Of a DNA stretch of 55,590 nucleotides, positions 1-55,590 are shown one piece after another. The notes beneath the pieces are model-generated. The model made no database searches, was not told the origin of the DNA, and was given only the letters and a program-made list of their open reading frames with translations. The stretch comes from Candidatus Saccharimonadota bacterium (lineage in GTDB: Bacteria > Patescibacteriota > Saccharimonadia > Saccharimonadales > Saccharimonadaceae). A program made the translations under genes and the position numbers. The stretch spans positions 1 to 55,590 of the forward strand of contig WRLC01000005.1 in the NCBI GenBank assembly GCA_009777795.1, in the 5' to 3' direction. The first letter of the stretch is position 1, and each line of letters opens with the position of its first letter.

Positions 1-2
1 CC

Positions 3-812
3 ACACCCCTACCTACTCCAGCTCCTATCGGTGCTGATATGCAACGAATTACTCTTAATGGTACACCCGGCAACTATTCCTGCCCAACCGAAAGAACTAG
101 AGTAGTAGACGCCAGAGACAACTCCACCTACTGGATACGAAGAATCAATGGCACTGGTACCGGTGGCACCGACCTTTGCTGGATGGAGACTAATCTTGCT
201 TATGCTGGGGGTGGGGATGATACTTATGGCGACGTGCTACCCGCCTTCACACTCGGCAACTCCCATACCACCTCTACGCAAGCCTGCTATGGCTCTAACG
301 CCAGCATGACCGCCACCACACGTTGCTACTGGAACCCAACCGGTTCCAACCGCACCACTGGCACCACCAACCCTTCCACCTCTACTAACGGCGGGGCAAC
401 CAATCCCCAGTATGGCTACCTCTACAACTGGTGTACCGCCCTGAACCTCCAGCCCGAAGCTTGCCAGATTACCACGGCCTACCAGCCCGACCCGAGCATT
501 AGCATCTGCCCAAGCGGCTGGCGACTCCCCACAGGCGAGACAACAACTGGCGAGTTCACACTACTTAACAGCACGCTTAACAGCGGCTCAACTTCTAGCC
601 CTACAGGCCTCTTCACTAACGGCCTTTATATGTACGCCGGCTACTTCGGCGGTGGCTCCTTCTACTATCAGGGCTCGGCCGGCGGCTACTTGTCTTCTAC
701 TGTCAGCTCCGCCACCGATTTGTTTAGACTATACTTCAACAGCACCTCTGTCCTTCCCGCAACTACGGTCAACAAAGGCTACGGCTACCCCATCCGTTGT
801 GTCGCCCCTTGA
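3..812 (+). CDS. FISUMP-type surface protein, C-terminal part (5' end outside window)
   Basis: The frame is already open at the left edge, so the gene starts upstream; about 269 codons and the stop are visible. They hold one complete domain of the Fibrobacter succinogenes major paralogous (FISUMP) pattern: CPTERTRVVDARD, DLCWMETNLAYAGGG, YGYLYNWC, CPSGWRLPTG, NGLYMYAGYF and the closing GYPIRCVA. The proline-rich linker before it (TPLPTPAPIGAD) matches the linker between the two domains of the protein at 41.5-43.8 kb, so this is probably the second domain of a similar two-domain protein. Six or more cysteines fit an exported, disulfide-bonded protein. A role as surface adhesin is inference. 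The 5' end, where a G tract would be expected, is not in the window. Confidence 0.8.
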   Translation, partial: TPLPTPAPIGADMQRITLNGTPGNYSCPTERTRVVDARDNSTYWIRRINGTGTGGTDLCWMETNLAYAGGGDDTYGDVLPAFTLGNSHTTSTQACYGSNASMTATTRCYWNPTGSNRTTGTTNPSTSTNGGATNPQYGYLYNWCTALNLQPEACQITTAYQPDPSISICPSGWRLPTGETTTGEFTLLNSTLNSGSTSSPTGLFTNGLYMYAGYFGGGSFYYQGSAGGYLSSTVSSATDLFRLYFNSTSVLPATTVNKGYGYPIRCVAP

Positions 813-831
813 CCCCATTTAAAAATCACCC

Positions 832-859
832 TTGCAAACCATAATTTTTCTGCTATAAT
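832..859 (+). promoter_or_regulatory. Sigma-70 type promoter of the RRM gene
   Basis: TTGCAA (832-837) and TATAAT (854-859) are separated by 16 bp. The predicted start near 866 gives a leader of about 65 nt before the ATG at 933, long for this genome, where most promoters abut the ATG. Confidence 0.7.
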
Positions 860-870
860 ATATACACTTA

Positions 871-887
871 GGCTAATCAGGGCTAAT
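871..887 (+). repeat. Short direct repeat in the RRM gene leader
   Basis: GGCTAAT occurs twice (871-877 and 881-887) in the 5' leader, just after the predicted transcription start. A regulatory role is possible but unproven. Confidence 0.35.
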
Positions 888-932
888 ATCTTGTTTGTGC
901 GAAGTGTAAATGGCAAATCATGAAAGGAAAAA

Positions 933-1310
933 ATGAGCCAAAATCTATTTGTAGGTAGTCTAGCGTTCGCTACGCGAGACGACAGTTTGCGAGACTTTTT
1001 CGCACAAATCGGCGAAGTCAAAAGCGCCCGCGTTATCACCGAGCGTGATAGCGGCCGCAGTAAAGGCTTCGGCTTTGTTGAGTTCGAAGACGAATCCAAC
1101 AACCAAAAAGCTATCGACGAGCTAAACGGCAAAGAGCTTGATGGCCGGCCAATCAATATCTCGCTTGCTACCCCAAAGCCAGAGGGCGGCGCTCCTCGCC
1201 GTGATTTCAACCGCGGCGGTGATCGTGGTGGTCGTGGCGGCTTCGGCGGCAACCGTGGCGGCGACCGCAACAGCTTCCGCAACACCGGCAACGGCATCCG
1301 CGGCTTCTAA
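933..1310 (+). CDS. Glycine-rich RRM RNA-binding protein
   Basis: A 125-residue single-RRM protein. RNP2 is LFVGSL (residues 5-10) and RNP1 is KGFGFVEF (44-51), the aromatic RNA-contact motifs of the family. After the RRM (ends about residue 82) comes a basic RGG-like tail rich in GGDRGGRGGF. Bacterial proteins of this type are small single-strand RNA binders or chaperones, often tied to cold or stress response; the role here is inferred from family. The ATG follows the Shine-Dalgarno GAAAGG (922-927). It has its own promoter and a leader of about 65 nt, which sets it apart from the leaderless genes around it. It ends convergent with, and overlapping, the LOG-family gene. Confidence 0.9.
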   Translation: MSQNLFVGSLAFATRDDSLRDFFAQIGEVKSARVITERDSGRSKGFGFVEFEDESNNQKAIDELNGKELDGRPINISLATPKPEGGAPRRDFNRGGDRGGRGGFGGNRGGDRNSFRNTGNGIRGF

Positions 1311-2032
1311 TTGCGCTTCTTAATCGTCATATTATCGTAAATATTTTCGTCAATTTTGTGGTGGCCAATCTTTTCTGCTGCCTTTACCACGTCCATTACG
1401 TTGTCCGTGATTTTATAAATCGCCCGGTCGCCCTTCTCAATCAGTTTATTAGCCTCTAGTCGCGTCGCTATAAACTTCTCTAGCGGCCGCCAAAACGTCT
1501 TGCCGATCAGAAACATCGGCATTGTCGGCATTTTGCCAGTTTGCATCAGCACCAAAATATCAAAAAACTCATCTAGCGTCCCAAAACCGCCCGGGTAAAA
1601 AACGTAAACCTTCGCCGCCATCGTCAGCATCACTTTCCGCGCGAAAAAGTATCGGAACTCCAAATTATCCGTCGCCCACTCGTTCAACGTCTGCTCATGC
1701 GGCAGCTGGATGTTTAGCCCCAGCGCCCGGCCGCCATATTCGTAAGCGCCCTGACTCGCCGCCGCCATAATCCCATGCCCGCCACCCGTCACCACTGGGT
1801 GTCCGTGCTGCGCCAGCAGCCCGCCCAACTTCCGCGCCGACTGGTAATACGGGCTCTTTTCACCGAGCCGCGCCGACCCAAAAATACTCACTCCCTGTGG
1901 AAAAGTCCGTAATTTCACCAGCCCCTGCAACAAATCCTCCGCATAGGCCAGCCCTCGCTCCACATCCGGCTCTGCCAGCTTATCCCCCCGCCCCTTTAAC
2001 TCCTCGCACCAATCTTTTAGCAATTTATCCAT
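1307..2032 (-). CDS. LOG-family (TIGR00730-type) nucleotide-processing protein
   Basis: A Rossmann-type protein of about 241 residues with the family markers SIFGSAR, GGGHGIMAAASQGA and PGGFGTLDEFF. The PGGxGTxxE motif contacts nucleotide monophosphate and is catalytic in the family. Relatives are phosphoribohydrolases that release the base from nucleoside monophosphates (plant cytokinin activation, bacterial purine monophosphate turnover). In a nucleotide-scavenging epibiont, salvage is the likeliest role (inference). I chose the ATG at 2032 over a GTG two codons upstream because a TATAAT box lies exactly 6 nt before it, which predicts a leaderless mRNA beginning at this ATG. It overlaps the convergent RRM gene by 4 bp. 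Confidence 0.85.
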   Translation of the reverse strand: MDKLLKDWCEELKGRGDKLAEPDVERGLAYAEDLLQGLVKLRTFPQGVSIFGSARLGEKSPYYQSARKLGGLLAQHGHPVVTGGGHGIMAAASQGAYEYGGRALGLNIQLPHEQTLNEWATDNLEFRYFFARKVMLTMAAKVYVFYPGGFGTLDEFFDILVLMQTGKMPTMPMFLIGKTFWRPLEKFIATRLEANKLIEKGDRAIYKITDNVMDVVKAAEKIGHHKIDENIYDNMTIKKRN

Positions 2033-2038
2033 AAGCAC

Positions 2039-2044
2039 ATTATA
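2039..2044 (-). promoter_or_regulatory. -10 box of leaderless LOG-family gene
   Basis: TATAAT on the minus strand, then GTGCTT, then ATG: a 6-nt gap puts the A of the ATG at +1. The same TATAAT/TACAAT-RTGCTT-ATG arrangement precedes pilT (11525) and the PilX-like gene (20899). Confidence 0.7.
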
Positions 2045-2064
2045 ACATGCCGCCCCGAAACCCC

Positions 2065-3762
2065 CTAGATTTTTTCCACGCTCGGCACACCGAGCACTGC
2101 CAACCCTGCCTCCAGCACCGCAATATAGCCCTGCACCAGCATTTTCCGCAGCTGCTCTTTTTCGCCGCCCACTACTTTATCATTTTCATAAAACCGGCTA
2201 AACTTCTGCGCCAACTTATATAGATACGTGCAAACTCGATGCGGCGCCAATTCCCGCACCGCCAACTCCAACACCTCCCCCCACTCCAACAACGCCAACA
2301 GCAATCGCCTCTCATACTCGTCTAAGACTGGAGTTGCCTGAGCTACTTCCTCAGACCGCTCGGAGCCTACCACTTGCCGCATAATAGATTTTGCTCGCGC
2401 CAACGAGTATTGCAGATACGGCCCACTATTGCCCTGCAAGCTAACCGACTCCTTGACGTCAAACACCATATCACCCGGCTCAACTTTCGTCTTCAGGAAA
2501 GCATATTTCACCGCCCCGAGGGCCACCTTTTCATCCGCCGTCCCATTTACCGCCTCTTGCTCGGCCGCCATCATATCTAGAACATCAACTGCCCGCAGGA
2601 AATTCCCCTTTCGCGAGCTCATCTTCACCCCGCCCGCCAACTTCACATTGCCATGCACAATATGCACCGTCCGCTCCGCCAATTCCGGCGCGAACTGCTC
2701 CACCGACTTCAGCACCACTTTCATATATTCCGTAATATCCGCCCCCGTAATCACCACCGACTTGTCAAACTTATAGTCCTGCCATTTCTTCTCAATCAGC
2801 CCCACATCTTTCGCTTCATACGTCGGCAAGCCATTCTTATTGATAAACACCCGCGTGTGCAACCCATACGGCTCACCGCGGAAAATCACCGCCCCATCGC
2901 TCTCCTCATAACCGCCCGGCTTTATCTCCCGCCGCACAGTCTCTAGCCCCAAGCCCGCCGTCTCCGACTCCGGATAATACTTCTCAAAACTCACCCCCAC
3001 TCGCGCATAAAACGCATCAAAATACTCATAGCTCCACGCCCGGCAAGCCCAATAGACTTTCGCCATCGCCGACTCTTTATCACCACTCGCCGTCGTCTCG
3101 TAAAGCGACTTGTTTAATTCTACAATTTCCGCTTTCGCCGCCTCCGAGTCTTCATAAGCGTTGGTTCCCTCGACATAGCGCCCGGCAATCCAATCCATTC
3201 GCGCCGCAATCTCGCCCGAGGGCAATTTCTCCACATCAAACACACCCATTTGCTTGCCAATCGCCCACATGGTTTTCGCGACGTGTAGTCCCACATCCCC
3301 CCCAAAGTTAACCCGATGCACCGCCGCGCCCGCCTTTTCCAACAAATTCGAAATCGCATCCCCCACAATCGACGTGTACAAATGCCCCACATGCAGCACC
3401 TTAAACGGATTCGGGTCCGAGAACTCCGTCACCACCACCTTGCCCTGATATGCCGAGCAACCATAAAATTTCTCAAAATCCCCCACGCTTTCCGCCAGCT
3501 GCTCCACCAAATCCGCGTCCGGCAACTGAAAATTCAAAAACCCCGGCCCTGCTACTTCAACTTTCAGGTCAAGCGCGTCTTTCATCATTGCCGCCGCCAA
3601 CTTCTCGCCCACCGCCCGCGGGTTCTCCCCCACTTGCTTGGCAATCTGCATCGCCACATTACTCTCAAAATCCGCATGTTCACTCGGCACCACGACCGGC
3701 CGCGCGTCCAGCCCAAACTCCTGCCCAATCACCGCACCCAGTCTCTCCGCTATCTTTTCCAT
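2065..3762 (-). CDS. argS: Arginyl-tRNA synthetase
   Basis: A 565-residue class I aminoacyl-tRNA synthetase. The N-terminal additive domain is followed by the ArgRS signature SDPNPFKVLHVGHLYTSI (HIGH-type motif HVGH). The second ATP-binding motif is KMSSRKGNF, the longer form common in ArgRS variants that keep KMSK. The C-terminal helical anticodon-binding domain ends near VLGVPSVEKI. It charges tRNA-Arg. Residues GSERSEE, between the catalytic and anticodon domains, are encoded by a remnant of a dispersed palindromic element (2346-2368) that also encodes part of the cutinase/VWA protein. TATAAT 7 nt before the ATG predicts an almost leaderless mRNA. Confidence 0.97.
   Translation of the reverse strand: MEKIAERLGAVIGQEFGLDARPVVVPSEHADFESNVAMQIAKQVGENPRAVGEKLAAAMMKDALDLKVEVAGPGFLNFQLPDADLVEQLAESVGDFEKFYGCSAYQGKVVVTEFSDPNPFKVLHVGHLYTSIVGDAISNLLEKAGAAVHRVNFGGDVGLHVAKTMWAIGKQMGVFDVEKLPSGEIAARMDWIAGRYVEGTNAYEDSEAAKAEIVELNKSLYETTASGDKESAMAKVYWACRAWSYEYFDAFYARVGVSFEKYYPESETAGLGLETVRREIKPGGYEESDGAVIFRGEPYGLHTRVFINKNGLPTYEAKDVGLIEKKWQDYKFDKSVVITGADITEYMKVVLKSVEQFAPELAERTVHIVHGNVKLAGGVKMSSRKGNFLRAVDVLDMMAAEQEAVNGTADEKVALGAVKYAFLKTKVEPGDMVFDVKESVSLQGNSGPYLQYSLARAKSIMRQVVGSERSEEVAQATPVLDEYERRLLLALLEWGEVLELAVRELAPHRVCTYLYKLAQKFSRFYENDKVVGGEKEQLRKMLVQGYIAVLEAGLAVLGVPSVEKI
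2346..2368. repeat. Remnant of dispersed palindromic element inside argS
   Basis: A 23-bp segment beginning CTTCCTCAGACC and ending CTCGGAGCCT is identical to 28246-28268 in the cutinase/VWA gene. Only the 3' arm and second stem-loop start of the element survive; the rest is absent or degraded. Confidence 0.6.
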
Positions 3763-3769
3763 ATATATA

Positions 3770-3775
3770 ATTATA
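3770..3775 (-). promoter_or_regulatory. -10 box of argS
   Basis: TATAAT on the minus strand, 7 nt before the argS ATG. It is divergent from the FISUMP promoter at 3796-3825. Confidence 0.6.
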
Positions 3776-3795
3776 TCATAATTCGCCTATGGCTC

Positions 3796-3825
3796 TTGAC
3801 AAGCCACCACGCTAAAGCTTATAAT
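3796..3825 (+). promoter_or_regulatory. Consensus promoter of the G11-tract FISUMP gene
   Basis: Perfect TTGACA (3796-3801) and TATAAT (3820-3825) with an 18-bp spacer, the best-matching promoter in the window. Predicted start near 3832, leaving a leader of about 23 nt before the ATG at 3855. The gene is therefore expected to be strongly transcribed, with control at translation through the G tract. Confidence 0.8.
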
Positions 3826-3841
3826 ATAGGCAAAATGAGTC

Positions 3842-3849
3842 AAAAGGGG
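3842..3849 (+). promoter_or_regulatory. Shine-Dalgarno that selects the ATG at 3855
   Basis: AAAAGGGG ends 5 nt before the ATG at 3855. An earlier ATG at 3835 is followed by an in-frame TAA after eight codons. This supports 3855 as the real start, upstream of the G tract. Confidence 0.65.
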
Positions 3850-3854
3850 TTAAA

Positions 3855-5427
3855 ATGGTAAGAACAACTAGCGCGCTAATGTCGCACAATAAAAAGTCGG
3901 GGGGGGGGGTCTTTAGATGTCCGGCGGATCGCTTGGGCTATTCTCCTGCTCACAGCCTTTGCCCTATTTACTCAGCTACTAGCCGATAGCTTCCGCCCTA
4001 CCGTCGCCCAAAACGTCAACATCGCCGCCTCTGCCAGCTCTGGCTCGCTTACGATTACAGATAGCAATGCTGCGCCCTGCTCCACCTACAACACCTCAAC
4101 CAACACTTTAAACATCAGCACTCAAGTTGGCGCTATCTCCAATAACTGCCTCACCATCTCCGCCCAAACAACTAATCTTTACGGCTACACGTTGAGTATC
4201 GCGGGCCCTAGCAACGGCAATCTTGCGTTATCCGGGCAGCCATCTCAGGTCATTAACGCCAAAGCTGGCTCTATCGCCAGCCCAAGTGTCTTTGCCACTG
4301 GCAGCACCAGCACTTGGGGCTTTGCCATACCTAACGTACAGCTGCATGGCACCACCTCTACCGGTGGCTCTATCCCCAGTGGCTTCCAGCCTAGCTATAG
4401 CCTCCTGCCCAACAACAATACCACCAACACTGCCTTGTATGCCGCCGTCCCCACTACCGCCACGCCTTTTTCTGCAACTTCCACCGCCAACCCTTCTTCA
4501 CCCCACATTTATAATGTCTATTTTGCAACCCGCATCGCGCCAGCCGCTACAAGCGGCACCTACCTTGGCACCGTCACCATTTCTGGTGCGGTCAACCTGC
4601 CACCTTCCGGCCCTGATCTCAATGGTGTAGTCATGCAAGAAATCTCGCTCGATGGCCTTGCTACACCTTATGCCTGTCCAACTGAACGCACCCGAGTTGT
4701 TGACGCTAGGGATGATGCCAGTTATTGGATTAGGAGGATCAATGGCACCAGCGGCTTTGGCGGCGACCTCTGCTGGATGGAGACCAACCTAGCTTACGCC
4801 GGCGGCGGCGACAACTATTTTGGCGACGTCTTCAGTTGGGAAAGCAGCGATATTGGCGAGGATCTCCAAAACGGCGAAAGCTTCTATACTTCCGGCACTT
4901 CACCATTCTTTTACATCCCGCCCGGCGCCAACCGAACGACCGAACCAACCGACCCATCGATTTCGACCAACGGCACCGGCCAGTACGGCTATCTCTATAA
5001 CTGGTGTGCCGCAATGGGCGGACAGTGGGCCGCTTGTAGCTACGGCTATCTCTACCAGCCTATCCAAGACCGCAATCAAGGCGACGGCTACATTTTCAAC
5101 ATTTGCCCCGCAGGTTGGAGGCTACCTTCTGGCGGCTCCTCCACTGACGAGCTCTCTCTTCTCAACGACGTGCTTAACGGCGGCTCAACTGGTAGCCCAA
5201 CCGGGTTGCTTAACGGCGGCCTCTTTATGTACAGCGGCAGCTGGGGTGGCGGCTCTAGCATCGGTCCGGGTGTTTTCCACGGCCAAGGCTCTCAAGGCGA
5301 CTATTGGTCCTCTGACGTAGGTAGCCACCTTGCCGCCCGCCATCTCTGGTTCGATAACACCAACACTAGCCCAGAAAGCGGAACTTACACAACAACCGGT
5401 GCTGCTGTGCGCTGTGTTGCCGACTAA
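3855..5427 (+). CDS. Exported FISUMP-type surface protein, out of frame by one G (phase-variable candidate)
   Basis: From the ATG at 3855 the leader MVRTTSALMSHNKKS runs into an 11-G tract, then in the present frame stops at 3987 after 44 codons. The large frame to 5427 is entered only if one G is lost (10 G). The product would then be 523 residues: leader, GGG, a signal peptide (core AWAILLLTAFALFTQLLA), a beta-rich N-terminal region (to about 4640) and one FISUMP domain (CPTERTRVVDARD, DLCWMETNLAYAGGG, YGYLYNWC, CPAGWRLPSG, AVRCVAD). The main frame downstream of the tract has no ATG before 4192, already past the signal peptide, so export needs tract slippage or frameshifting. Function as variable surface adhesin is inference. 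Confidence 0.75.
3899..3909 (+). repeat. G11 homopolymer, candidate phase switch
   Basis: Eleven consecutive G, 15 codons after the ATG at 3855. With 10 G the start is in frame with the signal peptide; with 11 it is not. Tracts of this length are prone to slipped-strand mispairing in bacteria. Confidence 0.85.
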
Positions 5428-5444
5428 CCACGACTGGCCTATGG

Positions 5445-5450
5445 TATAAT
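5445..5450 (+). promoter_or_regulatory. -10 box of leaderless ABC exporter operon
   Basis: TATAAT exactly 6 nt before the ATG at 5457. No convincing -35 hexamer at normal spacing. Confidence 0.65.
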
Positions 5451-5456
5451 GGAACA

Positions 5457-7169
5457 ATGATACGGTACTTCCTGCGTCATTGGTGGCGCCTCATTTTCTT
5501 ATTCGCCGGGCTAATCCTGCAAGTCTGGGCCTCGCTCGAGCTCCCTTCCTATATGGCCGACATCATCAACCGCGGCATCGTCGCCGGCGATCAATCTATC
5601 ATCTGGCAAATCGGCTACCGCATGCTCCTTGTCGCTGCCATCGGCGGCGTCGGCATGGTCATCTCCGGCTTCATGAGCTCCAAAATCGCCGCCCTCATTT
5701 CCGCCCAAATTCGCCAAGACATCTTCACCAAAGTCCTCGAGCTCTCCATTACCGACGTTGAATCTTTCTCCACCGCCTCCCTCATCACCCGCACCACCAA
5801 CGACGTCTCGCAAATCTCCAGCTCGCTCGTCATGCTCCTGCGCCTCTCACTCCAAGCCCCAATCATGGCCGTCGGCGCCATCCTCATGGCCCTCCAAACC
5901 GCGCCCAGCATCACTTGGATTATGGCTCTTTCGGTCGCCAGCCTCCTCGTCATCATCATTTCCGCCATGCTAATCGTCCTGCCCAAGTTCAAAATCATGC
6001 AGACCGCCCTCGACCGCCTCAATCAGATCGCCCGCGAAAACCTCACAGGCCTCCGCGTCATCCGCGCCTTCAATTCCGAACGCCGCGAGGAGCAGCGTTT
6101 CGAAAAAGCCAACCAACACTTCGCCGGCATCGGCTTTTTCACCGCCGCCGTCATGAGCACCACCTTCCCCCTCGTCTGGCTCGTCATGAGCCTCACCTCA
6201 CTCGCCATCGTCTGGTTCGGCTCCCACCAAATCGCCGCCTCCAACCTCGAAATCGGCAACATGATGGCCTTCCTCCAATACGCCATGCAAGTCATCCTCG
6301 CCTTCATGTTCCTCTCGATGGCCTTCGTCATCCTACCCCGCGCCATCGTCTCTTGGAAACGCATCCGCGAAGTTTTAGACAGGCAGCCCCAAGCCCGCTC
6401 CACGAGCACCCGCACTGAAGGGTGGGCACACGCAGCACCTCTTTTACAGGTCCACGACGTCTCCTATCGCTATGGCACGGCCGAAGAATCAACCATCAAA
6501 AACGTCTCATTCGACTTGCAGGCCGGCCAGACGCTCGCCATCCTCGGCGGTACGGGCTCCGGCAAAACCACCCTCATCAACCTCATCGCCGGCCTACAAG
6601 AAGCTTGCCAAGGCCAAATCACCCTTCGCGGCACCCTCGGCCTCATCCCGCAAAAGAACCTCCTTTTCAAAGGCACCGTCCGCGAAAACCTCAAACTCGG
6701 CGCCAAACTCTCCGATGCCCAGCTCTCCCGCGCCCTCCAAAACGCCTGCGCCGCCGACTTCCTAGAACTCTCCCTCGCCGACCCTGCCCCCGCCCTCAAA
6801 ACCGAAATCGCCCAAAACGGCACCAACTTCTCCGGCGGCCAACGCCAACGCCTCTGCATCGCTCGCGCTCTCGCCCGCGACCCTGACCTGCTAATTTTCG
6901 ACGATTCCTTCTCCGCCCTCGACCTCAAAACCGACGCCCTCCTCCGCGCCAACCTCAAAAAACACTATCACAATACCGCCCAAATCATCGTCGCCCAGCG
7001 CATCAGCACCATCAAAACCGCCGACCAAATTCTCGTCCTTGACGCCGGGCGCGTCGTCGGCTTCGGCACCCACGCCGAGCTCTTGCGCTCCAACCAAACC
7101 TACCAAGAAATCGCCGCTTCCCAAATGTCCGAAGCCGAATACGCCGCCGAACGAAAGGCCGCCCAATGA
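5457..7169 (+). CDS. ABC exporter half-transporter, first subunit (MdlA-like)
   Basis: A 570-residue type IV ABC exporter. Six membrane segments occupy about residues 1-310 and the nucleotide-binding domain follows. Walker A is GGTGSGKTTL (about residue 364), the signature is FSGGQRQRL, and Walker B runs into LLIFDDSFSALD. Two catalytic positions are altered: Walker B ends D-D rather than D-E, and the H-loop reads VAQRIST instead of AHRLST. This is typical of the degenerate half of heterodimeric exporters of the MdlA/TM287 type. The partner follows with a 4-bp ATGA overlap. Substrate unknown; lipids, peptides or drugs are possible. Leaderless promoter. Confidence 0.9.
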   Translation: MIRYFLRHWWRLIFLFAGLILQVWASLELPSYMADIINRGIVAGDQSIIWQIGYRMLLVAAIGGVGMVISGFMSSKIAALISAQIRQDIFTKVLELSITDVESFSTASLITRTTNDVSQISSSLVMLLRLSLQAPIMAVGAILMALQTAPSITWIMALSVASLLVIIISAMLIVLPKFKIMQTALDRLNQIARENLTGLRVIRAFNSERREEQRFEKANQHFAGIGFFTAAVMSTTFPLVWLVMSLTSLAIVWFGSHQIAASNLEIGNMMAFLQYAMQVILAFMFLSMAFVILPRAIVSWKRIREVLDRQPQARSTSTRTEGWAHAAPLLQVHDVSYRYGTAEESTIKNVSFDLQAGQTLAILGGTGSGKTTLINLIAGLQEACQGQITLRGTLGLIPQKNLLFKGTVRENLKLGAKLSDAQLSRALQNACAADFLELSLADPAPALKTEIAQNGTNFSGGQRQRLCIARALARDPDLLIFDDSFSALDLKTDALLRANLKKHYHNTAQIIVAQRISTIKTADQILVLDAGRVVGFGTHAELLRSNQTYQEIAASQMSEAEYAAERKAAQ

Positions 7170-8932
7170 GACTAAAACGCCTCGCCCGCATCATCGCCGG
7201 CCACAAACTCCTCCTCGCCGTCGTACTTTTCCTTGTCCTCCTCTCCACCATCTTTTTCATCCTCGGCCCGCGTCTGCTTGGCAGCATCACCACCGAAGTC
7301 GCCACCTCTCTCATCACCGCCGCCAACACCCAGACCGCCATCGACATCAACTTCTCCCTCCTCGGCCGCACCGCCCTCATCCTCCTCGCCATCTACATCA
7401 TCTCCGCCCTCGCCGAAATCGCCAGCGGCATCCTCATGGCCAAAGTTTCGCAAAAAGTCACCCTCGAACTACGCGCCAAAATCGTCCACAAAATCAACAC
7501 CCTGCCAATCTCCTACTTCGACCGCCACAAATTCGGCGACACCCTCGCCCGCATCACCAGCGACGTCGATACCATCCTCGACAACCTCTCCCAAGCCTTC
7601 ACTCAAATCCTCTCCAGCGTCATGCTCGTCGTCGGCATCGTCATCATGATGTTCTCAATCTCGTGGCAGCTCGCCCTCATCGCCCTCGCCACCATCCCAA
7701 TTTCCTCCATCATCGCCGCCCTCATCGCCAAAGTCTCGCAAAAATATTTCAAAGCCACCCAAGACCACAACGCCGAAATCACCGCCCAAGCCGAAGAAAT
7801 CTACACCGGCCATAGCGTCGTCAAAGCCTTCGCCGCCGAGCCACTCATGGCCCAAAAGTTCCAGCGCGAAAACCAAAAACTCCGCGACAACACCTTCAAG
7901 TCCCAATTCACCAGCGGCCTGATTTTCCCCATCGTCCGCCTCGTCGGCAACTTCGGCTATGTCTTCATCGCCGCCGTTGGTAGCATCCTCGCCCTTGACG
8001 GCAAGCTTCAAATCGGCGACATCCAAGCCTTCATCCAGTACATCCACGAGTTCAACCAGCCACTTAGCACTCTCGCCCAAACCACCAGCATGGTCCAATC
8101 GACCCTTGCCGCCAGCGACCGCGTCTTCGACTTCCTCGACGAACCCGATGAGCCAGACAACCGCGCCACCGCCCAACTGCCCAAGACCATCCGCGGCCAC
8201 GTCGAAGCCCGCGACCTCGTCTTTAGCTACCCCGACAACCCGCCCGTCATCAATCACCTTTCTTTCCGCGTCAGCGCCGGGCAAAAAGTCGCCATCGTCG
8301 GCCCCACCGGCGCCGGCAAAACCACCCTCGTCAACCTCCTCATGCGCTTTTATGATTTAGACAGCGGCCAAATCCTCCTTGACAGCGTTGACATCGCCGA
8401 CGTCAAGCGCGCCGACGTCCGCTCAGAATTCGGCATGGTCCTCCAACAAACTTGGCTCCTCGACGACACCTTGCGCGAGAACCTCCGCTACGGCAAGCCA
8501 AACGCCACCGACGCCGAAATCATGGCCGTCGCCAAAGCTGCCGGCATCCAGCACCTCATCGACGACCTACCCCGCGGCCTCAGCACCCAAGTCAGCGAAG
8601 AGCACGACATCCTAAGCGCCGGCGAAAAGCAGCTCCTCACCATCGCCCGCGCCATGCTCGCCGACGCCCCCATCATGATTCTCGACGAAGCCACCTCCAA
8701 CGTCGACACCCGCACCGAACTGATTATCGCCCGCGCCATGGAAAAACTCACCCAAAACCGCACCGCCTTCATCATCGCTCACCGCCTCTCAACCATCCGC
8801 AACGCCGACCTCATCCTCGTCGTCAACAACGGCGACATCGTCGAACAGGGCACCCACGCCCAGCTGCTCAAACAAAACGGCTTCTACGCCGACTTGTATA
8901 ATTCCCAATATCATGATATGCTAAAAGAATAA
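7166..8932 (+). CDS. ABC exporter half-transporter, second subunit (MdlB-like)
   Basis: A 588-residue ABC exporter with an N-terminal six-helix domain and a C-terminal ATPase. Walker A GPTGAGKTTL (about residue 379), Walker B MILDEATSNVD with the catalytic Glu, and H-loop IIAHRLST are intact. The signature reads LSAGEKQ rather than LSGGQ. Paired with the degenerate first subunit through the ATGA overlap, it should provide the competent hydrolytic site of a heterodimeric exporter. aspS follows 14 bp later behind its own strong Shine-Dalgarno, probably in the same transcript. Confidence 0.92.
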   Translation: MRLKRLARIIAGHKLLLAVVLFLVLLSTIFFILGPRLLGSITTEVATSLITAANTQTAIDINFSLLGRTALILLAIYIISALAEIASGILMAKVSQKVTLELRAKIVHKINTLPISYFDRHKFGDTLARITSDVDTILDNLSQAFTQILSSVMLVVGIVIMMFSISWQLALIALATIPISSIIAALIAKVSQKYFKATQDHNAEITAQAEEIYTGHSVVKAFAAEPLMAQKFQRENQKLRDNTFKSQFTSGLIFPIVRLVGNFGYVFIAAVGSILALDGKLQIGDIQAFIQYIHEFNQPLSTLAQTTSMVQSTLAASDRVFDFLDEPDEPDNRATAQLPKTIRGHVEARDLVFSYPDNPPVINHLSFRVSAGQKVAIVGPTGAGKTTLVNLLMRFYDLDSGQILLDSVDIADVKRADVRSEFGMVLQQTWLLDDTLRENLRYGKPNATDAEIMAVAKAAGIQHLIDDLPRGLSTQVSEEHDILSAGEKQLLTIARAMLADAPIMILDEATSNVDTRTELIIARAMEKLTQNRTAFIIAHRLSTIRNADLILVVNNGDIVEQGTHAQLLKQNGFYADLYNSQYHDMLKE

Positions 8933-8934
8933 AA

Positions 8935-8942
8935 GGAAGGAG
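8935..8942 (+). promoter_or_regulatory. Strong Shine-Dalgarno of aspS
   Basis: GGAAGGAG ends 4 nt before the ATG at 8947. It lies in the 14-bp gap after the ABC operon and marks aspS as an internal, SD-initiated cistron. Confidence 0.65.
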
Positions 8943-8946
8943 CAAC

Positions 8947-10257
8947 ATGGAACGAGTCTTAGCTAGAGACCTAGGCGGCCACATTAATAATACCGTTCTC
9001 GTCCAAGGTTGGCTCCACAAGAAGCGCCTCCTCGGCGGTCTCAACTTCCTTTCCGTCCGCGACCGCTCCGGCATCACTCAAATTCTAGTCGAAGACAAGC
9101 AAGAACTCGAAAAACTCCGCGGCCTCCAAATCGGCACCGTCCTCACGGTCCAAGGCAAGGTCGTTGCCGATGAAAGAGCCCCTTTTGGCGCCGAACTCCA
9201 TGATATTACTCTTGGAGTAGAAATGCCCGTAACAGATGAGCCGCCGATTGAAATTGACAAACCCATCGATCACAAGTCGGAAAACCTCGACACCCTTTTT
9301 GACCACCGCGTTCTCAATATTCGCAACCTAAACGAGCAAAAAATCTTCAAAATCCGCGCTGCCATGACCCAATACATCCGCGAATACCTCATCGAACGCG
9401 AATTTATCGAAATCGACACACCCAAACTTCTCGGCGCACCGACTGAGGGCGGCGCTGAAGTCTTCACCCTCGACTATTTCGGCAAAACTGCCTCCCTCGC
9501 CCAAAGCCCCCAATTCTACAAGCAGATTATGGTCGGCGCCTTCGAGCGCGTTTTCGAGATCAACCACGCCTACCGCGCCGAGCCCAGCGCCACCACCCGC
9601 CACACTACCGAACTGACCATGCTTGATATCGAAGTCGGCTTCGTCAAAGACCACGCCGAAGTTCGCCAGATCGTTGGCGACATGACCGTCGCCGTCCTCC
9701 GCCGCACCTATGACAACTTTACCGATGAATTAAAGAGCCTCCAAGCTCCCGAGCTCAAACTCGCCGACAAGATTCCCGAATTCACCGTCGCCGAAATCCA
9801 CGAGCTCTACAAAAAACAAACCGGCACCGACCTCACCGGCGAAAAAGACCTCACCCCCGACGAAGAAAAGTTCATCTGCGAGCACGCCCGCAAAAAACTT
9901 GGTTCCGACCTCGTCTTCGCCACCGACTTCCCTATCGAAGCCGCCAAATTCTATCACAAAGTCGACGCCGAAAAGGGCGTTGTCAAATGGGCCGACCTAC
10001 TCTTTCGCGGCCTTGAGCTCGCCACCTGTCCCTTGCGCGAAAACAGCTATGACAAGATGATTGAGCAAATGCAAAAAGCCGGCCTCGACACCGACCAAAT
10101 CGGCTACAAATACTACCTCCAAGCCTTCAAATACGGCCTACCCACCCACGGCGGCTGCGGCTTCGGCATCGACCGCTTCGTCAAACAAACCATCGGCCTT
10201 GGCAACATCAAAGAAGCCATGCTCTTCCCCCGCGACATCAACCGCCTCACCCCCTAA
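8947..10257 (+). CDS. aspS: Aspartyl-tRNA synthetase, archaeal/non-discriminating type
   Basis: A 436-residue class IIb synthetase: OB-fold anticodon domain (GWLHKKRLLGGLNFLSVRD), then a catalytic domain with FERVFEINHAYRAE (motif 2) and GIDRFVKQTIGLGNI...LFPRD (motif 3). It lacks the large GAD insertion of standard bacterial AspRS (about 590 residues) and matches the compact archaeal AspRS2 length. This type is often non-discriminating, also making Asp-tRNA-Asn for GatCAB amidation. AsnRS is the main alternative, being similar in size and fold; the GAEVF..DYF and AQSPQFYKQ motifs favour AspRS. A one-mismatch copy of the 15-bp palindrome lies at 9206-9220. Confidence 0.85.
   Translation: MERVLARDLGGHINNTVLVQGWLHKKRLLGGLNFLSVRDRSGITQILVEDKQELEKLRGLQIGTVLTVQGKVVADERAPFGAELHDITLGVEMPVTDEPPIEIDKPIDHKSENLDTLFDHRVLNIRNLNEQKIFKIRAAMTQYIREYLIEREFIEIDTPKLLGAPTEGGAEVFTLDYFGKTASLAQSPQFYKQIMVGAFERVFEINHAYRAEPSATTRHTTELTMLDIEVGFVKDHAEVRQIVGDMTVAVLRRTYDNFTDELKSLQAPELKLADKIPEFTVAEIHELYKKQTGTDLTGEKDLTPDEEKFICEHARKKLGSDLVFATDFPIEAAKFYHKVDAEKGVVKWADLLFRGLELATCPLRENSYDKMIEQMQKAGLDTDQIGYKYYLQAFKYGLPTHGGCGFGIDRFVKQTIGLGNIKEAMLFPRDINRLTP
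9206..9220. repeat. 15-bp palindrome copy (14/15) in aspS
   Basis: TTACTCTTGGAGTAG, one change from the consensus; encodes part of DITLGVEM. Confidence 0.6.
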
Positions 10258-10262
10258 CCAAG

Positions 10263-11486
10263 CTAGTGCTTCAATTCTTTATGAGCGCGACGCAGGATTT
10301 CAAGCATCGTTTTGTAATTTTCCGGCCGCGTATTCTTAATCCCCTTGGCATAAAAATAGATAATATTATCGACAACCTCAAGCGTAATCTTGAAGTCAAC
10401 TTTATCATGCAGAAACTCCATAAACTGCGGGTTCAAAAGCTCAAAACTAGCAACTTTGTCTAAATCGGTCGCAAAAACATCATATCGTTTGTTGAATTCA
10501 CTCCATTCCAATTGGTATTTCTTATAACCGCGCGGCTTCTTATCCACCAAACGATTCGGCATCACCAAAATCCCGCCGTAGCTTTTCGGCATCGCGATCT
10601 GCCCGACCAAATATTGAGGATGCGGCGCGCCGTTCACCTGAACATTTGTAGTCGGCGAATAAGTGTAGAGCTGGACCAAGTCCCCCTCGTAAAGCCCGAT
10701 GCAATGATTATTGATGTCGGCCGTGCGGAAAGTCGAACTCGCAAAAATCACACCACGGCGGGGCAATGTCAGCGTACCCCAGTCAGGACTATAAAACATT
10801 TTATTTTGCTCGGCCCAACTCTGCATCTCGGCCCGCAACGTATGCGGCGCAATCGTCGCCGGATTAATCGCATCAAGCAACGGCTGGCCGTCCGCGCCCT
10901 TTTTAAAAATCCAAGTCTCGGTATATCCCTTGTAATGGTTGGTGTTTAGCTTATGCCCGTTTTTCTCATCGAGTAAAATATCAGTCGCATCACACACGAA
11001 AGTTGCCGCCGCACTGCCGTCATCCCGATTGGCAATTGTAGCACCGTATATCTTTCCAATTTCAATTTCATTCTTCCGATGCAACTGGTCCAGCGCCAAC
11101 AACATCAACCCCGCCCGCTTATAATACTCTGGCGTGGTGTAAGTTTTTATCGACGGCAGATTTTTCTCCTGCCAATCATGCTGATATTTCTTGAAAATAT
11201 CAACATAGACCTGCTTTTCGGGGCTTAAATCTGCCAACTGCAGACGAGACCGCGAACCCTTCTTTTTATTGCTTATAATGACAATAGCAAAAATAACTAC
11301 CATAGAAACTATCATAAACACAGCGCCAGCCGGCGACATCTCGCCGCCCGACCCCGAACTGGAACTCGAACTGGACGAAGAACTGGACGAAGAACTGCTG
11401 CCCCCGCCACCTCCGCCGCCCCCAGAACTCGACCCACCACCGCCCGCCATAGAGATATTCTTCATAATTCGCTGATATTCGCTCAT
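10263..11486 (-). CDS. Membrane-anchored Tim44-like-domain protein
   Basis: About 407 residues. A low-complexity Gly/Ser region (residues about 10-50) precedes one membrane helix (AVFMIVSMVVIFAIVIISN) and the basic stop KKKGSR. The C-terminal soluble part resembles the Tim44-like/calcium-channel-subunit fold (short helices YKRAGLMLLALDQLHRKNEIEIG, then beta strands ETWIFKKGADGQPLLDAI). Such domains bind membranes or protein partners; function here unknown. I placed the start at 11486, six codons inside the longest frame, because TATGAT lies exactly 6 nt before it. The gene is divergent from pilT and convergent with aspS. Confidence 0.65.
   Translation of the reverse strand: MSEYQRIMKNISMAGGGGSSSGGGGGGGGSSSSSSSSSSSSSSSGSGGEMSPAGAVFMIVSMVVIFAIVIISNKKKGSRSRLQLADLSPEKQVYVDIFKKYQHDWQEKNLPSIKTYTTPEYYKRAGLMLLALDQLHRKNEIEIGKIYGATIANRDDGSAAATFVCDATDILLDEKNGHKLNTNHYKGYTETWIFKKGADGQPLLDAINPATIAPHTLRAEMQSWAEQNKMFYSPDWGTLTLPRRGVIFASSTFRTADINNHCIGLYEGDLVQLYTYSPTTNVQVNGAPHPQYLVGQIAMPKSYGGILVMPNRLVDKKPRGYKKYQLEWSEFNKRYDVFATDLDKVASFELLNPQFMEFLHDKVDFKITLEVVDNIIYFYAKGIKNTRPENYKTMLEILRRAHKELKH
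11355..11460 (-). repeat. Low-complexity Ser/Gly coding repeat
   Basis: Repeated Ser codons (the 12-bp unit GAACTGGACGAA on the plus strand, twice near 11367-11390) and Gly codons encode a run of 15 Ser flanked by Gly-rich stretches. It probably acts as a flexible linker and may vary in length between strains. Confidence 0.6.
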
Positions 11487-11492
11487 ACCTTT

Positions 11493-11498
11493 ATCATA
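11493..11498 (-). promoter_or_regulatory. -10 box of the Tim44-like gene
   Basis: TATGAT on the minus strand, 6 nt before the ATG at 11486; divergent with the pilT -10 box 14 bp away. Confidence 0.5.
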
Positions 11499-11512
11499 AC
11501 ACAAAAGTATGA

Positions 11513-11518
11513 TACAAT
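11513..11518 (+). promoter_or_regulatory. -10 box of leaderless pilT
   Basis: TACAAT followed by GTGCTT and the pilT ATG at 11525: a 6-nt gap, so the mRNA should begin at the ATG. Confidence 0.65.
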
Positions 11519-11524
11519 GTGCTT

Positions 11525-12625
11525 ATGGAAAACGGGACAGGTGGGCCAGCGCCGCAAACACAACCAGCACAAGAAGTCAATATCGCAACCTTGATGGAGG
11601 CCGCCGTCACCAAAAACGCCTCCGACATCCACATCCAAGTCAATTCGCCCGTCATTTTCCGCCTCGACGGCATCCTCGTCCCCATCGGTAGCGTCCGCCT
11701 CAACCTCCAACAAGTCGAAAAACTCCTCCACGAGCTCATGGACGAAGGTCAATGGGCCCGCTTCACCAAAGACCGCGAAATCGACTTCTCCTTCGCCTTC
11801 GCCGAACACGCCCGCTTCCGCATCAACGCCTTCATGGAAAAAGGCCTCCCCGCCGCCGCCCTCCGCCTCATCCCCGCCCGCATCCCTAACTTCGCCGAGC
11901 TCGGCGTCCCCGGCGTCGTCGAAAGCTTCGCCGACTACCCTCGCGGCCTCGTCCTCGTCACCGGCCCTACCGGCTCCGGTAAAACCACTACTCTCGCCGC
12001 CTTGGTCGAAAAAATCAATAACGAACGCCCAACTCACATCATCTCCATCGAGGACCCTATCGAATACACCTACGCCCCCCGCCGCGCCGTCATCGCCCAG
12101 CGCGAAGTCCACCACGACACCTTCTCCTACGCCGCCGCCCTTCGCTCCGCCCTCCGCCAAGACCCCGACGTCGTCCTCATTGGCGAGATGCGCGACCTCG
12201 AAACCATTTCTTCCGCCATCACCCTCGCCGAAACCGGCCACTTAGTCCTCGGCACCCTTCACACTAATTCCGCCGCCCAATCCATCGACCGCATCATCGA
12301 CGTCTTCCCATCTGGCCAGCAGCAAATGATACGCACCCAGCTGGCCAACATCCTCATGGCCATCTGCTCCCAGCGCCTCCTGCCTAAGCTCGCCGGTGGC
12401 CGCATCGCTGCCTGCGAAATCTTGATTGCCAACAACGCCGTCCGCGGCATCATCCGCGAGGGCAAAAGCCACCAACTCGACACCGTCATCCAGACCGGCG
12501 CCGACCAAGGCATGCAAACCCTCGATCGCACCCTCGCCAAACTCGTCAAAACCGGCGTCATTTCCTACGACGTCGCCCGCACCGCCACTGTCGACCCCAA
12601 CGAGTTTGAAAGGTCCCTCCAATGA
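11525..12625 (+). CDS. pilT: Type IV pilus retraction ATPase PilT
   Basis: A 366-residue hexameric secretion ATPase. N-terminal PAS-like region with ASDIHIQVNSPVIFRLDG, Walker A GPTGSGKTTT (about residue 148), Asp box SIEDPIEY, Walker B LRQDPDVVLIGEMRD, and His box GHLVLGTLHTNSAAQSIDRI. GEMRD(L/P)ET is diagnostic of PilT against PilB/GspE. It powers pilus retraction, needed for twitching and DNA uptake. An alternative GTG lies two codons upstream, but the -10 box spacing favours the ATG at 11525. It overlaps pilC by 4 bp. PilB is encoded separately at 39.7 kb. Confidence 0.95.
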   Translation: MENGTGGPAPQTQPAQEVNIATLMEAAVTKNASDIHIQVNSPVIFRLDGILVPIGSVRLNLQQVEKLLHELMDEGQWARFTKDREIDFSFAFAEHARFRINAFMEKGLPAAALRLIPARIPNFAELGVPGVVESFADYPRGLVLVTGPTGSGKTTTLAALVEKINNERPTHIISIEDPIEYTYAPRRAVIAQREVHHDTFSYAAALRSALRQDPDVVLIGEMRDLETISSAITLAETGHLVLGTLHTNSAAQSIDRIIDVFPSGQQQMIRTQLANILMAICSQRLLPKLAGGRIAACEILIANNAVRGIIREGKSHQLDTVIQTGADQGMQTLDRTLAKLVKTGVISYDVARTATVDPNEFERSLQ

Positions 12626-13821
12626 ACCGCTACACCTACGTCGCCAAAGACAACAAAACCGGCGAAATCATCAAAGGCAGCATCCAAGCCGAAAGCGAGA
12701 TGTCCGCCGGTAAGCTCCTTGTCGAGCGCAACATGGTCCCCCGCCAAATCAAAGAATTCGGCACCAACCCCTTCGACAAATTCCTTAACCGCATCACCGC
12801 CAAAGACCGCATCAACTTCACCCGCCAATTTGCCACCCTGATTGGCGCCGGCATTCCCCTATCCGAAGCCCTCCGCACCGTCGCCGAACAAACCGAAAAC
12901 AAATCCATGCGCGCCGTCATTGAAGACATCACCACTGCCATTGACGCCGGCGAGCCTCTCGCCCAAGCAATGGCCCGCTACCCCAAGGTCTTCAACCACG
13001 TCTACATCGAACTCATCAAAGCCGGCGAGCTCTCCGGCACCCTCGACAAAGCCCTCATGCGCCTCGCCACCCAGCTCGAAAAAGACGCCGCCGTCCTCGC
13101 CAAAATCCGCTCCGCCATGATGTACCCGGCCATCGTTATCGTCGTCATCATCGCCGTCATGGGCTTCATGCTCTTCACCATCGTCCCCCAAGTCGAAGGC
13201 CTCTATAGCGACCTCAACCAACCCCTCCCCGGCCTCACCCGAATCATGGTCTCCGCCTCCAACTTCCTCATGAGCTACTGGTGGGTCGTCATGATTATCA
13301 TCGGCTTTATCGTCTACATGCTCTTCCAATTCTCCAAAAGCAAACGCGGCATCCACATGCGCGACCTCTTTTACCTTAACGTCCCAATGTTCAAACAGCT
13401 CTTCATCCGCCTCTACATGGGCCGCTTCGCCCGCACCTCGCAAATCCTCCTATCGACCGGCGTCCCGATGGTCGAAACCCTCAAAATCTCCAGCGATTCC
13501 GTCAATAACGTCATCGTCCAAGAAAGCCTCGAAAAAGCCACCGTCCGCGTCGCCAACGGCAAAGCCCTCTCCGACAGCCTCAAGATCCAAAAATACATCA
13601 TGCCCATCCTCCCCCAGATGATTGCCATCGGCGAAAGCTCCGGCAAAATCGACGAGATGCTCGGCAAAGCCGCCACCGTCCTCGAAGAGGAGCTCGACGA
13701 AATGGTCCGCACCATCTCCACCATGATTGAGCCCATCCTCATGGTCCTCCTCGCCGTCATGGCCGGCGGTATGATTGGCGCCATCCTCTTCCCAATCTAC
13801 TCCCTCGTTACTTTGGTCTAG
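12622..13821 (+). CDS. pilC: Type IV pilus platform protein PilC
   Basis: A 399-residue inner-membrane platform protein of the GspF/PilC family. Two repeated T2SSF domains (FTRQFATLIGAGIPLSEALRTV near residue 66; FARTSQILLSTGVPMVETLKI near 270) are each followed by membrane segments, with the last near the C-terminus (LMVLLAVMAGGMIGAILFPIYS). It couples the PilB/PilT motors to pilin extrusion. The ATGA overlap with pilT indicates translational coupling. The length is normal for the family. Confidence 0.95.
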   Translation: MNRYTYVAKDNKTGEIIKGSIQAESEMSAGKLLVERNMVPRQIKEFGTNPFDKFLNRITAKDRINFTRQFATLIGAGIPLSEALRTVAEQTENKSMRAVIEDITTAIDAGEPLAQAMARYPKVFNHVYIELIKAGELSGTLDKALMRLATQLEKDAAVLAKIRSAMMYPAIVIVVIIAVMGFMLFTIVPQVEGLYSDLNQPLPGLTRIMVSASNFLMSYWWVVMIIIGFIVYMLFQFSKSKRGIHMRDLFYLNVPMFKQLFIRLYMGRFARTSQILLSTGVPMVETLKISSDSVNNVIVQESLEKATVRVANGKALSDSLKIQKYIMPILPQMIAIGESSGKIDEMLGKAATVLEEELDEMVRTISTMIEPILMVLLAVMAGGMIGAILFPIYSLVTLV

Positions 13822-13829
13822 CAAAGCCC

Positions 13830-13859
13830 TTGACAACGGCAAGACCACCATGGTACAAT
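13830..13859 (+). promoter_or_regulatory. Strong promoter of the major-pilin candidate
   Basis: TTGACA (13830-13835) and TACAAT (13854-13859), 18-bp spacer. The leader of about 19 nt carries AAAAGGA before the ATG at 13885. A full promoter plus an SD leader suggests high expression. Confidence 0.7.
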
Positions 13860-13884
13860 AAGATATAAGCATAAAAGGAATCAA

Positions 13885-14394
13885 ATGAAACGAAAAGGTT
13901 TTACAATCATCGAGGTCGTCTTGGTCTTAGCCATTGCCGGTCTCATTTTCTTGATGGTCTTCTTGGCCCTACCGACCCTCCAGCGCAACCAGCGCGACAC
14001 CCAGCGCCGCAGCAACCTTGACCGCGTCCAAGCTCAGACTACCAACTTCATGACCAACAACCAAGGCCGCGTCCCCAACAACCTCGCCAACGCCGGCTGC
14101 GACGCGCAGTGCCAGTGGAGCAACTTCCTTGTCAACTACCTCAACACACCCGATCCTTTCATTGACCCAAGTGGCGAGCCTTACACCATTCGCTGGCGCG
14201 GTAATGCCGGCGGTGCCGGTAGCGTAGGTAGCGAAAACCGTGACGCCCTAGCCGACTACGAGATTTCCGTCTACGGCGAAGCCCAGTGCAACGGTGAGAA
14301 CGCAGTTCGCATACCTTCCGGCGGTTCCCGCCGCGTCGCCTTCCGCATGAAGCTTGAAGCCGCCGGCATCTACTGTGTCGACAACGGCGGTTAG
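13885..14394 (+). CDS. Type IV pilin, major-pilin candidate
   Basis: A 169-residue prepilin with the very short leader MKRKG cleaved before FTIIEVVLVLAIAGLIFLM, including Glu5 of the mature protein. The hydrophobic N-terminal helix continues to about residue 30 and is followed by a polar helix (RNQRDTQRRSNLDRV). The globular part holds three cysteines (CDAQC pair, and C near the C-terminal end). It has its own consensus promoter and Shine-Dalgarno, directly after pilC, which is why I favour it as the major subunit over the pseudopilins at 18-22 kb. That ranking is inference. Confidence 0.85.
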   Translation: MKRKGFTIIEVVLVLAIAGLIFLMVFLALPTLQRNQRDTQRRSNLDRVQAQTTNFMTNNQGRVPNNLANAGCDAQCQWSNFLVNYLNTPDPFIDPSGEPYTIRWRGNAGGAGSVGSENRDALADYEISVYGEAQCNGENAVRIPSGGSRRVAFRMKLEAAGIYCVDNGG

Positions 14395-14408
14395 ACCGAC
14401 GCACCCTC

Positions 14409-15326
14409 ATGGACCTCGGCATTTTCTACACTCGGCTCGGCGTCATCATTCTCGTGGTGGCGCTCGGCTTTTTCCTCGGCAAAAAACGCATCCTTAACAA
14501 CAAAGTCAACCTCGTTTTCGTCAATCTCCTGCTTTCCGTCCTCATGCCAGCCAGCCTCTTTTCCGCCTTTCCCGCCGAATTCGACCAAAACACCTTTTTC
14601 TACTTTTTACGCGGTTTTACTTCAGGAGTAATCGTCCTCACCTCTGTAATAATTATTTCAAAACTCGTTTTTACTCCAAGAGTAATTAAAGGCGAGTTCC
14701 GCTACTCTGCCCAATTCGCCTTCATTTTCAACAACGCAACCTTCCTCGGCTACCCATTAATCAGCTCCACGTTCGGCGCCGACGGCATGATGGCCTATCT
14801 CGGCTTCATCATCGTCTTCAACCTCGCACTTTTTTCCTACGGCGTCTGGCTTTTCGAGCGCAAAGTCAATCTCAAACTTTTTTTCCGCACCATCACCAAC
14901 CCCAACATCCTCGCCGTCATCATCGGCGCCCTGATTTTCATCTTCTCCCTCCCCGCGCCCGAATTCATCACCGCCTCCATCGGCAGCATCGCCGGCGCCA
15001 CCACCCCGCTCGCCCTAATTTGTGTCGGCTTCATGCTCTCCCAAGCCGACCTTAAAAAAGTCTTCAAAAAACGCAAACTCTTCATCACCGCCGCCCTCCA
15101 ACTCACCCTCGGCCCGCTCGCCACCTACCTCGTCCTCACCGCCTTCGGCTTCACCGGCATTGAACGCACCGTCTGTGTCATCCTCCAAGCCCTCCCGACC
15201 GCGACCAGCCTCGCCCTCTTCGCCAAAAAATACGGCAGTGATGACCGCGAAGCCTCCGAACTCGTCGCCATCTCCACCCTCATCTCCGTCATCACCCTAC
15301 CAATCGTCGTCGCCCTAATTTTCTAG
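14409..15326 (+). CDS. AEC-family (auxin efflux carrier-like) permease
   Basis: A 305-residue membrane protein with about ten hydrophobic helices in a 5+5 layout, as in the AEC/malonate transporter family. Recognisable blocks are FLGYPLISSTFGADGMMAY in helix 4 and VCVILQALPTATSLALFAKKYG near the end. Members move organic acids or other anions; the substrate is not predictable. It lies 15 bp after the pilin gene and may be read through from its promoter. Two copies of the 15-bp palindrome sit close together here (14617-14631 diverged, 14671-14685 exact), where the codons ACT CCA AGA GTA contrast with the C-ending codons around them. Confidence 0.8.
   Translation: MDLGIFYTRLGVIILVVALGFFLGKKRILNNKVNLVFVNLLLSVLMPASLFSAFPAEFDQNTFFYFLRGFTSGVIVLTSVIIISKLVFTPRVIKGEFRYSAQFAFIFNNATFLGYPLISSTFGADGMMAYLGFIIVFNLALFSYGVWLFERKVNLKLFFRTITNPNILAVIIGALIFIFSLPAPEFITASIGSIAGATTPLALICVGFMLSQADLKKVFKKRKLFITAALQLTLGPLATYLVLTAFGFTGIERTVCVILQALPTATSLALFAKKYGSDDREASELVAISTLISVITLPIVVALIF
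14617..14631. repeat. 15-bp palindrome copy (13/15) in AEC permease gene
   Basis: TTACTTCAGGAGTAA, 40 bp before an exact copy; encodes part of FTSGVIV. Confidence 0.45.
14671..14685. repeat. 15-bp palindrome, exact copy
   Basis: TTACTCCAAGAGTAA inside the AEC permease gene, read as TPRV. Confidence 0.8.
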
Positions 15327-16549
15327 AGCGAGTCTCTGCCGACCCAAAGCATCCCAGCCGCCGTAATGAACGACGTATCCAGCTCCACCGCCGAGCGATT
15401 TTTCAACCCCGGCAACGCCTCAAATTCCAAAACCTGCACCGCCGGGTGTTTCGTCAGCGCCAAATCCTCGCCGAACGCCTCGTCCTCCAAAGTCGCCTTT
15501 ATCGCCGGCAACCCCGCACCACCACCCGAGAGCAAAATCTTCGATGGCAAATGGTCCAGCCCCGTAAACGCCTCGAGCAACAACTCCACCCCACTACGCC
15601 AAACCAGCAAATTATCACTCACCACCTCTTCCACTTTTTCCACATCCTCCGGCAAATCACTCACTTTCAGCGCCTCCGCCTCATCTAACGGTAAACCCAA
15701 TTTCCGCGCAATCTCCCGCGTGAAACTCCGACCACCAATCGCAAACGATTTTGTGCCCTCCACACCGCCCTCATTCACCACCGCCAAATCCGTCGTCCCG
15801 CCACCAATATCCAGCAAAATCGCCGTCAAATTCCCACTTTCATCATCACCAATCGCCGCCCGATAAACCGCAAACGGTTCCGTCGCAATACTAATCAGCT
15901 CCAATTCCAGCTCATGCGCGATTTTCTCCACCGCGCCAATATGCACCAACGGCGCAAACGCCGTGTAAATCTGCACCGCCACTTCCGATCCCTGAAAGTC
16001 AATCGGCGAATTCACTTTATAACCATCAATTTCAATCGCCACCAGCGCCGAATTAATCAACCGCAGCTTCATCTGCGTCCCAGTATCCATCGCCGCCTCT
16101 TTTTGTGCCCGCTGCAAAGCCCGCAGTTCCACCGCCTGCACAATTTTCCCCATCTCCTCTTCCGTAATCCGCGCGTCCGCGTCCGCCCGCTTATAAATCA
16201 CTCGCCGCGTCTCGCCCCGCACCAGCTCCCCCGCAATCCCCATCACTGTTTTGGTCGCCCGCTCACCCGTCTGCCGCTCGATTTCCAACACCGCCTTTTC
16301 CACCGCACTAATCACTCCTCGAATGTCCGCCACCGCCCCGTTATGCATATTCCCCGCCGCCTGCCGCACCTTCGCCGCCGCCAAAATCTCCATCTTCTGA
16401 CCATTTTTCTGCCCCGCCGTCGCCGCCAGCGCCTTGACATATTCCGTCCCAATATCCAGCGCCAACACCAACTCGCCATTTTTCATCCGGTTCGAAAGCT
16501 TCGCCGCCTTCTGCCCAACCACCTGCTTGACTTTCTCTTGTAATTTCAT
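15323..16549 (-). CDS. ftsA: FtsA-like actin-fold ATPase
   Basis: A 408-residue actin-superfamily protein. Phosphate 1 motif LALDIGTEYVKAL (near residue 30), an SHS2/1C-like insertion, phosphate 2 motif ILLDIGGGTTDLAVV (about 240) and adenosine motif LLSGGGAGLPAI (about 340). The order matches FtsA, which tethers FtsZ to the membrane. PilM shares the fold, but a clear PilM is encoded at 36.4 kb with the rest of PilNO, so FtsA is the better call. A C-terminal amphipathic helix is not obvious, which weakens the exact assignment. Leaderless promoter. Its 3' end overlaps the convergent permease gene by 4 bp. Confidence 0.75.
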   Translation of the reverse strand: MKLQEKVKQVVGQKAAKLSNRMKNGELVLALDIGTEYVKALAATAGQKNGQKMEILAAAKVRQAAGNMHNGAVADIRGVISAVEKAVLEIERQTGERATKTVMGIAGELVRGETRRVIYKRADADARITEEEMGKIVQAVELRALQRAQKEAAMDTGTQMKLRLINSALVAIEIDGYKVNSPIDFQGSEVAVQIYTAFAPLVHIGAVEKIAHELELELISIATEPFAVYRAAIGDDESGNLTAILLDIGGGTTDLAVVNEGGVEGTKSFAIGGRSFTREIARKLGLPLDEAEALKVSDLPEDVEKVEEVVSDNLLVWRSGVELLLEAFTGLDHLPSKILLSGGGAGLPAIKATLEDEAFGEDLALTKHPAVQVLEFEALPGLKNRSAVELDTSFITAAGMLWVGRDSL

Positions 16550-16555
16550 ATCTCT

Positions 16556-16561
16556 ATTATA
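16556..16561 (-). promoter_or_regulatory. -10 box of leaderless ftsA-like gene
   Basis: TATAAT on the minus strand, AGAGAT, then ATG at 16549: a 6-nt gap. Confidence 0.65.
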
Positions 16562-16573
16562 CCACAGCCGCAG

Positions 16574-17380
16574 CTACCGCACCGAACTCAAAATCTTCAC
16601 CACATCCGCCAACTCCGCCTCACTCATCTCGCCCGTATCTCGGTTCGACATCAATGACCAAGTCGACCCGCTCCCATCGCCCGACTCGATAAAGAAGCTC
16701 TGCCACAAATCCGCCGTCTTAATCAAATAATTCGTCGCCCGTAAATCCGCCCGCTTCAAACTCGACACAATCGGCGTATTCACGTATCCCGCACCACTCG
16801 TCTCACCCTCGACCAACAAAATACTCTGCCCGCCTCGCGTCTGCCCCAGATATTGCACCGTTATCAGTTCCTCGCCGCCCTCTGGCGTCGCATCCCGCGC
16901 CTCATCCGTATAATCTATACTAAACCAAACAATCGGGCTCACTAACCCATAGTCATTATAATTCTCTGGGTCATGCCGCATGGTCGCAAGATAACTCACC
17001 ACCTCATGCTGGTGGAACTGATCGCCCGTCCTCTCTAGCACATATTGCGCCTCCACCTCATAGGCCAGCTCGCCCGCCGTATTCCGCGGCAAATCGATTT
17101 TCACCCCGTTCGGCGCCGTAAAGACATAACTATTCCCCACCCGCGAAACCGCCGCCGGCACTCTCGCCTGCAACCGGTCATGCGGCCCCGTCTCCACGCA
17201 ATGCGCGCACTCTTCTTTCACCACTTTCTCTCGCACCCGGTTTTTCCCCCACACCTGCCAACCACTCAGCACAATCAAACCCGTTCCTATCACCGCCAAC
17301 AACACCGCTGGCCACACCGGCGCACATGGCGGACAGACATTTTTACTCGTTTTCTTCGTTTGTTCATTCTTCTTACTCAT
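16574..17380 (-). CDS. Unknown single-pass membrane protein
   Basis: A 268-residue protein I do not recognise. A short Lys-rich cytoplasmic start (MSKKNEQTKKTSKN) and CPPC lead into one helix (AVLLAVIGTGLIVLSGW). An extracytoplasmic region of about 200 residues follows, with a CAHC pair after the helix and mostly beta/alpha sequence. It is separated from the ftsA-like gene by 24 bp on the same strand and divergent from the prepilin peptidase gene. The CPPC pair at the membrane border suggests disulfide chemistry, but nothing else supports a redox function. TATAAT 6 nt before the ATG fixes the start. Confidence 0.6.
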   Translation of the reverse strand: MSKKNEQTKKTSKNVCPPCAPVWPAVLLAVIGTGLIVLSGWQVWGKNRVREKVVKEECAHCVETGPHDRLQARVPAAVSRVGNSYVFTAPNGVKIDLPRNTAGELAYEVEAQYVLERTGDQFHQHEVVSYLATMRHDPENYNDYGLVSPIVWFSIDYTDEARDATPEGGEELITVQYLGQTRGGQSILLVEGETSGAGYVNTPIVSSLKRADLRATNYLIKTADLWQSFFIESGDGSGSTWSLMSNRDTGEMSEAELADVVKILSSVR

Positions 17381-17386
17381 ACACTA

Positions 17387-17392
17387 ATTATA
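17387..17392 (-). promoter_or_regulatory. -10 box of the unknown membrane protein gene
   Basis: TATAAT on the minus strand, 6 nt before the ATG at 17380; divergent from the pilD -10 box. Confidence 0.65.
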
Positions 17393-17404
17393 TCATAAGC
17401 ATGA

Positions 17405-17410
17405 TATAAT
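17405..17410 (+). promoter_or_regulatory. -10 box of pilD
   Basis: TATAAT, then ATATATATAT, then the ATG at 17421: a 10-nt gap, giving at most a few nucleotides of leader. Confidence 0.55.
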
Positions 17411-17420
17411 ATATATATAT

Positions 17421-18275
17421 ATGACAAATCTCTGGCTTTTCACCGCTTTCGTAATCGGCGCCATTTTCGGCAGCTTCATCTGCTGCCAAGTCCGCCGCGT
17501 CATCGTCCGCGAAAAGCTCCGCGGCTTCAAAAAATTCAAACAAAAACCCTCCCACTGCGAACACTGCAACCGCCGCCTCCACTGGTGGGAAATGATTCCC
17601 GTTCTCTCATGGCTCTTCCTCCGCGGCAAATGCCGCTCCTGCAACGCCACTATCGGCCTCGTTGAGCTCCTCGCCGAGCTCGGCCTCGGCCTCGTCTTCG
17701 CCCTCGCCACCCGCCACTTCATCCCCGAGCTCACCACCGCCATGGCCATCATCCCCCAAATCTTCGCCATCCCCGCCTACTTCCTCTTCCTCACCCTCTC
17801 TTGCGGCCTCTTCGCCATCTTCATTTTCGACTTTCTCACAGGGGAGATGCCGACTCGTCTCTTGACTTTTTGCATCATCTGTGCTATACTGTTCATAGGT
17901 CTGGAGTGGGCCGCGGCGTGGGATGGCGGCACATTCTTCTGGGGTCTACCCCTATTAATGCTCGCCTCCGCCGCCGTCCTCTCCGGCTTCTACTTTGTTC
18001 TCTCCATCACCCCTGCCAGAACCTCCGGTAAAATTGTCGGCGACGGCGACTGGCTGGTCGCGCTCCCCATCGCCATCGTCCTCGCCCACCCCTTGCTCGC
18101 CATCACCAACCTCTTCCTCGCCAACATCATCGGCGCCATCATCGCCACCCCCTTCCTCATCACCAAAAAATGGCGCGCCACCACCCGCATCCCCTTCGCC
18201 CCCCTCCTCATCGTCGCTTTTTTCATCACTTTCTTCGCCCGGCCTTTCATTTTCGAAATGTTTATGCTAATATAA
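17421..18275 (+). CDS. pilD: Prepilin peptidase / N-methyltransferase
   Basis: A 284-residue membrane aspartyl protease. The N-terminal helix GAIFGSFICCQVRRV is followed by a zinc-binding domain with two cysteine pairs (CEHC about residue 48, CRSC about 73) of the methyltransferase part. Catalytic aspartates are in FDFLTGEMP and KIVGDGDW, and the remaining helices fill the C-terminus. It removes the basic leaders of the pilins encoded downstream and at 13.9 kb and methylates the new N-terminal residue. It leads the pseudopilin cluster. The start is set by the TATAAT box 10 nt upstream. Confidence 0.93.
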   Translation: MTNLWLFTAFVIGAIFGSFICCQVRRVIVREKLRGFKKFKQKPSHCEHCNRRLHWWEMIPVLSWLFLRGKCRSCNATIGLVELLAELGLGLVFALATRHFIPELTTAMAIIPQIFAIPAYFLFLTLSCGLFAIFIFDFLTGEMPTRLLTFCIICAILFIGLEWAAAWDGGTFFWGLPLLMLASAAVLSGFYFVLSITPARTSGKIVGDGDWLVALPIAIVLAHPLLAITNLFLANIIGAIIATPFLITKKWRATTRIPFAPLLIVAFFITFFARPFIFEMFMLI

Positions 18276-18276
18276 T
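18271..18276 (+). promoter_or_regulatory. -10 box of the pseudopilin operon
   Basis: TATAAT overlapping the pilD stop codon. Predicted start near 18283, leader of about 14 nt with GTGGGG 4 nt before the ATG at 18297. Confidence 0.5.
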
Positions 18277-18296
18277 ATTATGATACGTGGGGTTTT

Positions 18297-19409
18297 ATGC
18301 GAATAAATCCGGAGGAACTCTCGGAGCCTACGGGCGAGAGCGAGGCGGCGTCCACCCATAACGATGGGCTGGACGACCGCCGTGTCCGACGGATTAATTC
18401 GCATCAAACCCACAAAGGTTTCACAATCATTGAGGTCCTGATGTTTCTCGCTATCACCGGCCTCCTCCTCACCGGCATGCTTGTCGGCACTGGGGCCAAC
18501 CTCGCCCGCGAACGCTACAATGACGGCGTCCGCACCGTCGAGGAGTTTCTTGCCCAACAATTCATGCTCGTCCAAAACCCCGAGCGCGACACCGACGGCA
18601 CCAACAACCGCGCCTGCATCGCCCGCACCAACACCGGCGGCAATCTCGCCATGGACGCCATCAACAGCTCCAACCTTAGCAGCATCAGCCACATCACCAC
18701 CACCGACGATCCCGCCGTCCTCGGCCCACTCGGTATCACCGGCAACTTCCGCGGCCGCTCCGACTGCTTAATTTATGGCCGCCTAATTGAGTTCTGGGTT
18801 GGCACCTCTAGCGACGACTACGCCGACAGCGGCCACTTACAACGTATCAGCGCCACCACCATCGTCGGCCGCGACTTGGAAGATTACGCCATCCGCAATA
18901 ACGACATCGACTACCACAGCGCCCTCCTTTCTTGGAACGACCAGCGCCTCATCTCTGAGGCCCGCATCGGTCGCGCCAACGACACCATCACTTTCGTCCC
19001 CGAGTGGGGGGTCTCGCTCGCTGGCTACACCCGAAGTGGCACCGACGGCATCGTCAGCGACCCCAGCCAACCGCAAGGCGCCATCCTCATCGCCCGCATG
19101 CCAATTTCCGGCTCGGTCCGCACCTTCATCATCACTAGCGGCGACACTCGCAGCATCGACACCCTCGCCATCTGCACCTCCAGCTCCCCTCCTAACGATT
19201 GCATTCAGGCCAACGGCACCTTCCTCTCCCTCGCCGACTCCACCGCCAACCGCTATTTCTGCACCATCCCCGACGGCAGCGGCATCTGGACCCCTACCCT
19301 CAAGATTATCCGTGTTCAACAAAACGTCGGTAATATCTCGGCCGTCTCTGTCCTCCCAACCGATACCGCAGCCGACGACGAAGGGACGCTCATCCAATGT
19401 CGTCAATGA
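18297..19409 (+). CDS. Pilin-like protein with leader lengthened by an inserted element
   Basis: A 370-residue prepilin: cleavage motif HKG|FTIIEVLMFLAITGLLLTGM, then a large globular domain with several cysteines. The leader is 41 residues, against the usual 6-20, because codons 2-35 come from a palindromic element. Removing 18300-18401 (102 bp, 34 codons) between the two ends of the inverted repeat would give ATG directly before CAT, that is MHQTHKG|FTIIE, a normal 7-residue leader. This strongly suggests an in-frame insertion at the second codon. Whether PilD still processes it is unknown. It heads a run of four pilin-like genes likely forming a minor-pilin tip complex. Confidence 0.8.
   Translation: MRINPEELSEPTGESEAASTHNDGLDDRRVRRINSHQTHKGFTIIEVLMFLAITGLLLTGMLVGTGANLARERYNDGVRTVEEFLAQQFMLVQNPERDTDGTNNRACIARTNTGGNLAMDAINSSNLSSISHITTTDDPAVLGPLGITGNFRGRSDCLIYGRLIEFWVGTSSDDYADSGHLQRISATTIVGRDLEDYAIRNNDIDYHSALLSWNDQRLISEARIGRANDTITFVPEWGVSLAGYTRSGTDGIVSDPSQPQGAILIARMPISGSVRTFIITSGDTRSIDTLAICTSSSPPNDCIQANGTFLSLADSTANRYFCTIPDGSGIWTPTLKIIRVQQNVGNISAVSVLPTDTAADDEGTLIQCRQ
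18298..18403. repeat. Palindromic element A in a pilin leader
   Basis: Terminal inverted repeats TGCGAATAAATCCG (18298-18311) and CGGATTAATTCGCA (18390-18403) match at 13 of 14 positions. Inside are two stem-loops: CTCTCG...CGAGAG around GAGCCTACGGG, and GGCGGCGTCCACCC paired with GGGCTGGACGACCGCC. Core sequences CGGAGCCT, GGGCGAGA and GTGTCCGA are shared with elements B and C. Confidence 0.8.
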
Positions 19410-20107
19410 AACGCGGCGACACCATCGTCGAGGTTTTATTTGCTGTCGCTATTTTCGGCGCCGTCGCCATGGTTGCCATCCAGATGATGACCCGCGGTAC
19501 CGTCGTCGCCCAAGCCGCCGTCGAGGCCCAACAAGCCCGCAACGAAATGGACGCCCAAGTCGCCGCCATCAAATTCATCCACGACGGCTTCCTTGCCGAA
19601 CGCGAATACCATAACAGCGCCGGCACCACTCCGCCCTCCCGCCAATTCGAGAATCTCTGGAATCGCCTCGTCAGCTCCGCCCGCACCACCGCCCCGCCCT
19701 ATCGCGATGACGACACCTGCGAGGACGTCATGACCAACAACACCGCCCCTTTCTACGCCAGCCAAGCCTTTATCATCAACACCCGCGCCCTGCGTCCCCA
19801 AGGCGCGCCCGGCTATGACCCAAACAACATCGTCAAACGCGGCGTCGGAGTCTTCGATGTCGCCCCTATCTATCCTCGCATCCTCTACGTCGGCGCCGAT
19901 GCCGCCCTCACCGAAAACGCCATTTTCGACACCTTCCACCGCTCTCAGGGCCTCCAAGTTTTCGCCGTCGAGAGCAGCCGCCGCATCAACAACCAGCCCG
20001 AATATTACGATTTTCACGTCCGCGCCTGCTGGCGCCCAGCCGGCCAACACCGCGACAGCAAACTCTCTACCACCACCCGCACACTTAACCCAAGGGTCAT
20101 CGAATGA
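19406..20107 (+). CDS. Pilin-like protein (PilV-type minor pilin candidate)
   Basis: About 233 residues: leader MKRG cleaved before DTIVEVLFAVAIFGAVAMV, with Glu at mature position 5. An upstream ATG at 19397 adds three residues (MSS). I prefer 19406 because its ATGA overlaps the stop of the preceding gene, as at other junctions here. The polar helix (QQARNEMDAQVAAIKFIHD) and a globular part follow. In minor-pilin operons such proteins prime pilus assembly at the tip; that role is inferred from position and the shared N-terminus. Confidence 0.78.
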   Translation: MKRGDTIVEVLFAVAIFGAVAMVAIQMMTRGTVVAQAAVEAQQARNEMDAQVAAIKFIHDGFLAEREYHNSAGTTPPSRQFENLWNRLVSSARTTAPPYRDDDTCEDVMTNNTAPFYASQAFIINTRALRPQGAPGYDPNNIVKRGVGVFDVAPIYPRILYVGADAALTENAIFDTFHRSQGLQVFAVESSRRINNQPEYYDFHVRACWRPAGQHRDSKLSTTTRTLNPRVIE

Positions 20108-20886
20108 TTAAGCGCCGCGGCTTCACTATCCTTGAACTGCTGTTCGCCATGACCTTCACTGCCATCTTGGTCGTCTCGATTACCGTCCTCGTCATGAACA
20201 TCCAAGGCATTTATCGCCGCGGCCTCGCTCTGCGCCAAGTCAATGCCACCAGCCGCTCCGTCGTTGACGATATCACTCGCGCTATCGCCAGCGCTCCGGC
20301 CGTTTCCGACACCGCCTATGCCATCGATTTCATCAACGGCACAAGCACTGAAGGTGGCGTCTTCTGCACCGGCTTTTATTCCTATGTCTGGAAACAAGCC
20401 GACTTCCTCTGGCAGCCCGGCAGTGCCACCGGCGGCGGCGCTGTCTCCGTCAACGGCGATAAGGACTACCGCCTCCTCAAAGTCCGCGATGTCGGCCGCA
20501 CCCTCTGCCGCCCCGCCGCCCTCGGCCTCTCCTCCTGCCCGACACTCGGCGGCACCGATCGCTTGCGCTGCCCTGTCAGCGGCACTCACAACCTCACCGC
20601 CGCCTCGTCCGAACCTCCCGTCGAGTTAATCTCCAGCGGTGGCCTCGAAATCGCCCTCTTTAGCTTCGACATCTTCCAGCCTGCCGTCTCCAGCATCACC
20701 GGCCAAGTCTTCTATTCTGGCTCGTTCATCCTCGGCACCCCCCGCGGTGCCAACATCCAAGGCGGCCTCGTCAGTACCGAAGTCTGTCAACCGCCCGGCG
20801 AGGCCGACATCTTTGACTTCCAGTATTGTTCCATTAACAAATTTAATTTTGCCGCCAGTAGTATTGGCAGCATCGGGGAAGGATGA
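20104..20886 (+). CDS. Pilin-like protein (PilW-type minor pilin candidate)
   Basis: A 260-residue prepilin with leader MIKRRG before FTILELLFAMTFTAILVVS, with Glu5 conserved. A long polar helix (YRRGLALRQVNATSRSVVDDITRAI) matches PilW/GspJ-type subunits. The globular region holds several cysteines. ATGA overlap with the previous gene. The downstream gene has its own -10 box inside the gap, so the operon may be read in two ways. Confidence 0.78.
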   Translation: MIKRRGFTILELLFAMTFTAILVVSITVLVMNIQGIYRRGLALRQVNATSRSVVDDITRAIASAPAVSDTAYAIDFINGTSTEGGVFCTGFYSYVWKQADFLWQPGSATGGGAVSVNGDKDYRLLKVRDVGRTLCRPAALGLSSCPTLGGTDRLRCPVSGTHNLTAASSEPPVELISSGGLEIALFSFDIFQPAVSSITGQVFYSGSFILGTPRGANIQGGLVSTEVCQPPGEADIFDFQYCSINKFNFAASSIGSIGEG

Positions 20887-20892
20887 TATAAT
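20887..20892 (+). promoter_or_regulatory. -10 box of the leaderless PilX-like gene
   Basis: TATAAT, ATGCTT, then the ATG at 20899 (6-nt gap). It overlaps the stop codon of the preceding gene, which ends at 20886, by adjacency only. Confidence 0.6.
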
Positions 20893-20898
20893 ATGCTT

Positions 20899-22194
20899 AT
20901 GAAAAGATTTAGCCCAAAAACCAAACGCGGCGCCGTCTCTCTCTACATTGTTATTTTCGCCACCTTGCTCATTACAGTCATCGCCCTCGGCTTCACGCGT
21001 ATCATGATGAACGAACGCCGCCAAGTCTCCGACACCGACCTCAGCCAAACCGCCTACGACAGCGCCATGGCTGGCGTCGAGGACGCCAAACTCGCCGTCC
21101 TGCGTTATAACGAGTGCCTCAGCACCGACAGCATCTACCCCAGCGGCAGTACCACCCGCACCTGCGCCGACATCATTTCCGTCATGCGCACCGGCCAACC
21201 TGCCGCCGGCAGCCTTGACCCTTGCGACGGCGTCCCCTACGTTCTCGGCCGCAATTTCACCACCGAGACCCCAATCGACGAAGGCGGCTTCAGCGGCGAC
21301 GCTACCCACGCCCAAACCGACCAAGCCTACACTTGCGTCCGCGTCCGCGACGACACCATTGACTTCCTCAGCACCCTCGACGCCCAAACTCGCTCCCGCA
21401 TCATCCCACTTCGCACCGGCGGCCGGGCTTTCAACCAGATCAGGATTTCTTGGAGCCGCTCCCGCAATAACGTCTCCACCACCGGGCTTGGCTCCGCCGC
21501 CCTTTTGGGCAACCCGCCCGTCATCTTCCAAACCAATTGGCCCAGCAACGCTCCGCCTGTCCTCTCCGCCAGCCTCATCCAGTCTGGCTCCAGCTTCACT
21601 CTCTCGCAGTTCGAAACTTTCAGCGGCTCCAGCACCAACCGCGCCAACATGATTTTGGTTCCCGTCAGCTCCGGCGGCGTCAACCCGATTAGCGCCTCCG
21701 CGACACCCAGCTCAACCACTCCCGGCGGCGTCGTCCAGACCAACGACCAAATAACCAACAGCCCCTTCCCCATCAACTGCACCGCACCAGCCGGCGGCGA
21801 CTATGCTTGCTCCGTTGTTATCAACCTGCCCGACCCTATCGGCGGCAGCCGCACCAACATGCATGACGGCACCTCGTTCCTCATCCTCGAAAGCATCTTC
21901 CCCCTCGACGACGCTCATGACTTCCAAGTCCGCGTCGAGCAAAACGGCAACATCATCCCGCTCGTTGGCGTCCAAGTCGCCGTCGACAGCACCGGCCGCA
22001 ACTCCGATATGCTCCGCCGCATCGAGGGCCGCATCGAAGTTGTCGACACCGCCTACCCTTACCCAGAATGGACCGTCCAGCTGGGCGGCGAAAACAACGC
22101 CTCATTCTGCAAAAACTTCATCGTCACCGTCAATAACTGGATTACCAACCATAACGTCTACAATTATACCCGCTGCACCACCAGTTCACTCTAA
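20899..22194 (+). CDS. PilX-like pilus assembly protein
   Basis: About 431 residues. Basic start MKRFSPKTKRG followed by AVSLYIVIFATLLITVIALGF, without Glu5. This is the N-terminus typical of PilX/GspK-type subunits, which cap the pseudopilus tip. After the helix, SQTAYDSAMAGVEDAKLAVLRYNE is the usual PilX helix. The large C-terminal part is rich in Ser, Thr and Gly and probably exposed. I chose the ATG at 20899 rather than 20893 because of the 6-nt spacing to TATAAT. The 3' end overlaps tsaE on the other strand inside a diverged copy of the 15-bp palindrome. Confidence 0.75.
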   Translation: MKRFSPKTKRGAVSLYIVIFATLLITVIALGFTRIMMNERRQVSDTDLSQTAYDSAMAGVEDAKLAVLRYNECLSTDSIYPSGSTTRTCADIISVMRTGQPAAGSLDPCDGVPYVLGRNFTTETPIDEGGFSGDATHAQTDQAYTCVRVRDDTIDFLSTLDAQTRSRIIPLRTGGRAFNQIRISWSRSRNNVSTTGLGSAALLGNPPVIFQTNWPSNAPPVLSASLIQSGSSFTLSQFETFSGSSTNRANMILVPVSSGGVNPISASATPSSTTPGGVVQTNDQITNSPFPINCTAPAGGDYACSVVINLPDPIGGSRTNMHDGTSFLILESIFPLDDAHDFQVRVEQNGNIIPLVGVQVAVDSTGRNSDMLRRIEGRIEVVDTAYPYPEWTVQLGGENNASFCKNFIVTVNNWITNHNVYNYTRCTTSSL

Positions 22195-22200
22195 GAGTAA
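22186..22200. repeat. 15-bp palindrome copy (13/15) at convergent stops
   Basis: TCACTCTAAGAGTAA spans the stop codons of both the PilX-like gene and tsaE, the only copy not wholly inside a gene. Confidence 0.45.
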
Positions 22201-22623
22201 AACCCGTTTCTCATCTGTTAACTTTTCAATTTTCATGATTTTTGCGTTTTTTACCAATTCCCCCAAAATCCCGCCCCATTCAATCAAAATCAAATTATTT
22301 TCCTCACGCATCAACTCTTCCAACTCATTTCCCATCACCCCCAAGTCCTCCAATCGATAAAAATCGAAGTGGTGTAAGCTCCCCGACCCCGAGCTGTAAT
22401 TGTATTCTTTATGTACTGTAAAAGTCGGGCTCGTAACCGGCTCCTTGATGCCGAGCCCCCGCGCCATCCCGCGCGCCAAAGTCGTCTTCCCCGCGCCCAA
22501 ATCTCCCACCAACTGCACCACCACCGTCTCGCCCCGCTCCCGCCCCTCGGCCAAAAACTGCCCCACCAACTCCGCCCCCAACGCTTCCATTTCCTCTGCC
22601 GACTCTACAATAATTTCTCGCAT
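22186..22623 (-). CDS. tsaE: tRNA threonylcarbamoyladenosine biosynthesis ATPase TsaE
   Basis: A 145-residue P-loop ATPase of normal length. Walker A is GDLGAGKTTLARGMARGLG, followed by the family block SPTFTVHKEY, then HHFDFYRLED and ILIEWG. It works with TsaB, TsaC and TsaD to make t6A37 on tRNAs that read ANN codons. The gene is upstream-adjacent to comEC, with its -10 box (TAGAAT) lying inside the comEC 3' end. It is convergent with the PilX-like gene, overlapping by 9 bp. Confidence 0.92.
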   Translation of the reverse strand: MREIIVESAEEMEALGAELVGQFLAEGRERGETVVVQLVGDLGAGKTTLARGMARGLGIKEPVTSPTFTVHKEYNYSSGSGSLHHFDFYRLEDLGVMGNELEELMREENNLILIEWGGILGELVKNAKIMKIEKLTDEKRVLLLE

Positions 22624-22627
22624 AACT

Positions 22628-23938
22628 TTATTCTATTATATTTACTTCCAAAAGCCTAGTTCGCGTGCCAAATTTCATCGCCAGCCAAATCACCAAAATC
22701 ACCGCATAGGCCAGCGCCATCTGCCAGCCCGCCCAGCTCACCTCCACAATCGCAAACTCCATCTCGCCAAAAAACTCCATCACCGCAATGTGATACCGCA
22801 GCACCCAAGTCGCCAAAACCCCAGCCAACATCGCCAGCGGCGGCAAAAATGCCAGCCCTCCCGCCATAAAACTCAGCAGCATAGCCAGAGGTATCGTCGG
22901 CAAAATCAACAGATTCGCCACCAGCGACAGCAGCGAGAAATAACCAAAATGATATAGCAAAATCGGTAGTGTCAAAATCGTCGCGCCTAACGTCTCAATC
23001 GCAATTTGTGGCAATGTTTTTGCTTTCTCCTCGCCGTAGAAGAATCGCGTCAGCACCGGCGCAAACAACAGCACTCCGCCAAACGCCGCAAACGACAATT
23101 GCCAACCCACATCCAAAATAAAGCTCGGGTCAATAATCAATGTCGTCGCTGCCGCTAGCAAAATCAGCCGCACCGGGTGCACCGGCCGGCCAAAATACCA
23201 AGCCAAAAGCGCCAAAACCGACACCAAACCCGCCCTCACCAAACTCGGCGCAAAACCAATCATCCCCACCATCATCCCCACCGCCAAAAGCGCCACCACC
23301 AACGCCCGCCACCGCGATTTGCCAAACAATCGCCGCATCATCCGCGTGATAATCGTCAAATTCGCGCCGCTCGCCACCACAATATGCGTCAAACCCGTAA
23401 TCGCTAGCACGTTCAGCAGCGCCGCCGGCAACGCCCGCTTCTGCCCCAACAAATATCCCAGAGCCAACGCCGATTCCGGCTCCGGAATATGCCGTTCCAG
23501 CAAATTACTAAACCAATTCCTTATTTCGAGCAACCTATCCGGCGGATTACTCTTCGAGTAAGATACCACTTCACCCCTATAAATCGACCCCGCAAATGCA
23601 CCAAACCCCGCATTTAGCTTTCCCCGCAAAACTATCGTATCTCCCCGCTCCAAAACCCCATCTATCTCCCGCACCCGCAAAGTTGCAAAGACATTCACCC
23701 TGCCATCCGTCTTAAAACGAATTTTATATAAATTATCCGCCGTCCGATCCGGGTCGTCATACAACTTGCCGCCCACTACCACTTCCTGCCCAACCAAACT
23801 CTCCAGCTCCGCTTGCTTGGCGCTCGGCACCATCACCCGCAGGCCTGCAACCACAATCAACAATCCCAAAAACAAATTGGCCGGAACGAAGAAAAATTTA
23901 CTTCGCGTATTCGATAGCGCGGGTTTCACGCACCACAT
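22628..23938 (-). CDS. comEC: ComEC/Rec2-type DNA uptake channel, short form
   Basis: A 436-residue membrane protein holding the N-terminal OB-like region (VVGGKLYDDPD, DTIVLRGKL) and the competence domain with AITGLTHIVVASGANLTIITRMM, the hallmark block. About eight to ten helices follow. The C-terminal metallo-beta-lactamase-like nuclease domain of full ComEC (about 750 residues) is absent. Incoming-strand degradation, if it occurs, must be done by another protein. The start lies 41 bp inside the end of rny, so the two are probably cotranscribed. With the pilus genes it makes natural transformation plausible. Contains a near copy of the 15-bp palindrome. Confidence 0.88.
   Translation of the reverse strand: MWCVKPALSNTRSKFFFVPANLFLGLLIVVAGLRVMVPSAKQAELESLVGQEVVVGGKLYDDPDRTADNLYKIRFKTDGRVNVFATLRVREIDGVLERGDTIVLRGKLNAGFGAFAGSIYRGEVVSYSKSNPPDRLLEIRNWFSNLLERHIPEPESALALGYLLGQKRALPAALLNVLAITGLTHIVVASGANLTIITRMMRRLFGKSRWRALVVALLAVGMMVGMIGFAPSLVRAGLVSVLALLAWYFGRPVHPVRLILLAAATTLIIDPSFILDVGWQLSFAAFGGVLLFAPVLTRFFYGEEKAKTLPQIAIETLGATILTLPILLYHFGYFSLLSLVANLLILPTIPLAMLLSFMAGGLAFLPPLAMLAGVLATWVLRYHIAVMEFFGEMEFAIVEVSWAGWQMALAYAVILVIWLAMKFGTRTRLLEVNIIE
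22630..22635 (-). promoter_or_regulatory. -10 box of tsaE
   Basis: TAGAAT on the minus strand, AAAGTT, then ATG at 22623: a 6-nt gap. It lies within the end of comEC. A TATAAT a few bases further upstream is an alternative. Confidence 0.5.
23547..23561. repeat. 15-bp palindrome copy (14/15) in comEC
   Basis: TTACTCTTCGAGTAA with perfect 6-bp arms and a changed centre; encodes YSKSN on the minus strand. Confidence 0.65.
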
Positions 23939-25406
23939 TCACCTTAATCACACCCGGATACGACATCGTACTCTCAATTTTGTCTGCAATATCACGCGCC
24001 AACTTAAAGGCCGTCAAATCGTCAATCTGCTTCGGCTCGACAATCACCCGCACCTCGCGGCCCGCCTGCAAAGCATACGCCTTCTCGATCCCGTCAAACG
24101 ACAGCGCCACATTTTCCAACTCCTTCATCCGCTCGGCGAAGTTTTCCGCGCTAATATTTCGCGCGCCCGGCCGTGCCGCACTAATCGCGTCGACAATCTT
24201 CACAATCACCGCCTCAACCGTCGTCGGCTCAATGTCCTCGTGGTGCGCCTCCATCGCGTGCACAATCGGCTCACTAATTCCATATTTCCGCGCAATCTCC
24301 GCTCCAATTTCCGTGTGCTTACCCTCAATTTTATGCGTTATCGCCTTACCAATGTCATGTAGCAGCGTCGCCGTTTTCGTAATTCGCACGTCTGCCCCAA
24401 CTTCCTCCGCAATCATCCCAGCGATATGCGCCATCTCCACCGAGTGCAACAACACGTTCTGTCCGTACGAAGTTCGAAACTTCAACTCACCCAAAATATG
24501 CAGAATATCATGTGGCAACCCAGTCACGCCCACTTCCCGGGCCGCATCCTCGCCCGCCCGCGTCGCCTCTTTGTCAACTTGCTTTGTCGCTTTCTCCACC
24601 GCGTTCTCAATCGAGCTCGGATTAATTCGCCCGTCTTTCAACAACAGTTCCAAGGTCAACCGCGCAACTTGACGTCGCACTGGGTCGAATGAACTGAGCA
24701 CCACCATACCCGGTGTGTCATCGACCAAGAAGTCCACGCCCGTCGCCGCCTGCAAAGCATGTACGTTGCGCCCCTCTTTACCGATAATTCGCCCCTTCAT
24801 CTCGTCATCGATTTTCACCGCCGTCACCGTCCTGTCTGCCGTCACCTCACTACTCATCCGCTCCATCGCTGCCACCAAAATCGCCGCCGAAGACTCCTCT
24901 GCCTCGCGCCCAACTGCCTCTTGCTCTTTCTTAATTAATCCCACCAAATCTTCCTTCACGTCGCGCTCCGTCATCTGGAATAATTTCTCTTTTGCATCCG
25001 TCTTCGACAGCCCGGCAATCTTCTCCAACTTTTCTTGTTGTTTTACTCGCAGCTCTTTAATCTCGCCCTTCAGCCCGTCCAATTCCTTCGCGTCTTTTTC
25101 CAACTTCTCACCCTTTTTGTCCAGCTGCTCCAGCTTCTTATCCAAGTTCTCTTCTCGCTCCAGCAAGCGCGCCTCGGTCTTTTTCAAGTCCTTGCGGTGC
25201 TCGTCTTCATCTCGCTTTGCCGCGCTTTTAATCTCCAACGCATTCTTCTGGGCGTCCAAAATCAGCTTCTCTGCCTCTTTTTTCGCCTTGCCGACTAACG
25301 CATCGGCCTTCTCGGTTGCGTTCTTCTCGCGGCTTTTGTTGTAGATAACCATCCCGCCCGCGCCAAAAGCCAAGCCCGCGACTCCTACTAATAATTCTAT
25401 AAACAT
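23898..25406 (-). CDS. rny: Ribonuclease Y
   Basis: A 502-residue membrane-anchored endoribonuclease. N-terminal helix (ELLVGVAGLAFGAGGMVIYN), a long charged coiled coil (residues about 25-190), a KH domain (MKGRIIGKEGRNVHALQAAT) and an HD domain with TATLLHDIGKAI. This is the full RNase Y architecture at normal length. It starts mRNA decay at the membrane. The ATG has GGAGTGAG before it, so it is SD-initiated. It follows tRNA-Gly by 34 bp on the same strand and runs into comEC. Confidence 0.96.
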   Translation of the reverse strand: MFIELLVGVAGLAFGAGGMVIYNKSREKNATEKADALVGKAKKEAEKLILDAQKNALEIKSAAKRDEDEHRKDLKKTEARLLEREENLDKKLEQLDKKGEKLEKDAKELDGLKGEIKELRVKQQEKLEKIAGLSKTDAKEKLFQMTERDVKEDLVGLIKKEQEAVGREAEESSAAILVAAMERMSSEVTADRTVTAVKIDDEMKGRIIGKEGRNVHALQAATGVDFLVDDTPGMVVLSSFDPVRRQVARLTLELLLKDGRINPSSIENAVEKATKQVDKEATRAGEDAAREVGVTGLPHDILHILGELKFRTSYGQNVLLHSVEMAHIAGMIAEEVGADVRITKTATLLHDIGKAITHKIEGKHTEIGAEIARKYGISEPIVHAMEAHHEDIEPTTVEAVIVKIVDAISAARPGARNISAENFAERMKELENVALSFDGIEKAYALQAGREVRVIVEPKQIDDLTAFKLARDIADKIESTMSYPGVIKVNVVRETRAIEYAK

Positions 25407-25440
25407 CTCACTCCATTCTTTTATAAAAAACTTAATTATG

Positions 25441-25515
25441 TGGTGCGGGCGAGGGGAATTGAACTCCTATCTTGAGTTTGGAAAACTCACATAATAACCA
25501 TTATACTACACCCGC
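25441..25515 (-). tRNA. tRNA-Gly(TCC)
   Basis: A 75-nt cloverleaf with encoded CCA (25441-25443). Acceptor GCGGGTG pairs with CGCCCGC (one G-T pair), anticodon stem TGAGT/ACTCA with loop TTTCCAA gives anticodon TCC, and the T arm contains GTTCAATTC. A -10-like TATTAT (25523-25528) lies 7 nt upstream of the 5' end. Confidence 0.95.
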
Positions 25516-25533
25516 GACCCATATAATATATCA

Positions 25534-26034
25534 CTAACGCTGGAAATTTTCAAGGGCTGTTTCATAAGCCACAAGTTCTTCTGGTCTAAACCAGTGCAAG
25601 ATTTCTTGTTTCGCATCATTCTCATCGCCACTAGCGTGAATCAAATTCGGAATCGCTTTCCGCTTCGAATTAGCATAGCCAAAACTGACATGCGCATAGT
25701 CGCCTCGCACCGTACCCATGTCCGCCGCCTTTGGTTCCGTACTGCCGACAATTTTCCGTACCGCACTAATCGCTTCCACCCCCTCCAGCACAAACGCAAT
25801 CACCGGTCCCGTCACCATATATTTCAAATTATCGTCAAAAGCCTCCTGCCCTCGCCGCGAAATCATCTTCCCAATCGTCTCATAATGCGTCAACAAATGC
25901 TCCTGCGTCGGCAACACCATTTTGCTCCCCACAATCTTCAACCCCACTCGCTCAAACCGGCTCAAGATTTCCCCCACGATTCCCCGCTGCACCGCGTCCG
26001 GCTTCATTACTACCAGTGTCCGTTCCAATTCCAT
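25534..26034 (-). CDS. ndk: Nucleoside diphosphate kinase
   Basis: A 166-residue NDK. VVMKPDAVQRGIVGEILSRFE at the start, GPVIAFVLEGVEAI in the middle, and the active-site block NLIHASGDENDAKQEI, where His is the phosphate carrier. The usual motif is NxxHGSDS; here it reads NLIHASGD, a mild change. It is some 15-25 residues longer than standard bacterial NDK, with the extra length before the active site and at the C-terminus. It transfers gamma-phosphate between nucleoside triphosphates, important in a salvage-dependent cell. AAGGAG precedes the ATG. Confidence 0.95.
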   Translation of the reverse strand: MELERTLVVMKPDAVQRGIVGEILSRFERVGLKIVGSKMVLPTQEHLLTHYETIGKMISRRGQEAFDDNLKYMVTGPVIAFVLEGVEAISAVRKIVGSTEPKAADMGTVRGDYAHVSFGYANSKRKAIPNLIHASGDENDAKQEILHWFRPEELVAYETALENFQR

Positions 26035-26052
26035 AGATTTCTCCTTTTTGCT

Positions 26053-26058
26053 ATTATA
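26053..26058 (-). promoter_or_regulatory. -10 box of ndk
   Basis: TATAAT on the minus strand about 18 nt before the ATG at 26034; the short leader carries AAGGAG. One of the few SD-type promoters of the region. Confidence 0.55.
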
Positions 26059-26064
26059 TCACTT

Positions 26065-26652
26065 TTACAAATTACCTGTCGTTTTGTTGTAGCCTGATTT
26101 ATTCGCGTCAAAAATTTCTATAAATGTTGTTTCAATATGGTCTAGGCGGTAATTAGCGTCAATCTCGTTTGTCGTCAGAAACTTCACACTCATCTTGTCG
26201 CCTGCCATCAGATCTTTCGCCATATCCTCAACTTTAAAATGGTCTCTAACCCGCTTAAACAGCTGCTTTGCCTGACCGACATAGTACTTATCTTTAGTCT
26301 CGTTATATATAATATATATCCCGACTCCACCCTTATCGGCACTTTGCAGTATCGCGCTTAATGAGCGCCAATCTTTCTGCTCAATTTGGCTTTGCAGCTT
26401 TTCCTTCAGCACTTCCTTAGTCTGCTTAAAAGTCTCCAATTTTTGCTTCTGCTCTGCTCTTCTTAACTCCTTTAGCTGTTTTTCCGCCTCCGCCTGTTCT
26501 TTTTGCGCCATAACATATTCTGCCAATACCCCGATACTTTCTTTGTCGACGGCAACTTCTGCGGCGGATTTGGCGGTCGCTAAACGAAAAACAATCAAAG
26601 CGATAATGCCCAGCACCAACAGTATGCCGATTATGATTAAAATAGTTTCCAT
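26065..26652 (-). CDS. Membrane-anchored GIY-YIG domain protein
   Basis: A 195-residue protein. One N-terminal helix (TILIIIGILLVLGIIALIVF), a charged coiled coil (QKEQAEAEKQLKELRRAEQK, continuing to about residue 95), then a GIY-YIG module: GVGIYIIYNETKDKYYVGQA, KRVRDHF with the conserved Arg, and RLDHIETTFIEIFDANKSGYNKT with the metal-binding Glu. GIY-YIG enzymes cut DNA; a membrane-tethered version near comEC is unusual. Processing incoming DNA is a hypothesis. It begins one base after the glyA stop, with GGAG just upstream, so it is likely cotranscribed with glyA. Confidence 0.75.
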   Translation of the reverse strand: METILIIIGILLVLGIIALIVFRLATAKSAAEVAVDKESIGVLAEYVMAQKEQAEAEKQLKELRRAEQKQKLETFKQTKEVLKEKLQSQIEQKDWRSLSAILQSADKGGVGIYIIYNETKDKYYVGQAKQLFKRVRDHFKVEDMAKDLMAGDKMSVKFLTTNEIDANYRLDHIETTFIEIFDANKSGYNKTTGNL

Positions 26653-27993
26653 CTACTCCGCCCTATCACTCGGTAGCGGGTATTTAACCGCCATCTTCTC
26701 CACTTCTTTTTTCAGTGTCGCTAGTTTCGGCTCATCATCTCGCGCCTCAATCGCCGCCTTCATCCACTTCGCGATTTGCGGCATCTCTTTTTCAGTTAGC
26801 CCGCGCGTCGTCAAAGCCGGCGTCCCCAGCCTTATCCCGCTCGGCCGAAACGGCGGCAACGTATCATTCGGAATCGAATTGCAATTTAGCGACATCCCAA
26901 TCCTGTCAATCGCCGTCTCCGCCTCTTTCCCATCAATCCCAAAACTCCCCTGCACATCCGCCAAAATCAAGTGGTTGCTCGTCCCGCCCGTAATCAACTT
27001 GAAGCCCAGCTGCTTCATCTCGTCCGCTAGCACCGCGGCATTTTTCACAATCTGCGCCGCATACTGCTTAAACCCGGGCTCCAACGCCTCACCAAACGCC
27101 ACTGCCTTCGCCGCAATCACGTGCATCAACGGCCCGCCCTGCGTTCCCGGGAACACCGATCTGTCAATCAAAGTCGGGATGTTCTCCAGCGTCTTTTCCG
27201 GTTTCTTCAGCGGGTTGCCCACCTTGCCTCGGCTCAAAATCAAGCCACCTCGCGGCCCACGCAAAGTCTTGTGTGTCGTCGTCGTAATTACATGAAACCC
27301 ATAATCAAACGGATTCTTATGCACCCCGCCCACAATCAGCCCTGCCACATGCGCCATGTCCGCCATCAGCAAACAGCCCGGCACTTTCGCCCCAATTTCC
27401 GCTACCCGCTCATAATCAAACTCCCGCGGATAAGCCGAATAGCCTACCAAAATAATCTTCGGCTTGTGCTCTAGCGCCATCTTCTCCAGCTCATCATAGT
27501 CGATTTCACCAGTCTCAACGTCCTTGATCCCATAATTCACGAAATTGTAAATCCGCGCCGATAGCGTCACCGGCGACCCATGCGTCAAGTGCCCGCCATG
27601 CGCCAAGCTCATCCCCAGAATCGTCTCGCCCGGCTCCAACCACGCATTATAAACTGCGTTATTCGCCTGCGCCCCCGAATGCGGCTGCACATTCGCATGG
27701 TCCGCCTTGAACATCCGGCAAGCCCGCGCAATCGCTAGGCGCTCAATTCTATCCGTGTTCTCCTGCCCGCCATAATAGCGCCGACTCGGCAAAACCGTCT
27801 CCGCGATTTTCTCATCATCCCACTCCGTCAGGCCCTCAAACGAAGGGTAGCCTTCTGAATACTTGTTTGTAAAGATACTCCCAGCCGCCTCCAACACCCC
27901 GCCTGAAACATAGTTCTCACTCGGAATCAACTCAAACCCATGCCTCTGGCGCTCCAACTCTTCAGCGATTAGCTTTTTCACACTCCCATCCAT
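26653..27993 (-). CDS. glyA: Serine hydroxymethyltransferase
   Basis: A fold-type I PLP enzyme of about 446 residues. N-terminal ELIPSENYVSGGVLEAAGS, TNKYSEGYP, the PLP lysine in VITTTTHKTLRGPRGG, and FPGTQGGPLMHVIAAKA. It interconverts serine and glycine with one-carbon transfer to folate. Two adjacent ATGs occur. The AGAGGAGGT Shine-Dalgarno sits 1 nt from the first (27996) and 4 nt from the second (27993), so I chose the second. The genome neighbours include no other folate genes. Confidence 0.97.
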   Translation of the reverse strand: MDGSVKKLIAEELERQRHGFELIPSENYVSGGVLEAAGSIFTNKYSEGYPSFEGLTEWDDEKIAETVLPSRRYYGGQENTDRIERLAIARACRMFKADHANVQPHSGAQANNAVYNAWLEPGETILGMSLAHGGHLTHGSPVTLSARIYNFVNYGIKDVETGEIDYDELEKMALEHKPKIILVGYSAYPREFDYERVAEIGAKVPGCLLMADMAHVAGLIVGGVHKNPFDYGFHVITTTTHKTLRGPRGGLILSRGKVGNPLKKPEKTLENIPTLIDRSVFPGTQGGPLMHVIAAKAVAFGEALEPGFKQYAAQIVKNAAVLADEMKQLGFKLITGGTSNHLILADVQGSFGIDGKEAETAIDRIGMSLNCNSIPNDTLPPFRPSGIRLGTPALTTRGLTEKEMPQIAKWMKAAIEARDDEPKLATLKKEVEKMAVKYPLPSDRAE

Positions 27994-28017
27994 CATACCT
28001 CCTCTTGTTCTGCTCCC

Positions 28018-28023
28018 ATTATA
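28018..28023 (-). promoter_or_regulatory. -10 box of glyA
   Basis: TATAAT on the minus strand, abutting the stop codon of the upstream cutinase/VWA gene. Predicted start near 28011, leader of about 18 nt with AGAGGAGG. Confidence 0.6.
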
Positions 28024-30666
28024 TCACGACTCTTGCTGTTTTTTGCGCCTCCTAAACCATATCAGCCAAATTGACAACCCCGCCAGCACCCCAACCATCG
28101 CCAGCACCACCAACAGCCTTGTATCACGCCGCCCCTTCCGACTCGCGTTCGGCACTTCCACCTCAACCTCTGACTCCGAGAAGTTTTCGTAGGCCGGTCC
28201 TCGCGAATCTAGTCCTGAGGAACTTTCCGAGTCCTCTAAGTCTGCTTCCTCAGACCGCTCGGAGCCTGCGGGCGAGAAAGAGACGCGCCCGTCCTGTGAC
28301 GACAGGGTCGGGCGACGTCGTGTCTGAGGTAGCAGGCCTGAGGGCTCGGAAGCTATCGAGTCAGTCGACGTCGTGTCCGAAGGGTCAGTTTGCGATGACT
28401 CGTCGTTCGAGCCAGTCGAATCGCCCTCACCCGTCTCATCGTCTTCGTCCTCCTCCTGCTCCACCGCCGCCAAGGCTGCCAAAGCCTCACTCCAATCAAA
28501 CTCCTCTTCCACCTCTCCCGTATAGAAACTCCGCCGCCCATTATGCGCCTCCCCAAGATGTTCAGAAAGATAGCCATCCGCCAAGTATCCCTCGGGCGTA
28601 ATCAGCTGCAACCGGACCACCACATCCTTACTAAAGTCAACGTCGTAAACCCTAACATCATTAATCACTCCCGTAGCTTTTCCAAAATAACCTATCGGCA
28701 CGTCGTTAATTGACAGCAGGTAAGCACCGGCCCCCAGCGACTGCGGCCAGTTCACATATAGATACTCTATGCCCTCGTCGTCTACCATCCTACTAGCATT
28801 GACCCACATTTCGCCTATGAATGCATCCGGCCCCGCCGGCTCGGCACTGATATGGACTGTCGCCGAGATTGTTTTCGACAAACCATTCCTGTCGACTACT
28901 CGGGCCTGCATATAGTGCGAGCCAACCTTGTCGAAAGCCTGCGTCCATATCAAGCTCGCCTGCCCCATCGCCTCACCCGAAATCTCAAACACCCCATCGC
29001 CATCAAAGTCCCAATCGGCATATGCTATTTCGGCCGCAATGCCCGTTGAGCCTGTCGCGTCAAATGTTATCTCCTGCCCCACCGTCGCATAATAGCTCGA
29101 GCTTTTTAATCGCGCTATCGGTCGGCTAGTTATTTCTTCCAACATCTGCGACAACGATTTTCCATCGCCTATGATATCTATCACCTCGCCCGATGTCAAC
29201 TCGGCCAGCTGCTTCAACTGCTCTAGCTGCTCTGGATGGAGTTCTCTTGGCTCTGGGCCGTACTCATGTAATAGCTTCGCGATATAGATATTTACTGGGT
29301 TCAAGGCAATGGACGCCTGCTGTACATCCTCCATCGTCCAGCCACTCGCCCGGTCCGGATTGTGAAAACCCGCGTCGGTAAACACCACCAGCGCCTTCGA
29401 CGCCCCTTCTCGCCACTCGAGCTCTTCATATGCCGTTTTTATCCCATGCAGCAGAGCCTCATTGGCATCGCCTCCGCCCAAAGCGCTCAACCCCATCAAT
29501 CTCTGCCATACTTCATCTATATCCGTACATGTTTCAAAATCACACAAAACTCTTGATGGCGTGCCGTTAAACAAATATCCCAGATCCCGATATTCAACTA
29601 TCGCCACTCGCCCCCCGCTATTCAGCACTCGCTCCGCCAGACCTCTGACCTCCTGTATCACCAACGCAAACTCATTAAAACTTTCGTTCATCGACCCCGT
29701 CGTATCCAGCAGAATTGCCACATCCTGCCCGGGCGTAATCGTATTTGGCGAGTAGCCCATAAAGTCCGGCATAAACAATGCTGGCAGTTGAGCTCGCACC
29801 GCCCCCAAAATCCTCTGCGCCCCATCCTTGATTAACCCATTTCTGATATAAGCCTCATGCCCGCCCCACGCCAAAGGCTGCAAGGTGTTCCTCGTACTGC
29901 CACAAATTAGATCTTCCGCGTTGCAATATGTCGCCACCTTGTTCGTTTGGAATTTCTGCAAATATGGCCGCCGCCCGCCCAAGACTCCCTCATGCGTTTG
30001 ACACTTCGGCACATGCCCGCGGTATCCCGATAGCCCCTCTCCCTTGCAGGCCGGCGGAATCTGTCGCACCCCACTTGGCGACCACGACGCCCCCTCTGGC
30101 AAATAAAGTTTCGGATCGCCATAAAGCACCGAGTACAACACCTGCGTATCAATCGCCTCTGGCAACTTCACTAACGTGTCGCCAATCACTTGCGCCCCTT
30201 GCGAATAACCGCCCAGCGCGAAATAAGTCCTCGGGCAGGCCACCAGTCGCGTATTGATGTAATTTTGCAGCTCGTCCACCCCGAGCTTCACACTGTCGCC
30301 ATATGCAAACGCCGCCCCCGCACTCAACTTAGCCCCCGCCACCACACCTAGCCCCGACAAATTCGGCTCAAATACTTTTTGCGCCGGATAGCCGTTTACA
30401 CTCGTGCCCAGCTCGTAGAATCTCGCCACCCCTTTGAATTCGGCCGCCTCCAGCTGCTGCCGGATGTCTCTCTCAAACGCCCGATATTCCGCCGCCCCCA
30501 TCCCCGATCCCGACCCGCGCGCCCAAATAAACTCCACATCATAACACCCGCTCGTCGGCGCTGCACTAGTATTTTTTGGGTTGCTTGTGTTGATTGCGAC
30601 TCCAGTTAGCACAACCGCAACCAAACAAGCCGCGCTAACCCGCAATTTCTGCTTTACTTTTTCCAT
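28024..30666 (-). CDS. Exported cutinase-like / VWA / PKD surface protein
   Basis: About 880 residues; start chosen at MEKVKQKLRV, which begins a signal peptide (to about 36). Residues 40-290 match actinobacterial cutinase-like serine esterases: CYDVEFIWARGSGSG, nucleophile elbow GYSQGA (Ser155), CNAEDLIC (Asp252) and HEAYI (His270), with paired cysteines. A VWA domain follows (about 314-510) with MIDAS-like DTTGS (321-325), then a PKD-like domain (about 530-640). An acidic low-complexity stalk (partly encoded by palindromic element B) precedes a C-terminal helix and RRRKKQQES. The topology is surface-anchored. Cleaving host-envelope esters, such as mycolate or lipid esters, is inference. Confidence 0.82.
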   Translation of the reverse strand: MEKVKQKLRVSAACLVAVVLTGVAINTSNPKNTSAAPTSGCYDVEFIWARGSGSGMGAAEYRAFERDIRQQLEAAEFKGVARFYELGTSVNGYPAQKVFEPNLSGLGVVAGAKLSAGAAFAYGDSVKLGVDELQNYINTRLVACPRTYFALGGYSQGAQVIGDTLVKLPEAIDTQVLYSVLYGDPKLYLPEGASWSPSGVRQIPPACKGEGLSGYRGHVPKCQTHEGVLGGRRPYLQKFQTNKVATYCNAEDLICGSTRNTLQPLAWGGHEAYIRNGLIKDGAQRILGAVRAQLPALFMPDFMGYSPNTITPGQDVAILLDTTGSMNESFNEFALVIQEVRGLAERVLNSGGRVAIVEYRDLGYLFNGTPSRVLCDFETCTDIDEVWQRLMGLSALGGGDANEALLHGIKTAYEELEWREGASKALVVFTDAGFHNPDRASGWTMEDVQQASIALNPVNIYIAKLLHEYGPEPRELHPEQLEQLKQLAELTSGEVIDIIGDGKSLSQMLEEITSRPIARLKSSSYYATVGQEITFDATGSTGIAAEIAYADWDFDGDGVFEISGEAMGQASLIWTQAFDKVGSHYMQARVVDRNGLSKTISATVHISAEPAGPDAFIGEMWVNASRMVDDEGIEYLYVNWPQSLGAGAYLLSINDVPIGYFGKATGVINDVRVYDVDFSKDVVVRLQLITPEGYLADGYLSEHLGEAHNGRRSFYTGEVEEEFDWSEALAALAAVEQEEDEDDETGEGDSTGSNDESSQTDPSDTTSTDSIASEPSGLLPQTRRRPTLSSQDGRVSFSPAGSERSEEADLEDSESSSGLDSRGPAYENFSESEVEVEVPNASRKGRRDTRLLVVLAMVGVLAGLSIWLIWFRRRKKQQES
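28223..28353. repeat. Palindromic element B in the cutinase/VWA gene
   Basis: Imperfect terminal inverted repeats of about 32 bp (28223-28255 and 28322-28353); the inner 13 bp TGCTTCCTCAGAC/GTCTGAGGTAGCA match at 12 of 13. Two internal stem-loops: CTCG...CGAG around GAGCCTGCGGG, and CGCGCCCGTCCTGT paired with ACAGGGTCGGGCGACG. It encodes a disordered stretch near the C-terminal stalk. Confidence 0.8.
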
Positions 30667-30824
30667 ACTTTCCAGCCTAGCACCCTCTCGCCCAGAACTA
30701 AGCATAAGGACAAACGGTTATGTTTACTTTTGACCTCTAAAAGCCCCAGAGGCCGCAAACTTTTTGAAAAAATCGCCTATTTTGCCCTTGACACCCCCGC
30801 TTTCTTTCCAATTTCTCCGTGTGA

Positions 30825-30830
30825 TATAAT
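30825..30830 (+). promoter_or_regulatory. -10 box of leaderless sufS-like gene
   Basis: TATAAT exactly 6 nt before the ATG at 30837. The 158-bp gap to the divergent cutinase gene also holds a GGCCTCT/AGAGGTC inverted repeat (about 30731-30756) of unknown meaning. Confidence 0.65.
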
Positions 30831-30836
30831 ATCACC

Positions 30837-31991
30837 ATGAACGACTTTGGATACTTAAGCGATAGCGACGTCTACCTTGACGCCGCCTGCCAGAGCCTCC
30901 GCCCCCAGCCCGTCATCGACGCCCTCACCGACTACTACCACCACTTCAACTCCTGCGGCGAACGCGTCAAATACTCTTGGGGCAAAACCACCGACCAAAA
31001 AGTCGCCCTCACCCGCGCCAAAGTCCTCAAGTTCCTCAAACTCTCCCCCCGCGACTACTTCACCTCTTTTACCCTCAACACCACCTATGGCCTCAACCTC
31101 ATCCTCTCCCAAATCAAGCCCGGCCTTTTTGACAAAATCATCACCTCCGACCTCGAGCACAACTCCCCCTTCCTCGCCACCATCGCCGCTGCCAAGCGCC
31201 TCGCCATCCCGCGCCAAGTCATCTCCCGCCAGCCCGACGGCTCCATCGACCTAAATCAAGATTTCACTAACGCCATCGTCGTTCTCGGCGCCGTTTCTAA
31301 CGTCGACGGCCGCCAGCTCACCAATCTAAAGGATCTCACCAAAGTCGTCCACAAATCCGGTGGTATTCTCATTCTCGACGCCGCCCAAGCCCTCGCCCAC
31401 AACGCCGACCTCCTCGCCAAAACCGAAGCCGACGCCATCTGCGCCAGCGCCCACAAAATGTACGCCCCCAGCCTCGGCATCATCGTCTCCCGCAAGGACT
31501 TATTGCCCAAACTTGAGACCAGTTTTATCGGCGGCGGCATGGTCGACGACGCCCAAAAAGCCTCCTACCAACTTTCCTACGAAAACGACGACCACATCCA
31601 CTCCCGTTTCGAAGCCGGCCTCCAAGCTTGGGGCGAAATTATCGCCCTCGGCACCGCCATCGACTGGCTTTCCCAGCAAAACAGCAAAAATCTCCAATCT
31701 TACTCCAAGAGTAATTTTGACTTTTTAAGGGGTCAGCCACGCGTAAAATTGCTAAATCAAGCAATTTCGCCCACCATCAGTTTTCACGTCGAAAATCTCG
31801 ATTCCCACCTCCTCGGCGCCGCACTCAGCCGCGAAGGCATCATGGTTCGCACCGGTTATTTCTGCGCTCACTATTATTTAGATCACGTTTTACACCTCCC
31901 GCCGCTCGTCCGCGTCTCGCTCGGCCTTCATAACCGCCCATCCGACATCGCCAAATTCCAAACCGCCATGCAAAAGGTCCTCGGAGTCTAA
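30837..31991 (+). CDS. SufS/CsdA-type cysteine desulfurase
   Basis: A 384-residue class V aminotransferase-fold enzyme. ITSDLEHNSPFL, ILDAAQALAHN, PLP lysine in CASAHKMYAPSLGI, and VRTGYFCAHYY, where Cys sits in the position of the SufS sulfur-carrying Cys. It would release sulfur from cysteine as enzyme persulfide, for tRNA thiolation or Fe-S assembly. No SufU, SufE or scaffold gene is next to it, so the acceptor is unknown. Leaderless start. It overlaps the next gene by one base (TAATG). Contains an exact 15-bp palindrome at 31700. Confidence 0.85.
   Translation: MNDFGYLSDSDVYLDAACQSLRPQPVIDALTDYYHHFNSCGERVKYSWGKTTDQKVALTRAKVLKFLKLSPRDYFTSFTLNTTYGLNLILSQIKPGLFDKIITSDLEHNSPFLATIAAAKRLAIPRQVISRQPDGSIDLNQDFTNAIVVLGAVSNVDGRQLTNLKDLTKVVHKSGGILILDAAQALAHNADLLAKTEADAICASAHKMYAPSLGIIVSRKDLLPKLETSFIGGGMVDDAQKASYQLSYENDDHIHSRFEAGLQAWGEIIALGTAIDWLSQQNSKNLQSYSKSNFDFLRGQPRVKLLNQAISPTISFHVENLDSHLLGAALSREGIMVRTGYFCAHYYLDHVLHLPPLVRVSLGLHNRPSDIAKFQTAMQKVLGV
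31700..31714. repeat. 15-bp palindrome, exact copy
   Basis: TTACTCCAAGAGTAA in the sufS-like gene, read as YSKSN, a different phase from the copy at 14671. Confidence 0.8.
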
Positions 31992-33058
31992 TGGTCTGCA
32001 TCGCTGCCTTTATTGTTCTCGCCATCATGTCGGTTTTTGTTGGCATCCTCGCCATTTTCAAGCGCGACATCGGCCGCAAATATTGGTCCACCTTCAAAAA
32101 AGCTTGGTCCTGCGTCTGGAAAAAAGTCCGCCTCCAAAAATGCGAAACCAACTTCAAAGACGACATCAAAAACTCCCTCCTCTCCCGCGTCGTCGTCAAA
32201 AAACCCAAACTCGTCAAACCCATCTCCGCCGCCATCGAAATCCTCGCCGTCCTCATCGTCCTCATCACCGTTTGGAGCCTCGTCGAAGCCGCCAAAGCCG
32301 GTCTCTCGCTCTGGGTTTTCGGCACCTGCAACGTCTCCCAACCTTCTAACTGTTCCCTCACCGCCGACGTCTGCGGCATCGACCGCGAAGAACCCGCCAA
32401 CATCGGTGAGGCTACCGTCCGCTGGTTCACCGAGTGGGGCGAGCTCTTCACCGGCATCCCCGACCGCGTCCGCCGCTGGGACGCCCGCCATTATCTGCCC
32501 CAACACGCCACTTTCTACAGCTACGAAGAAGGCCGCCCTGTCGCTCTCGACATCCTTGACCCCGGCTGCACCGTCTGCCTCGCCTCTTTCCGCAACAAAA
32601 TGCAAGACGGCTTCTTTGACCGCTTCAACGTATCTTATTTACCTTATGTTCTCATCAACCCTGAAACCGGCGACGACCGCTTCCCCAATTCCCGCCTCGT
32701 CGCCAGCTATTTAACCGCTCTGCGGTTCACTTACATTGCGCCAGTCGACGAAGCACCCACCCCGTCTGACTGGCGACTTATTGAGAAAATCTTCACCGAG
32801 TACGACGCCAATGGTGTCAACTATCAAGAAGCCATCAAACGCATGAGCGAAGACGAAGTCAAACTCTTGCTCGACAGCTGGCTTCTCGAATTCGGCGCCG
32901 ACCCCATCGACATCGACCGCGTCCGTCGCCTCGCCGCCAGCGACGAAGTCGCCGATACTCTCCTCGTTTACCGCCACACCGTCGAGGACCGCATCAACGC
33001 CAAAGGCATCCCTACCACCATTTTTAACGGCCGCCGCCACACCGGACTCTACCAATGA
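31991..33058 (+). CDS. Membrane thioredoxin-fold-like protein
   Basis: 355 residues. Two hydrophobic helices (residues about 2-22 and 80-105) flank a basic cytoplasmic segment. The extracytoplasmic part contains ILDPGCTVCLASFRNK, a CxxC motif after a beta strand, and near the end KGIPTTIFNG, which looks like the cis-proline loop of thioredoxin/DsbA folds. A helical insertion lies between the two, as in DsbA. An oxidoreductase for exported disulfide proteins (pilins, FISUMP, cutinase) is a reasonable guess. Cysteines CNVSQPSNC after the second helix are extra. ATGA overlap with the ABC ATPase gene. Confidence 0.65.
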   Translation: MVCIAAFIVLAIMSVFVGILAIFKRDIGRKYWSTFKKAWSCVWKKVRLQKCETNFKDDIKNSLLSRVVVKKPKLVKPISAAIEILAVLIVLITVWSLVEAAKAGLSLWVFGTCNVSQPSNCSLTADVCGIDREEPANIGEATVRWFTEWGELFTGIPDRVRRWDARHYLPQHATFYSYEEGRPVALDILDPGCTVCLASFRNKMQDGFFDRFNVSYLPYVLINPETGDDRFPNSRLVASYLTALRFTYIAPVDEAPTPSDWRLIEKIFTEYDANGVNYQEAIKRMSEDEVKLLLDSWLLEFGADPIDIDRVRRLAASDEVADTLLVYRHTVEDRINAKGIPTTIFNGRRHTGLYQ

Positions 33059-33726
33059 TCCAAGTCAAAAACATCACCAAAACCTACGGCCACAAGCACA
33101 CCGCCTTTACCGCCCTCAAAGACATCAACCTCACCATCAAACCCGGCACCAGCACCGCCATCGTTGGCAAAAGCGGCTCCGGCAAATCCACTTTGATGCA
33201 CGTCATCGCCGGCCTTGACCGCCCGCAAAAAGGCGAGATTATCATTGACGGCCAAAACATCCTCAAATTATCGCAAAACAAAATCGACGATTTCCGCGCC
33301 CATCAAATCAGCTTCGTTTTCCAAAGCTTTTTCGTCCAAGGCAACGAAACTTGCGAGCATAACGTCAGTCTGCCGCTCGAAATCCAAAACCTCTCCGCCG
33401 CCGATCAAGCCAAGGCCATTGATAGAGCCCTCGCCGCCGTCGACCTCTCCAGTAAAAAACTCGTCCTCGCCAAAGACCTCTCCGGTGGCGAAAAGCAACG
33501 CCTCGCCATCGCCCGCGCCATCGCCAGCCGCCCCAAAATCCTCTTTGCCGACGAGCCCACCGGCAACCTCGACACCACTAACGGCCAAAAAGTCGAGAAC
33601 TTACTCTTCGAGTACCACAAGCAAAATGGCGCTACTTTAATCATCGTCACCCACGATGCCGACCTCGCCAAAAAATGCCAACACCAAATCTTCCTCAAAG
33701 ACGGTCAAGTGGAGAAAATCAAATGA
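33055..33726 (+). CDS. ABC transporter ATPase, LolD/MacB type
   Basis: A 223-residue ATPase with Walker A GKSGSGKSTLMHVIAGLDRP, signature DLSGGEKQRLAIARA, Walker B LFADEPTGNLD and H-loop IVTHDADLA. ADEPTGNLD and the downstream FtsX-type permease place it in the MacB/LolD/FtsE branch, which drives mechanotransmission rather than classical transport. The ATGA overlap with the permease supports one complex. A two-mismatch palindrome copy is at 33601. Confidence 0.92.
   Translation: MIQVKNITKTYGHKHTAFTALKDINLTIKPGTSTAIVGKSGSGKSTLMHVIAGLDRPQKGEIIIDGQNILKLSQNKIDDFRAHQISFVFQSFFVQGNETCEHNVSLPLEIQNLSAADQAKAIDRALAAVDLSSKKLVLAKDLSGGEKQRLAIARAIASRPKILFADEPTGNLDTTNGQKVENLLFEYHKQNGATLIIVTHDADLAKKCQHQIFLKDGQVEKIK
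33601..33615. repeat. 15-bp palindrome copy (13/15) in ABC ATPase gene
   Basis: TTACTCTTCGAGTAC, read as LLFEY, the third reading phase. Confidence 0.45.
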
Positions 33727-34616
33727 AACGCCTGAGCCTCATCACCCGCGCCCGGCGCAATCTTAAGCAGTCCAAAGCCCGCACCATCCTCACCGCCCTC
33801 GCCATCGCCGTCGGCGCCACCACCATCTGCCTCGCCCTCGCTGCCGGCAACGGCGGCCGCGACTTCATCAATAAATACCTCGAAAGCCGCGGCATCGACT
33901 CCCGCGACCTCGTCATTTTCGCCACCGTTTCCCATGACGACGAAGGCAACGTCATCGACGGCGGCTACTTCTGCCCCGACCAAATCGCCCAAATCGAAGC
34001 CCTCGACATCGTCGACTCCATCCGCCCCGAGTCTTCCTATTCCTCCGCCGACGAAGACGGCTGCTACTGGACCCTCCGCGTCCGCGCTAAGAAAGAAAGC
34101 GACGTCGACCGCCTCGCCCTCGTCCTCAGCGACATCCTACCCAGCCTCGGCGGCACCTACGCCGAAAAAGAAAACCGCGAAGAAATGTTCCGCACCATCA
34201 ACATCGCCCAATACGGCCTCATGGGCTTCGGCGCCCTCGCCCTCCTCGCCTCGGTCTTTGGCATCATCAACACCCAATATATCTCCGTCCTCGAGCGCAC
34301 CCGCGAAATCGGCCTCATGAAAGCCCTTGGCATGAAGAAAAAAGACATCGCCCGCCTCTTCCGCTACGAAGCCGCTTGGATTGGCTTCCTCGGCGGCGCC
34401 ATCGGTGTCTTCGTCGCTTGGCTCATCACGCTCTTGAATCCACTCTTAAACCGCTTCCTCCAGATCGACGACCCCACCATCCGCCTCCTCCAAATCAGCT
34501 GGTGGCAATCGCTCATCCTCATCGCCAGCCTCATGCTCGTCGCCGTCCTCTCCGGCCTCTTCCCCGCCCGCCGCGCCGCCCGCCTCGACCCCATCAAAGC
34601 CCTCCGCACCGAATAG
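33723..34616 (+). CDS. FtsX/MacB-type ABC permease
   Basis: About 297 residues from the ATG at 33723, whose ATGA overlaps the ATPase stop; upstream in-frame sequence lies inside the ATPase gene. One N-terminal helix (RTILTALAIAVGATTICLALA), an extracytoplasmic domain (about residues 45-170), then three C-terminal helices with the FtsX block LERTREIGLMKALGMKKKDIARLFRYEA. The periplasmic region is short against MacB. Substrate or partner unknown; envelope lipoprotein or peptide handling is possible. Confidence 0.88.
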   Translation: MKRLSLITRARRNLKQSKARTILTALAIAVGATTICLALAAGNGGRDFINKYLESRGIDSRDLVIFATVSHDDEGNVIDGGYFCPDQIAQIEALDIVDSIRPESSYSSADEDGCYWTLRVRAKKESDVDRLALVLSDILPSLGGTYAEKENREEMFRTINIAQYGLMGFGALALLASVFGIINTQYISVLERTREIGLMKALGMKKKDIARLFRYEAAWIGFLGGAIGVFVAWLITLLNPLLNRFLQIDDPTIRLLQISWWQSLILIASLMLVAVLSGLFPARRAARLDPIKALRTE

Positions 34617-34628
34617 CCCCACCCATGA

Positions 34629-34634
34629 TATAAT
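34629..34634 (+). promoter_or_regulatory. -10 box of uppP
   Basis: TATAAT then ATATATAT, ATG at 34643: an 8-nt gap, near-leaderless. Confidence 0.6.
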
Positions 34635-34642
34635 ATATATAT

Positions 34643-35485
34643 ATGACTATCTGGCTCGCAATTATCTACGGCGTCGTTCAAGGCCTCACCGAGTTCATCC
34701 CGGTCAGCTCGAGCGGCCACCTCGCCCTCGCCCAAAATTTCCTCGCCGGCGGCGTCGACCAACTTTTTATCGAGATGATTAACCTCGGCACCCTGCTTGC
34801 CCTCCTCATCGCCTTCCGCAAAAAACTCTGGTCCATCCTCCAAGACATCTTCATCAAGCGCAACTTCAAGCTCGCCATCAACCTCCTCATCACCGCCATC
34901 CCCGCCGCCATCCTCGGCCTCACCCTCAGCGATTTCATCGCCGAAACCCACTTCTTCGGCGCCACCGTTGTGGTCGCCCTCGCCATGATGCTCGTCGGCT
35001 TGATTATGATCTTTCTCAACCCCATCATCGCCCGTCTGAACGCCCGGCACTTCCAAATTACCTCTGTTGCGAATGTCCGGACACTCAAAATCAACAACCT
35101 CCGCAAAAAACAAGCTCTTGTCATCGGCCTCTCCCAATCCGTCGCCCTCATCCCCGGCGTTTCCCGCTCTGGCGCCACCATCATCACCGGTCGCCTGCTC
35201 GGTCTCGACTCCCGCGACGCCGCCGAATACTCCTTCCTCGCCAGCATCCCGCTTTTTTGTGGTGTCGTTGCCAAAGGCTTCCTCTCCAGCAGCGATCGCG
35301 CCTACTGGAGCGCCAACTTCTGGCCCCTCGTCATCGGCAACCTCGCCGCCTTCGTCGTCGGCATCATCGCCATTCGCTTCCTCCTCGCCTACCTCAAACG
35401 CCAAAACTCCCTCCGCCTCTTCGGCATCTATCGCGTCGCCCTCGCGTCTAGTGTCCTAATATTTCTATTATTAACCCAACTATAA
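34643..35485 (+). CDS. uppP: Undecaprenyl-diphosphatase UppP (BacA)
   Basis: A 280-residue integral membrane phosphatase. GVVQGLTEFIPVSSSGHLAL near the N-terminus and GVSRSGATIITGRLLGL (about residue 170) are the two catalytic blocks, with the E(x)3E-like and PGxSRSG motifs. It recycles undecaprenyl diphosphate for peptidoglycan and other envelope polymers. The family length is 260-290. It converges on and overlaps the ZIP transporter gene by 38 bp. Confidence 0.96.
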   Translation: MTIWLAIIYGVVQGLTEFIPVSSSGHLALAQNFLAGGVDQLFIEMINLGTLLALLIAFRKKLWSILQDIFIKRNFKLAINLLITAIPAAILGLTLSDFIAETHFFGATVVVALAMMLVGLIMIFLNPIIARLNARHFQITSVANVRTLKINNLRKKQALVIGLSQSVALIPGVSRSGATIITGRLLGLDSRDAAEYSFLASIPLFCGVVAKGFLSSSDRAYWSANFWPLVIGNLAAFVVGIIAIRFLLAYLKRQNSLRLFGIYRVALASSVLIFLLLTQL

Positions 35486-36155
35486 TCAGCCCGCCAAACA
35501 TAAAGCCCGTTTTGGCCCAAATCGCCTTCCGGCTGCCCGCATGGTGGATGTCCAGCAGAACATGAAACGCCACATACAAGAAAAACCCGCTCGCCAGCCC
35601 CAGCAACCACGACGTCGAAATCGCGTTCTGCTCGCCGAATGCAAAAAACAGCCCCGCCGCAACCACCATACAAGCCGCACTTAAAGCATTAAACAGCAGC
35701 GTCCGCTTCCGGCTCACCCCATGGTGCAGCAGCAGCCCAAAGTCGCCCACCTCATGCGGCACCTCATGCGCCACCACCGTTAACGTCATCAAAACGCCCG
35801 TCGGCACCGAAATCAAAAACCCCGCCGCAATCACCGCCCCGTCAATAATATTATGTATAAAATCCGAAATCACAATCAGTGGCGCCATACGCTTCTCTTT
35901 GCTGGTGTGATTCAAAATCAGCTCCAGCAGGAAAAAGACCAAAATCCCCGCCAAAACAAGCAGAAACGGCTCATGCCCCTCCTCGTGGCCGATGTGCGGC
36001 AACAGGTCGAACGCCACCGTCGCCAAAAGCGCCCCCGCCGCAAAGGCCGCCGCATAACCCGCCAACTTCTCCGCATTTTTCTGCGCCACCAATATAATAC
36101 CACCCACCAACGACAACACCCCCGCTATTACCGCACACAGTATAACCATTATCAT
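35448..36155 (-). CDS. ZIP-family metal transporter
   Basis: 235 residues, about seven to eight helices. Helix 4 carries TVVAHEVPHEVGDFGLLLHHG, the His/Glu metal-binding motif of ZIP carriers, and helix 5 NALSAACMVVAAGLFFAFGEQ follows. A His-containing loop (HIGHEEGHEP) lies between helices 2 and 3. Likely uptake of zinc, iron or manganese. TATAAT 7 nt before the ATG at 36155; an in-frame ATG at 36149 is an alternative. Confidence 0.88.
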   Translation of the reverse strand: MIMVILCAVIAGVLSLVGGIILVAQKNAEKLAGYAAAFAAGALLATVAFDLLPHIGHEEGHEPFLLVLAGILVFFLLELILNHTSKEKRMAPLIVISDFIHNIIDGAVIAAGFLISVPTGVLMTLTVVAHEVPHEVGDFGLLLHHGVSRKRTLLFNALSAACMVVAAGLFFAFGEQNAISTSWLLGLASGFFLYVAFHVLLDIHHAGSRKAIWAKTGFMFGGLIIVGLIIEILGH

Positions 36156-36162
36156 GTATATT

Positions 36163-36168
36163 ATTATA
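36163..36168 (-). promoter_or_regulatory. -10 box of the ZIP transporter gene
   Basis: TATAAT on the minus strand, 7 nt before the ATG at 36155. Confidence 0.55.
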
Positions 36169-36225
36169 TCAAACTCTTAGGGAAAGAGCAGGTTTTGCTT
36201 GCCCTTTAGGGTCGGCTTTGCCGAC

Positions 36226-36257
36226 AAAACCGCTGAGAAAACCATAGGTTGTCTCAG
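36226..36257 (-). terminator. Candidate terminator after tRNA-CAT
   Basis: On the minus strand, CTGAGA-AACC pairs with GGTT-TCTCAG (36257-36233), followed by CGG and TTTT. It starts 8 nt after the tRNA CCA. The U-run is short, so termination may be partial or act mainly in tRNA 3' processing. Confidence 0.45.
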
Positions 36258-36264
36258 GCCCGTC

Positions 36265-36340
36265 TGGTGGGGGCGGTTGGAATCGAACCAACGACCAACT
36301 GGTTATGAGCCGGCTGCTCTAACCCCTGAGCTACGCCCCC
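36265..36340 (-). tRNA. tRNA with CAT anticodon (Ile2-like or elongator Met)
   Basis: 76 nt with encoded CCA (36265-36267). Acceptor GGGGGCG/CGCCCCC, D arm GCTC...GAGC, anticodon loop CTCATAA, T arm GTTGG-TTCGATT-CCAAC. The anticodon stem GCCGG/CCAGT has one C-A mismatch and a G-T pair. D loop and variable-loop sequence (TTGGTCG) resemble tRNA-Ile2, whose C34 is converted to lysidine by TilS, more than elongator tRNA-Met. It lacks the initiator's three G-C pairs in the anticodon stem. Confidence 0.88.
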
Positions 36341-36404
36341 ACTCTTTTATCTTACCACAAAAGCACCCTAGTAGAAAATGCTTGTGTTTTACGCCAGAAC
36401 CCTA

Positions 36405-36410
36405 TATAAT
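36405..36410 (+). promoter_or_regulatory. Promoter of the pilMNO-pilB operon
   Basis: TATAAT 8 nt before the ATG at 36419, with TTGTGT (36382-36387) 17 bp upstream as a possible -35. Confidence 0.6.
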
Positions 36411-36418
36411 ATATTTAT

Positions 36419-37600
36419 ATGAGTTTAATCAACGGGTTGGGCGAATTTTTCGCAATCGACATCGGTACTAACAGCCTTCGCGTTGTCCAACTTACCGGTA
36501 GTCGCAATGCCGGTTGGACGCTGCAGCATTTCGGCTACGTTCCCATCGCCGAGGGCCTCGTCCAAGACGATTCCAACGCCGGGCGCCAAGCCTTCATGTC
36601 CACTGTCAAAATGCTTGTCGACCAATCCGGCATCACCACCAAAAACTGCGTCATCGGCCTGCCTAGCAACAAGGCTTTTACCTCGGTCATCAAAGTTCCT
36701 ACCCAAGACGAAGCCGACCTCAAAAAAACCATGATGTACCAAATGGACAGCCTCATCCCCACCGCCCTCTCCGATGCCGAAATCGACTGGAAGGACCTCG
36801 GCCCTATCCCCAGCGACCCCGAGAACACCAACATCCTGCTCTCTAGCACCCCTAGTGCCTTCGCCGAAAGCCGCCTTGACCTCTTCGAAGACGCCGGCTT
36901 CAACGTCTACGCCGCCGAGCCCGAAGTCATCGCCATGACCCGCGCTCTCTACCCCTTTGACGCCAGCGACGCCCGCCTGATTGTCGACTACGGCGAGGCC
37001 ACCACCGACATCGCCGTCTACTACCACGGCGCCCCCCGCCTCCTCCGCTCCGTCCCGCTCGGGCTAAGAGACCTCGTCAAGGTCGCCTCCACCTCCCTCT
37101 CGATTAAAGAAGACCAAGCCCGCCAATTCCTCCTCAAATTCGGCCTTGCCCAAGACAAGCTCGACGGCAAAATCTTTGTCGCCATCAACGCCGCTCTCGA
37201 CACCTTCATTTACGAGCTCGCCAAAGTTGTCCGCACCTTCAACACCAACTTCCCCGACGTCCCCATCGGCGGCGCCATCGTCGCCAATTACGGCGAGGCC
37301 ATCCCCCTTATGCTCGACTATATTTCCACCAAACTCAAAATGCCCGTCGACGCCGCTAACCCTTGGCGCAAAGTCGCCGTTCCGCCCGAATACCGCGACG
37401 CCCTGCGCACTGTCGCCACCGAGTTTGCCGTCGTCCTCGGCCTTGCCGAGCGCACCAATGACGTCCCTCCCTATGTCGAACCCAAGAAATGGCTTAAACT
37501 CCTCAACTTCCAAGCCCTCGGCGAAAAGGCCGCCAAAGCCAGCGAAAATATTTTGGAAGGTGCCAAAGACCCTACTTTGCCCGGCGGAGGTGCCAAATAA
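36419..37600 (+). CDS. pilM: Type IV pilus assembly ATPase-fold protein PilM
   Basis: A 393-residue actin-fold protein: FFAIDIGTNSLRVVQLTGS at the N-terminus, LIVDYGEATTDIAVYYHG at the second phosphate motif, and the PilM helix block SIKEDQARQFLLKFG. PilM is the cytoplasmic ring that binds the N-terminal tail of PilN. It leads the operon pilM-pilN-pilO-small protein-pilB. The stop overlaps the pilN start by one base. Near-leaderless start. Confidence 0.92.
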   Translation: MSLINGLGEFFAIDIGTNSLRVVQLTGSRNAGWTLQHFGYVPIAEGLVQDDSNAGRQAFMSTVKMLVDQSGITTKNCVIGLPSNKAFTSVIKVPTQDEADLKKTMMYQMDSLIPTALSDAEIDWKDLGPIPSDPENTNILLSSTPSAFAESRLDLFEDAGFNVYAAEPEVIAMTRALYPFDASDARLIVDYGEATTDIAVYYHGAPRLLRSVPLGLRDLVKVASTSLSIKEDQARQFLLKFGLAQDKLDGKIFVAINAALDTFIYELAKVVRTFNTNFPDVPIGGAIVANYGEAIPLMLDYISTKLKMPVDAANPWRKVAVPPEYRDALRTVATEFAVVLGLAERTNDVPPYVEPKKWLKLLNFQALGEKAAKASENILEGAKDPTLPGGGAK

Positions 37601-38571
37601 TGTTTGAAATCAACCTCGTCCCCCAAATCAAGCGCGACGCCCTCAAAACCCAAAAAATCAGAAACCTCGTCATCGCCAGCTGTATTCTAATCGGCACCGT
37701 CTGCGGTGTCCTCCTCGCCATCTTCGGCACTACTTACGGCGTCCAGCGCGCTATCACCACCGCCCGCACTGCCCAAATCGAGGAGAACTACGAAGCCCTC
37801 ATCCACATGGGCGACGACCTCTACGATCTGCGCTATTATCTCACACTCCAAAACCAACTCGCCGAGCTGGGTGAAATCGGCGAGCAGAAAACTCTTTTCT
37901 CGCGCGTTCTCGGTATTGTCTCCGATGTCGTCCCTCGCCACCCGATAACCGGCGAACCGACCATCCAATTTACCGAGCTTAATTACAACGCCACCAGCTT
38001 CCGCGTCTCTTTCGACGCCCAAAGCATCTTTGGTTTTGAGGCCCTCCATGCCCTTGAAGCGACTCTCGCCCGACTTTACTACGACTATGGCGTCTACCGC
38101 AACGGCAACACCAACGAAGAGCTACTCCCCTGTAGCGCCGACGACACCGCAAACTGTTTCCTACGCGAAGAGCTCGACACCGAACCGAACAGCCCAACCC
38201 GCGGCATCATTTACGGCGTCGTCCTCGCTCAAAACGGCAGCGAGCTCCGCGTCTACCGCAACGGCGACCGCAACGAAGCCGGCTTCTACTTCGACTCCGC
38301 CTGCCTCGGCGCCGATGGAATGACCAGCAACTGCAAACTTATCCTCGGCGAGCCTGACACCGACGAGCCACCTAGCTATGAAATTAATACCGGCGGCACG
38401 CCAACCCTCCGCTTCAAAATGTCCTTCGAAATTGACCCGCCTGCCCTCAACATCCAAAGCCGCCATGTCCGCGTCCTCGGCATCGTCCGCCAAGACGTCA
38501 CCGACTCCTTCCTCCAGATTAACAACGGCTGGTTTGCCGCCGCCCCAACTAACCCCGAGGAGGACCTCTAA
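37600..38571 (+). CDS. pilN: Type IV pilus assembly protein PilN
   Basis: 323 residues. The start MFEINLVPQIKRDALK is the conserved PilN INLLP-type PilM-binding tail. One helix (VIASCILIGTVCGVLLAIFG), a coiled coil (TARTAQIEENYEALIHMGDDLYDL), then a periplasmic ferredoxin-like region that is longer than usual (typical PilN about 200 residues) through an insertion with several cysteines (CSADDTANCFLRE, DSACLGADGMTSNC). One-base overlaps on both sides indicate translational coupling. Confidence 0.85.
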   Translation: MFEINLVPQIKRDALKTQKIRNLVIASCILIGTVCGVLLAIFGTTYGVQRAITTARTAQIEENYEALIHMGDDLYDLRYYLTLQNQLAELGEIGEQKTLFSRVLGIVSDVVPRHPITGEPTIQFTELNYNATSFRVSFDAQSIFGFEALHALEATLARLYYDYGVYRNGNTNEELLPCSADDTANCFLREELDTEPNSPTRGIIYGVVLAQNGSELRVYRNGDRNEAGFYFDSACLGADGMTSNCKLILGEPDTDEPPSYEINTGGTPTLRFKMSFEIDPPALNIQSRHVRVLGIVRQDVTDSFLQINNGWFAAAPTNPEEDL

Positions 38572-39344
38572 TGGCACGCAAAGGTCTCCAATCTAGCAAG
38601 CGAACATTCATCGACAAGGCCAATTACCTGATGTTCCTCTCCATCGCCCTCGCTTCTGCGCTGGTCGCCATCACTGCTGTTTCTCTTGACTATCTCTCAA
38701 AAATGATTACTTTCCAAAGCGAGGTCAACGCCCAAAAACAAGCCACTCTTGACATCACCGAAGCTAACCTCCGCAACTTTGAAGTCGTCATGGCCGAAAT
38801 CAACGACCTCCGCGAAAACCAAAATCTAATCGCCGCCGCCAAAAACCAAGAGTATCGCGATGAGCCACTCCGCGTCGTTGCTAACGCCCTGCCGGCCTCG
38901 CAAAACTTAGCTGCCTTCGGCGCTAGCGTTGCTAACCTCATCATCACCCGCGTCGGCGATAACGAAGCCGTCACTCAAGGCATCTCCGTCGGCCGCGATT
39001 CCACCGTCCTACCCCAAGTCGAGACCAGCGCTCATACCATGAACATGGCCTTTCAAGTCATCGGCGGCCTCGGTTGCGAAGGCCAAGCTACCGCCTGCGA
39101 CCAGCCAGTCGGCATCTCCCAGATTCTAAGCAATCTTGAGAAATCCATCCGCTTAATCGAGGTCAACGCCGCCACCTTTGTTTTCCGCTCGCCGACTCTC
39201 ATCGAGCTTTCCATCCAAGCTAACGGCTTCTATACCGCCCCAACTACTGTCAATAAAACCTCCCGCACCCTGACCGCCTCCTCTGTCTTAAACCGCCGGA
39301 CAACCGGTTCCAGTACTAGCCCTAGCTCGGGAGTCTCCCCATGA
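38571..39344 (+). CDS. pilO: Type IV pilus assembly protein PilO
   Basis: 257 residues: short cytoplasmic start with SSKRTFIDK, one helix (LMFLSIALASALVAITAVSLD), a coiled coil (EVNAQKQATLDITEANLRNF) and a periplasmic domain. Sequence conservation is low. The assignment rests on topology and position after pilN. PilN and PilO form the heterodimer linking PilM to the outer parts of the machine. A Ser/Thr-rich C-terminal tail is present. ATGA overlap with the next gene. Confidence 0.78.
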   Translation: MARKGLQSSKRTFIDKANYLMFLSIALASALVAITAVSLDYLSKMITFQSEVNAQKQATLDITEANLRNFEVVMAEINDLRENQNLIAAAKNQEYRDEPLRVVANALPASQNLAAFGASVANLIITRVGDNEAVTQGISVGRDSTVLPQVETSAHTMNMAFQVIGGLGCEGQATACDQPVGISQILSNLEKSIRLIEVNAATFVFRSPTLIELSIQANGFYTAPTTVNKTSRTLTASSVLNRRTTGSSTSPSSGVSP

Positions 39345-39676
39345 AAAAGACTGACATCATCGTTTGCTTTGCTCTGGCGATTCTCTCGGCCATTTTCGCT
39401 GTCATCATCACCCGCGCCGTTTTCGGTGATCCGGAAAATGCCACCGCCAATATCGAAGAGATTGACGCCATTTCTGACATTGTCATCCACCCCGATCCGC
39501 TGATCTTCAATCGCTTCGCTATCGATCCAACCGTCGAGGTCTGTATTGGTGATGTCGAGCAAGGCGCTGAAATCTCCCAAGACGATTGCTATAGCCAGTT
39601 CGAAGTCGTTGACCCAAATTGCGACCCCGAGCTTAATCCCTTCTGCGTCCTGCCCGAAGATGACGAGGAAGACTAA
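39341..39676 (+). CDS. Small membrane protein in the pilus operon
   Basis: 111 residues, not recognised by family. One N-terminal helix (DIIVCFALAILSAIFAVIIT), then a short acidic extracytoplasmic tail with four cysteines and ending PEDDEED. It occupies the place of pilP but lacks PilP's lipobox and beta domain; there is no outer membrane to serve. It is translationally coupled to both neighbours, pointing to a pilus-machine accessory role (inference). Confidence 0.7.
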   Translation: MKKTDIIVCFALAILSAIFAVIITRAVFGDPENATANIEEIDAISDIVIHPDPLIFNRFAIDPTVEVCIGDVEQGAEISQDDCYSQFEVVDPNCDPELNPFCVLPEDDEED

Positions 39677-41421
39677 TGAACTTTGATGCCGACACGCAGG
39701 CGAAAATCGCTAAGCTAATCATTGACAACGGCCTAGTCGACGCCCTTCGCGTCCGCATCCTGCCGCCCGAAAAACAGACTCCCCAATCTTGGCTCGAAGA
39801 CGGCCTGATTAGCAAACAAATCCTCGCTCACGCCGTCGCCCAGCAATTCAATATCCCCTTCGCCTACATCGACGGCGCCCTCATCGGCAGCGAAGTCCTT
39901 CACCTCGTCTCCGAAGAAACCGCCATCAAAATGCGCGCCGTTCCCCTTGCCGAACGCGACGGCAAAGTATATATAGCCCTTGAAAACGCCACCGACACCC
40001 AAAAAATCGACTACCTCTCCAACATGCTCCATAAGCCCCTCGTCGCCGTCATGGCCAGCCCCGACGCTATCAACGACATCCTCGAACAATACAAAACCGA
40101 CCTCTCCGCCGTCGATAGCGCCGTCGAAGCCAACAAACAAATGGACGACGAAGCCGTCAGCGAAGTCAAAACCATCGTCCAAGATAGCCCCATCGCCAAA
40201 GCCCTCGTTTCACTCCTCGAGTATTCCGTCAAAGCCCGGGCGTCTGATATCCACGTCGAGCCCGAAGAAACCCGCCTCCTCGTCCGCTGCCGCATCGACG
40301 GCGTCCTCCGCGAAGTCATGAATCTGCCCAAAACCATCGAAGGCCAGCTCGTCGCCCGCATCAAAATCCTCGCCGGTCTCAAAATCGACGAAAAACGCGC
40401 CCCCCAAGACGGCCAATTTTCCGTCAAAATCGGCGAGTCGCCCGTTGACCTGCGTATCGCCACCAGCCCCGTTGTTTGGGGCGAGCAAGTCGTCATCCGT
40501 ATTTTGAAAAAAGAATCCGGCCAAATCGGCATCGAAAAAATGGGCATCGTCGGCCGCTCGCTCCGTACCATCCGCCGCGGCATCGCCCAGCCCAACGGCA
40601 TGGTCATCACCTCCGGTCCGACCGGCTCCGGTAAGTCGACCACCCTCTATTCCCTCGTCCAAGAAATCAAATCGCCCGGCATCAACATTGTCACCCTCGA
40701 AGACCCGGTCGAGTACAAAATCGCTGGCGTCAACCAAATCCAGGTCAACATCCCCGCCGGCCTCACTTTCGCCAACGGTCTGCGCAGCATCCTCCGCCAA
40801 GACCCCGACGTCGTCATGGTCGGTGAGATTCGCGACACCGAAACCGCCCAGCTCGCCGTCCAAGCCGCCCTCACCGGCCACTTGGTTTTCAGCACCCTTC
40901 ACACCAACTCCGCCTCCGGTATCTTGCCCCGCCTCCTCGACATGGGCATTGAGCCCTTCCTCATCGCCTCTACCCTTAATACCATCATCGGCCAGCGCCT
41001 CTGTCGCCGCATCGCCCCCAACGCCGAAGACACCCCTGCCACCGAAATCGAGGCCGGCGAAATCCAAAAGACCGTCGGCTGGCTCCTCCCCGACTCGGCC
41101 GAAGACGTCAAAAAAGTCGGCGAAGACCTCGGCTACGAAAACCTCCCCCTCTCCACCGCCAAATCCTTCACCCTCCGCCGCGGCCAAGATACCGAAGACA
41201 CCCCCGACGGCTACCGCGGCCGCATCGGCGTTTTTGAAGCCCTCGAAATCGACCCCGACGTCCAAAAACTCGTCGTCGCCCGCGCCACCGCCGCCGACGT
41301 CCAAAAAATGGCCATCGCCAAAGGCATGGTCACCCTCCGCCAAGACGGCATGTTCAAAGCCCTCAAAGGCCTCACCACCGTCCAAGAGGTCAACCGCGTC
41401 ACCTCCGACCAATCCATGTAG
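39676..41421 (+). CDS. pilB: Type IV pilus extension ATPase PilB
   Basis: 581 residues: N-terminal MshEN-type domains (LAHAVAQQFNIPFAYIDG; IDYLSNMLHKPLVAVMA), then the motor with SVKARASDIHVEPEETR, Walker A SGPTGSGKSTTLYSLVQE (about residue 316), Asp box TLEDPVEY, Walker B LRQDPDVVMVGEIRDTETA, and His box GHLVFSTLHTNSA. GEIRDxET marks PilB/GspE against PilT. The usual four-Cys zinc module is not evident, and that region (about residues 440-510) has been replaced by an acidic linker. It drives pilus extension. It closes the operon just before the two-domain FISUMP gene. Confidence 0.95.
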   Translation: MNFDADTQAKIAKLIIDNGLVDALRVRILPPEKQTPQSWLEDGLISKQILAHAVAQQFNIPFAYIDGALIGSEVLHLVSEETAIKMRAVPLAERDGKVYIALENATDTQKIDYLSNMLHKPLVAVMASPDAINDILEQYKTDLSAVDSAVEANKQMDDEAVSEVKTIVQDSPIAKALVSLLEYSVKARASDIHVEPEETRLLVRCRIDGVLREVMNLPKTIEGQLVARIKILAGLKIDEKRAPQDGQFSVKIGESPVDLRIATSPVVWGEQVVIRILKKESGQIGIEKMGIVGRSLRTIRRGIAQPNGMVITSGPTGSGKSTTLYSLVQEIKSPGINIVTLEDPVEYKIAGVNQIQVNIPAGLTFANGLRSILRQDPDVVMVGEIRDTETAQLAVQAALTGHLVFSTLHTNSASGILPRLLDMGIEPFLIASTLNTIIGQRLCRRIAPNAEDTPATEIEAGEIQKTVGWLLPDSAEDVKKVGEDLGYENLPLSTAKSFTLRRGQDTEDTPDGYRGRIGVFEALEIDPDVQKLVVARATAADVQKMAIAKGMVTLRQDGMFKALKGLTTVQEVNRVTSDQSM

Positions 41422-41424
41422 TCC

Positions 41425-41453
41425 TTGCATCCTCAAAGCGCCTATGCTAATAT
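41425..41453 (+). promoter_or_regulatory. Promoter of the two-domain FISUMP gene
   Basis: TTGCAT (41425-41430) and TAATAT (41448-41453) with a 17-bp spacer; an overlapping TATAAT at 41451-41456 is an alternative. AAGGATAAGGG (41466-41475 region) then serves as Shine-Dalgarno for the ATG at 41484. Confidence 0.55.
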
Positions 41454-41483
41454 AATATATATAGTAAGGATAAGGGCCAAAGC

Positions 41484-43792
41484 ATGACAAGCATCAAAAC
41501 GCAAAAGGTTATGGGGGGGGGCATTCGATGCTTGATTTCCACCCTCTCGCCCTCACCCGCCGAATAGCCACCGCCACTCTAGCCATCGCGACTTTCGCCA
41601 TTTTCTCCGCCCTCATCACCAACTCCTTCCAAAAGTCCTATGCCGACGACAGCCAGTTCGGCGCCTTCACCTACACCGGCGACCTCTCCTTTACCATCAG
41701 CGACGACTCCCCCTGCGTCAACTATGATACCGTGAGTAGCGAACTCCGCCTCGCCGTCCGCAATGGCTCGATTGCCGCCGACTGCCTCACCGCCACCATC
41801 AGCACCGATAACATCTTCGGCTACACCCTCTCCATCGTCGGCCCGTCCAGTGGCGAGCTCGAATCGTCCGACAGCCGCGTCATCCAGTCCACCACTGGCA
41901 CCATGGAATCTCCCGCCGTCTTCGCCACCCAAACCAGCGGCGGCGCTTGGGGCTTCGCCATTCCCAACGGCCAAATCCAAGGCTTCGACTTCGACTTTGA
42001 CTTCAGCTACCAAACCCTCGGCTCCACCAACACCACCAACACCGCCCGCTACGCCGCCGTCCCCACTATCCCCACTGCCTTCACCCAAACCACCACCGCC
42101 ACCACCACGCCCGACGCCTATAATATCTACTTCGCCGTTGCCGCCGGCTCCCTTCTCACCAGCGGCGAATACAGCGGCCAAATCACCATCTCTGCCGCCG
42201 CCAACCTGCCCATCGCCCGCACCGGCGACTTCATCCAATCCGTCGCCCTCTCCAACTGCCCCGCCACCCGCACCCGCGTCGCCGACGCCCGCGACGGCAA
42301 CACCTACTGGATCCGCCTCATCGGCGACCTCTGCTGGATGGAAACCAACCTCGCCTATGCCGGCGGCGGCAGCAACCTCTACGGCGACGCCATCTTCCTC
42401 ACCCAAGGCCGCTCCAACACCCCAACCGCACCCCTCTTCGACATCCCGCCCGGCGCCAACCCCACTGCCGCCACTACCGACCCCTCCCTCAGCACCGACG
42501 GCGGCGCCACCAACCCCCAATACGGCTACCTCTATAATTGGTGTGCTGCTATGGGCAACCAACCTGACGCTTGCCAGACTAGCACTGCCGCTCAACCCGA
42601 CCCAAACATCAGCGTCTGCCCCGCTGGCTGGCGACTCCCTACCGGCGACCCCACCACCGGTGAGTTCACTACCCTAGTTGACCAACTCGGCTGGACTTCC
42701 GGCGCCCCAACGCCACTCCTCACCAACGGCCTCTATATGTATGCCGGCTACTTCTGGAATGGCTCTTTCAACGATCAGGGGTCCAGCGGCAGCTATTGGT
42801 CTTCTACAGTCACCAATGCCGCCAATGCTTTCTATCTCACCTTCGTTACCGGCGGTGTCAACCCGGCGGGCAGCAACAGTAAGGGCTACGGCCTCTCCGT
42901 TCGTTGCGTCAGCGATGCCGCCGAACCAGCCGAACCACTGCCTTCACCCGCCCCTGCCCCAACCGGCGCCGACATCCAACGCATCACCCTCGACGGCACC
43001 CTCGGCAACTACTCCTGCCCCACTACCCGCACCCGAGTCCGCGATGCCCGTGACGGCTCGACCTATTGGGTCCGCCGCATCAACGGCACCCAAGCTGGCG
43101 GCGGCGACCTTTGCTGGATGGAAACCAACTTAGCCTATGCCGGTGGCGGCACCAACACCTACGGCGATGCTATCCCCGCCATGACCCTCGGCAACTCCCA
43201 CACCACCTCCACCCAAGCTTGCTATGGCAATAACCCCGCCGTGGTAGCTAACCCCACCACAAGGTGCTACTGGAACCCAACCGGCTCCAACCGCACCACC
43301 GGCACGACCGACCCTAGCACCTCGACCAACGGCGGCGCTACCAATCCTCAATACGGCTACTTCTACAACTGGTGCACCGCCATGAACCTACAAGCCGCCG
43401 CCTGCCAATCCTCCACCGCCACCCAACCCAATCAGTCCGTTAATGGCGGCACTGGCGCAGGCGCAACCGGCTCAACCCTCTACAACATCTGCCCCTCCGG
43501 CTGGAGGCTTCCTACCGGCAACACAGGCGGCGAATTCACCTTGCTTAATAACGCCATCAACTCCGGCTCCCTCACCACCCCAGCCGGCCTCTTAGCCAAC
43601 GGCCTCTATATGTATGCCGGCTACTTCGCCGATGGCGCGTTCAGTAATCAGGGCTCATTCGGCTACTCTTGGTCTTCTACTGTTGACAGTGCCACCAATG
43701 CATTTAGACTTTACTTCGGCAGCACATTTGTCGATCCCGCTTACGCGGTCAGCAAAGGTCGCGGCGTCCCCCTCCGCTGCGTCGCCCCTTAG
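41484..43792 (+). CDS. Two-domain FISUMP surface protein behind a G9 tract (phase-variable candidate)
   Basis: The Shine-Dalgarno-served ATG at 41484 reads MTSIKTQKVMGGG through nine G and, in the present frame, stops at 41565 after 27 codons. With 10 G it would read on as HSMLDFHPLA into a signal peptide and give a 769-residue protein. Unlike the locus at 3.9 kb, there is an internal ATG at 41528 that can start a 754-residue protein with intact signal peptide; the G tract, 6 nt before it, could act as a Shine-Dalgarno. The protein has a beta-rich region, then FISUMP domain 1 (SNCPATRTRVADARD to LSVRCVSDA), a Pro-rich linker, and domain 2 ending PLRCVAP. Likely exported surface protein. Confidence 0.8.
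41513..41521 (+). repeat. G9 homopolymer, candidate phase switch
   Basis: Nine G after codon 10 of the upstream start; one more G would join it to the signal peptide frame. The flanks (TATG before, CATTC and ATGC after) are the same as at 55537-55545. Confidence 0.8.
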
Positions 43793-43821
43793 CCCTAACG
43801 CCTTGCTACCCCCAACACAAA

Positions 43822-43860
43822 AAACTACGAGCGGCATCTATCCAGTTCCGCTCGTAGTTT
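43822..43860. terminator. Bidirectional intrinsic terminator
   Basis: A perfect 13-bp stem, AAACTACGAGCGG (43822-43834) with CCGCTCGTAGTTT (43848-43860), 13-nt loop, A-rich on one side and T-rich on the other. It separates the convergent FISUMP gene and recJ. It is the clearest terminator in the window. Confidence 0.85.
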
Positions 43861-43901
43861 ATACCACCATTATAACATGGCACATCTTCACCAAAAAGTG
43901 C

Positions 43902-45701
43902 TTATGCCCTATCAATCACCACATCAACCACCCGCCCCTCCACATGCGGCGCCCCAAACTCCGAATAAACCGCCCGAAAATCAAACTCATACCTATCCAC
44001 CGCCAAATCCCCCCACTTTTCCGCCCCATGCCACGCGCAAAGCTCAAACGGCCGCCCCTCCGCGTCGCCAATTTTCAAACTCACATGCTCCTTCGCCTTG
44101 CCCATCGTCCGCCTCTCATACAACCGCCCCCGCACCCGCAGAATCGGCTCCCGATTCCCCTGCCCAAATGGCGCCAGCTCCTGCACCTCCCGCCAAAAAT
44201 CCACCGTCAACTCCTCCACATTCTCCACCTCAATATCCGCCCGCTCCCGCAAAAACCGCTCTTGATTAGTTAACCCCAAACTCCGATAATATTTATCCAA
44301 CGCCGCCCGCACCGCCTCAAAATTATCCGCCGAAATACTCATCCCGCCCGCCGCCGCATGCCCGCCGCCCTTTTCCACCAGCCCCAACTCCCGCAAATGC
44401 GAAATCGCCTTCGCACAACTAAATTCCCCAAAACTCCGCGCACTGCATTTCAGCCCCTCGCCCGTTTCCGTAAACACAAAAACCGGCTTTTCATGCTGTT
44501 CGACCAATTTTCCCGCAATCAGCCCAATCAGCCCCTCATGCCATTTTCCTCGCGCCACCACCACTGTTAAATCGTTTTTTACTCCAAGAGTAAGCTTCAG
44601 ACTTTCCAGCGCTTTTCGTTGCTGGGCCTTCCGCTCGTCGTTCAAATCCTCCAACTGCATCGCTAGCTCACTCGCCTCCATCGCGTCGTCCGTCAAAAGT
44701 AGCTCCAGCGCCTTTCGCGGGCTCTCCAACCGCCCACTCGCATTAATTTTCGGCCCCACCACAAATCCCAAAGCATAAGCATCAATCCTTTTCAAATCGC
44801 GCGTCAACTCCCGCAGCCCCCGCCACTTGCTTTTCGCCATCACCTTCAACCCATACCACACCAAAATCCGATTATCCCCCAAAAGCGGCGCCTGATCGCA
44901 CACTGTCCCCAGCGCCACCAAATCCAGCAGCCACTTCGTCCACTCAGGTGATTTGTATTGTTGGCGAGTCCCTCGCAAATCCGGTGCAGAGGAACTTTCG
45001 GACCGCGGCAGCGGGAGAACGAGACGCGCCCGTCCTGTGGCGACAGGGTCGGGCGACGGCGTGTCCGATGCACCGGTTTGCGGGGAACTCGCTAGAGCCC
45101 GCACCAGCTGGAACGCCACGCCGACCCCGGCCAGCTCGGAAAACCCATATTTACTATCCCGCCGCTTCGGGTTAATCACCGCCACCGCCTCTGGTAGCGC
45201 CCCATCTTCGCTCACCTCATGATGGTCCGTGATAATCACATCCACCCCCCGCTCCTTCAGCCGCCGCACCACCGCAAAATCCCGACTCCCACAATCCACC
45301 GTAATCAATAATTTCACATCCGCCGCCAAAGTTTCCAAAATCCGCTCCGGCAAACCATAACCATCCCGCACCCGCTCCGGCAAATCCCACCGCACCTCCG
45401 CCCCCAAATGCCCCAGTCCCCGCACCAACACCGCCGTCGCCGTCACCCCATCCGCATCATAATCCCCAAACACCAAAATCTTCTCCCCCGCCTTTATCGC
45501 CCGCCGAATCCGCTTCACCGCCTTCGCCATGTCCGGCAAATCTCCCGCCGCCCCCAAATCCTCATACCTCGGATTCAAAAAACTCTCATCAATTCCCCTT
45601 GATTTTAGGAGTTTGATAAATAGTGGACTTAAAGTTTTTGATCGAGGGGTGGTGCCCGGCGGGGAGGACCCGGGCGACAGGACCCCGAGCTGTAATTTCA
45701 T
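43902..45701 (-). CDS. recJ: Single-strand-specific exonuclease RecJ with inserted element
   Basis: 599 residues. DHH phosphoesterase motifs: VFGDYDADGVTATAVL, LLITVDCGSRDF, IITDHHEV and LLDLVALGTVCDQAPL; DHHA1 block GGGHAAAGGMSI; C-terminal OB fold. RecJ degrades 5'-ended single strands in repair and recombination. Between QLVRAL and QQYKSPEW lie 43 extra residues encoded by palindromic element C, exactly 129 bp, so removing it leaves a continuous RecJ loop. It follows the winged-helix gene with an ATGA overlap. An exact 15-bp palindrome is at 44579. Confidence 0.93.
   Translation of the reverse strand: MKLQLGVLSPGSSPPGTTPRSKTLSPLFIKLLKSRGIDESFLNPRYEDLGAAGDLPDMAKAVKRIRRAIKAGEKILVFGDYDADGVTATAVLVRGLGHLGAEVRWDLPERVRDGYGLPERILETLAADVKLLITVDCGSRDFAVVRRLKERGVDVIITDHHEVSEDGALPEAVAVINPKRRDSKYGFSELAGVGVAFQLVRALASSPQTGASDTPSPDPVATGRARLVLPLPRSESSSAPDLRGTRQQYKSPEWTKWLLDLVALGTVCDQAPLLGDNRILVWYGLKVMAKSKWRGLRELTRDLKRIDAYALGFVVGPKINASGRLESPRKALELLLTDDAMEASELAMQLEDLNDERKAQQRKALESLKLTLGVKNDLTVVVARGKWHEGLIGLIAGKLVEQHEKPVFVFTETGEGLKCSARSFGEFSCAKAISHLRELGLVEKGGGHAAAGGMSISADNFEAVRAALDKYYRSLGLTNQERFLRERADIEVENVEELTVDFWREVQELAPFGQGNREPILRVRGRLYERRTMGKAKEHVSLKIGDAEGRPFELCAWHGAEKWGDLAVDRYEFDFRAVYSEFGAPHVEGRVVDVVIDRA
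44579..44593. repeat. 15-bp palindrome, exact copy
   Basis: TTACTCCAAGAGTAA in recJ, read on the minus strand as LTLGVK. Confidence 0.8.
44964..45092. repeat. Palindromic element C inside recJ
   Basis: Terminal inverted repeats of about 25 bp (44964-44988 and 45069-45092; ends GCGAGT/ACTCGC, inner CCGGTGCA/TGCACCGG). Internal stem CGCGCCCGTCCTGT with ACAGGGTCGGGCGACG is shared with element B. The 129-bp length is a whole number of codons. Elements B and C are read in different frames in their host proteins. Confidence 0.82.
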
Positions 45702-45934
45702 AAATCCTCGAGCTTTTCACAGAGGTCAGACAGCAGCTTACTATTGGAGTAAGCTTGGCCATTTTTCACCAAATAACCCAAATCAACCAATTTAGCGAGC
45801 TCCCGCTGTGCATTTCCCGCGTTAATTTTCAGCGCCCGCGCCAACTCCCGCACGCCCACCTCCACCTCGCCGTTCCCCGCGAAAAACCGCATCACCCTCA
45901 CCCGCGTCCTCGGCACTCCTAACTCCTCTAACAT
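45698..45934 (-). CDS. Small winged-helix DNA-binding protein
   Basis: 78 residues from the ATG at 45934. A winged-helix/HTH pattern: VRVMRFFAGNGEVEVGVRELARALKINAGNAQRELAKLVDLGYLVKNG, where the recognition helix is INAGNAQRELAKLV and the wing follows. This resembles MarR- or nucleotidyltransferase-associated regulator folds. Longer starts are rejected because they would run through the TATAAT box that lies 6 nt upstream of 45934. Coupled to recJ by ATGA; target unknown. Confidence 0.7.
   Translation of the reverse strand: MLEELGVPRTRVRVMRFFAGNGEVEVGVRELARALKINAGNAQRELAKLVDLGYLVKNGQAYSNSKLLSDLCEKLEDL
45738..45752. repeat. 15-bp palindrome copy (14/15) in winged-helix gene
   Basis: TTACTATTGGAGTAA, read as AYSNSK on the minus strand. 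Confidence 0.6.
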
Positions 45935-45940
45935 GCCCAT

Positions 45941-45946
45941 ATTATA
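45941..45946 (-). promoter_or_regulatory. -10 box of the winged-helix/recJ operon
   Basis: TATAAT on the minus strand, ATGGGC, ATG at 45934: a 6-nt gap. Divergent from the ABC exporter promoter 40 bp away. Confidence 0.65.
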
Positions 45947-45984
45947 CCACATCCCAAAAGCTTGGAAAAGTGCTTAAAGTATGA

Positions 45985-45990
45985 TACAAT
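45985..45990 (+). promoter_or_regulatory. -10 box of the ABC exporter/LTA-synthase operon
   Basis: TACAAT 9 nt before the ATG at 46000. A GTG at 45994 is too close to the -10 box to be the start. Confidence 0.55.
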
Positions 45991-45999
45991 TATGTGAGT

Positions 46000-47784
46000 A
46001 TGGAACGGGAAAATAAAAAGGCGCTCCCTCGGCGGACGCTTCACTATTTTTGGCAAGAGATGCGGCAGTATCGCTGGCCAATTTTCGCCATGGTCGCCAC
46101 CGGCATCGTCGCCGTCGTTCTCCTTGACACCATGCTGCCGCTCATCTTCTCCCGCATCATCGACCGCCTCGCCGCCGGCAGCTTCGGCGCCGACATCCTC
46201 GCCGACTTCTCCCCCCTCATCCTCACCGCCGTTGGCGTCATGCTCGTCGGCGAAATGCTCTACCGCCTCCAGCTCTGGATTCTCTGGAAAAACGAAGTCA
46301 AAATGATGGCCGACCTCGACCTCCTCTGTTTCCAAGCCGTCGCCAACCAATCTATGACCTTCCACACCAACCGCTTCTCCGGCTCACTCGTCAACTACAC
46401 CAACCGCTTCGTCAAGTCCTTCGAAAGCCTGCTCGACAACCTCATCTTTCAAGTCGTCCCCCTACTCACCCTCCTCATCGGCTCCGGCGTCGTCCTCTTC
46501 CGCTACGCCCCCGTCTACGCCGCCATCTTGCTTAGCGTCGTCCTCCTCTTTTTCACCCTCACTATCTTTATGCACAAGCGCATCTTCCGCCTCCGCGAAG
46601 AAAGCGCCAAAGCCTCCTCCGAAAAAACCGGCAAACTCGCCGACGCCATCGGCAACATCCTCACTGTCAAATCCTACGCCCGCGAGTCCGACGAGAAAAA
46701 GCGCTACCAATACGCCGTCGAAAAAGTCATGACCCTCGACTTGAAACGCATGCGCCTCACCATCGGCCGCCACACCATGAACACCGTCGTCCTCACCGGC
46801 CTCACCGCCGCCGCCCTCATCTTCATCGTCGGCGGCACCCAGTGGTTCGGCATCTCGCTCGGCACCGCCGTCCTCATCTACACCTACACCCAAATCATCT
46901 TCGGCCGCATGTGGCAATTTAACCACATCATCCGCGAAATCGTCGACTCCTTCGGCGACGCCGTCGAAATGACTGAAATCCTTGAGGAAAACCCCGCCAT
47001 CACCGACACCAGCCCCCAGCGCCTCTCGGTCCCGAACGGCGATATCCTTTTCGACGACATCACTTTCCGCTACAACGAGGGCAAATCCAACGTTTTCCAA
47101 AACTTTACTCTTGAAGTAAAAGACGGCGAACGCGTCGGCCTGATCGGCATTTCCGGCTCCGGCAAGACCACTTTGACCAAACTCCTCCTCCGCTTCTCCG
47201 ACGTCGAATCCGGCGCCATCCTCATCGACGGCCAAAACATCAAAGACGTCTCCCAAAAATCCCTCCGCGAAAACATCGCCTACGTCCCCCAAGAAAGCCT
47301 CCTCTTCCACCGCTCCATCGCCGAAAACGTCTCCTACGGCCACGAACACGCCACCAAAGAAGAAATCATCCGCGCCCTCAAACTCGCTAACGCTTGGGAA
47401 TTCGTCAAAGACCTCCCCCAAGGCCTCGAAACCCTCGTCGGCGAACGCGGCGTCAAACTCTCCGGCGGCCAACGCCAACGCATCGCCATCGCCCGCGCCA
47501 TCCTCAAAGACGCCCCAATTTTAGTCCTCGACGAAGCCACCTCCGCTCTCGATAGCGAATCCGAAAGCCTCATCCAAGACGCCCTCCAAAAACTAATGAA
47601 AGGCCGCACCGCCCTTGTCATCGCCCACCGCCTCTCGACCGTCGCCAGCCTCGACCGCATCGTCGTCCTCGAAAACGGCAAAATTGCCGAATCCGGCTCC
47701 CACCAATCCCTCCTCCGCAAACACGGCGCCTACGCCAAACTCTGGGCCCGCCAAACCCAAAGCTACGAGGTAATCGATGAGTAA
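46000..47784 (+). CDS. ABC exporter, full-site half-transporter
   Basis: 594 residues: N-terminal six-helix exporter domain, then an ATPase with Walker A GISGSGKTTLTKLLLRF (about residue 381), signature KLSGGQRQRIAIARA, Walker B ILVLDEATSALDSESE and H-loop VIAHRLST. All catalytic residues are present, so it can work as a homodimer, unlike the degenerate pair at 5.4-8.9 kb. It overlaps the LTA-synthase-like gene by 8 bp (ATGAGTAA). A role in exporting an envelope precursor is suggested by that coupling, but the substrate is unknown. A near copy of the 15-bp palindrome is at 47105. Confidence 0.92.
   Translation: MERENKKALPRRTLHYFWQEMRQYRWPIFAMVATGIVAVVLLDTMLPLIFSRIIDRLAAGSFGADILADFSPLILTAVGVMLVGEMLYRLQLWILWKNEVKMMADLDLLCFQAVANQSMTFHTNRFSGSLVNYTNRFVKSFESLLDNLIFQVVPLLTLLIGSGVVLFRYAPVYAAILLSVVLLFFTLTIFMHKRIFRLREESAKASSEKTGKLADAIGNILTVKSYARESDEKKRYQYAVEKVMTLDLKRMRLTIGRHTMNTVVLTGLTAAALIFIVGGTQWFGISLGTAVLIYTYTQIIFGRMWQFNHIIREIVDSFGDAVEMTEILEENPAITDTSPQRLSVPNGDILFDDITFRYNEGKSNVFQNFTLEVKDGERVGLIGISGSGKTTLTKLLLRFSDVESGAILIDGQNIKDVSQKSLRENIAYVPQESLLFHRSIAENVSYGHEHATKEEIIRALKLANAWEFVKDLPQGLETLVGERGVKLSGGQRQRIAIARAILKDAPILVLDEATSALDSESESLIQDALQKLMKGRTALVIAHRLSTVASLDRIVVLENGKIAESGSHQSLLRKHGAYAKLWARQTQSYEVIDE
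47105..47119. repeat. 15-bp palindrome copy (14/15) in ABC exporter gene
   Basis: TTACTCTTGAAGTAA, read as FTLEVKD. Confidence 0.55.
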
Positions 47785-50083
47785 GCAGAAAATCCCCGTC
47801 AAACGCACCCAAAAACAATCTGCTAAGCCCGCCCGCAAGCCTACTCCCAAACACAATTCCTCGGACCGCTCGCAAAAGTCTTCTCTGAGCACATGTGATT
47901 TTTCCCGAGCGAACAAGTCCGTGAGAAATCGTGAGAACCCCGACAGGAAGAGGCTCGCGATTTCGAACAGATTTGGAGCGCAGGACGGGAAATCGCCGTG
48001 CGAGGATAAGGCTCTGCGTGCGAGCTGTAAGAGATTGCGTTCCCATAAACCCATGTGGCTTTTGCCAGTCATCTTTTTCACCATCGCTTTCATCTACGAA
48101 CTACTCCTAAAATCCTTCCTCGGCGGCTGGAGCGTCCGCAGCGTGTTGATGATTGCCACATTTTCGCTCATCTTCGCAGCTCTCGGCTTCCTGACAAGCT
48201 TTTTGCCCAAATTCCTTGCCCGCATTCTCGCCAGCGGCTTCATCGGCGGGTTGATGGTCCTTTTTGTCGGCCAACTCGCCTTTATCAAGATTTTCGGCAT
48301 CCCAGCCAGCATCGCCTCCACCGCGCTACTCTCCGGCGCCAAAAATAATATCGCCCAATTCTGGGCCGAAATTTGGGGCAGTCCGCTTGCCACGATACTC
48401 TTCATCCTCACCGCCGCCCTCGGCATCCTCGCCGTCTGGTTTTTCAACTTCAGCCGCCCCAAAACCAAAAATTGGTGGCGCACCCTCCTGCTTACTCTTG
48501 GAGTAATTTCCGGTCTTACAGGGGTCATTTTGTTAGTTTTGCAGAGTTTTGGCGAACGCTTCGCCAGCCCCCATTATTTGTATTTTGAGAGCACCGACGC
48601 CCGCGCCCAAGTCCGCGAGCTCGGTTTGGTCGCCTTCCAAACCGTCGATATCCGCCAAGCCCTGCTCGGTTTCGAGCCCGCCGTTGCCGCCGTCGCCGAC
48701 CCTATGAAAAAACAACCCCTCGCTCCCGAATACGTTCCCCAAGTCCTCTTCGATTTGGAAAAAGAAACCCAAACCCAGCCCCTCGCCGTCGCCAAACTTT
48801 CCTCCGCCCTCGCCGGCACCAGCCCCTCCTACACCAACGAATACTCCGGCATCTTCGAAGACAAAAACCTCATCTTCATCATGGCCGAAAGCTTCAACAG
48901 CATCGCCCTCAACCCCGACCTCACCCCCAACCTCTCGCGCATGGCCAACGAAGGCTTCGTTTTCGACAACTTCTACTCGCCCTACATCATGTCCACCCTC
49001 GGCGGCGAATGGATGGCCCACACCGGCCTCATGCCCACCCAAACCCTCCTCCGCACTTGGCGCAACCAACTCCCCACCTTCCCCCTCGCCCTCGGCCACA
49101 GCTTCGGCCGCGCCGGTTTTGACGCCGCTTCCGGCTACTCGTTGACCGAAGCCACCTTTTACGACCGCCACAAAACCCGCGCCACCCTCGGCATCACCGA
49201 CTACCTCGCCTGCGGCTCTGGCATGGAACTACTGGTCGGCCGCACCACTTGTAGCCAATGGATTCAATCCGACATCCAGCTCTTCGACACCGCCCTGCCT
49301 TTCATCACCGAAAAAGCCAAAGCCCGCGACGACCAAGGCCAGCGCCTGCCTTTCGCCACCTACCTTTTGACCATGGCCGGCCACGGCGAATACGACGGCT
49401 GGAACCACGTCACCCGCCTCTACCAGCGCCAAGTTAGCTCGCTGCGCGGCGTCTCGCTCGACGCCCGCGTCTACCAAGCTTCCCAAATTGACCTCGACCG
49501 CGCCCTCGGCCGCCTGCTCGACTCCCTCCGCGCCATCAATGAACTCGACAACACCGTCATCGTCCTCGTCGGCGACCACTACCCCTACATGCTTAGCAAC
49601 AGCCAAGTCAACGAACTCTCCTCCTACCCACGCGACGCCATCATCGACATCAACCACAGCCCGCTCATCATTTGGAACGCCGAAATGGTCGCCGGCAACC
49701 TCGAAGTCGGCACCCGCGACTTCCCCCGCAAGCTCCCCGGCACCATCCGCACCAGCAAAATCGGCTCCCAAATCGACATTTTGCCGACCTTACTCAACCT
49801 TTGGGGCCTGCCGTTCGACAGCCGACTAATTATGGGCCGCGATATCCTCGACCCGGCCTCCAGCGGCCTCGCCGTCTTCGCCGATCGCTCTTGGATTTCT
49901 GATTACGGCCGTTATTACGCCGCCAGCCGCCGTTTTACTCCAAGAGTAAACGACCACGGCACCCCTGTTGAGCTACCCGAAAATTACGTCCAAAGCATGA
50001 ATCAGTTCGTCGCCTCCCGCTTCAACCTTTCCGAGTCTATCGTCCAAAATAATTACTATTCTTACTTGGAGTTCCATGACTAA
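47777..50083 (+). CDS. LTA-synthase-like sulfatase-fold membrane protein
   Basis: 768 residues: a basic, low-complexity start of about 90 residues, about five helices (WLLPVIFFTIAFIYELLL onward), then an extracytoplasmic sulfatase-fold domain with NLIFIMAESFNSIA, YIMSTLGGEWMAHTGL around the nucleophile position, HGEYDGWNH and VIVLVGDHYPYM (metal-binding Asp-His). LtaS-family enzymes transfer phosphoglycerol or phosphoethanolamine onto envelope glycolipids. The family usually has a shorter cytoplasmic start; the extra part coincides with a palindrome-rich, codon-atypical stretch (47861-48030). Two exact 15-bp palindromes lie in this gene. Confidence 0.83.
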   Translation: MSKQKIPVKRTQKQSAKPARKPTPKHNSSDRSQKSSLSTCDFSRANKSVRNRENPDRKRLAISNRFGAQDGKSPCEDKALRASCKRLRSHKPMWLLPVIFFTIAFIYELLLKSFLGGWSVRSVLMIATFSLIFAALGFLTSFLPKFLARILASGFIGGLMVLFVGQLAFIKIFGIPASIASTALLSGAKNNIAQFWAEIWGSPLATILFILTAALGILAVWFFNFSRPKTKNWWRTLLLTLGVISGLTGVILLVLQSFGERFASPHYLYFESTDARAQVRELGLVAFQTVDIRQALLGFEPAVAAVADPMKKQPLAPEYVPQVLFDLEKETQTQPLAVAKLSSALAGTSPSYTNEYSGIFEDKNLIFIMAESFNSIALNPDLTPNLSRMANEGFVFDNFYSPYIMSTLGGEWMAHTGLMPTQTLLRTWRNQLPTFPLALGHSFGRAGFDAASGYSLTEATFYDRHKTRATLGITDYLACGSGMELLVGRTTCSQWIQSDIQLFDTALPFITEKAKARDDQGQRLPFATYLLTMAGHGEYDGWNHVTRLYQRQVSSLRGVSLDARVYQASQIDLDRALGRLLDSLRAINELDNTVIVLVGDHYPYMLSNSQVNELSSYPRDAIIDINHSPLIIWNAEMVAGNLEVGTRDFPRKLPGTIRTSKIGSQIDILPTLLNLWGLPFDSRLIMGRDILDPASSGLAVFADRSWISDYGRYYAASRRFTPRVNDHGTPVELPENYVQSMNQFVASRFNLSESIVQNNYYSYLEFHD
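47861..48030. repeat. Palindrome-rich insert-like region E at the start of the LTA-synthase-like gene
   Basis: Several nested inverted repeats, such as AAATCGTGAG (47926-47935) with CTCGCGATTT (47954-47963), and CGGACCGCTCG with CGAGCG/GTCCG. Codon use differs from the flanks. TTCCTC-GACCGCTCG resembles the arm of element B (one base different), but most of it is not alignable to A-C, so it may be a second family. Confidence 0.5.
48492..48506. repeat. 15-bp palindrome, exact copy
   Basis: TTACTCTTGGAGTAA (reverse orientation) in the LTA-synthase-like gene, read as LTLGVI. Confidence 0.8.
49935..49949. repeat. 15-bp palindrome, exact copy
   Basis: TTACTCCAAGAGTAA, second exact copy in the same gene, read as FTPRVN. 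Confidence 0.8.
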
Positions 50084-51665
50084 ATACATTTTTGTGGTTG
50101 GCGGCGTGCTCTCGGGTGTCGGTAAAGGCATCACTGCCGCCAGCATCGGCGCCATTCTCCAAGCCAAAGGCCTCAAAGTCTCGATACAAAAATGCGACCC
50201 CTACCTTAACTTCGACGCCGGCATGCTCAACCCTTGCGAACACGGCGAATGTTTCGTCACCCGCGACGGCAAAGAAACCGACCTCGACCTCGGCCACTAC
50301 GAACGCTTCCTCAATATCGAAACCAACAAATTCTCCACCACTCTCTCCGGCGCCCTTTTCAATGACCTGATTACCGCCGAGCGCTCCGGCAAATTCGCTG
50401 GCAAAACCGTCCAGTTGGTGCCCCACTTCACCGACCTCGTCCAAGACACCATCGAAAAATCCCAGCAAAGCAACCAAAGCGACGTCCACATCGTCGAAAT
50501 CGGCGGCACCGTCGGCGACATCGAAAGCCTCAGCTTCATCGAAGCCATCCGCGAATTCGCCCGCCGCGTCGGCCGCAAAAACTGCCTCTATGTCGCCGTC
50601 GTTTGGGTGCCTTGGATTAATACCAGCAAAGAGCTCAAAACCAAACCCGCCCAAAACGCCCTCCGCGACCTCCGTGGTTTTGGCATTATGCCCGACCTCG
50701 TTTGCGCCCGCACCGAGCGCCCGGCGCCGCCCGAAATCTTGAACAAAATCGCCGCCTTTGCCGGTCTCGACAATAACGCCGTGGTCAACCTGCCCGACGT
50801 CTCCAACGTCTACGAAGTTCCCCTCAACCTCGTCCAGTCCAGCGCCGTCGAAGTCCTCGACGCCTTCGCTGGCGGCCAACCAGCCGACATGTCGCAGTGG
50901 CACCAAACCAGCGACCAGTGGAGCAAATCCCACGGCCGCACCGTCAAAGTCGGCCTTGTTGCCAAATACGTCGGCAACGACGACGCCTATATCTGCGTCG
51001 CCGAAGCCCTCAAATCCGCCGCCGTCGCCAACCACGTCAACCTCGAATTAGTCTGGATTAACGCCGAGCAAGCCGGTCAAGACGCCGACTTTGCCCGCCG
51101 ACAATTCTCCGCCGTCGATGGCCTCCTCGTGCCCGGCGGCTTCGGCACCCGCGGCGTCGAGGGCAAAATCGCCGCCGCCACCTACGCCCTCGAAAACGAC
51201 AAACCTTACCTCGGCCTTTGCCTCGGCCTCCAATTGGCCGTCATCGCCGCCGCCCGACTCGGCGGCCTGCCCGATGCCAGCAGCGAAGAATTCGGCGCCG
51301 GCGACCAAAACAACGTTATATATATTATGTCCGACCAAAAAGGCCTCGAAGAGACCGGCGGCACCATGCGTCTGGGCGATTACCCAGCCGAACTGCGGTC
51401 CGGCAGCCAAACTGCCGACATTTACTCCAAGAGTAATATTACCGAACGCCACCGTCATCGCTATGAAGTCAACCAAAAATTCCTCCCCGCAATCGAAAAA
51501 GGCGGCCTCGTCGTCTCCGGCACCAGCCCCGACGGTAAGCTGGTCGAATTTGTCGAAGCGCCCGGCCACAAATTCTTCCTCGCCACCCAAGCCCACCCCG
51601 AATTCCGCTCCCGCCCCAACTGTCCTCACCCGCTCTTTGCCGCTTTCATCCGGAGCCTGCTATGA
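50076..51665 (+). CDS. pyrG: CTP synthase
   Basis: 529 residues: the synthase domain starts TKYIFVVGGVLSGVGKGITAASIG (P-loop), with CDPYLNFDAGMLNPCEHGE and EIGGTVGDIESLSFIEA. The glutaminase domain has GLCLGLQLAVIAA with the nucleophile Cys and ends TQAHPEFRSRPNCPHPLF with catalytic His and a Glu nearby. It converts UTP to CTP using glutamine. One of the few biosynthetic enzymes here, as is usual for cells that import nucleotides. Its start overlaps the previous gene by 8 bp. Exact palindrome at 51422. Confidence 0.97.
   Translation: MTKYIFVVGGVLSGVGKGITAASIGAILQAKGLKVSIQKCDPYLNFDAGMLNPCEHGECFVTRDGKETDLDLGHYERFLNIETNKFSTTLSGALFNDLITAERSGKFAGKTVQLVPHFTDLVQDTIEKSQQSNQSDVHIVEIGGTVGDIESLSFIEAIREFARRVGRKNCLYVAVVWVPWINTSKELKTKPAQNALRDLRGFGIMPDLVCARTERPAPPEILNKIAAFAGLDNNAVVNLPDVSNVYEVPLNLVQSSAVEVLDAFAGGQPADMSQWHQTSDQWSKSHGRTVKVGLVAKYVGNDDAYICVAEALKSAAVANHVNLELVWINAEQAGQDADFARRQFSAVDGLLVPGGFGTRGVEGKIAAATYALENDKPYLGLCLGLQLAVIAAARLGGLPDASSEEFGAGDQNNVIYIMSDQKGLEETGGTMRLGDYPAELRSGSQTADIYSKSNITERHRHRYEVNQKFLPAIEKGGLVVSGTSPDGKLVEFVEAPGHKFFLATQAHPEFRSRPNCPHPLFAAFIRSLL
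51422..51436. repeat. 15-bp palindrome, exact copy
   Basis: TTACTCCAAGAGTAA in pyrG, read as YSKSN. Confidence 0.8.
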
Positions 51666-52267
51666 CGCCCGGCGTTCCGCTACGCATCGTTTTTCCCGAG
51701 GGCGACGACCCGCGCATCCGCGAGGCCGCCGAGTTTCTTAGCGCCCAAGGTTTCGCCGACCCTATTCTTCTCACCGGCAGCGACGACCTGCTCACCGCCT
51801 ACCAGCTCGTCCAAGATGAAACCGCCGTCGCTCTCATCGCCTTTTCCGCTCCGGCGCCCACTACCGAGCCCTCCTTTTTCCTCCTCGAGCGCGGCGACCC
51901 GGAGAACCGCCCCGAGCGGCTCATTTTGACCGACACTTCCTCCATCCAATCCCTTGACCCCGAGAAACTCCTCGCCGTCCAGCCCCGCCTCGCCGTCTTT
52001 CCAGCCTCCGACCCTGCCGTCGCCCAAATCCGCGCCGCCCACCCCATCTGGCTCATCGGCGACTCCTCCGCCCTCGACGACATCAACGTCCTCGTCGCCG
52101 CCGATTCCACCACCCGCCTCGCCCTGCTCACCAGTCTCAAACAATTCGCCGGCTTCCGCGCCTATGGCCCAATTTCCCCATCGCCGGTCCTTAGCGCCAC
52201 CCTCGCCCCCGACGCCACCACCGCCGACATCATCACCACCACTGAATGCCTTGCCAAACTCGCCTAG
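51662..52267 (+). CDS. Short phosphotransacetylase-like protein
   Basis: 201 residues. The start LRIVFPEGDDPRIREAAEFLSAQGFADPILLTG matches the first Rossmann segment of phosphate acetyl/butyryltransferases. Enzymes of that family are about 300-330 residues, and the later PTA blocks (SGGAVHSTADTVRPALQ-type and the C-terminal subdomain) are missing. A later segment, YGPISPSPVLSATLAPDATTADIITTTECLA, recalls the C-terminal PTA end. It looks like an internally shortened relative whose activity is doubtful. ATGA overlap with pyrG. It may also be an unrelated small Rossmann protein. Confidence 0.55.
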   Translation: MTPGVPLRIVFPEGDDPRIREAAEFLSAQGFADPILLTGSDDLLTAYQLVQDETAVALIAFSAPAPTTEPSFFLLERGDPENRPERLILTDTSSIQSLDPEKLLAVQPRLAVFPASDPAVAQIRAAHPIWLIGDSSALDDINVLVAADSTTRLALLTSLKQFAGFRAYGPISPSPVLSATLAPDATTADIITTTECLAKLA

Positions 52268-52273
52268 ACCCGC

Positions 52274-52279
52274 TATAAT
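52274..52279 (+). promoter_or_regulatory. -10 box of leaderless HIT gene
   Basis: TATAAT 6 nt before the ATG at 52286. Confidence 0.65.
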
Positions 52280-52285
52280 ACAGAT

Positions 52286-52699
52286 ATGGAAAATATTTTT
52301 GCGAACATTGTTAGCGGCGAAGTGCCGTCCCATAAAATTTACGAAGACGATCAAATCCTCGCCTTCCTCGACATCCACCCCCTCACCCCCGGCCACACCC
52401 TCCTCATCCCCAAGTGCGCCTTTGACTACATCTTCGACCTGCCCGACGACCTATATAATTATATGTGGCGTATCGCCAAGAAATTGGCCAAGCCCCTCCA
52501 AGAGGCCATGGGTGCCAAGCGCATCGGCATTATTGTTGAGGGCTTCCTTGTTCCCCACACCCATATCCACCTCGTGCCCATCAATGACGACCAACAACTC
52601 AAACATGGCTCCCGCAACCACGACACCACCCCAGAAGAGCTCGCCCAAATCGCCGCCAAAATCACCCAAGCCATCAAGGATGCCGAATGCAAAAAGTAA
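52286..52699 (+). CDS. HIT-family nucleotide hydrolase
   Basis: 137 residues, normal HIT length. NIFANIVSGEVPSHKIYEDDQILAFLDIHPLTPGHTLLIPK at the start and the histidine triad HTHIHLVP (about residues 92-99). Members hydrolyse nucleoside phosphoramidates, dinucleotides or adenylylated intermediates. Leaderless start. It overlaps the following membrane protein gene by 13 bp. Confidence 0.93.
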   Translation: MENIFANIVSGEVPSHKIYEDDQILAFLDIHPLTPGHTLLIPKCAFDYIFDLPDDLYNYMWRIAKKLAKPLQEAMGAKRIGIIVEGFLVPHTHIHLVPINDDQQLKHGSRNHDTTPEELAQIAAKITQAIKDAECKK

Positions 52700-54453
52700 T
52701 CGATTTCCTCAAGCGCCATTGGGCTATTTGGATTATCCTCGCCGCGGCTTTGGTCATTTCGATGCCCTTCATCCATCCTGAGCCTCTAACCGGCCATGAC
52801 GCCCCCTTTCACATGTTCCGCTACCAAGGCATCGCTAACGCTTGGGCCTCTGGCCAACTCGTTCCCCAGCTCGACCCGGCAGCCTTTGGCGGCTTCGGCT
52901 ACGCGCCCAGCCTCTTTTACGGCCCACTCACCGGTTGGGTCGTCCTCTTTTTCACTTGGCTGGTCGGCGGCCACGCCTATATCGCCGTCAACTTACTAAT
53001 GATTCTCTCGATTTTCGGCGCCGCCCTCGCCTGCTATAAATTAGTCCGCGAAATCACCGGCAAAGCCACCCCCGCCGTCCTCGCCGCCGTCGCCTATGCC
53101 GCCGCACCCTACCACCTGCTCGACTACTTCGTCCGCCGCGCCGACGGCGAGATGCTCCCCTTCATCTTCGCCCCACTCGTCTTTCTCGGCCTCTGGCGCC
53201 TACTCCAAAAAAGTCCCAAAAACGCCATCCTCCCTCTCGTCATCGGCGGCGCTGGCATGGTCCTCTCGCACAACCTCTCCGCCCTGCTCTGGGCCTCGCT
53301 CGCCCTTATTTTCGTCGCCATCAACTGGCGCGGCTTCTTTGCCAAACAAAGCTGGAAGTTCACCCTCCCCAAATTCGTCTATTCCGCCGCCCTGATTCTC
53401 CTCCTCTCCGCCGTTTTCATCCTCCCCATGCTCGAGGCCAGCAACGCCGCGCTCTATAATATTATGAACCCGGTCTTCGCCGAGACCAACATGGGTCAAA
53501 ACGCCGAGGCCGTCTGGCGCCGCGGCATCCACCCCGGCGAGCTCTTTTTCGACACCCCCATCAATTATGACTTGTTCTATGGCCTCGGCCTAATCGCCTT
53601 TCTCGGCGTCGCCGCCTTCGCTTTCGCCCGGCAAAACATGCCCGCCAAAGTCCGGACTTTCACCCGCCAAATGATGATATTCGGCCTCGTCGCCGCCTTC
53701 ATGACCACCGCTTGGTTCTTCCCTTGGCAATGGGTGCCCCGCTTCCTCACCAGCATCCAATTCCCTTGGCGCCTCCTCACCATCTCCTCTTTCGGCCTCG
53801 CCATCACCGCCGGTATCAGCCTCTACTGGCTCGCCCACGAAAAGCTGGCCGAACGCCGTACCGAGCGACCCAGCTTAATGGCAGCAGGGGCTATATTGAT
53901 TCTTGCCGCCGTCGCGCCCCTGATGTCGCTTGGCATGTATCATCCTCGCTGGGACTACTGGTACGACTATCGCCTCTCCTCCTTGGTCGTCAACGAAAAT
54001 CGCATCTGGTGGTACGGCGCCGAATACGAGTACCTCCCCGCCCGCGTCATGGGCTGCGAACACCGCCACCAATGCCCGCTTAAAGAAGAGATGCCCGAAT
54101 GGCTCCTCGACCGCCACGCCGCTGGCATCGTCCGCCATGACGGCTATCTCGAATACCCCCTCTTCTTCTACCCCGCTTACGAGGCCCGCACTGAAAGCGG
54201 CGAAGAGCTCGAGGTCTTCGAATCGCCCAACGGCCTCGTCGCCGTCAAATTCGCTAATGACCAAGAGCTCACCACCAGCCAGCGCGAACTACCATTCGTC
54301 TACGGCATCACCGTTGACACCGTTGACGGCATCGAAGTTGTCTACGGCACCTCACGCGCCACCGCGGTCGGCTTCGCCCTCTCCGCCTTTGGCCTCGCCA
54401 GCCTCATCACTTACTCCATCCTCCACTACCGCACCAGCAAACGCAAAGCCTAG
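52687..54453 (+). CDS. Polytopic membrane protein (PTPS-related / YfhO-like)
   Basis: 588 residues, about eleven to twelve helices. The N-terminal block MPFIHPEPLTGHDAPFHMFRYQGIANAW, with an Asp-His pair in the first extracytoplasmic loop, and YVRRADGEMLPF-type sequence (YFVRRADGEMLPFIFAPLVFLGLW) match the 6-pyruvoyl-tetrahydropterin-synthase-related membrane family, GT-C-like proteins often linked to sugar-lipid chemistry. A C-terminal extracytoplasmic domain (residues about 410-560) precedes the last helix. With the GT2 gene converging on it, a role in envelope glycosylation is plausible but inferred. Confidence 0.78.
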   Translation: MQKVIDFLKRHWAIWIILAAALVISMPFIHPEPLTGHDAPFHMFRYQGIANAWASGQLVPQLDPAAFGGFGYAPSLFYGPLTGWVVLFFTWLVGGHAYIAVNLLMILSIFGAALACYKLVREITGKATPAVLAAVAYAAAPYHLLDYFVRRADGEMLPFIFAPLVFLGLWRLLQKSPKNAILPLVIGGAGMVLSHNLSALLWASLALIFVAINWRGFFAKQSWKFTLPKFVYSAALILLLSAVFILPMLEASNAALYNIMNPVFAETNMGQNAEAVWRRGIHPGELFFDTPINYDLFYGLGLIAFLGVAAFAFARQNMPAKVRTFTRQMMIFGLVAAFMTTAWFFPWQWVPRFLTSIQFPWRLLTISSFGLAITAGISLYWLAHEKLAERRTERPSLMAAGAILILAAVAPLMSLGMYHPRWDYWYDYRLSSLVVNENRIWWYGAEYEYLPARVMGCEHRHQCPLKEEMPEWLLDRHAAGIVRHDGYLEYPLFFYPAYEARTESGEELEVFESPNGLVAVKFANDQELTTSQRELPFVYGITVDTVDGIEVVYGTSRATAVGFALSAFGLASLITYSILHYRTSKRKA

Positions 54454-55394
54454 TCGTCGTTCGCGCGCTTGATATTCGACTCTTCGATAAAATAGAGCGG
54501 CCGGTTTTTCGTCTCAATGAAAATCCGCCCAATATACTCGCCAATCACCCCCAGCGACAGCAGCTGCACACCGCCCAGTAGCAAAATCGCGCTCATCAAC
54601 GACGGATACCCCGCCGTGTCCGGGCCAAAAATCAGCGCCCGCACCACCACGCGTATCATCCAGATAAACGCCACCAAGGTCACCACCATCCCCACCACTG
54701 CCGCAATCCGTAGCGGCGCCGTCGTAAACGACGTCAACCCATCAATCGCCAGATTTATCAGCTTGCCGTAGCCCTGCTGCGTTGTGCCCGCCGCCCGCGC
54801 GTCGCGATCGTACAAAATCTCCTGCTTCTTATACCCCACCCAAGAGAAAATCGCCTTCATATTCCGATTGCTCTCTCGCACTTCCCTTAGCGCCAGCACA
54901 CACCGCCGGCTCAGCAGCCGGAAATCCCCCGTGTCAATCTGAATCGGTACCCGCGTCGTCGTCTGCAGCAGTCGGTAATAAAGCGAGCTCGTCCATTTCT
55001 TCAGCGACGACTCGCCCGCCCGGCTCTTCCGCCGGGCATAAACATCATCCACCCCCGTCTGCCAAATCTTAATCATCTCTGGTATCAACTCCGGCGGGTC
55101 CTGCAAATCCGCATCAATTATCACCGCCGCATCGCCATCCGCATAGTCCAGCCCCGCCAGCATCGCCGTCTCCTTGCCAAAGTTCCGCGAAAAATTAATG
55201 TATTTCGCCTGCTTGTCATTCGCCGCAAAATCCTTGATTAGCTCCAACGTCTTATCGCGCGACCCGTCATTGACAAAAATAAACTCCCACTTAAAGCCCG
55301 GATTCGCCGCTGCCAGCTCCACCAACCGCTCCCGCAATTTGCTAAACACCGCCGCCTCGTTATAGCACGGTATAATAATATCTATCGTCTTCAT
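54450..55394 (-). CDS. GT2 glycosyltransferase, DPM1/GtrB/ArnC-like
   Basis: 314 residues: GT-A domain with IDIIIPCYNEAAVFSKL, FVNDGSRDKTLEL, FGKETAMLAGLDYADGDAAVIIDADLQDPPE (DXD-like DAD and the polyprenyl-phosphate QDPPE block), then two C-terminal helices (RIAAVVGMVVTLVAFIWMI and LMSAILLLGGVQLLSLGVI) and GEYIGRIF. Such enzymes load a sugar on undecaprenyl phosphate for use outside the membrane. It overlaps the convergent membrane protein gene by 4 bp. TATAAT exactly 6 nt before the ATG. Confidence 0.92.
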   Translation of the reverse strand: MKTIDIIIPCYNEAAVFSKLRERLVELAAANPGFKWEFIFVNDGSRDKTLELIKDFAANDKQAKYINFSRNFGKETAMLAGLDYADGDAAVIIDADLQDPPELIPEMIKIWQTGVDDVYARRKSRAGESSLKKWTSSLYYRLLQTTTRVPIQIDTGDFRLLSRRCVLALREVRESNRNMKAIFSWVGYKKQEILYDRDARAAGTTQQGYGKLINLAIDGLTSFTTAPLRIAAVVGMVVTLVAFIWMIRVVVRALIFGPDTAGYPSLMSAILLLGGVQLLSLGVIGEYIGRIFIETKNRPLYFIEESNIKRANDD

Positions 55395-55400
55395 GCCTCT

Positions 55401-55406
55401 ATTATA
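55401..55406 (-). promoter_or_regulatory. -10 box of leaderless GT2 gene
   Basis: TATAAT on the minus strand, AGAGGC, ATG at 55394: a 6-nt gap. Confidence 0.65.
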
Positions 55407-55444
55407 TCACGCCCGCCCTTACCGCCCAAAGCTCCACCAAACCC

Positions 55445-55474
55445 TTGACATCCCCAAACAACTTATGCTAAACT
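55445..55474 (+). promoter_or_regulatory. Promoter of the right-edge G9-tract gene
   Basis: TTGACA (55445-55450) and TAAACT (55469-55474), 18-bp spacer. The leader carries GGGAAGG (55492-55498), 9 nt before the ATG at 55508. Confidence 0.6.
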
Positions 55475-55507
55475 AAAGTAAACAAGGAAAAGGGAAGGTA
55501 GAGCATC

Positions 55508-55590
55508 ATGAGTAAAGCAAACACGCAAAATGCTATGGGGGGGGGCATTCAATGCCTAATCTCCGCTGCCTCATCCTCTCTCTCCTTAGC
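55508..55590 (+). CDS. Start of a FISUMP-like surface gene behind a G9 tract (truncated by window end)
   Basis: Only 83 bp are visible. The ATG at 55508 reads MSKANTQNAMGGG through nine G, closely matching the leader at 41484 (MTSIKTQKVMGGG) in sequence and spacing. The frame after the tract that begins MPNLRCLILSLLS (ATG at 55552) looks like a signal-peptide start. It becomes fused to 55508 only with 10 G. Identity as a FISUMP protein is inferred from this shared leader; no domain is visible. Confidence 0.6.
   Translation, partial: MSKANTQNAMGGGIQCLISAASSSLSL
55537..55545 (+). repeat. G9 homopolymer, candidate phase switch
   Basis: Nine G in the context TATG-G9-CATTC-A-ATGC, nearly identical to 41511-41531. 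Confidence 0.8.

Follow-up and report, generated by a model that had tools for sequence, protein, structure and literature searches.

The locus at 3.9 kb

The DNA considered here, referred to as the window, is a 55,590-nucleotide stretch of a Candidatus Saccharimonadota genome and makes up one of the seven contigs in a 559-kb assembly that is 63% complete. Near 3.9 kb on its forward strand lies a promoter that matches the consensus at 12 of 12 positions (TTGACA at 3796–3801, an 18-nt spacer, and TATAAT at 3820–3825). It is followed by an upstream open reading frame (ORF) of eight codons (3835–3861; MSQKGLKW, as read from the sequence), the TAA of which overlaps the ATG at 3855 (ATGGTAA). This second start is served by a Shine-Dalgarno (SD) sequence, AAGGGG, 6 nt before the ATG, and in the assembled state it opens a leader ORF (3855–3989; MVRTTSALMSHNKKSGGGVFRC...) that ends at a TAG at 3987–3989. 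Within the leader are the AATGTCGCACAAT box (3878–3890), identical in eight G11 leaders of the same genome and in one G9 leader of the congener G002, and a run of 11 G residues (3899–3909). The run is located about 15 codons downstream of the ATG, inside the 5′ coding part, and it separates the SD-served start from a signal-peptide region (3910–4008; SLDVRRIAWAILLLTAFALFTQLLADSFRPTVA) that lacks a start codon of its own.

The signal-peptide region was delimited from hydropathy and by eye, and secretion of the product is predicted from the hydropathy of this segment. The predicted mature protein (4009–5424) carries a C-terminal Fib_succ_major domain (PF09603; 4762–5418), identified by profile search above the curated cut-off (E 9.5e-9; 36.2 bits versus 33.9). 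A sequence-profile search of the PDB with the mature protein gave no match, and a structure prediction built from 13 sequences had a pLDDT of 43, which is too low to use. An Rfam scan of the window, including the leader, returned two tRNAs only.

The frame of the signal peptide opens after a TAA at 3877–3879 (i.e., from 3880), ends at a TAA at 5425–5427, and comprises 505 open codons behind the tract. With 11 G, it is one base out relative to the ATG at 3855, and the length of the tract sets whether it is read: 10 (or 7, or 13) G restore the frame. An earlier sequence-only reading had described the out-of-frame, SD-served start, the frame open upstream only from 3880, the consensus promoter, and the intact downstream frame, and all of these hold. 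It had also stated that no rescue start exists near the signal peptide, with a first in-frame ATG at 4192. The codon at 4192 is in fact TTG, and the earliest in-frame ATG occurs at 4633; since the stretch of this frame that leads from the tract to the hydrophobic core also lacks ATG, GTG and TTG codons, the point about a missing rescue start is strengthened. An ATG located 7 nt past the tract was considered as a rescue start and ruled out, as it is in the wrong frame both here and in L085. That slippage is needed for export, as was claimed, is correct for the assembled G11 allele.

G runs in the window

The forward strand of the window has three G runs of at least 9 nt, versus 0.008 expected under a strand-specific, first-order model with the tracts masked, and no C runs of at least 8 nt, versus 6.7 expected. 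The G11 run is not due to chance. A whole-window shuffle test for G8 was non-significant, but it is misleading, as the window is C-rich and the test treats its two strands together; the strand-specific estimate was used instead. All three G runs precede a hydrophobic N-terminal segment or, in the case of the run at the contig end, the beginning of one.

The two other runs are G9 leader tracts (41513–41521 and 55537–55545), each with an ATG 6 nt past the tract in the frame of the signal peptide, so the G run itself might serve as an SD sequence at these sites. An ATG at this distance could rescue translation at 41513 and in L087; at 3899, the tract is followed by no such in-frame ATG.

Paralogs, relatives and tract states

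The genome contains 30 matches to the 3.9-kb protein, and in roughly 12 of these genes a G9–G11 tract separates the signal peptide from a short leader that begins with ATG. Their leaders fall into several classes that are mutually unrelated in sequence, which points to a layout that was retained, or arrived at more than once, and not to a single copying event. Outside the source genome, relatives from four genomes (L096, L101, L105 and L121; 36–45% protein identity) likewise possess an equivalent tract and unrelated leader DNA, and the same arrangement of start and tract is found before other secreted genes in genomes of the same genus and the same taxonomic family. In other genera of that taxonomic family (L220–L231 in G006; L243–L281 in G014 and G023), many G9–G15 tracts occur, several of them before secreted-protein frames, and poly-G switches may thus be common in the lineage.

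A hand tally of 24 leader tracts from the source genome and its relatives, in which the start was defined as the ATG with the best SD among those whose frame stays open as far as the tract (an ambiguous choice in L073, L083 606 and L094), yielded 8 that are ON, 10 that need one additional G, and 6 that need one fewer. Such a split fits random length rather than a programmed shift of fixed direction. Two loci, L088 and L094, were at one point regarded as clearly ON and were dropped after counting, as their state hinges on the ATG chosen. In the source genome, about 2 of 13 tracts are ON, a proportion below one third, though not significantly so.

Several pairs of copies differ in the tract itself. 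For instance, L067 (G10) and L086 (G9) are equal at 59 of 60 upstream and 30 of 30 downstream bases; L221 (G11) and L226 (G14) are equal at 40 of 40 and 30 of 30 bases, respectively; L224 (G10) and L227 (G9) share all 60 downstream bases compared; and L222 (G10) and L225 (G11) have nearly identical flanks. Tract length therefore evolves faster than the surrounding sequence. All eight class-A boxes of the source genome, by comparison, are followed by exactly G11, a uniformity that is odd for freely slipping tracts. Strains with another tract length at the 3.9-kb locus, which the sequence-only reading had led one to expect, did not emerge: orthologous alleles were found neither in the genus, nor by box pattern in 40 relatives, nor in viral contigs.

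A number of contigs begin or end inside tract-bearing repeats (window 55537, L066:256 on the minus strand, L078:460, L087:555, L088:108 on the minus strand, L094:509, and L073:822 on the minus strand), so some family members are probably missing from the assembly or collapsed in it.

Selection on frames and stops

Frame-OFF paralogs show dN/dS values of 0.16–0.42 over their first 240 codons, counting unsaturated dS only, so at one time or another those frames must be in use; for the 3.9-kb gene, divergence from its paralogs is too great for this comparison. The two wrong frames just past the tract close in a mean of 6.3 codons, versus 27.9 codons elsewhere in the same genes. When the genes were recoded with the same residues and each gene's own synonymous codons, closure took 13.7 ± 1.5 codons, and not one of 3000 trials was as short as the observed 6.1. 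These early stops are taken to reflect selection that keeps the OFF state tight. At the 3.9-kb locus, a TAG at 3914–3916 shuts at once the frame that 12 G would give. In the assembled G11 allele, the wrong frame stays open for 25 codons, as the sister loci have TGA where this locus has TGT, and the stop trap is incomplete to this extent.

A gene for MutS1 was not found in the source genome or in nine relatives, five of which are at least 90% complete; it was found in 11 of 14 control genomes.

A diversity-generating retroelement in the same family

A reverse transcriptase (RT; PF00078, 50.1 bits) is encoded at C1:121208, beside a family member and an AAC-rich template repeat. The RT occupies L064:3403–4596, the template L064:4646–4829 on the minus strand, and the target variable region L064:2357–2540. 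Compared with the template, this variable region has mismatches at 22 of 52 A residues and at none of 132 other bases. When dispersed paralogs were pooled, including the 41.5-kb gene of the window, 45% of A residues were changed versus 9–12% of other bases. The family in the source genome thus combines adenine-specific variable regions with a nearby RT and template, as in a diversity-generating retroelement (DGR). A single template goes with numerous variable regions scattered among the Fib_succ genes, including three located in the window (42740–42909, 43613–43740 and 633–808). The adenine-specific changes in dispersed paralogs indicate that many proteins behind switches are also hypermutated by the retroelement.

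The 3.9-kb gene is not recognizable as a present DGR target, as only a 44-nt stretch matches, at 73% and with changes at bases other than A; the gene's C-terminal variable region and the template have drifted apart. For a second RT (C2:109828), a blastn comparison of its locus with the family loci revealed no template repeat.

Attenuator-like leaders and other tracts

At five loci, a class-A G11 leader is combined with a conserved, terminator-like hairpin (L062:489–650, L064:539–740, L074:562–740, L081:608–816, and L091:2974–3224 on the minus strand). A separately started gene follows the hairpin in each case, and a U-run is present in four of the five. Four of these genes encode Fib_succ proteins, while the fifth is a 742-aa ORF that appears FtsK-like by eye. 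The fold has z-scores of −5.6 and −5.2 for two of the leaders, four base pairs have changes on both sides, and the loop, GTCYCTTTAC, follows a pattern that occurs in the source genome only, among 13 searched. The hairpin has no match in Rfam. With 11 or 12 G, the leaders of these loci stop 3–20 nt beyond the tract. With 10 G, they run for 135–213 nt, which in four of the five loci takes their end slightly past the hairpin; no other reading crosses it. A tentative suggestion is that tract length might gate transcription too, with the ribosome melting the terminator or failing to do so. This would amount to phase-variable attenuation, partly before proteins diversified by the retroelement.

Other tracts in the lineage have different surroundings. 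G9–G14 tracts are apparently located between the −35 and −10 boxes at L117:2720, L213:2084, L215:2296 and L223:2123 (the last three on the minus strand); the example in L117 reads TTGACA-N9-G9-TATAAT. These are possible promoter-spacer switches. In several genomes of the same genus, a C9 or C10 tract (transcribed strand) is found just past a TATAAT-like box and is followed by a small CCTC...GAGG inverted repeat (L093:548, L198:953, L206:867, L207:829, L208:848 and 2159, and L209:832 and 2035). Since the length of this tract is nearly constant, it is perhaps not a switch.

A AATGTCGCACAATATATCTTTTGCGACATT-like palindrome with the shape of a dif site (11+6+11) occurs once per genome in four genomes (L289:1501 in the source genome, L286:1501, L287:1501 and L283:1501), and has a left arm that exactly matches the box at 3878–3890 of the window. 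An Rfam search of these loci returned nothing. The palindrome is a putative dif site, as judged from its shape.

A proposed poly-G switch and its alternatives

The 3.9-kb gene is probably a phase-variable (contingency) locus with a poly-G frame switch, of which the assembled G11 allele is the OFF state. Under this model, the strong promoter and the SD-served ATG would start a leader of about 15 codons that continues through the poly-G tract, and only a tract of 10 (or 7, or 13) G would bring this leader into frame with the signal peptide of the secreted protein that carries the Fib_succ_major domain. Slippage in the G tract during replication, in a lineage without detectable MutS1, would flip the gene ON and OFF, with stops directly past the tract making the OFF state tight. 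The switch would be one of about 12 in the genome, all on paralogous secreted proteins that are probably cell-surface binding proteins, and many members of the family are diversified by a DGR as well. What the sequence shows directly is the layout, the frames, the differing tract lengths of paralogs, selection on ORFs and stops, and the retroelement signature; replication slippage, reversibility at the 3.9-kb locus, surface display, and a binding role are inferred. Slippage in DNA replication is favoured over slippage in transcription or translation, since the needed shifts are mixed in direction and no downstream structure is present.

An alternative is programmed slippage at a fixed G11, in which RNA polymerase or the ribosome slips steadily, some in-frame protein is always made, and the DNA remains unchanged. 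The uniform G11 of the class-A boxes would suit this mechanism, as would the 10-G frame, which is open in most of them, and long homopolymers can slip during transcription. A paper on such slippage deals with A and T runs (PMC1088944). The mechanism is nevertheless unlikely, given that the needed shifts go in both directions, that 8 of the 24 leader tracts are already in frame, and that tract lengths vary between copies. Moreover, shuffled versions of the region past the 3.9-kb tract are more structured than the region itself (z = +2.0), and no stimulatory structure is seen there; with this fold, and with shifts in both directions among the leader tracts, the locus does not resemble a programmed ribosomal frameshift.

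The evidence on the 3.9-kb tract comes from one assembled allele, and homopolymer lengths in metagenome assemblies can be wrong. The true tract could accordingly be 10 G, with the gene simply ON and its leader glycine-rich. Homopolymer length is error-prone in short-read assemblies, and trouble with G tracts has been described (PMC9187656). An artefact is less probable still than fixed slippage, however, as many sister tracts also miss the frame, some in one direction and some in the other, across several assemblies made independently, and a wrong-frame stop trap would be purposeless in a gene that is always ON.

Finally, a dead gene, decaying after an inactivating frameshift, would be unreadable as this one is in its assembled form and might show a similarly drifted C-terminal variable region, but this is highly improbable for a frame with 505 open codons, a perfect promoter and many invariant positions retained with relatives, and given dN/dS values far below 1 among family members that are likewise frame-OFF. 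The earlier preference for a reversible OFF state over decay is well supported by the intact frame and the paralog dN/dS, together with the recurrent layout, the length differences and the stop trap.

The genomes of Patescibacteria are small, and many members of the group live on other microbes. If the poly-G switch is real, two sources of surface diversity would be stacked in such an organism, one determining which proteins are shown and the other what is bound, and this could matter for changing partners and for escaping phages. In addition, gene callers will mis-start or omit genes led by poly-G tracts, thereby concealing the family.

Relation to known systems

Intragenic poly-G/poly-C phase variation is established in Campylobacter jejuni and Neisseria meningitidis (PMC4965091, PMC5084427), where, as here, many loci per genome have a surface-related gene whose reading frame depends on a G tract in its 5′ coding part. 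The present case differs from these in that the tract lies between the start and the signal peptide, the proteins are secreted and belong to a multigene family in a Patescibacteria lineage, many of them are retroelement targets, and the wrong frames are shut by an enriched stop trap; it is also known from sequence alone. A comparable switch is that of Bifidobacterium breve, likewise a gut bacterium, in which a G tract either connects an upstream start with a startless downstream frame for a surface protein or keeps the two apart (PMC9187656). That switch concerns two sortase-pilus clusters and was measured by deep sequencing, whereas about 12 dispersed Fib_succ genes, known only as sequence, are involved here.

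DGRs have been described in candidate-phyla genomes (PMC10221324), and the RT, the AAC-rich template and the adenine-specific C-terminal changes in Fib_succ members resemble the variable proteins of those systems. The 3.9-kb gene differs in being no recognizable present target, and DGRs themselves make no ON/OFF switch. A search of the literature for poly-G phase variation in Saccharibacteria, Patescibacteria or candidate-phyla bacteria found no report, a weak result in that most subscription papers and all preprints were outside its reach. The nearest case was a hypervariable repeat gene of Gracilibacterium (PMC6851277), likewise a slippage-prone gene under diversifying pressure in a candidate-phyla bacterium. 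There, 9-mer in-frame repeats alter the length of the protein, while here a homopolymer sets the reading frame. The mechanism is therefore of a known kind, namely poly-G phase variation; what is new is its setting in a Patescibacteria lineage and its occurrence in a family that is also hypermutated by a retroelement.

Follow-up and report, generated by a model that had tools for sequence, protein, structure and literature searches.

Two sources describe protein-coding palindromes for Rickettsia and Wolbachia. The Rickettsia palindromic elements (RPEs) measure roughly 100–150 bp and occur in many copies, a large share of them lying in frame within protein genes that are unrelated to one another, DNA polymerase III and tRNA-related genes among them; different members may occupy orthologous sites (PMC3767692, PMC10969869). 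The palindrome considered here lies in the leader of a pilin gene in the window, the whole 55,590-nucleotide stretch of DNA analysed (contig WRLC01000005.1, assembly GCA_009777795.1, Candidatus Saccharimonadota bacterium; this genome is G000 below, and G001–G003 are its congeners). It is read, with a probability of about 0.8, as a copy of a family of short, non-autonomous, mobile palindromic elements that displaced the pilin start, with ATG 18297 as the likely new one.

The likeness to RPEs lies in length (119–125 bp), in copy number (18 copies in 559 kb), in a conserved fold and in the location of 17 of 18 copies inside ORFs without destroying them, in the pilin only by way of a candidate new start codon. 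The differences are the host phylum (Saccharibacteria, not Rickettsiales, with model matches in one family of the order), the use of at least four reading frames where an RPE family has one conserved peptide, and arms that differ between copies. The RPE1 model (TIGR01045) matched 0 of 1 genome in a search that had no working positive control (0 of 14 controls positive), and no RPE model is among the NCBIfam matches listed for nine host proteins. The element works like RPEs but is not classed with them, given its different host phylum and coded peptide and the lack of a detected sequence link.

REP elements are short palindromes present in many copies and mobilised by Y1 (RAYT) transposases. 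The Saccharibacteria element shares the palindromic form and the multiplicity, but it is much longer and mostly intragenic, and a search of 20 genomes for the Y1 domain (Y1_Tnp, PF01797) gave 0 positives against 5 among 14 controls, the own assembly being only 63% complete; by this test it is not a REP/RAYT system. Bacterial MITEs such as ERIC are small, non-autonomous and sometimes in frame within genes (PMC10969869). The element matches them in size, in its non-autonomous character and in frame-keeping within genes; it differs in that no target-site duplication is seen over 44 copies (1.80; shuffles, 1.83) and in that its terminal sequences are unlike between copies, and by the duplication and terminal-repeat tests it is not a classical MITE. 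PARCELs are coding repeats of palindromic form that show signs of mobility and make up tandem 25-residue arrays in ORFs without assigned functions (PMC2996958), whereas the Saccharibacteria elements are single insertions, many of them in housekeeping proteins. Among open-licence papers, none was found to describe an element of this kind in Saccharibacteria.

The spread of the element is presumably selfish. Reduced genomes packed with genes can harbour selfish DNA within those genes; this looks like a recurrent solution, here with an unrelated family in ultra-small Saccharibacteria, and the main interest lies in the element family rather than in the pilin site.

The pilin locus and its ancestral start

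The features of the locus and the two further copies in the window are as follows.

17421..18275 (+): upstream ORF, a putative prepilin peptidase judging from its CxxC pairs; its stop lies 4 bases before ATG 18280
18280..18306 (+): ancestral start codon, placed by a by-eye upstream alignment with G001, G002 and G003, now heading an 8-codon ORF (MIRGVLCE-stop)
18290..18411 (+): palindromic element, the best-fitting whole inserted unit, 122 bp; covariance-model match of 130 bits over all 122 positions
18290..18311 (+): left arm, copy-specific, holding ATG 18297; pairs with the right arm at 20 of 22 bases
18312..18389 (+): conserved core, made up of a side hairpin (18318–18340) and a long hairpin with stem CGTCCA/TGGACG and loop AACG
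18390..18411 (+): right arm, from arm complementarity
18297..19409 (+): present pilin ORF, 370 aa, start codon within the element, N_methyl motif at residues 39–62
28227..28349 (+): second copy, antisense and in frame in ORF 28024–30705 (-), a VWA-domain protein
44967..45089 (+): third copy, antisense and in frame in ORF 43902–45701 (-), RecJ

The ATG at 18297–18299 is followed by CGAATAAATCCG (18300–18311); CGGATTAATTCG occupies 18390–18401 and CATCAAACCCAC begins at 18402. From the upstream stop to 18297 the pilin frame holds no other ATG, GTG or TTG, and 18297, in the left arm, is the only such codon upstream of the mature part. The ORF is open across the element, giving a leader of 41 residues if ATG 18297 is used. 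The original prediction had read the letters at 18297–18430 correctly: the piece it proposed to remove, 18300–18401, is 102 bp or 34 codons, the undeleted leader has 41 residues, and the join reads MHQTHK/GFTIIE (here and below, a slash marks the end of a leader or a junction).

The DNA before the start is nearly identical across G000–G003 and maps the ancestral ATG to 18280; the earlier idea that the element entered just after the start codon, at 18297, is not supported, and neither is that of an unbroken frame: reading from 18280 now gives MIRGVLCE before the stop TAA (18304–18306). As the element is 122 bp long (2 mod 3), its insertion would put the old start out of frame. Deletion of 18290–18411 yields MIRDK/GFTIIE from ATG 18280, a leader like those of the congeners (MKRVR/GFTIIE in G002, MRRV/GFTIIE in G003), and whole-unit insertion corresponds to the empty allele ATGATACGTGACAAAGG.

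The palindrome is absent from all eight pilin orthologues with an N-terminal region, and leaders in the five from other genera are 5–8 residues long. This supports an inserted palindromic element in the prepilin leader. Relatives that lack it and still have a long, unrelated leader had been named as evidence to the contrary, and G001, with MKRVPEVKDNMRNHKK/GFTIIE (16 residues) and no palindrome, goes part of the way towards that. Because the congener pilins are only 63–74% identical to this one, the junction given here is a reconstruction that should hold approximately rather than base for base. ATG 18297, inside the element, is likely the new pilin start; the locus is known from one MAG, and an indel error near 18280 may be present.

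A mechanism can be proposed. The element would insert mostly into genes of one Saccharibacteria family, and insertions would survive where about 120 bp can be read at a tolerant place, such as a loop, an inter-domain linker or a cleaved leader peptide. At the pilin, insertion would have pushed the old start 18280 out of frame, and the ATG of the left arm, being in the pilin frame, would have become the start, leaving a leader largely coded by the element. Translation would then run through the element from ATG 18297, and the 41-residue leader would presumably be cleaved off by the prepilin peptidase.

Copies, fold and host genes

DNA similarity finds four copies in the own genome; the covariance model R1, built from 11 copies, finds the full 18, three of them within the window. 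Among 100 genomes including the own, similarity places copies in four, and an exact pattern scan of the genome contigs matched only 2 contigs. R1 matches occur in at least 120 of 295 genomes of the same taxonomic family, in 14 of 61 genera, with up to 12 candidates scored per genome. In a sample of the order, scored in the same way, at least 50 of 294 genomes have matches; all 50 belong to that family, and no match fell outside it. An Rfam search returned 0 matches at E up to 1.

The fold is conserved, and its pairs covary heavily. In alignment A1 (11 copies), both partners vary in 36 of 49 pairs, and covariation is 0.481 against 0.192 when shuffled. In A2 (27 copies), the figures are 41 of 49 and 0.616 against 0.196, with 0 of 500 shuffles as high; A2 combines the pilin copy with 26 that come from other genomes and are absent from A1; the A2 copies were found by the model and so lean towards it. 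Slid controls give far lower values. Arms and core behave differently: within a copy the arms pair at 0.82 (own genome, n = 18) or 0.88 (the 26 others), while between copies left-arm agreement is 0.40 (own) and 0.33 (others; shuffled 0.34) and core agreement is 0.75 and 0.77. Three own-genome copies (L146, L150 and L153) have a common arm sequence at unrelated sites. In another (L155, G000:C2:9196–9319) the arms do not pair (0.32), the left resembling one subfamily and the right another, as if recombined.

Of the 18 own-genome copies, 17 lie in ORFs (8 sense, 9 antisense), and L153 is intergenic. A Pfam family was found in 16 of 17 scanned ORF pieces, the exception being the one at intergenic L153. 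The hosts are pilin, FemAB, LeuRS, TilS (two copies, one ORF scanned), Mur ligase, ValRS, a pyridine nucleotide oxidoreductase, Obg (ObgE), a UvrD-type helicase (two copies), DnaX, the VWA protein, RecJ, Der, a sortase and a class I synthetase, probably IleRS. NCBIfam matches above cut-off were obtained for ValRS, TilS, RecJ, Der and DnaX, and a truncated LeuRS piece falls just below.

The frame is open through the element in all 16 coding own-genome copies besides the pilin. Four reading frames are in use among the 17 coding copies (by reading), which rules out one common frame and therefore a single conserved peptide. A tuned absence of stops is likewise not supported: 2.94 of 6 frames are open per element against 2.62 in shuffles. 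Since the elements are not unusually stop-free, the kept frames probably reflect which insertions survive. The copies offer natural tolerance maps for insertions of 30–40 residues in aminoacyl-tRNA synthetases, GTPases and MnmA, and they are a warning for annotation, where odd leaders and loops in these genomes should be viewed with care.

The inserted unit and competing readings

Sites where orthologues are filled in some species and empty in others indicate what is inserted. For MnmA, a search of 60 genomes returned 30 loci, which were read. The loop between the GHYAR and KDQTY motifs has 10–14 residues in 17 of 30 species and 36–71 in the other 13; a model match lies inside 10 of these 13 long loops, and 3 are without one. 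The gain in size fits the whole palindrome, as in G268, where a 52-residue loop minus 41 leaves 11. By hand count, the loops of G268, G347, G260, G362 and G299 become empty-like only when the whole palindrome is subtracted, and subtracting the core and one arm leaves a non-empty length. At MnmA the inserted unit is therefore the whole palindrome, and at the pilin the same unit fits best. This MnmA loop (L101–L130), with inserts in 13 of 30 species, is a hotspot or else a site that tolerates insertion very well.

Other genes repeat the pattern. The Mur ligase carries the element in the own genome and lacks it in the five orthologues read. In the Der linker between the GTPase domains, G000, G001 and G003 have a copy, G004 a reversed copy, G002 another palindrome and G005 none; G001 Der has a second copy further on, with a core one base off the first.

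The strongest competitor, itself unlikely, is that only the core and one arm were inserted, the other arm being native sequence from which an inverted copy was made during insertion (fold-back copying). It would explain why the arms are copy-specific yet complementary, and at the pilin it works arithmetically: with an insert at 18289–18389, the ancestral sequence would have been MIRRINSHQTHK/G, read in frame from ATG 18280. It is opposed by the five MnmA loops, empty-like only minus the whole palindrome, and by the common arm sequence of L146, L150 and L153 at unrelated sites of one genome. Inverted duplication of the target was rejected on related grounds, both arms being extra in MnmA and some arms being common to several sites.

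At the pilin, the edges of the whole palindrome follow from pairing. The hairpin is exceptionally strong, with a DNA fold of -43.6 kcal/mol (z -8.5) and an RNA fold of -74.1 (z -10.0), and 0 of 200 shuffles were as good in either case. The arms run on through ATG/CAT to GGGTTT...AAACCC, 10 bases past the 102-bp cut on each side, with GGGTTTTATGCGAATAAATCCG pairing with CGGATTAATTCGCATCAAACCC at 20 of 22 bases. Over the 18 own-genome copies, the first four steps outside the unit pair in 11, 14, 9 and 6 of 18 and later steps in 5–10, and chance level is reached after about 2 bases; in the pilin copy the first outside pair is a non-standard G/A. Because outside pairing drops to chance within a few bases, the unit is 18290–18411, with edges good to about two bases in general.

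These edges bear on the reading first put forward for the locus, now very improbable, in which a 102-bp element entered right after the pilin start codon, kept the frame and interrupted an ancestral leader MHQTHK/G. It implies an empty allele ATGCATCAAACCC with a start region ATG/CATCAAACCC, and its merits are an in-frame join and a 6-residue leader of normal length. Against it, the hairpin runs past 18300 and 18401, other copies are about 119–125 bp long, and the ancestral start is at 18280, from which the 102-bp deletion reads MIRGVLCIKPTKVSQSLR and gives no pilin. Mirrored cuts in any palindrome produce a clean-looking join, the 102-bp cut being one among many, and a site resolved to the base as ATG/CAT is not supported. 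The original prediction chose the right place, a real pilin with an RPE-like palindrome inserted in its prepilin leader, and drew the wrong edges, since the arms are longer than it allowed.

Slightly less probable still is removal of the hairpin from the mRNA, or its skipping by the ribosome, with the arms bringing the flanks together and a protein made without the element. A conserved, covarying fold inside coding regions would suit this. Such a process needs no open frames, yet they are open in the 16 non-pilin coding copies of G000 and in 30 of 30 MnmA ORFs, and the old pilin start has lost the pilin frame and runs into a stop. Least probable of all is an immobile regulatory RNA structure of the pilin mRNA, which the position at the gene start and the very stable fold might suggest, but the same family sits mid-gene in 14 other, unrelated genes, is absent from the pilin orthologues and has no Rfam match.

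Possible core exchange, and mobility

Cores and arms may have separate histories in the mobile family. In G268, the cores of two sites agree at 75 of 75 bases, and their arms are unrelated, with 13 of 24 positions matching against a null mean of 10.5. At the second of these sites, the core in G357 is a different one and lies in the opposite orientation, and the arms flanking it are recognisably related to those of G268 (16 and 17 of 24, where the 99th percentile of the null is 17). At the LeuRS site, the G002 core matches another G002 core at 51 of 52 bases and the same-site G000 core at 46 of 52, and the right arms match across genomes at 19 of 24. These arm matches are modest and constitute a lead from two sites, which suggests that cores are exchanged between sites while arms stay.

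A two-part system can be proposed tentatively, and is on balance doubtful: the core would be swapped within a genome in either orientation, and the site-bound arms would stay, keep pairing and drift. Under this model the palindromes would act as docking sites for a homing cassette; alternatively, gene conversion would homogenise the cores. Comparison of G268 with G357 gives only partly clean empty sites, with identity of about 71–85% over most of both contigs; across the family, the many species pairs with empty and filled sites offer a route to learn how the element moves.

The search for an autonomous partner covered Y1 transposase and reverse transcriptase. The former is rejected as mobiliser by its count of 0/20 genomes. 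The latter is rejected as well: it occurs in 9 of 20 genomes, 6 of 12 with the element versus 3 of 8 without, an occurrence unrelated to the element. The own genome has two reverse transcriptase domains (G000:C2:109828–110427 and C1:121208–121879, in ORFs of 312 and 398 aa), which we take to be possible diversity-generating retroelements.

Several arrangements were seen alongside the single copies. Adjacent pairs in opposite orientation occur at G286:C23:5647–5890, G286:C69:3840–4084, G235:C11:152683–152927, G221:C2:57208–57456 and G027:C24:3400–3662. A different palindromic insert, perhaps of another family, is found in the G002 Der linker (L040) and beside the LeuRS copy (L011:1–150); the two have a common right part like CAGAGACAGGACCCC or CGGAGACAGGACCCC. 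At two sites in G002 (L010:1400–1560 and L011:1–115) the core is of a derived type that contains an additional inner piece, CTGCTGTAGCC...GCAGGCGAGACGTCC.
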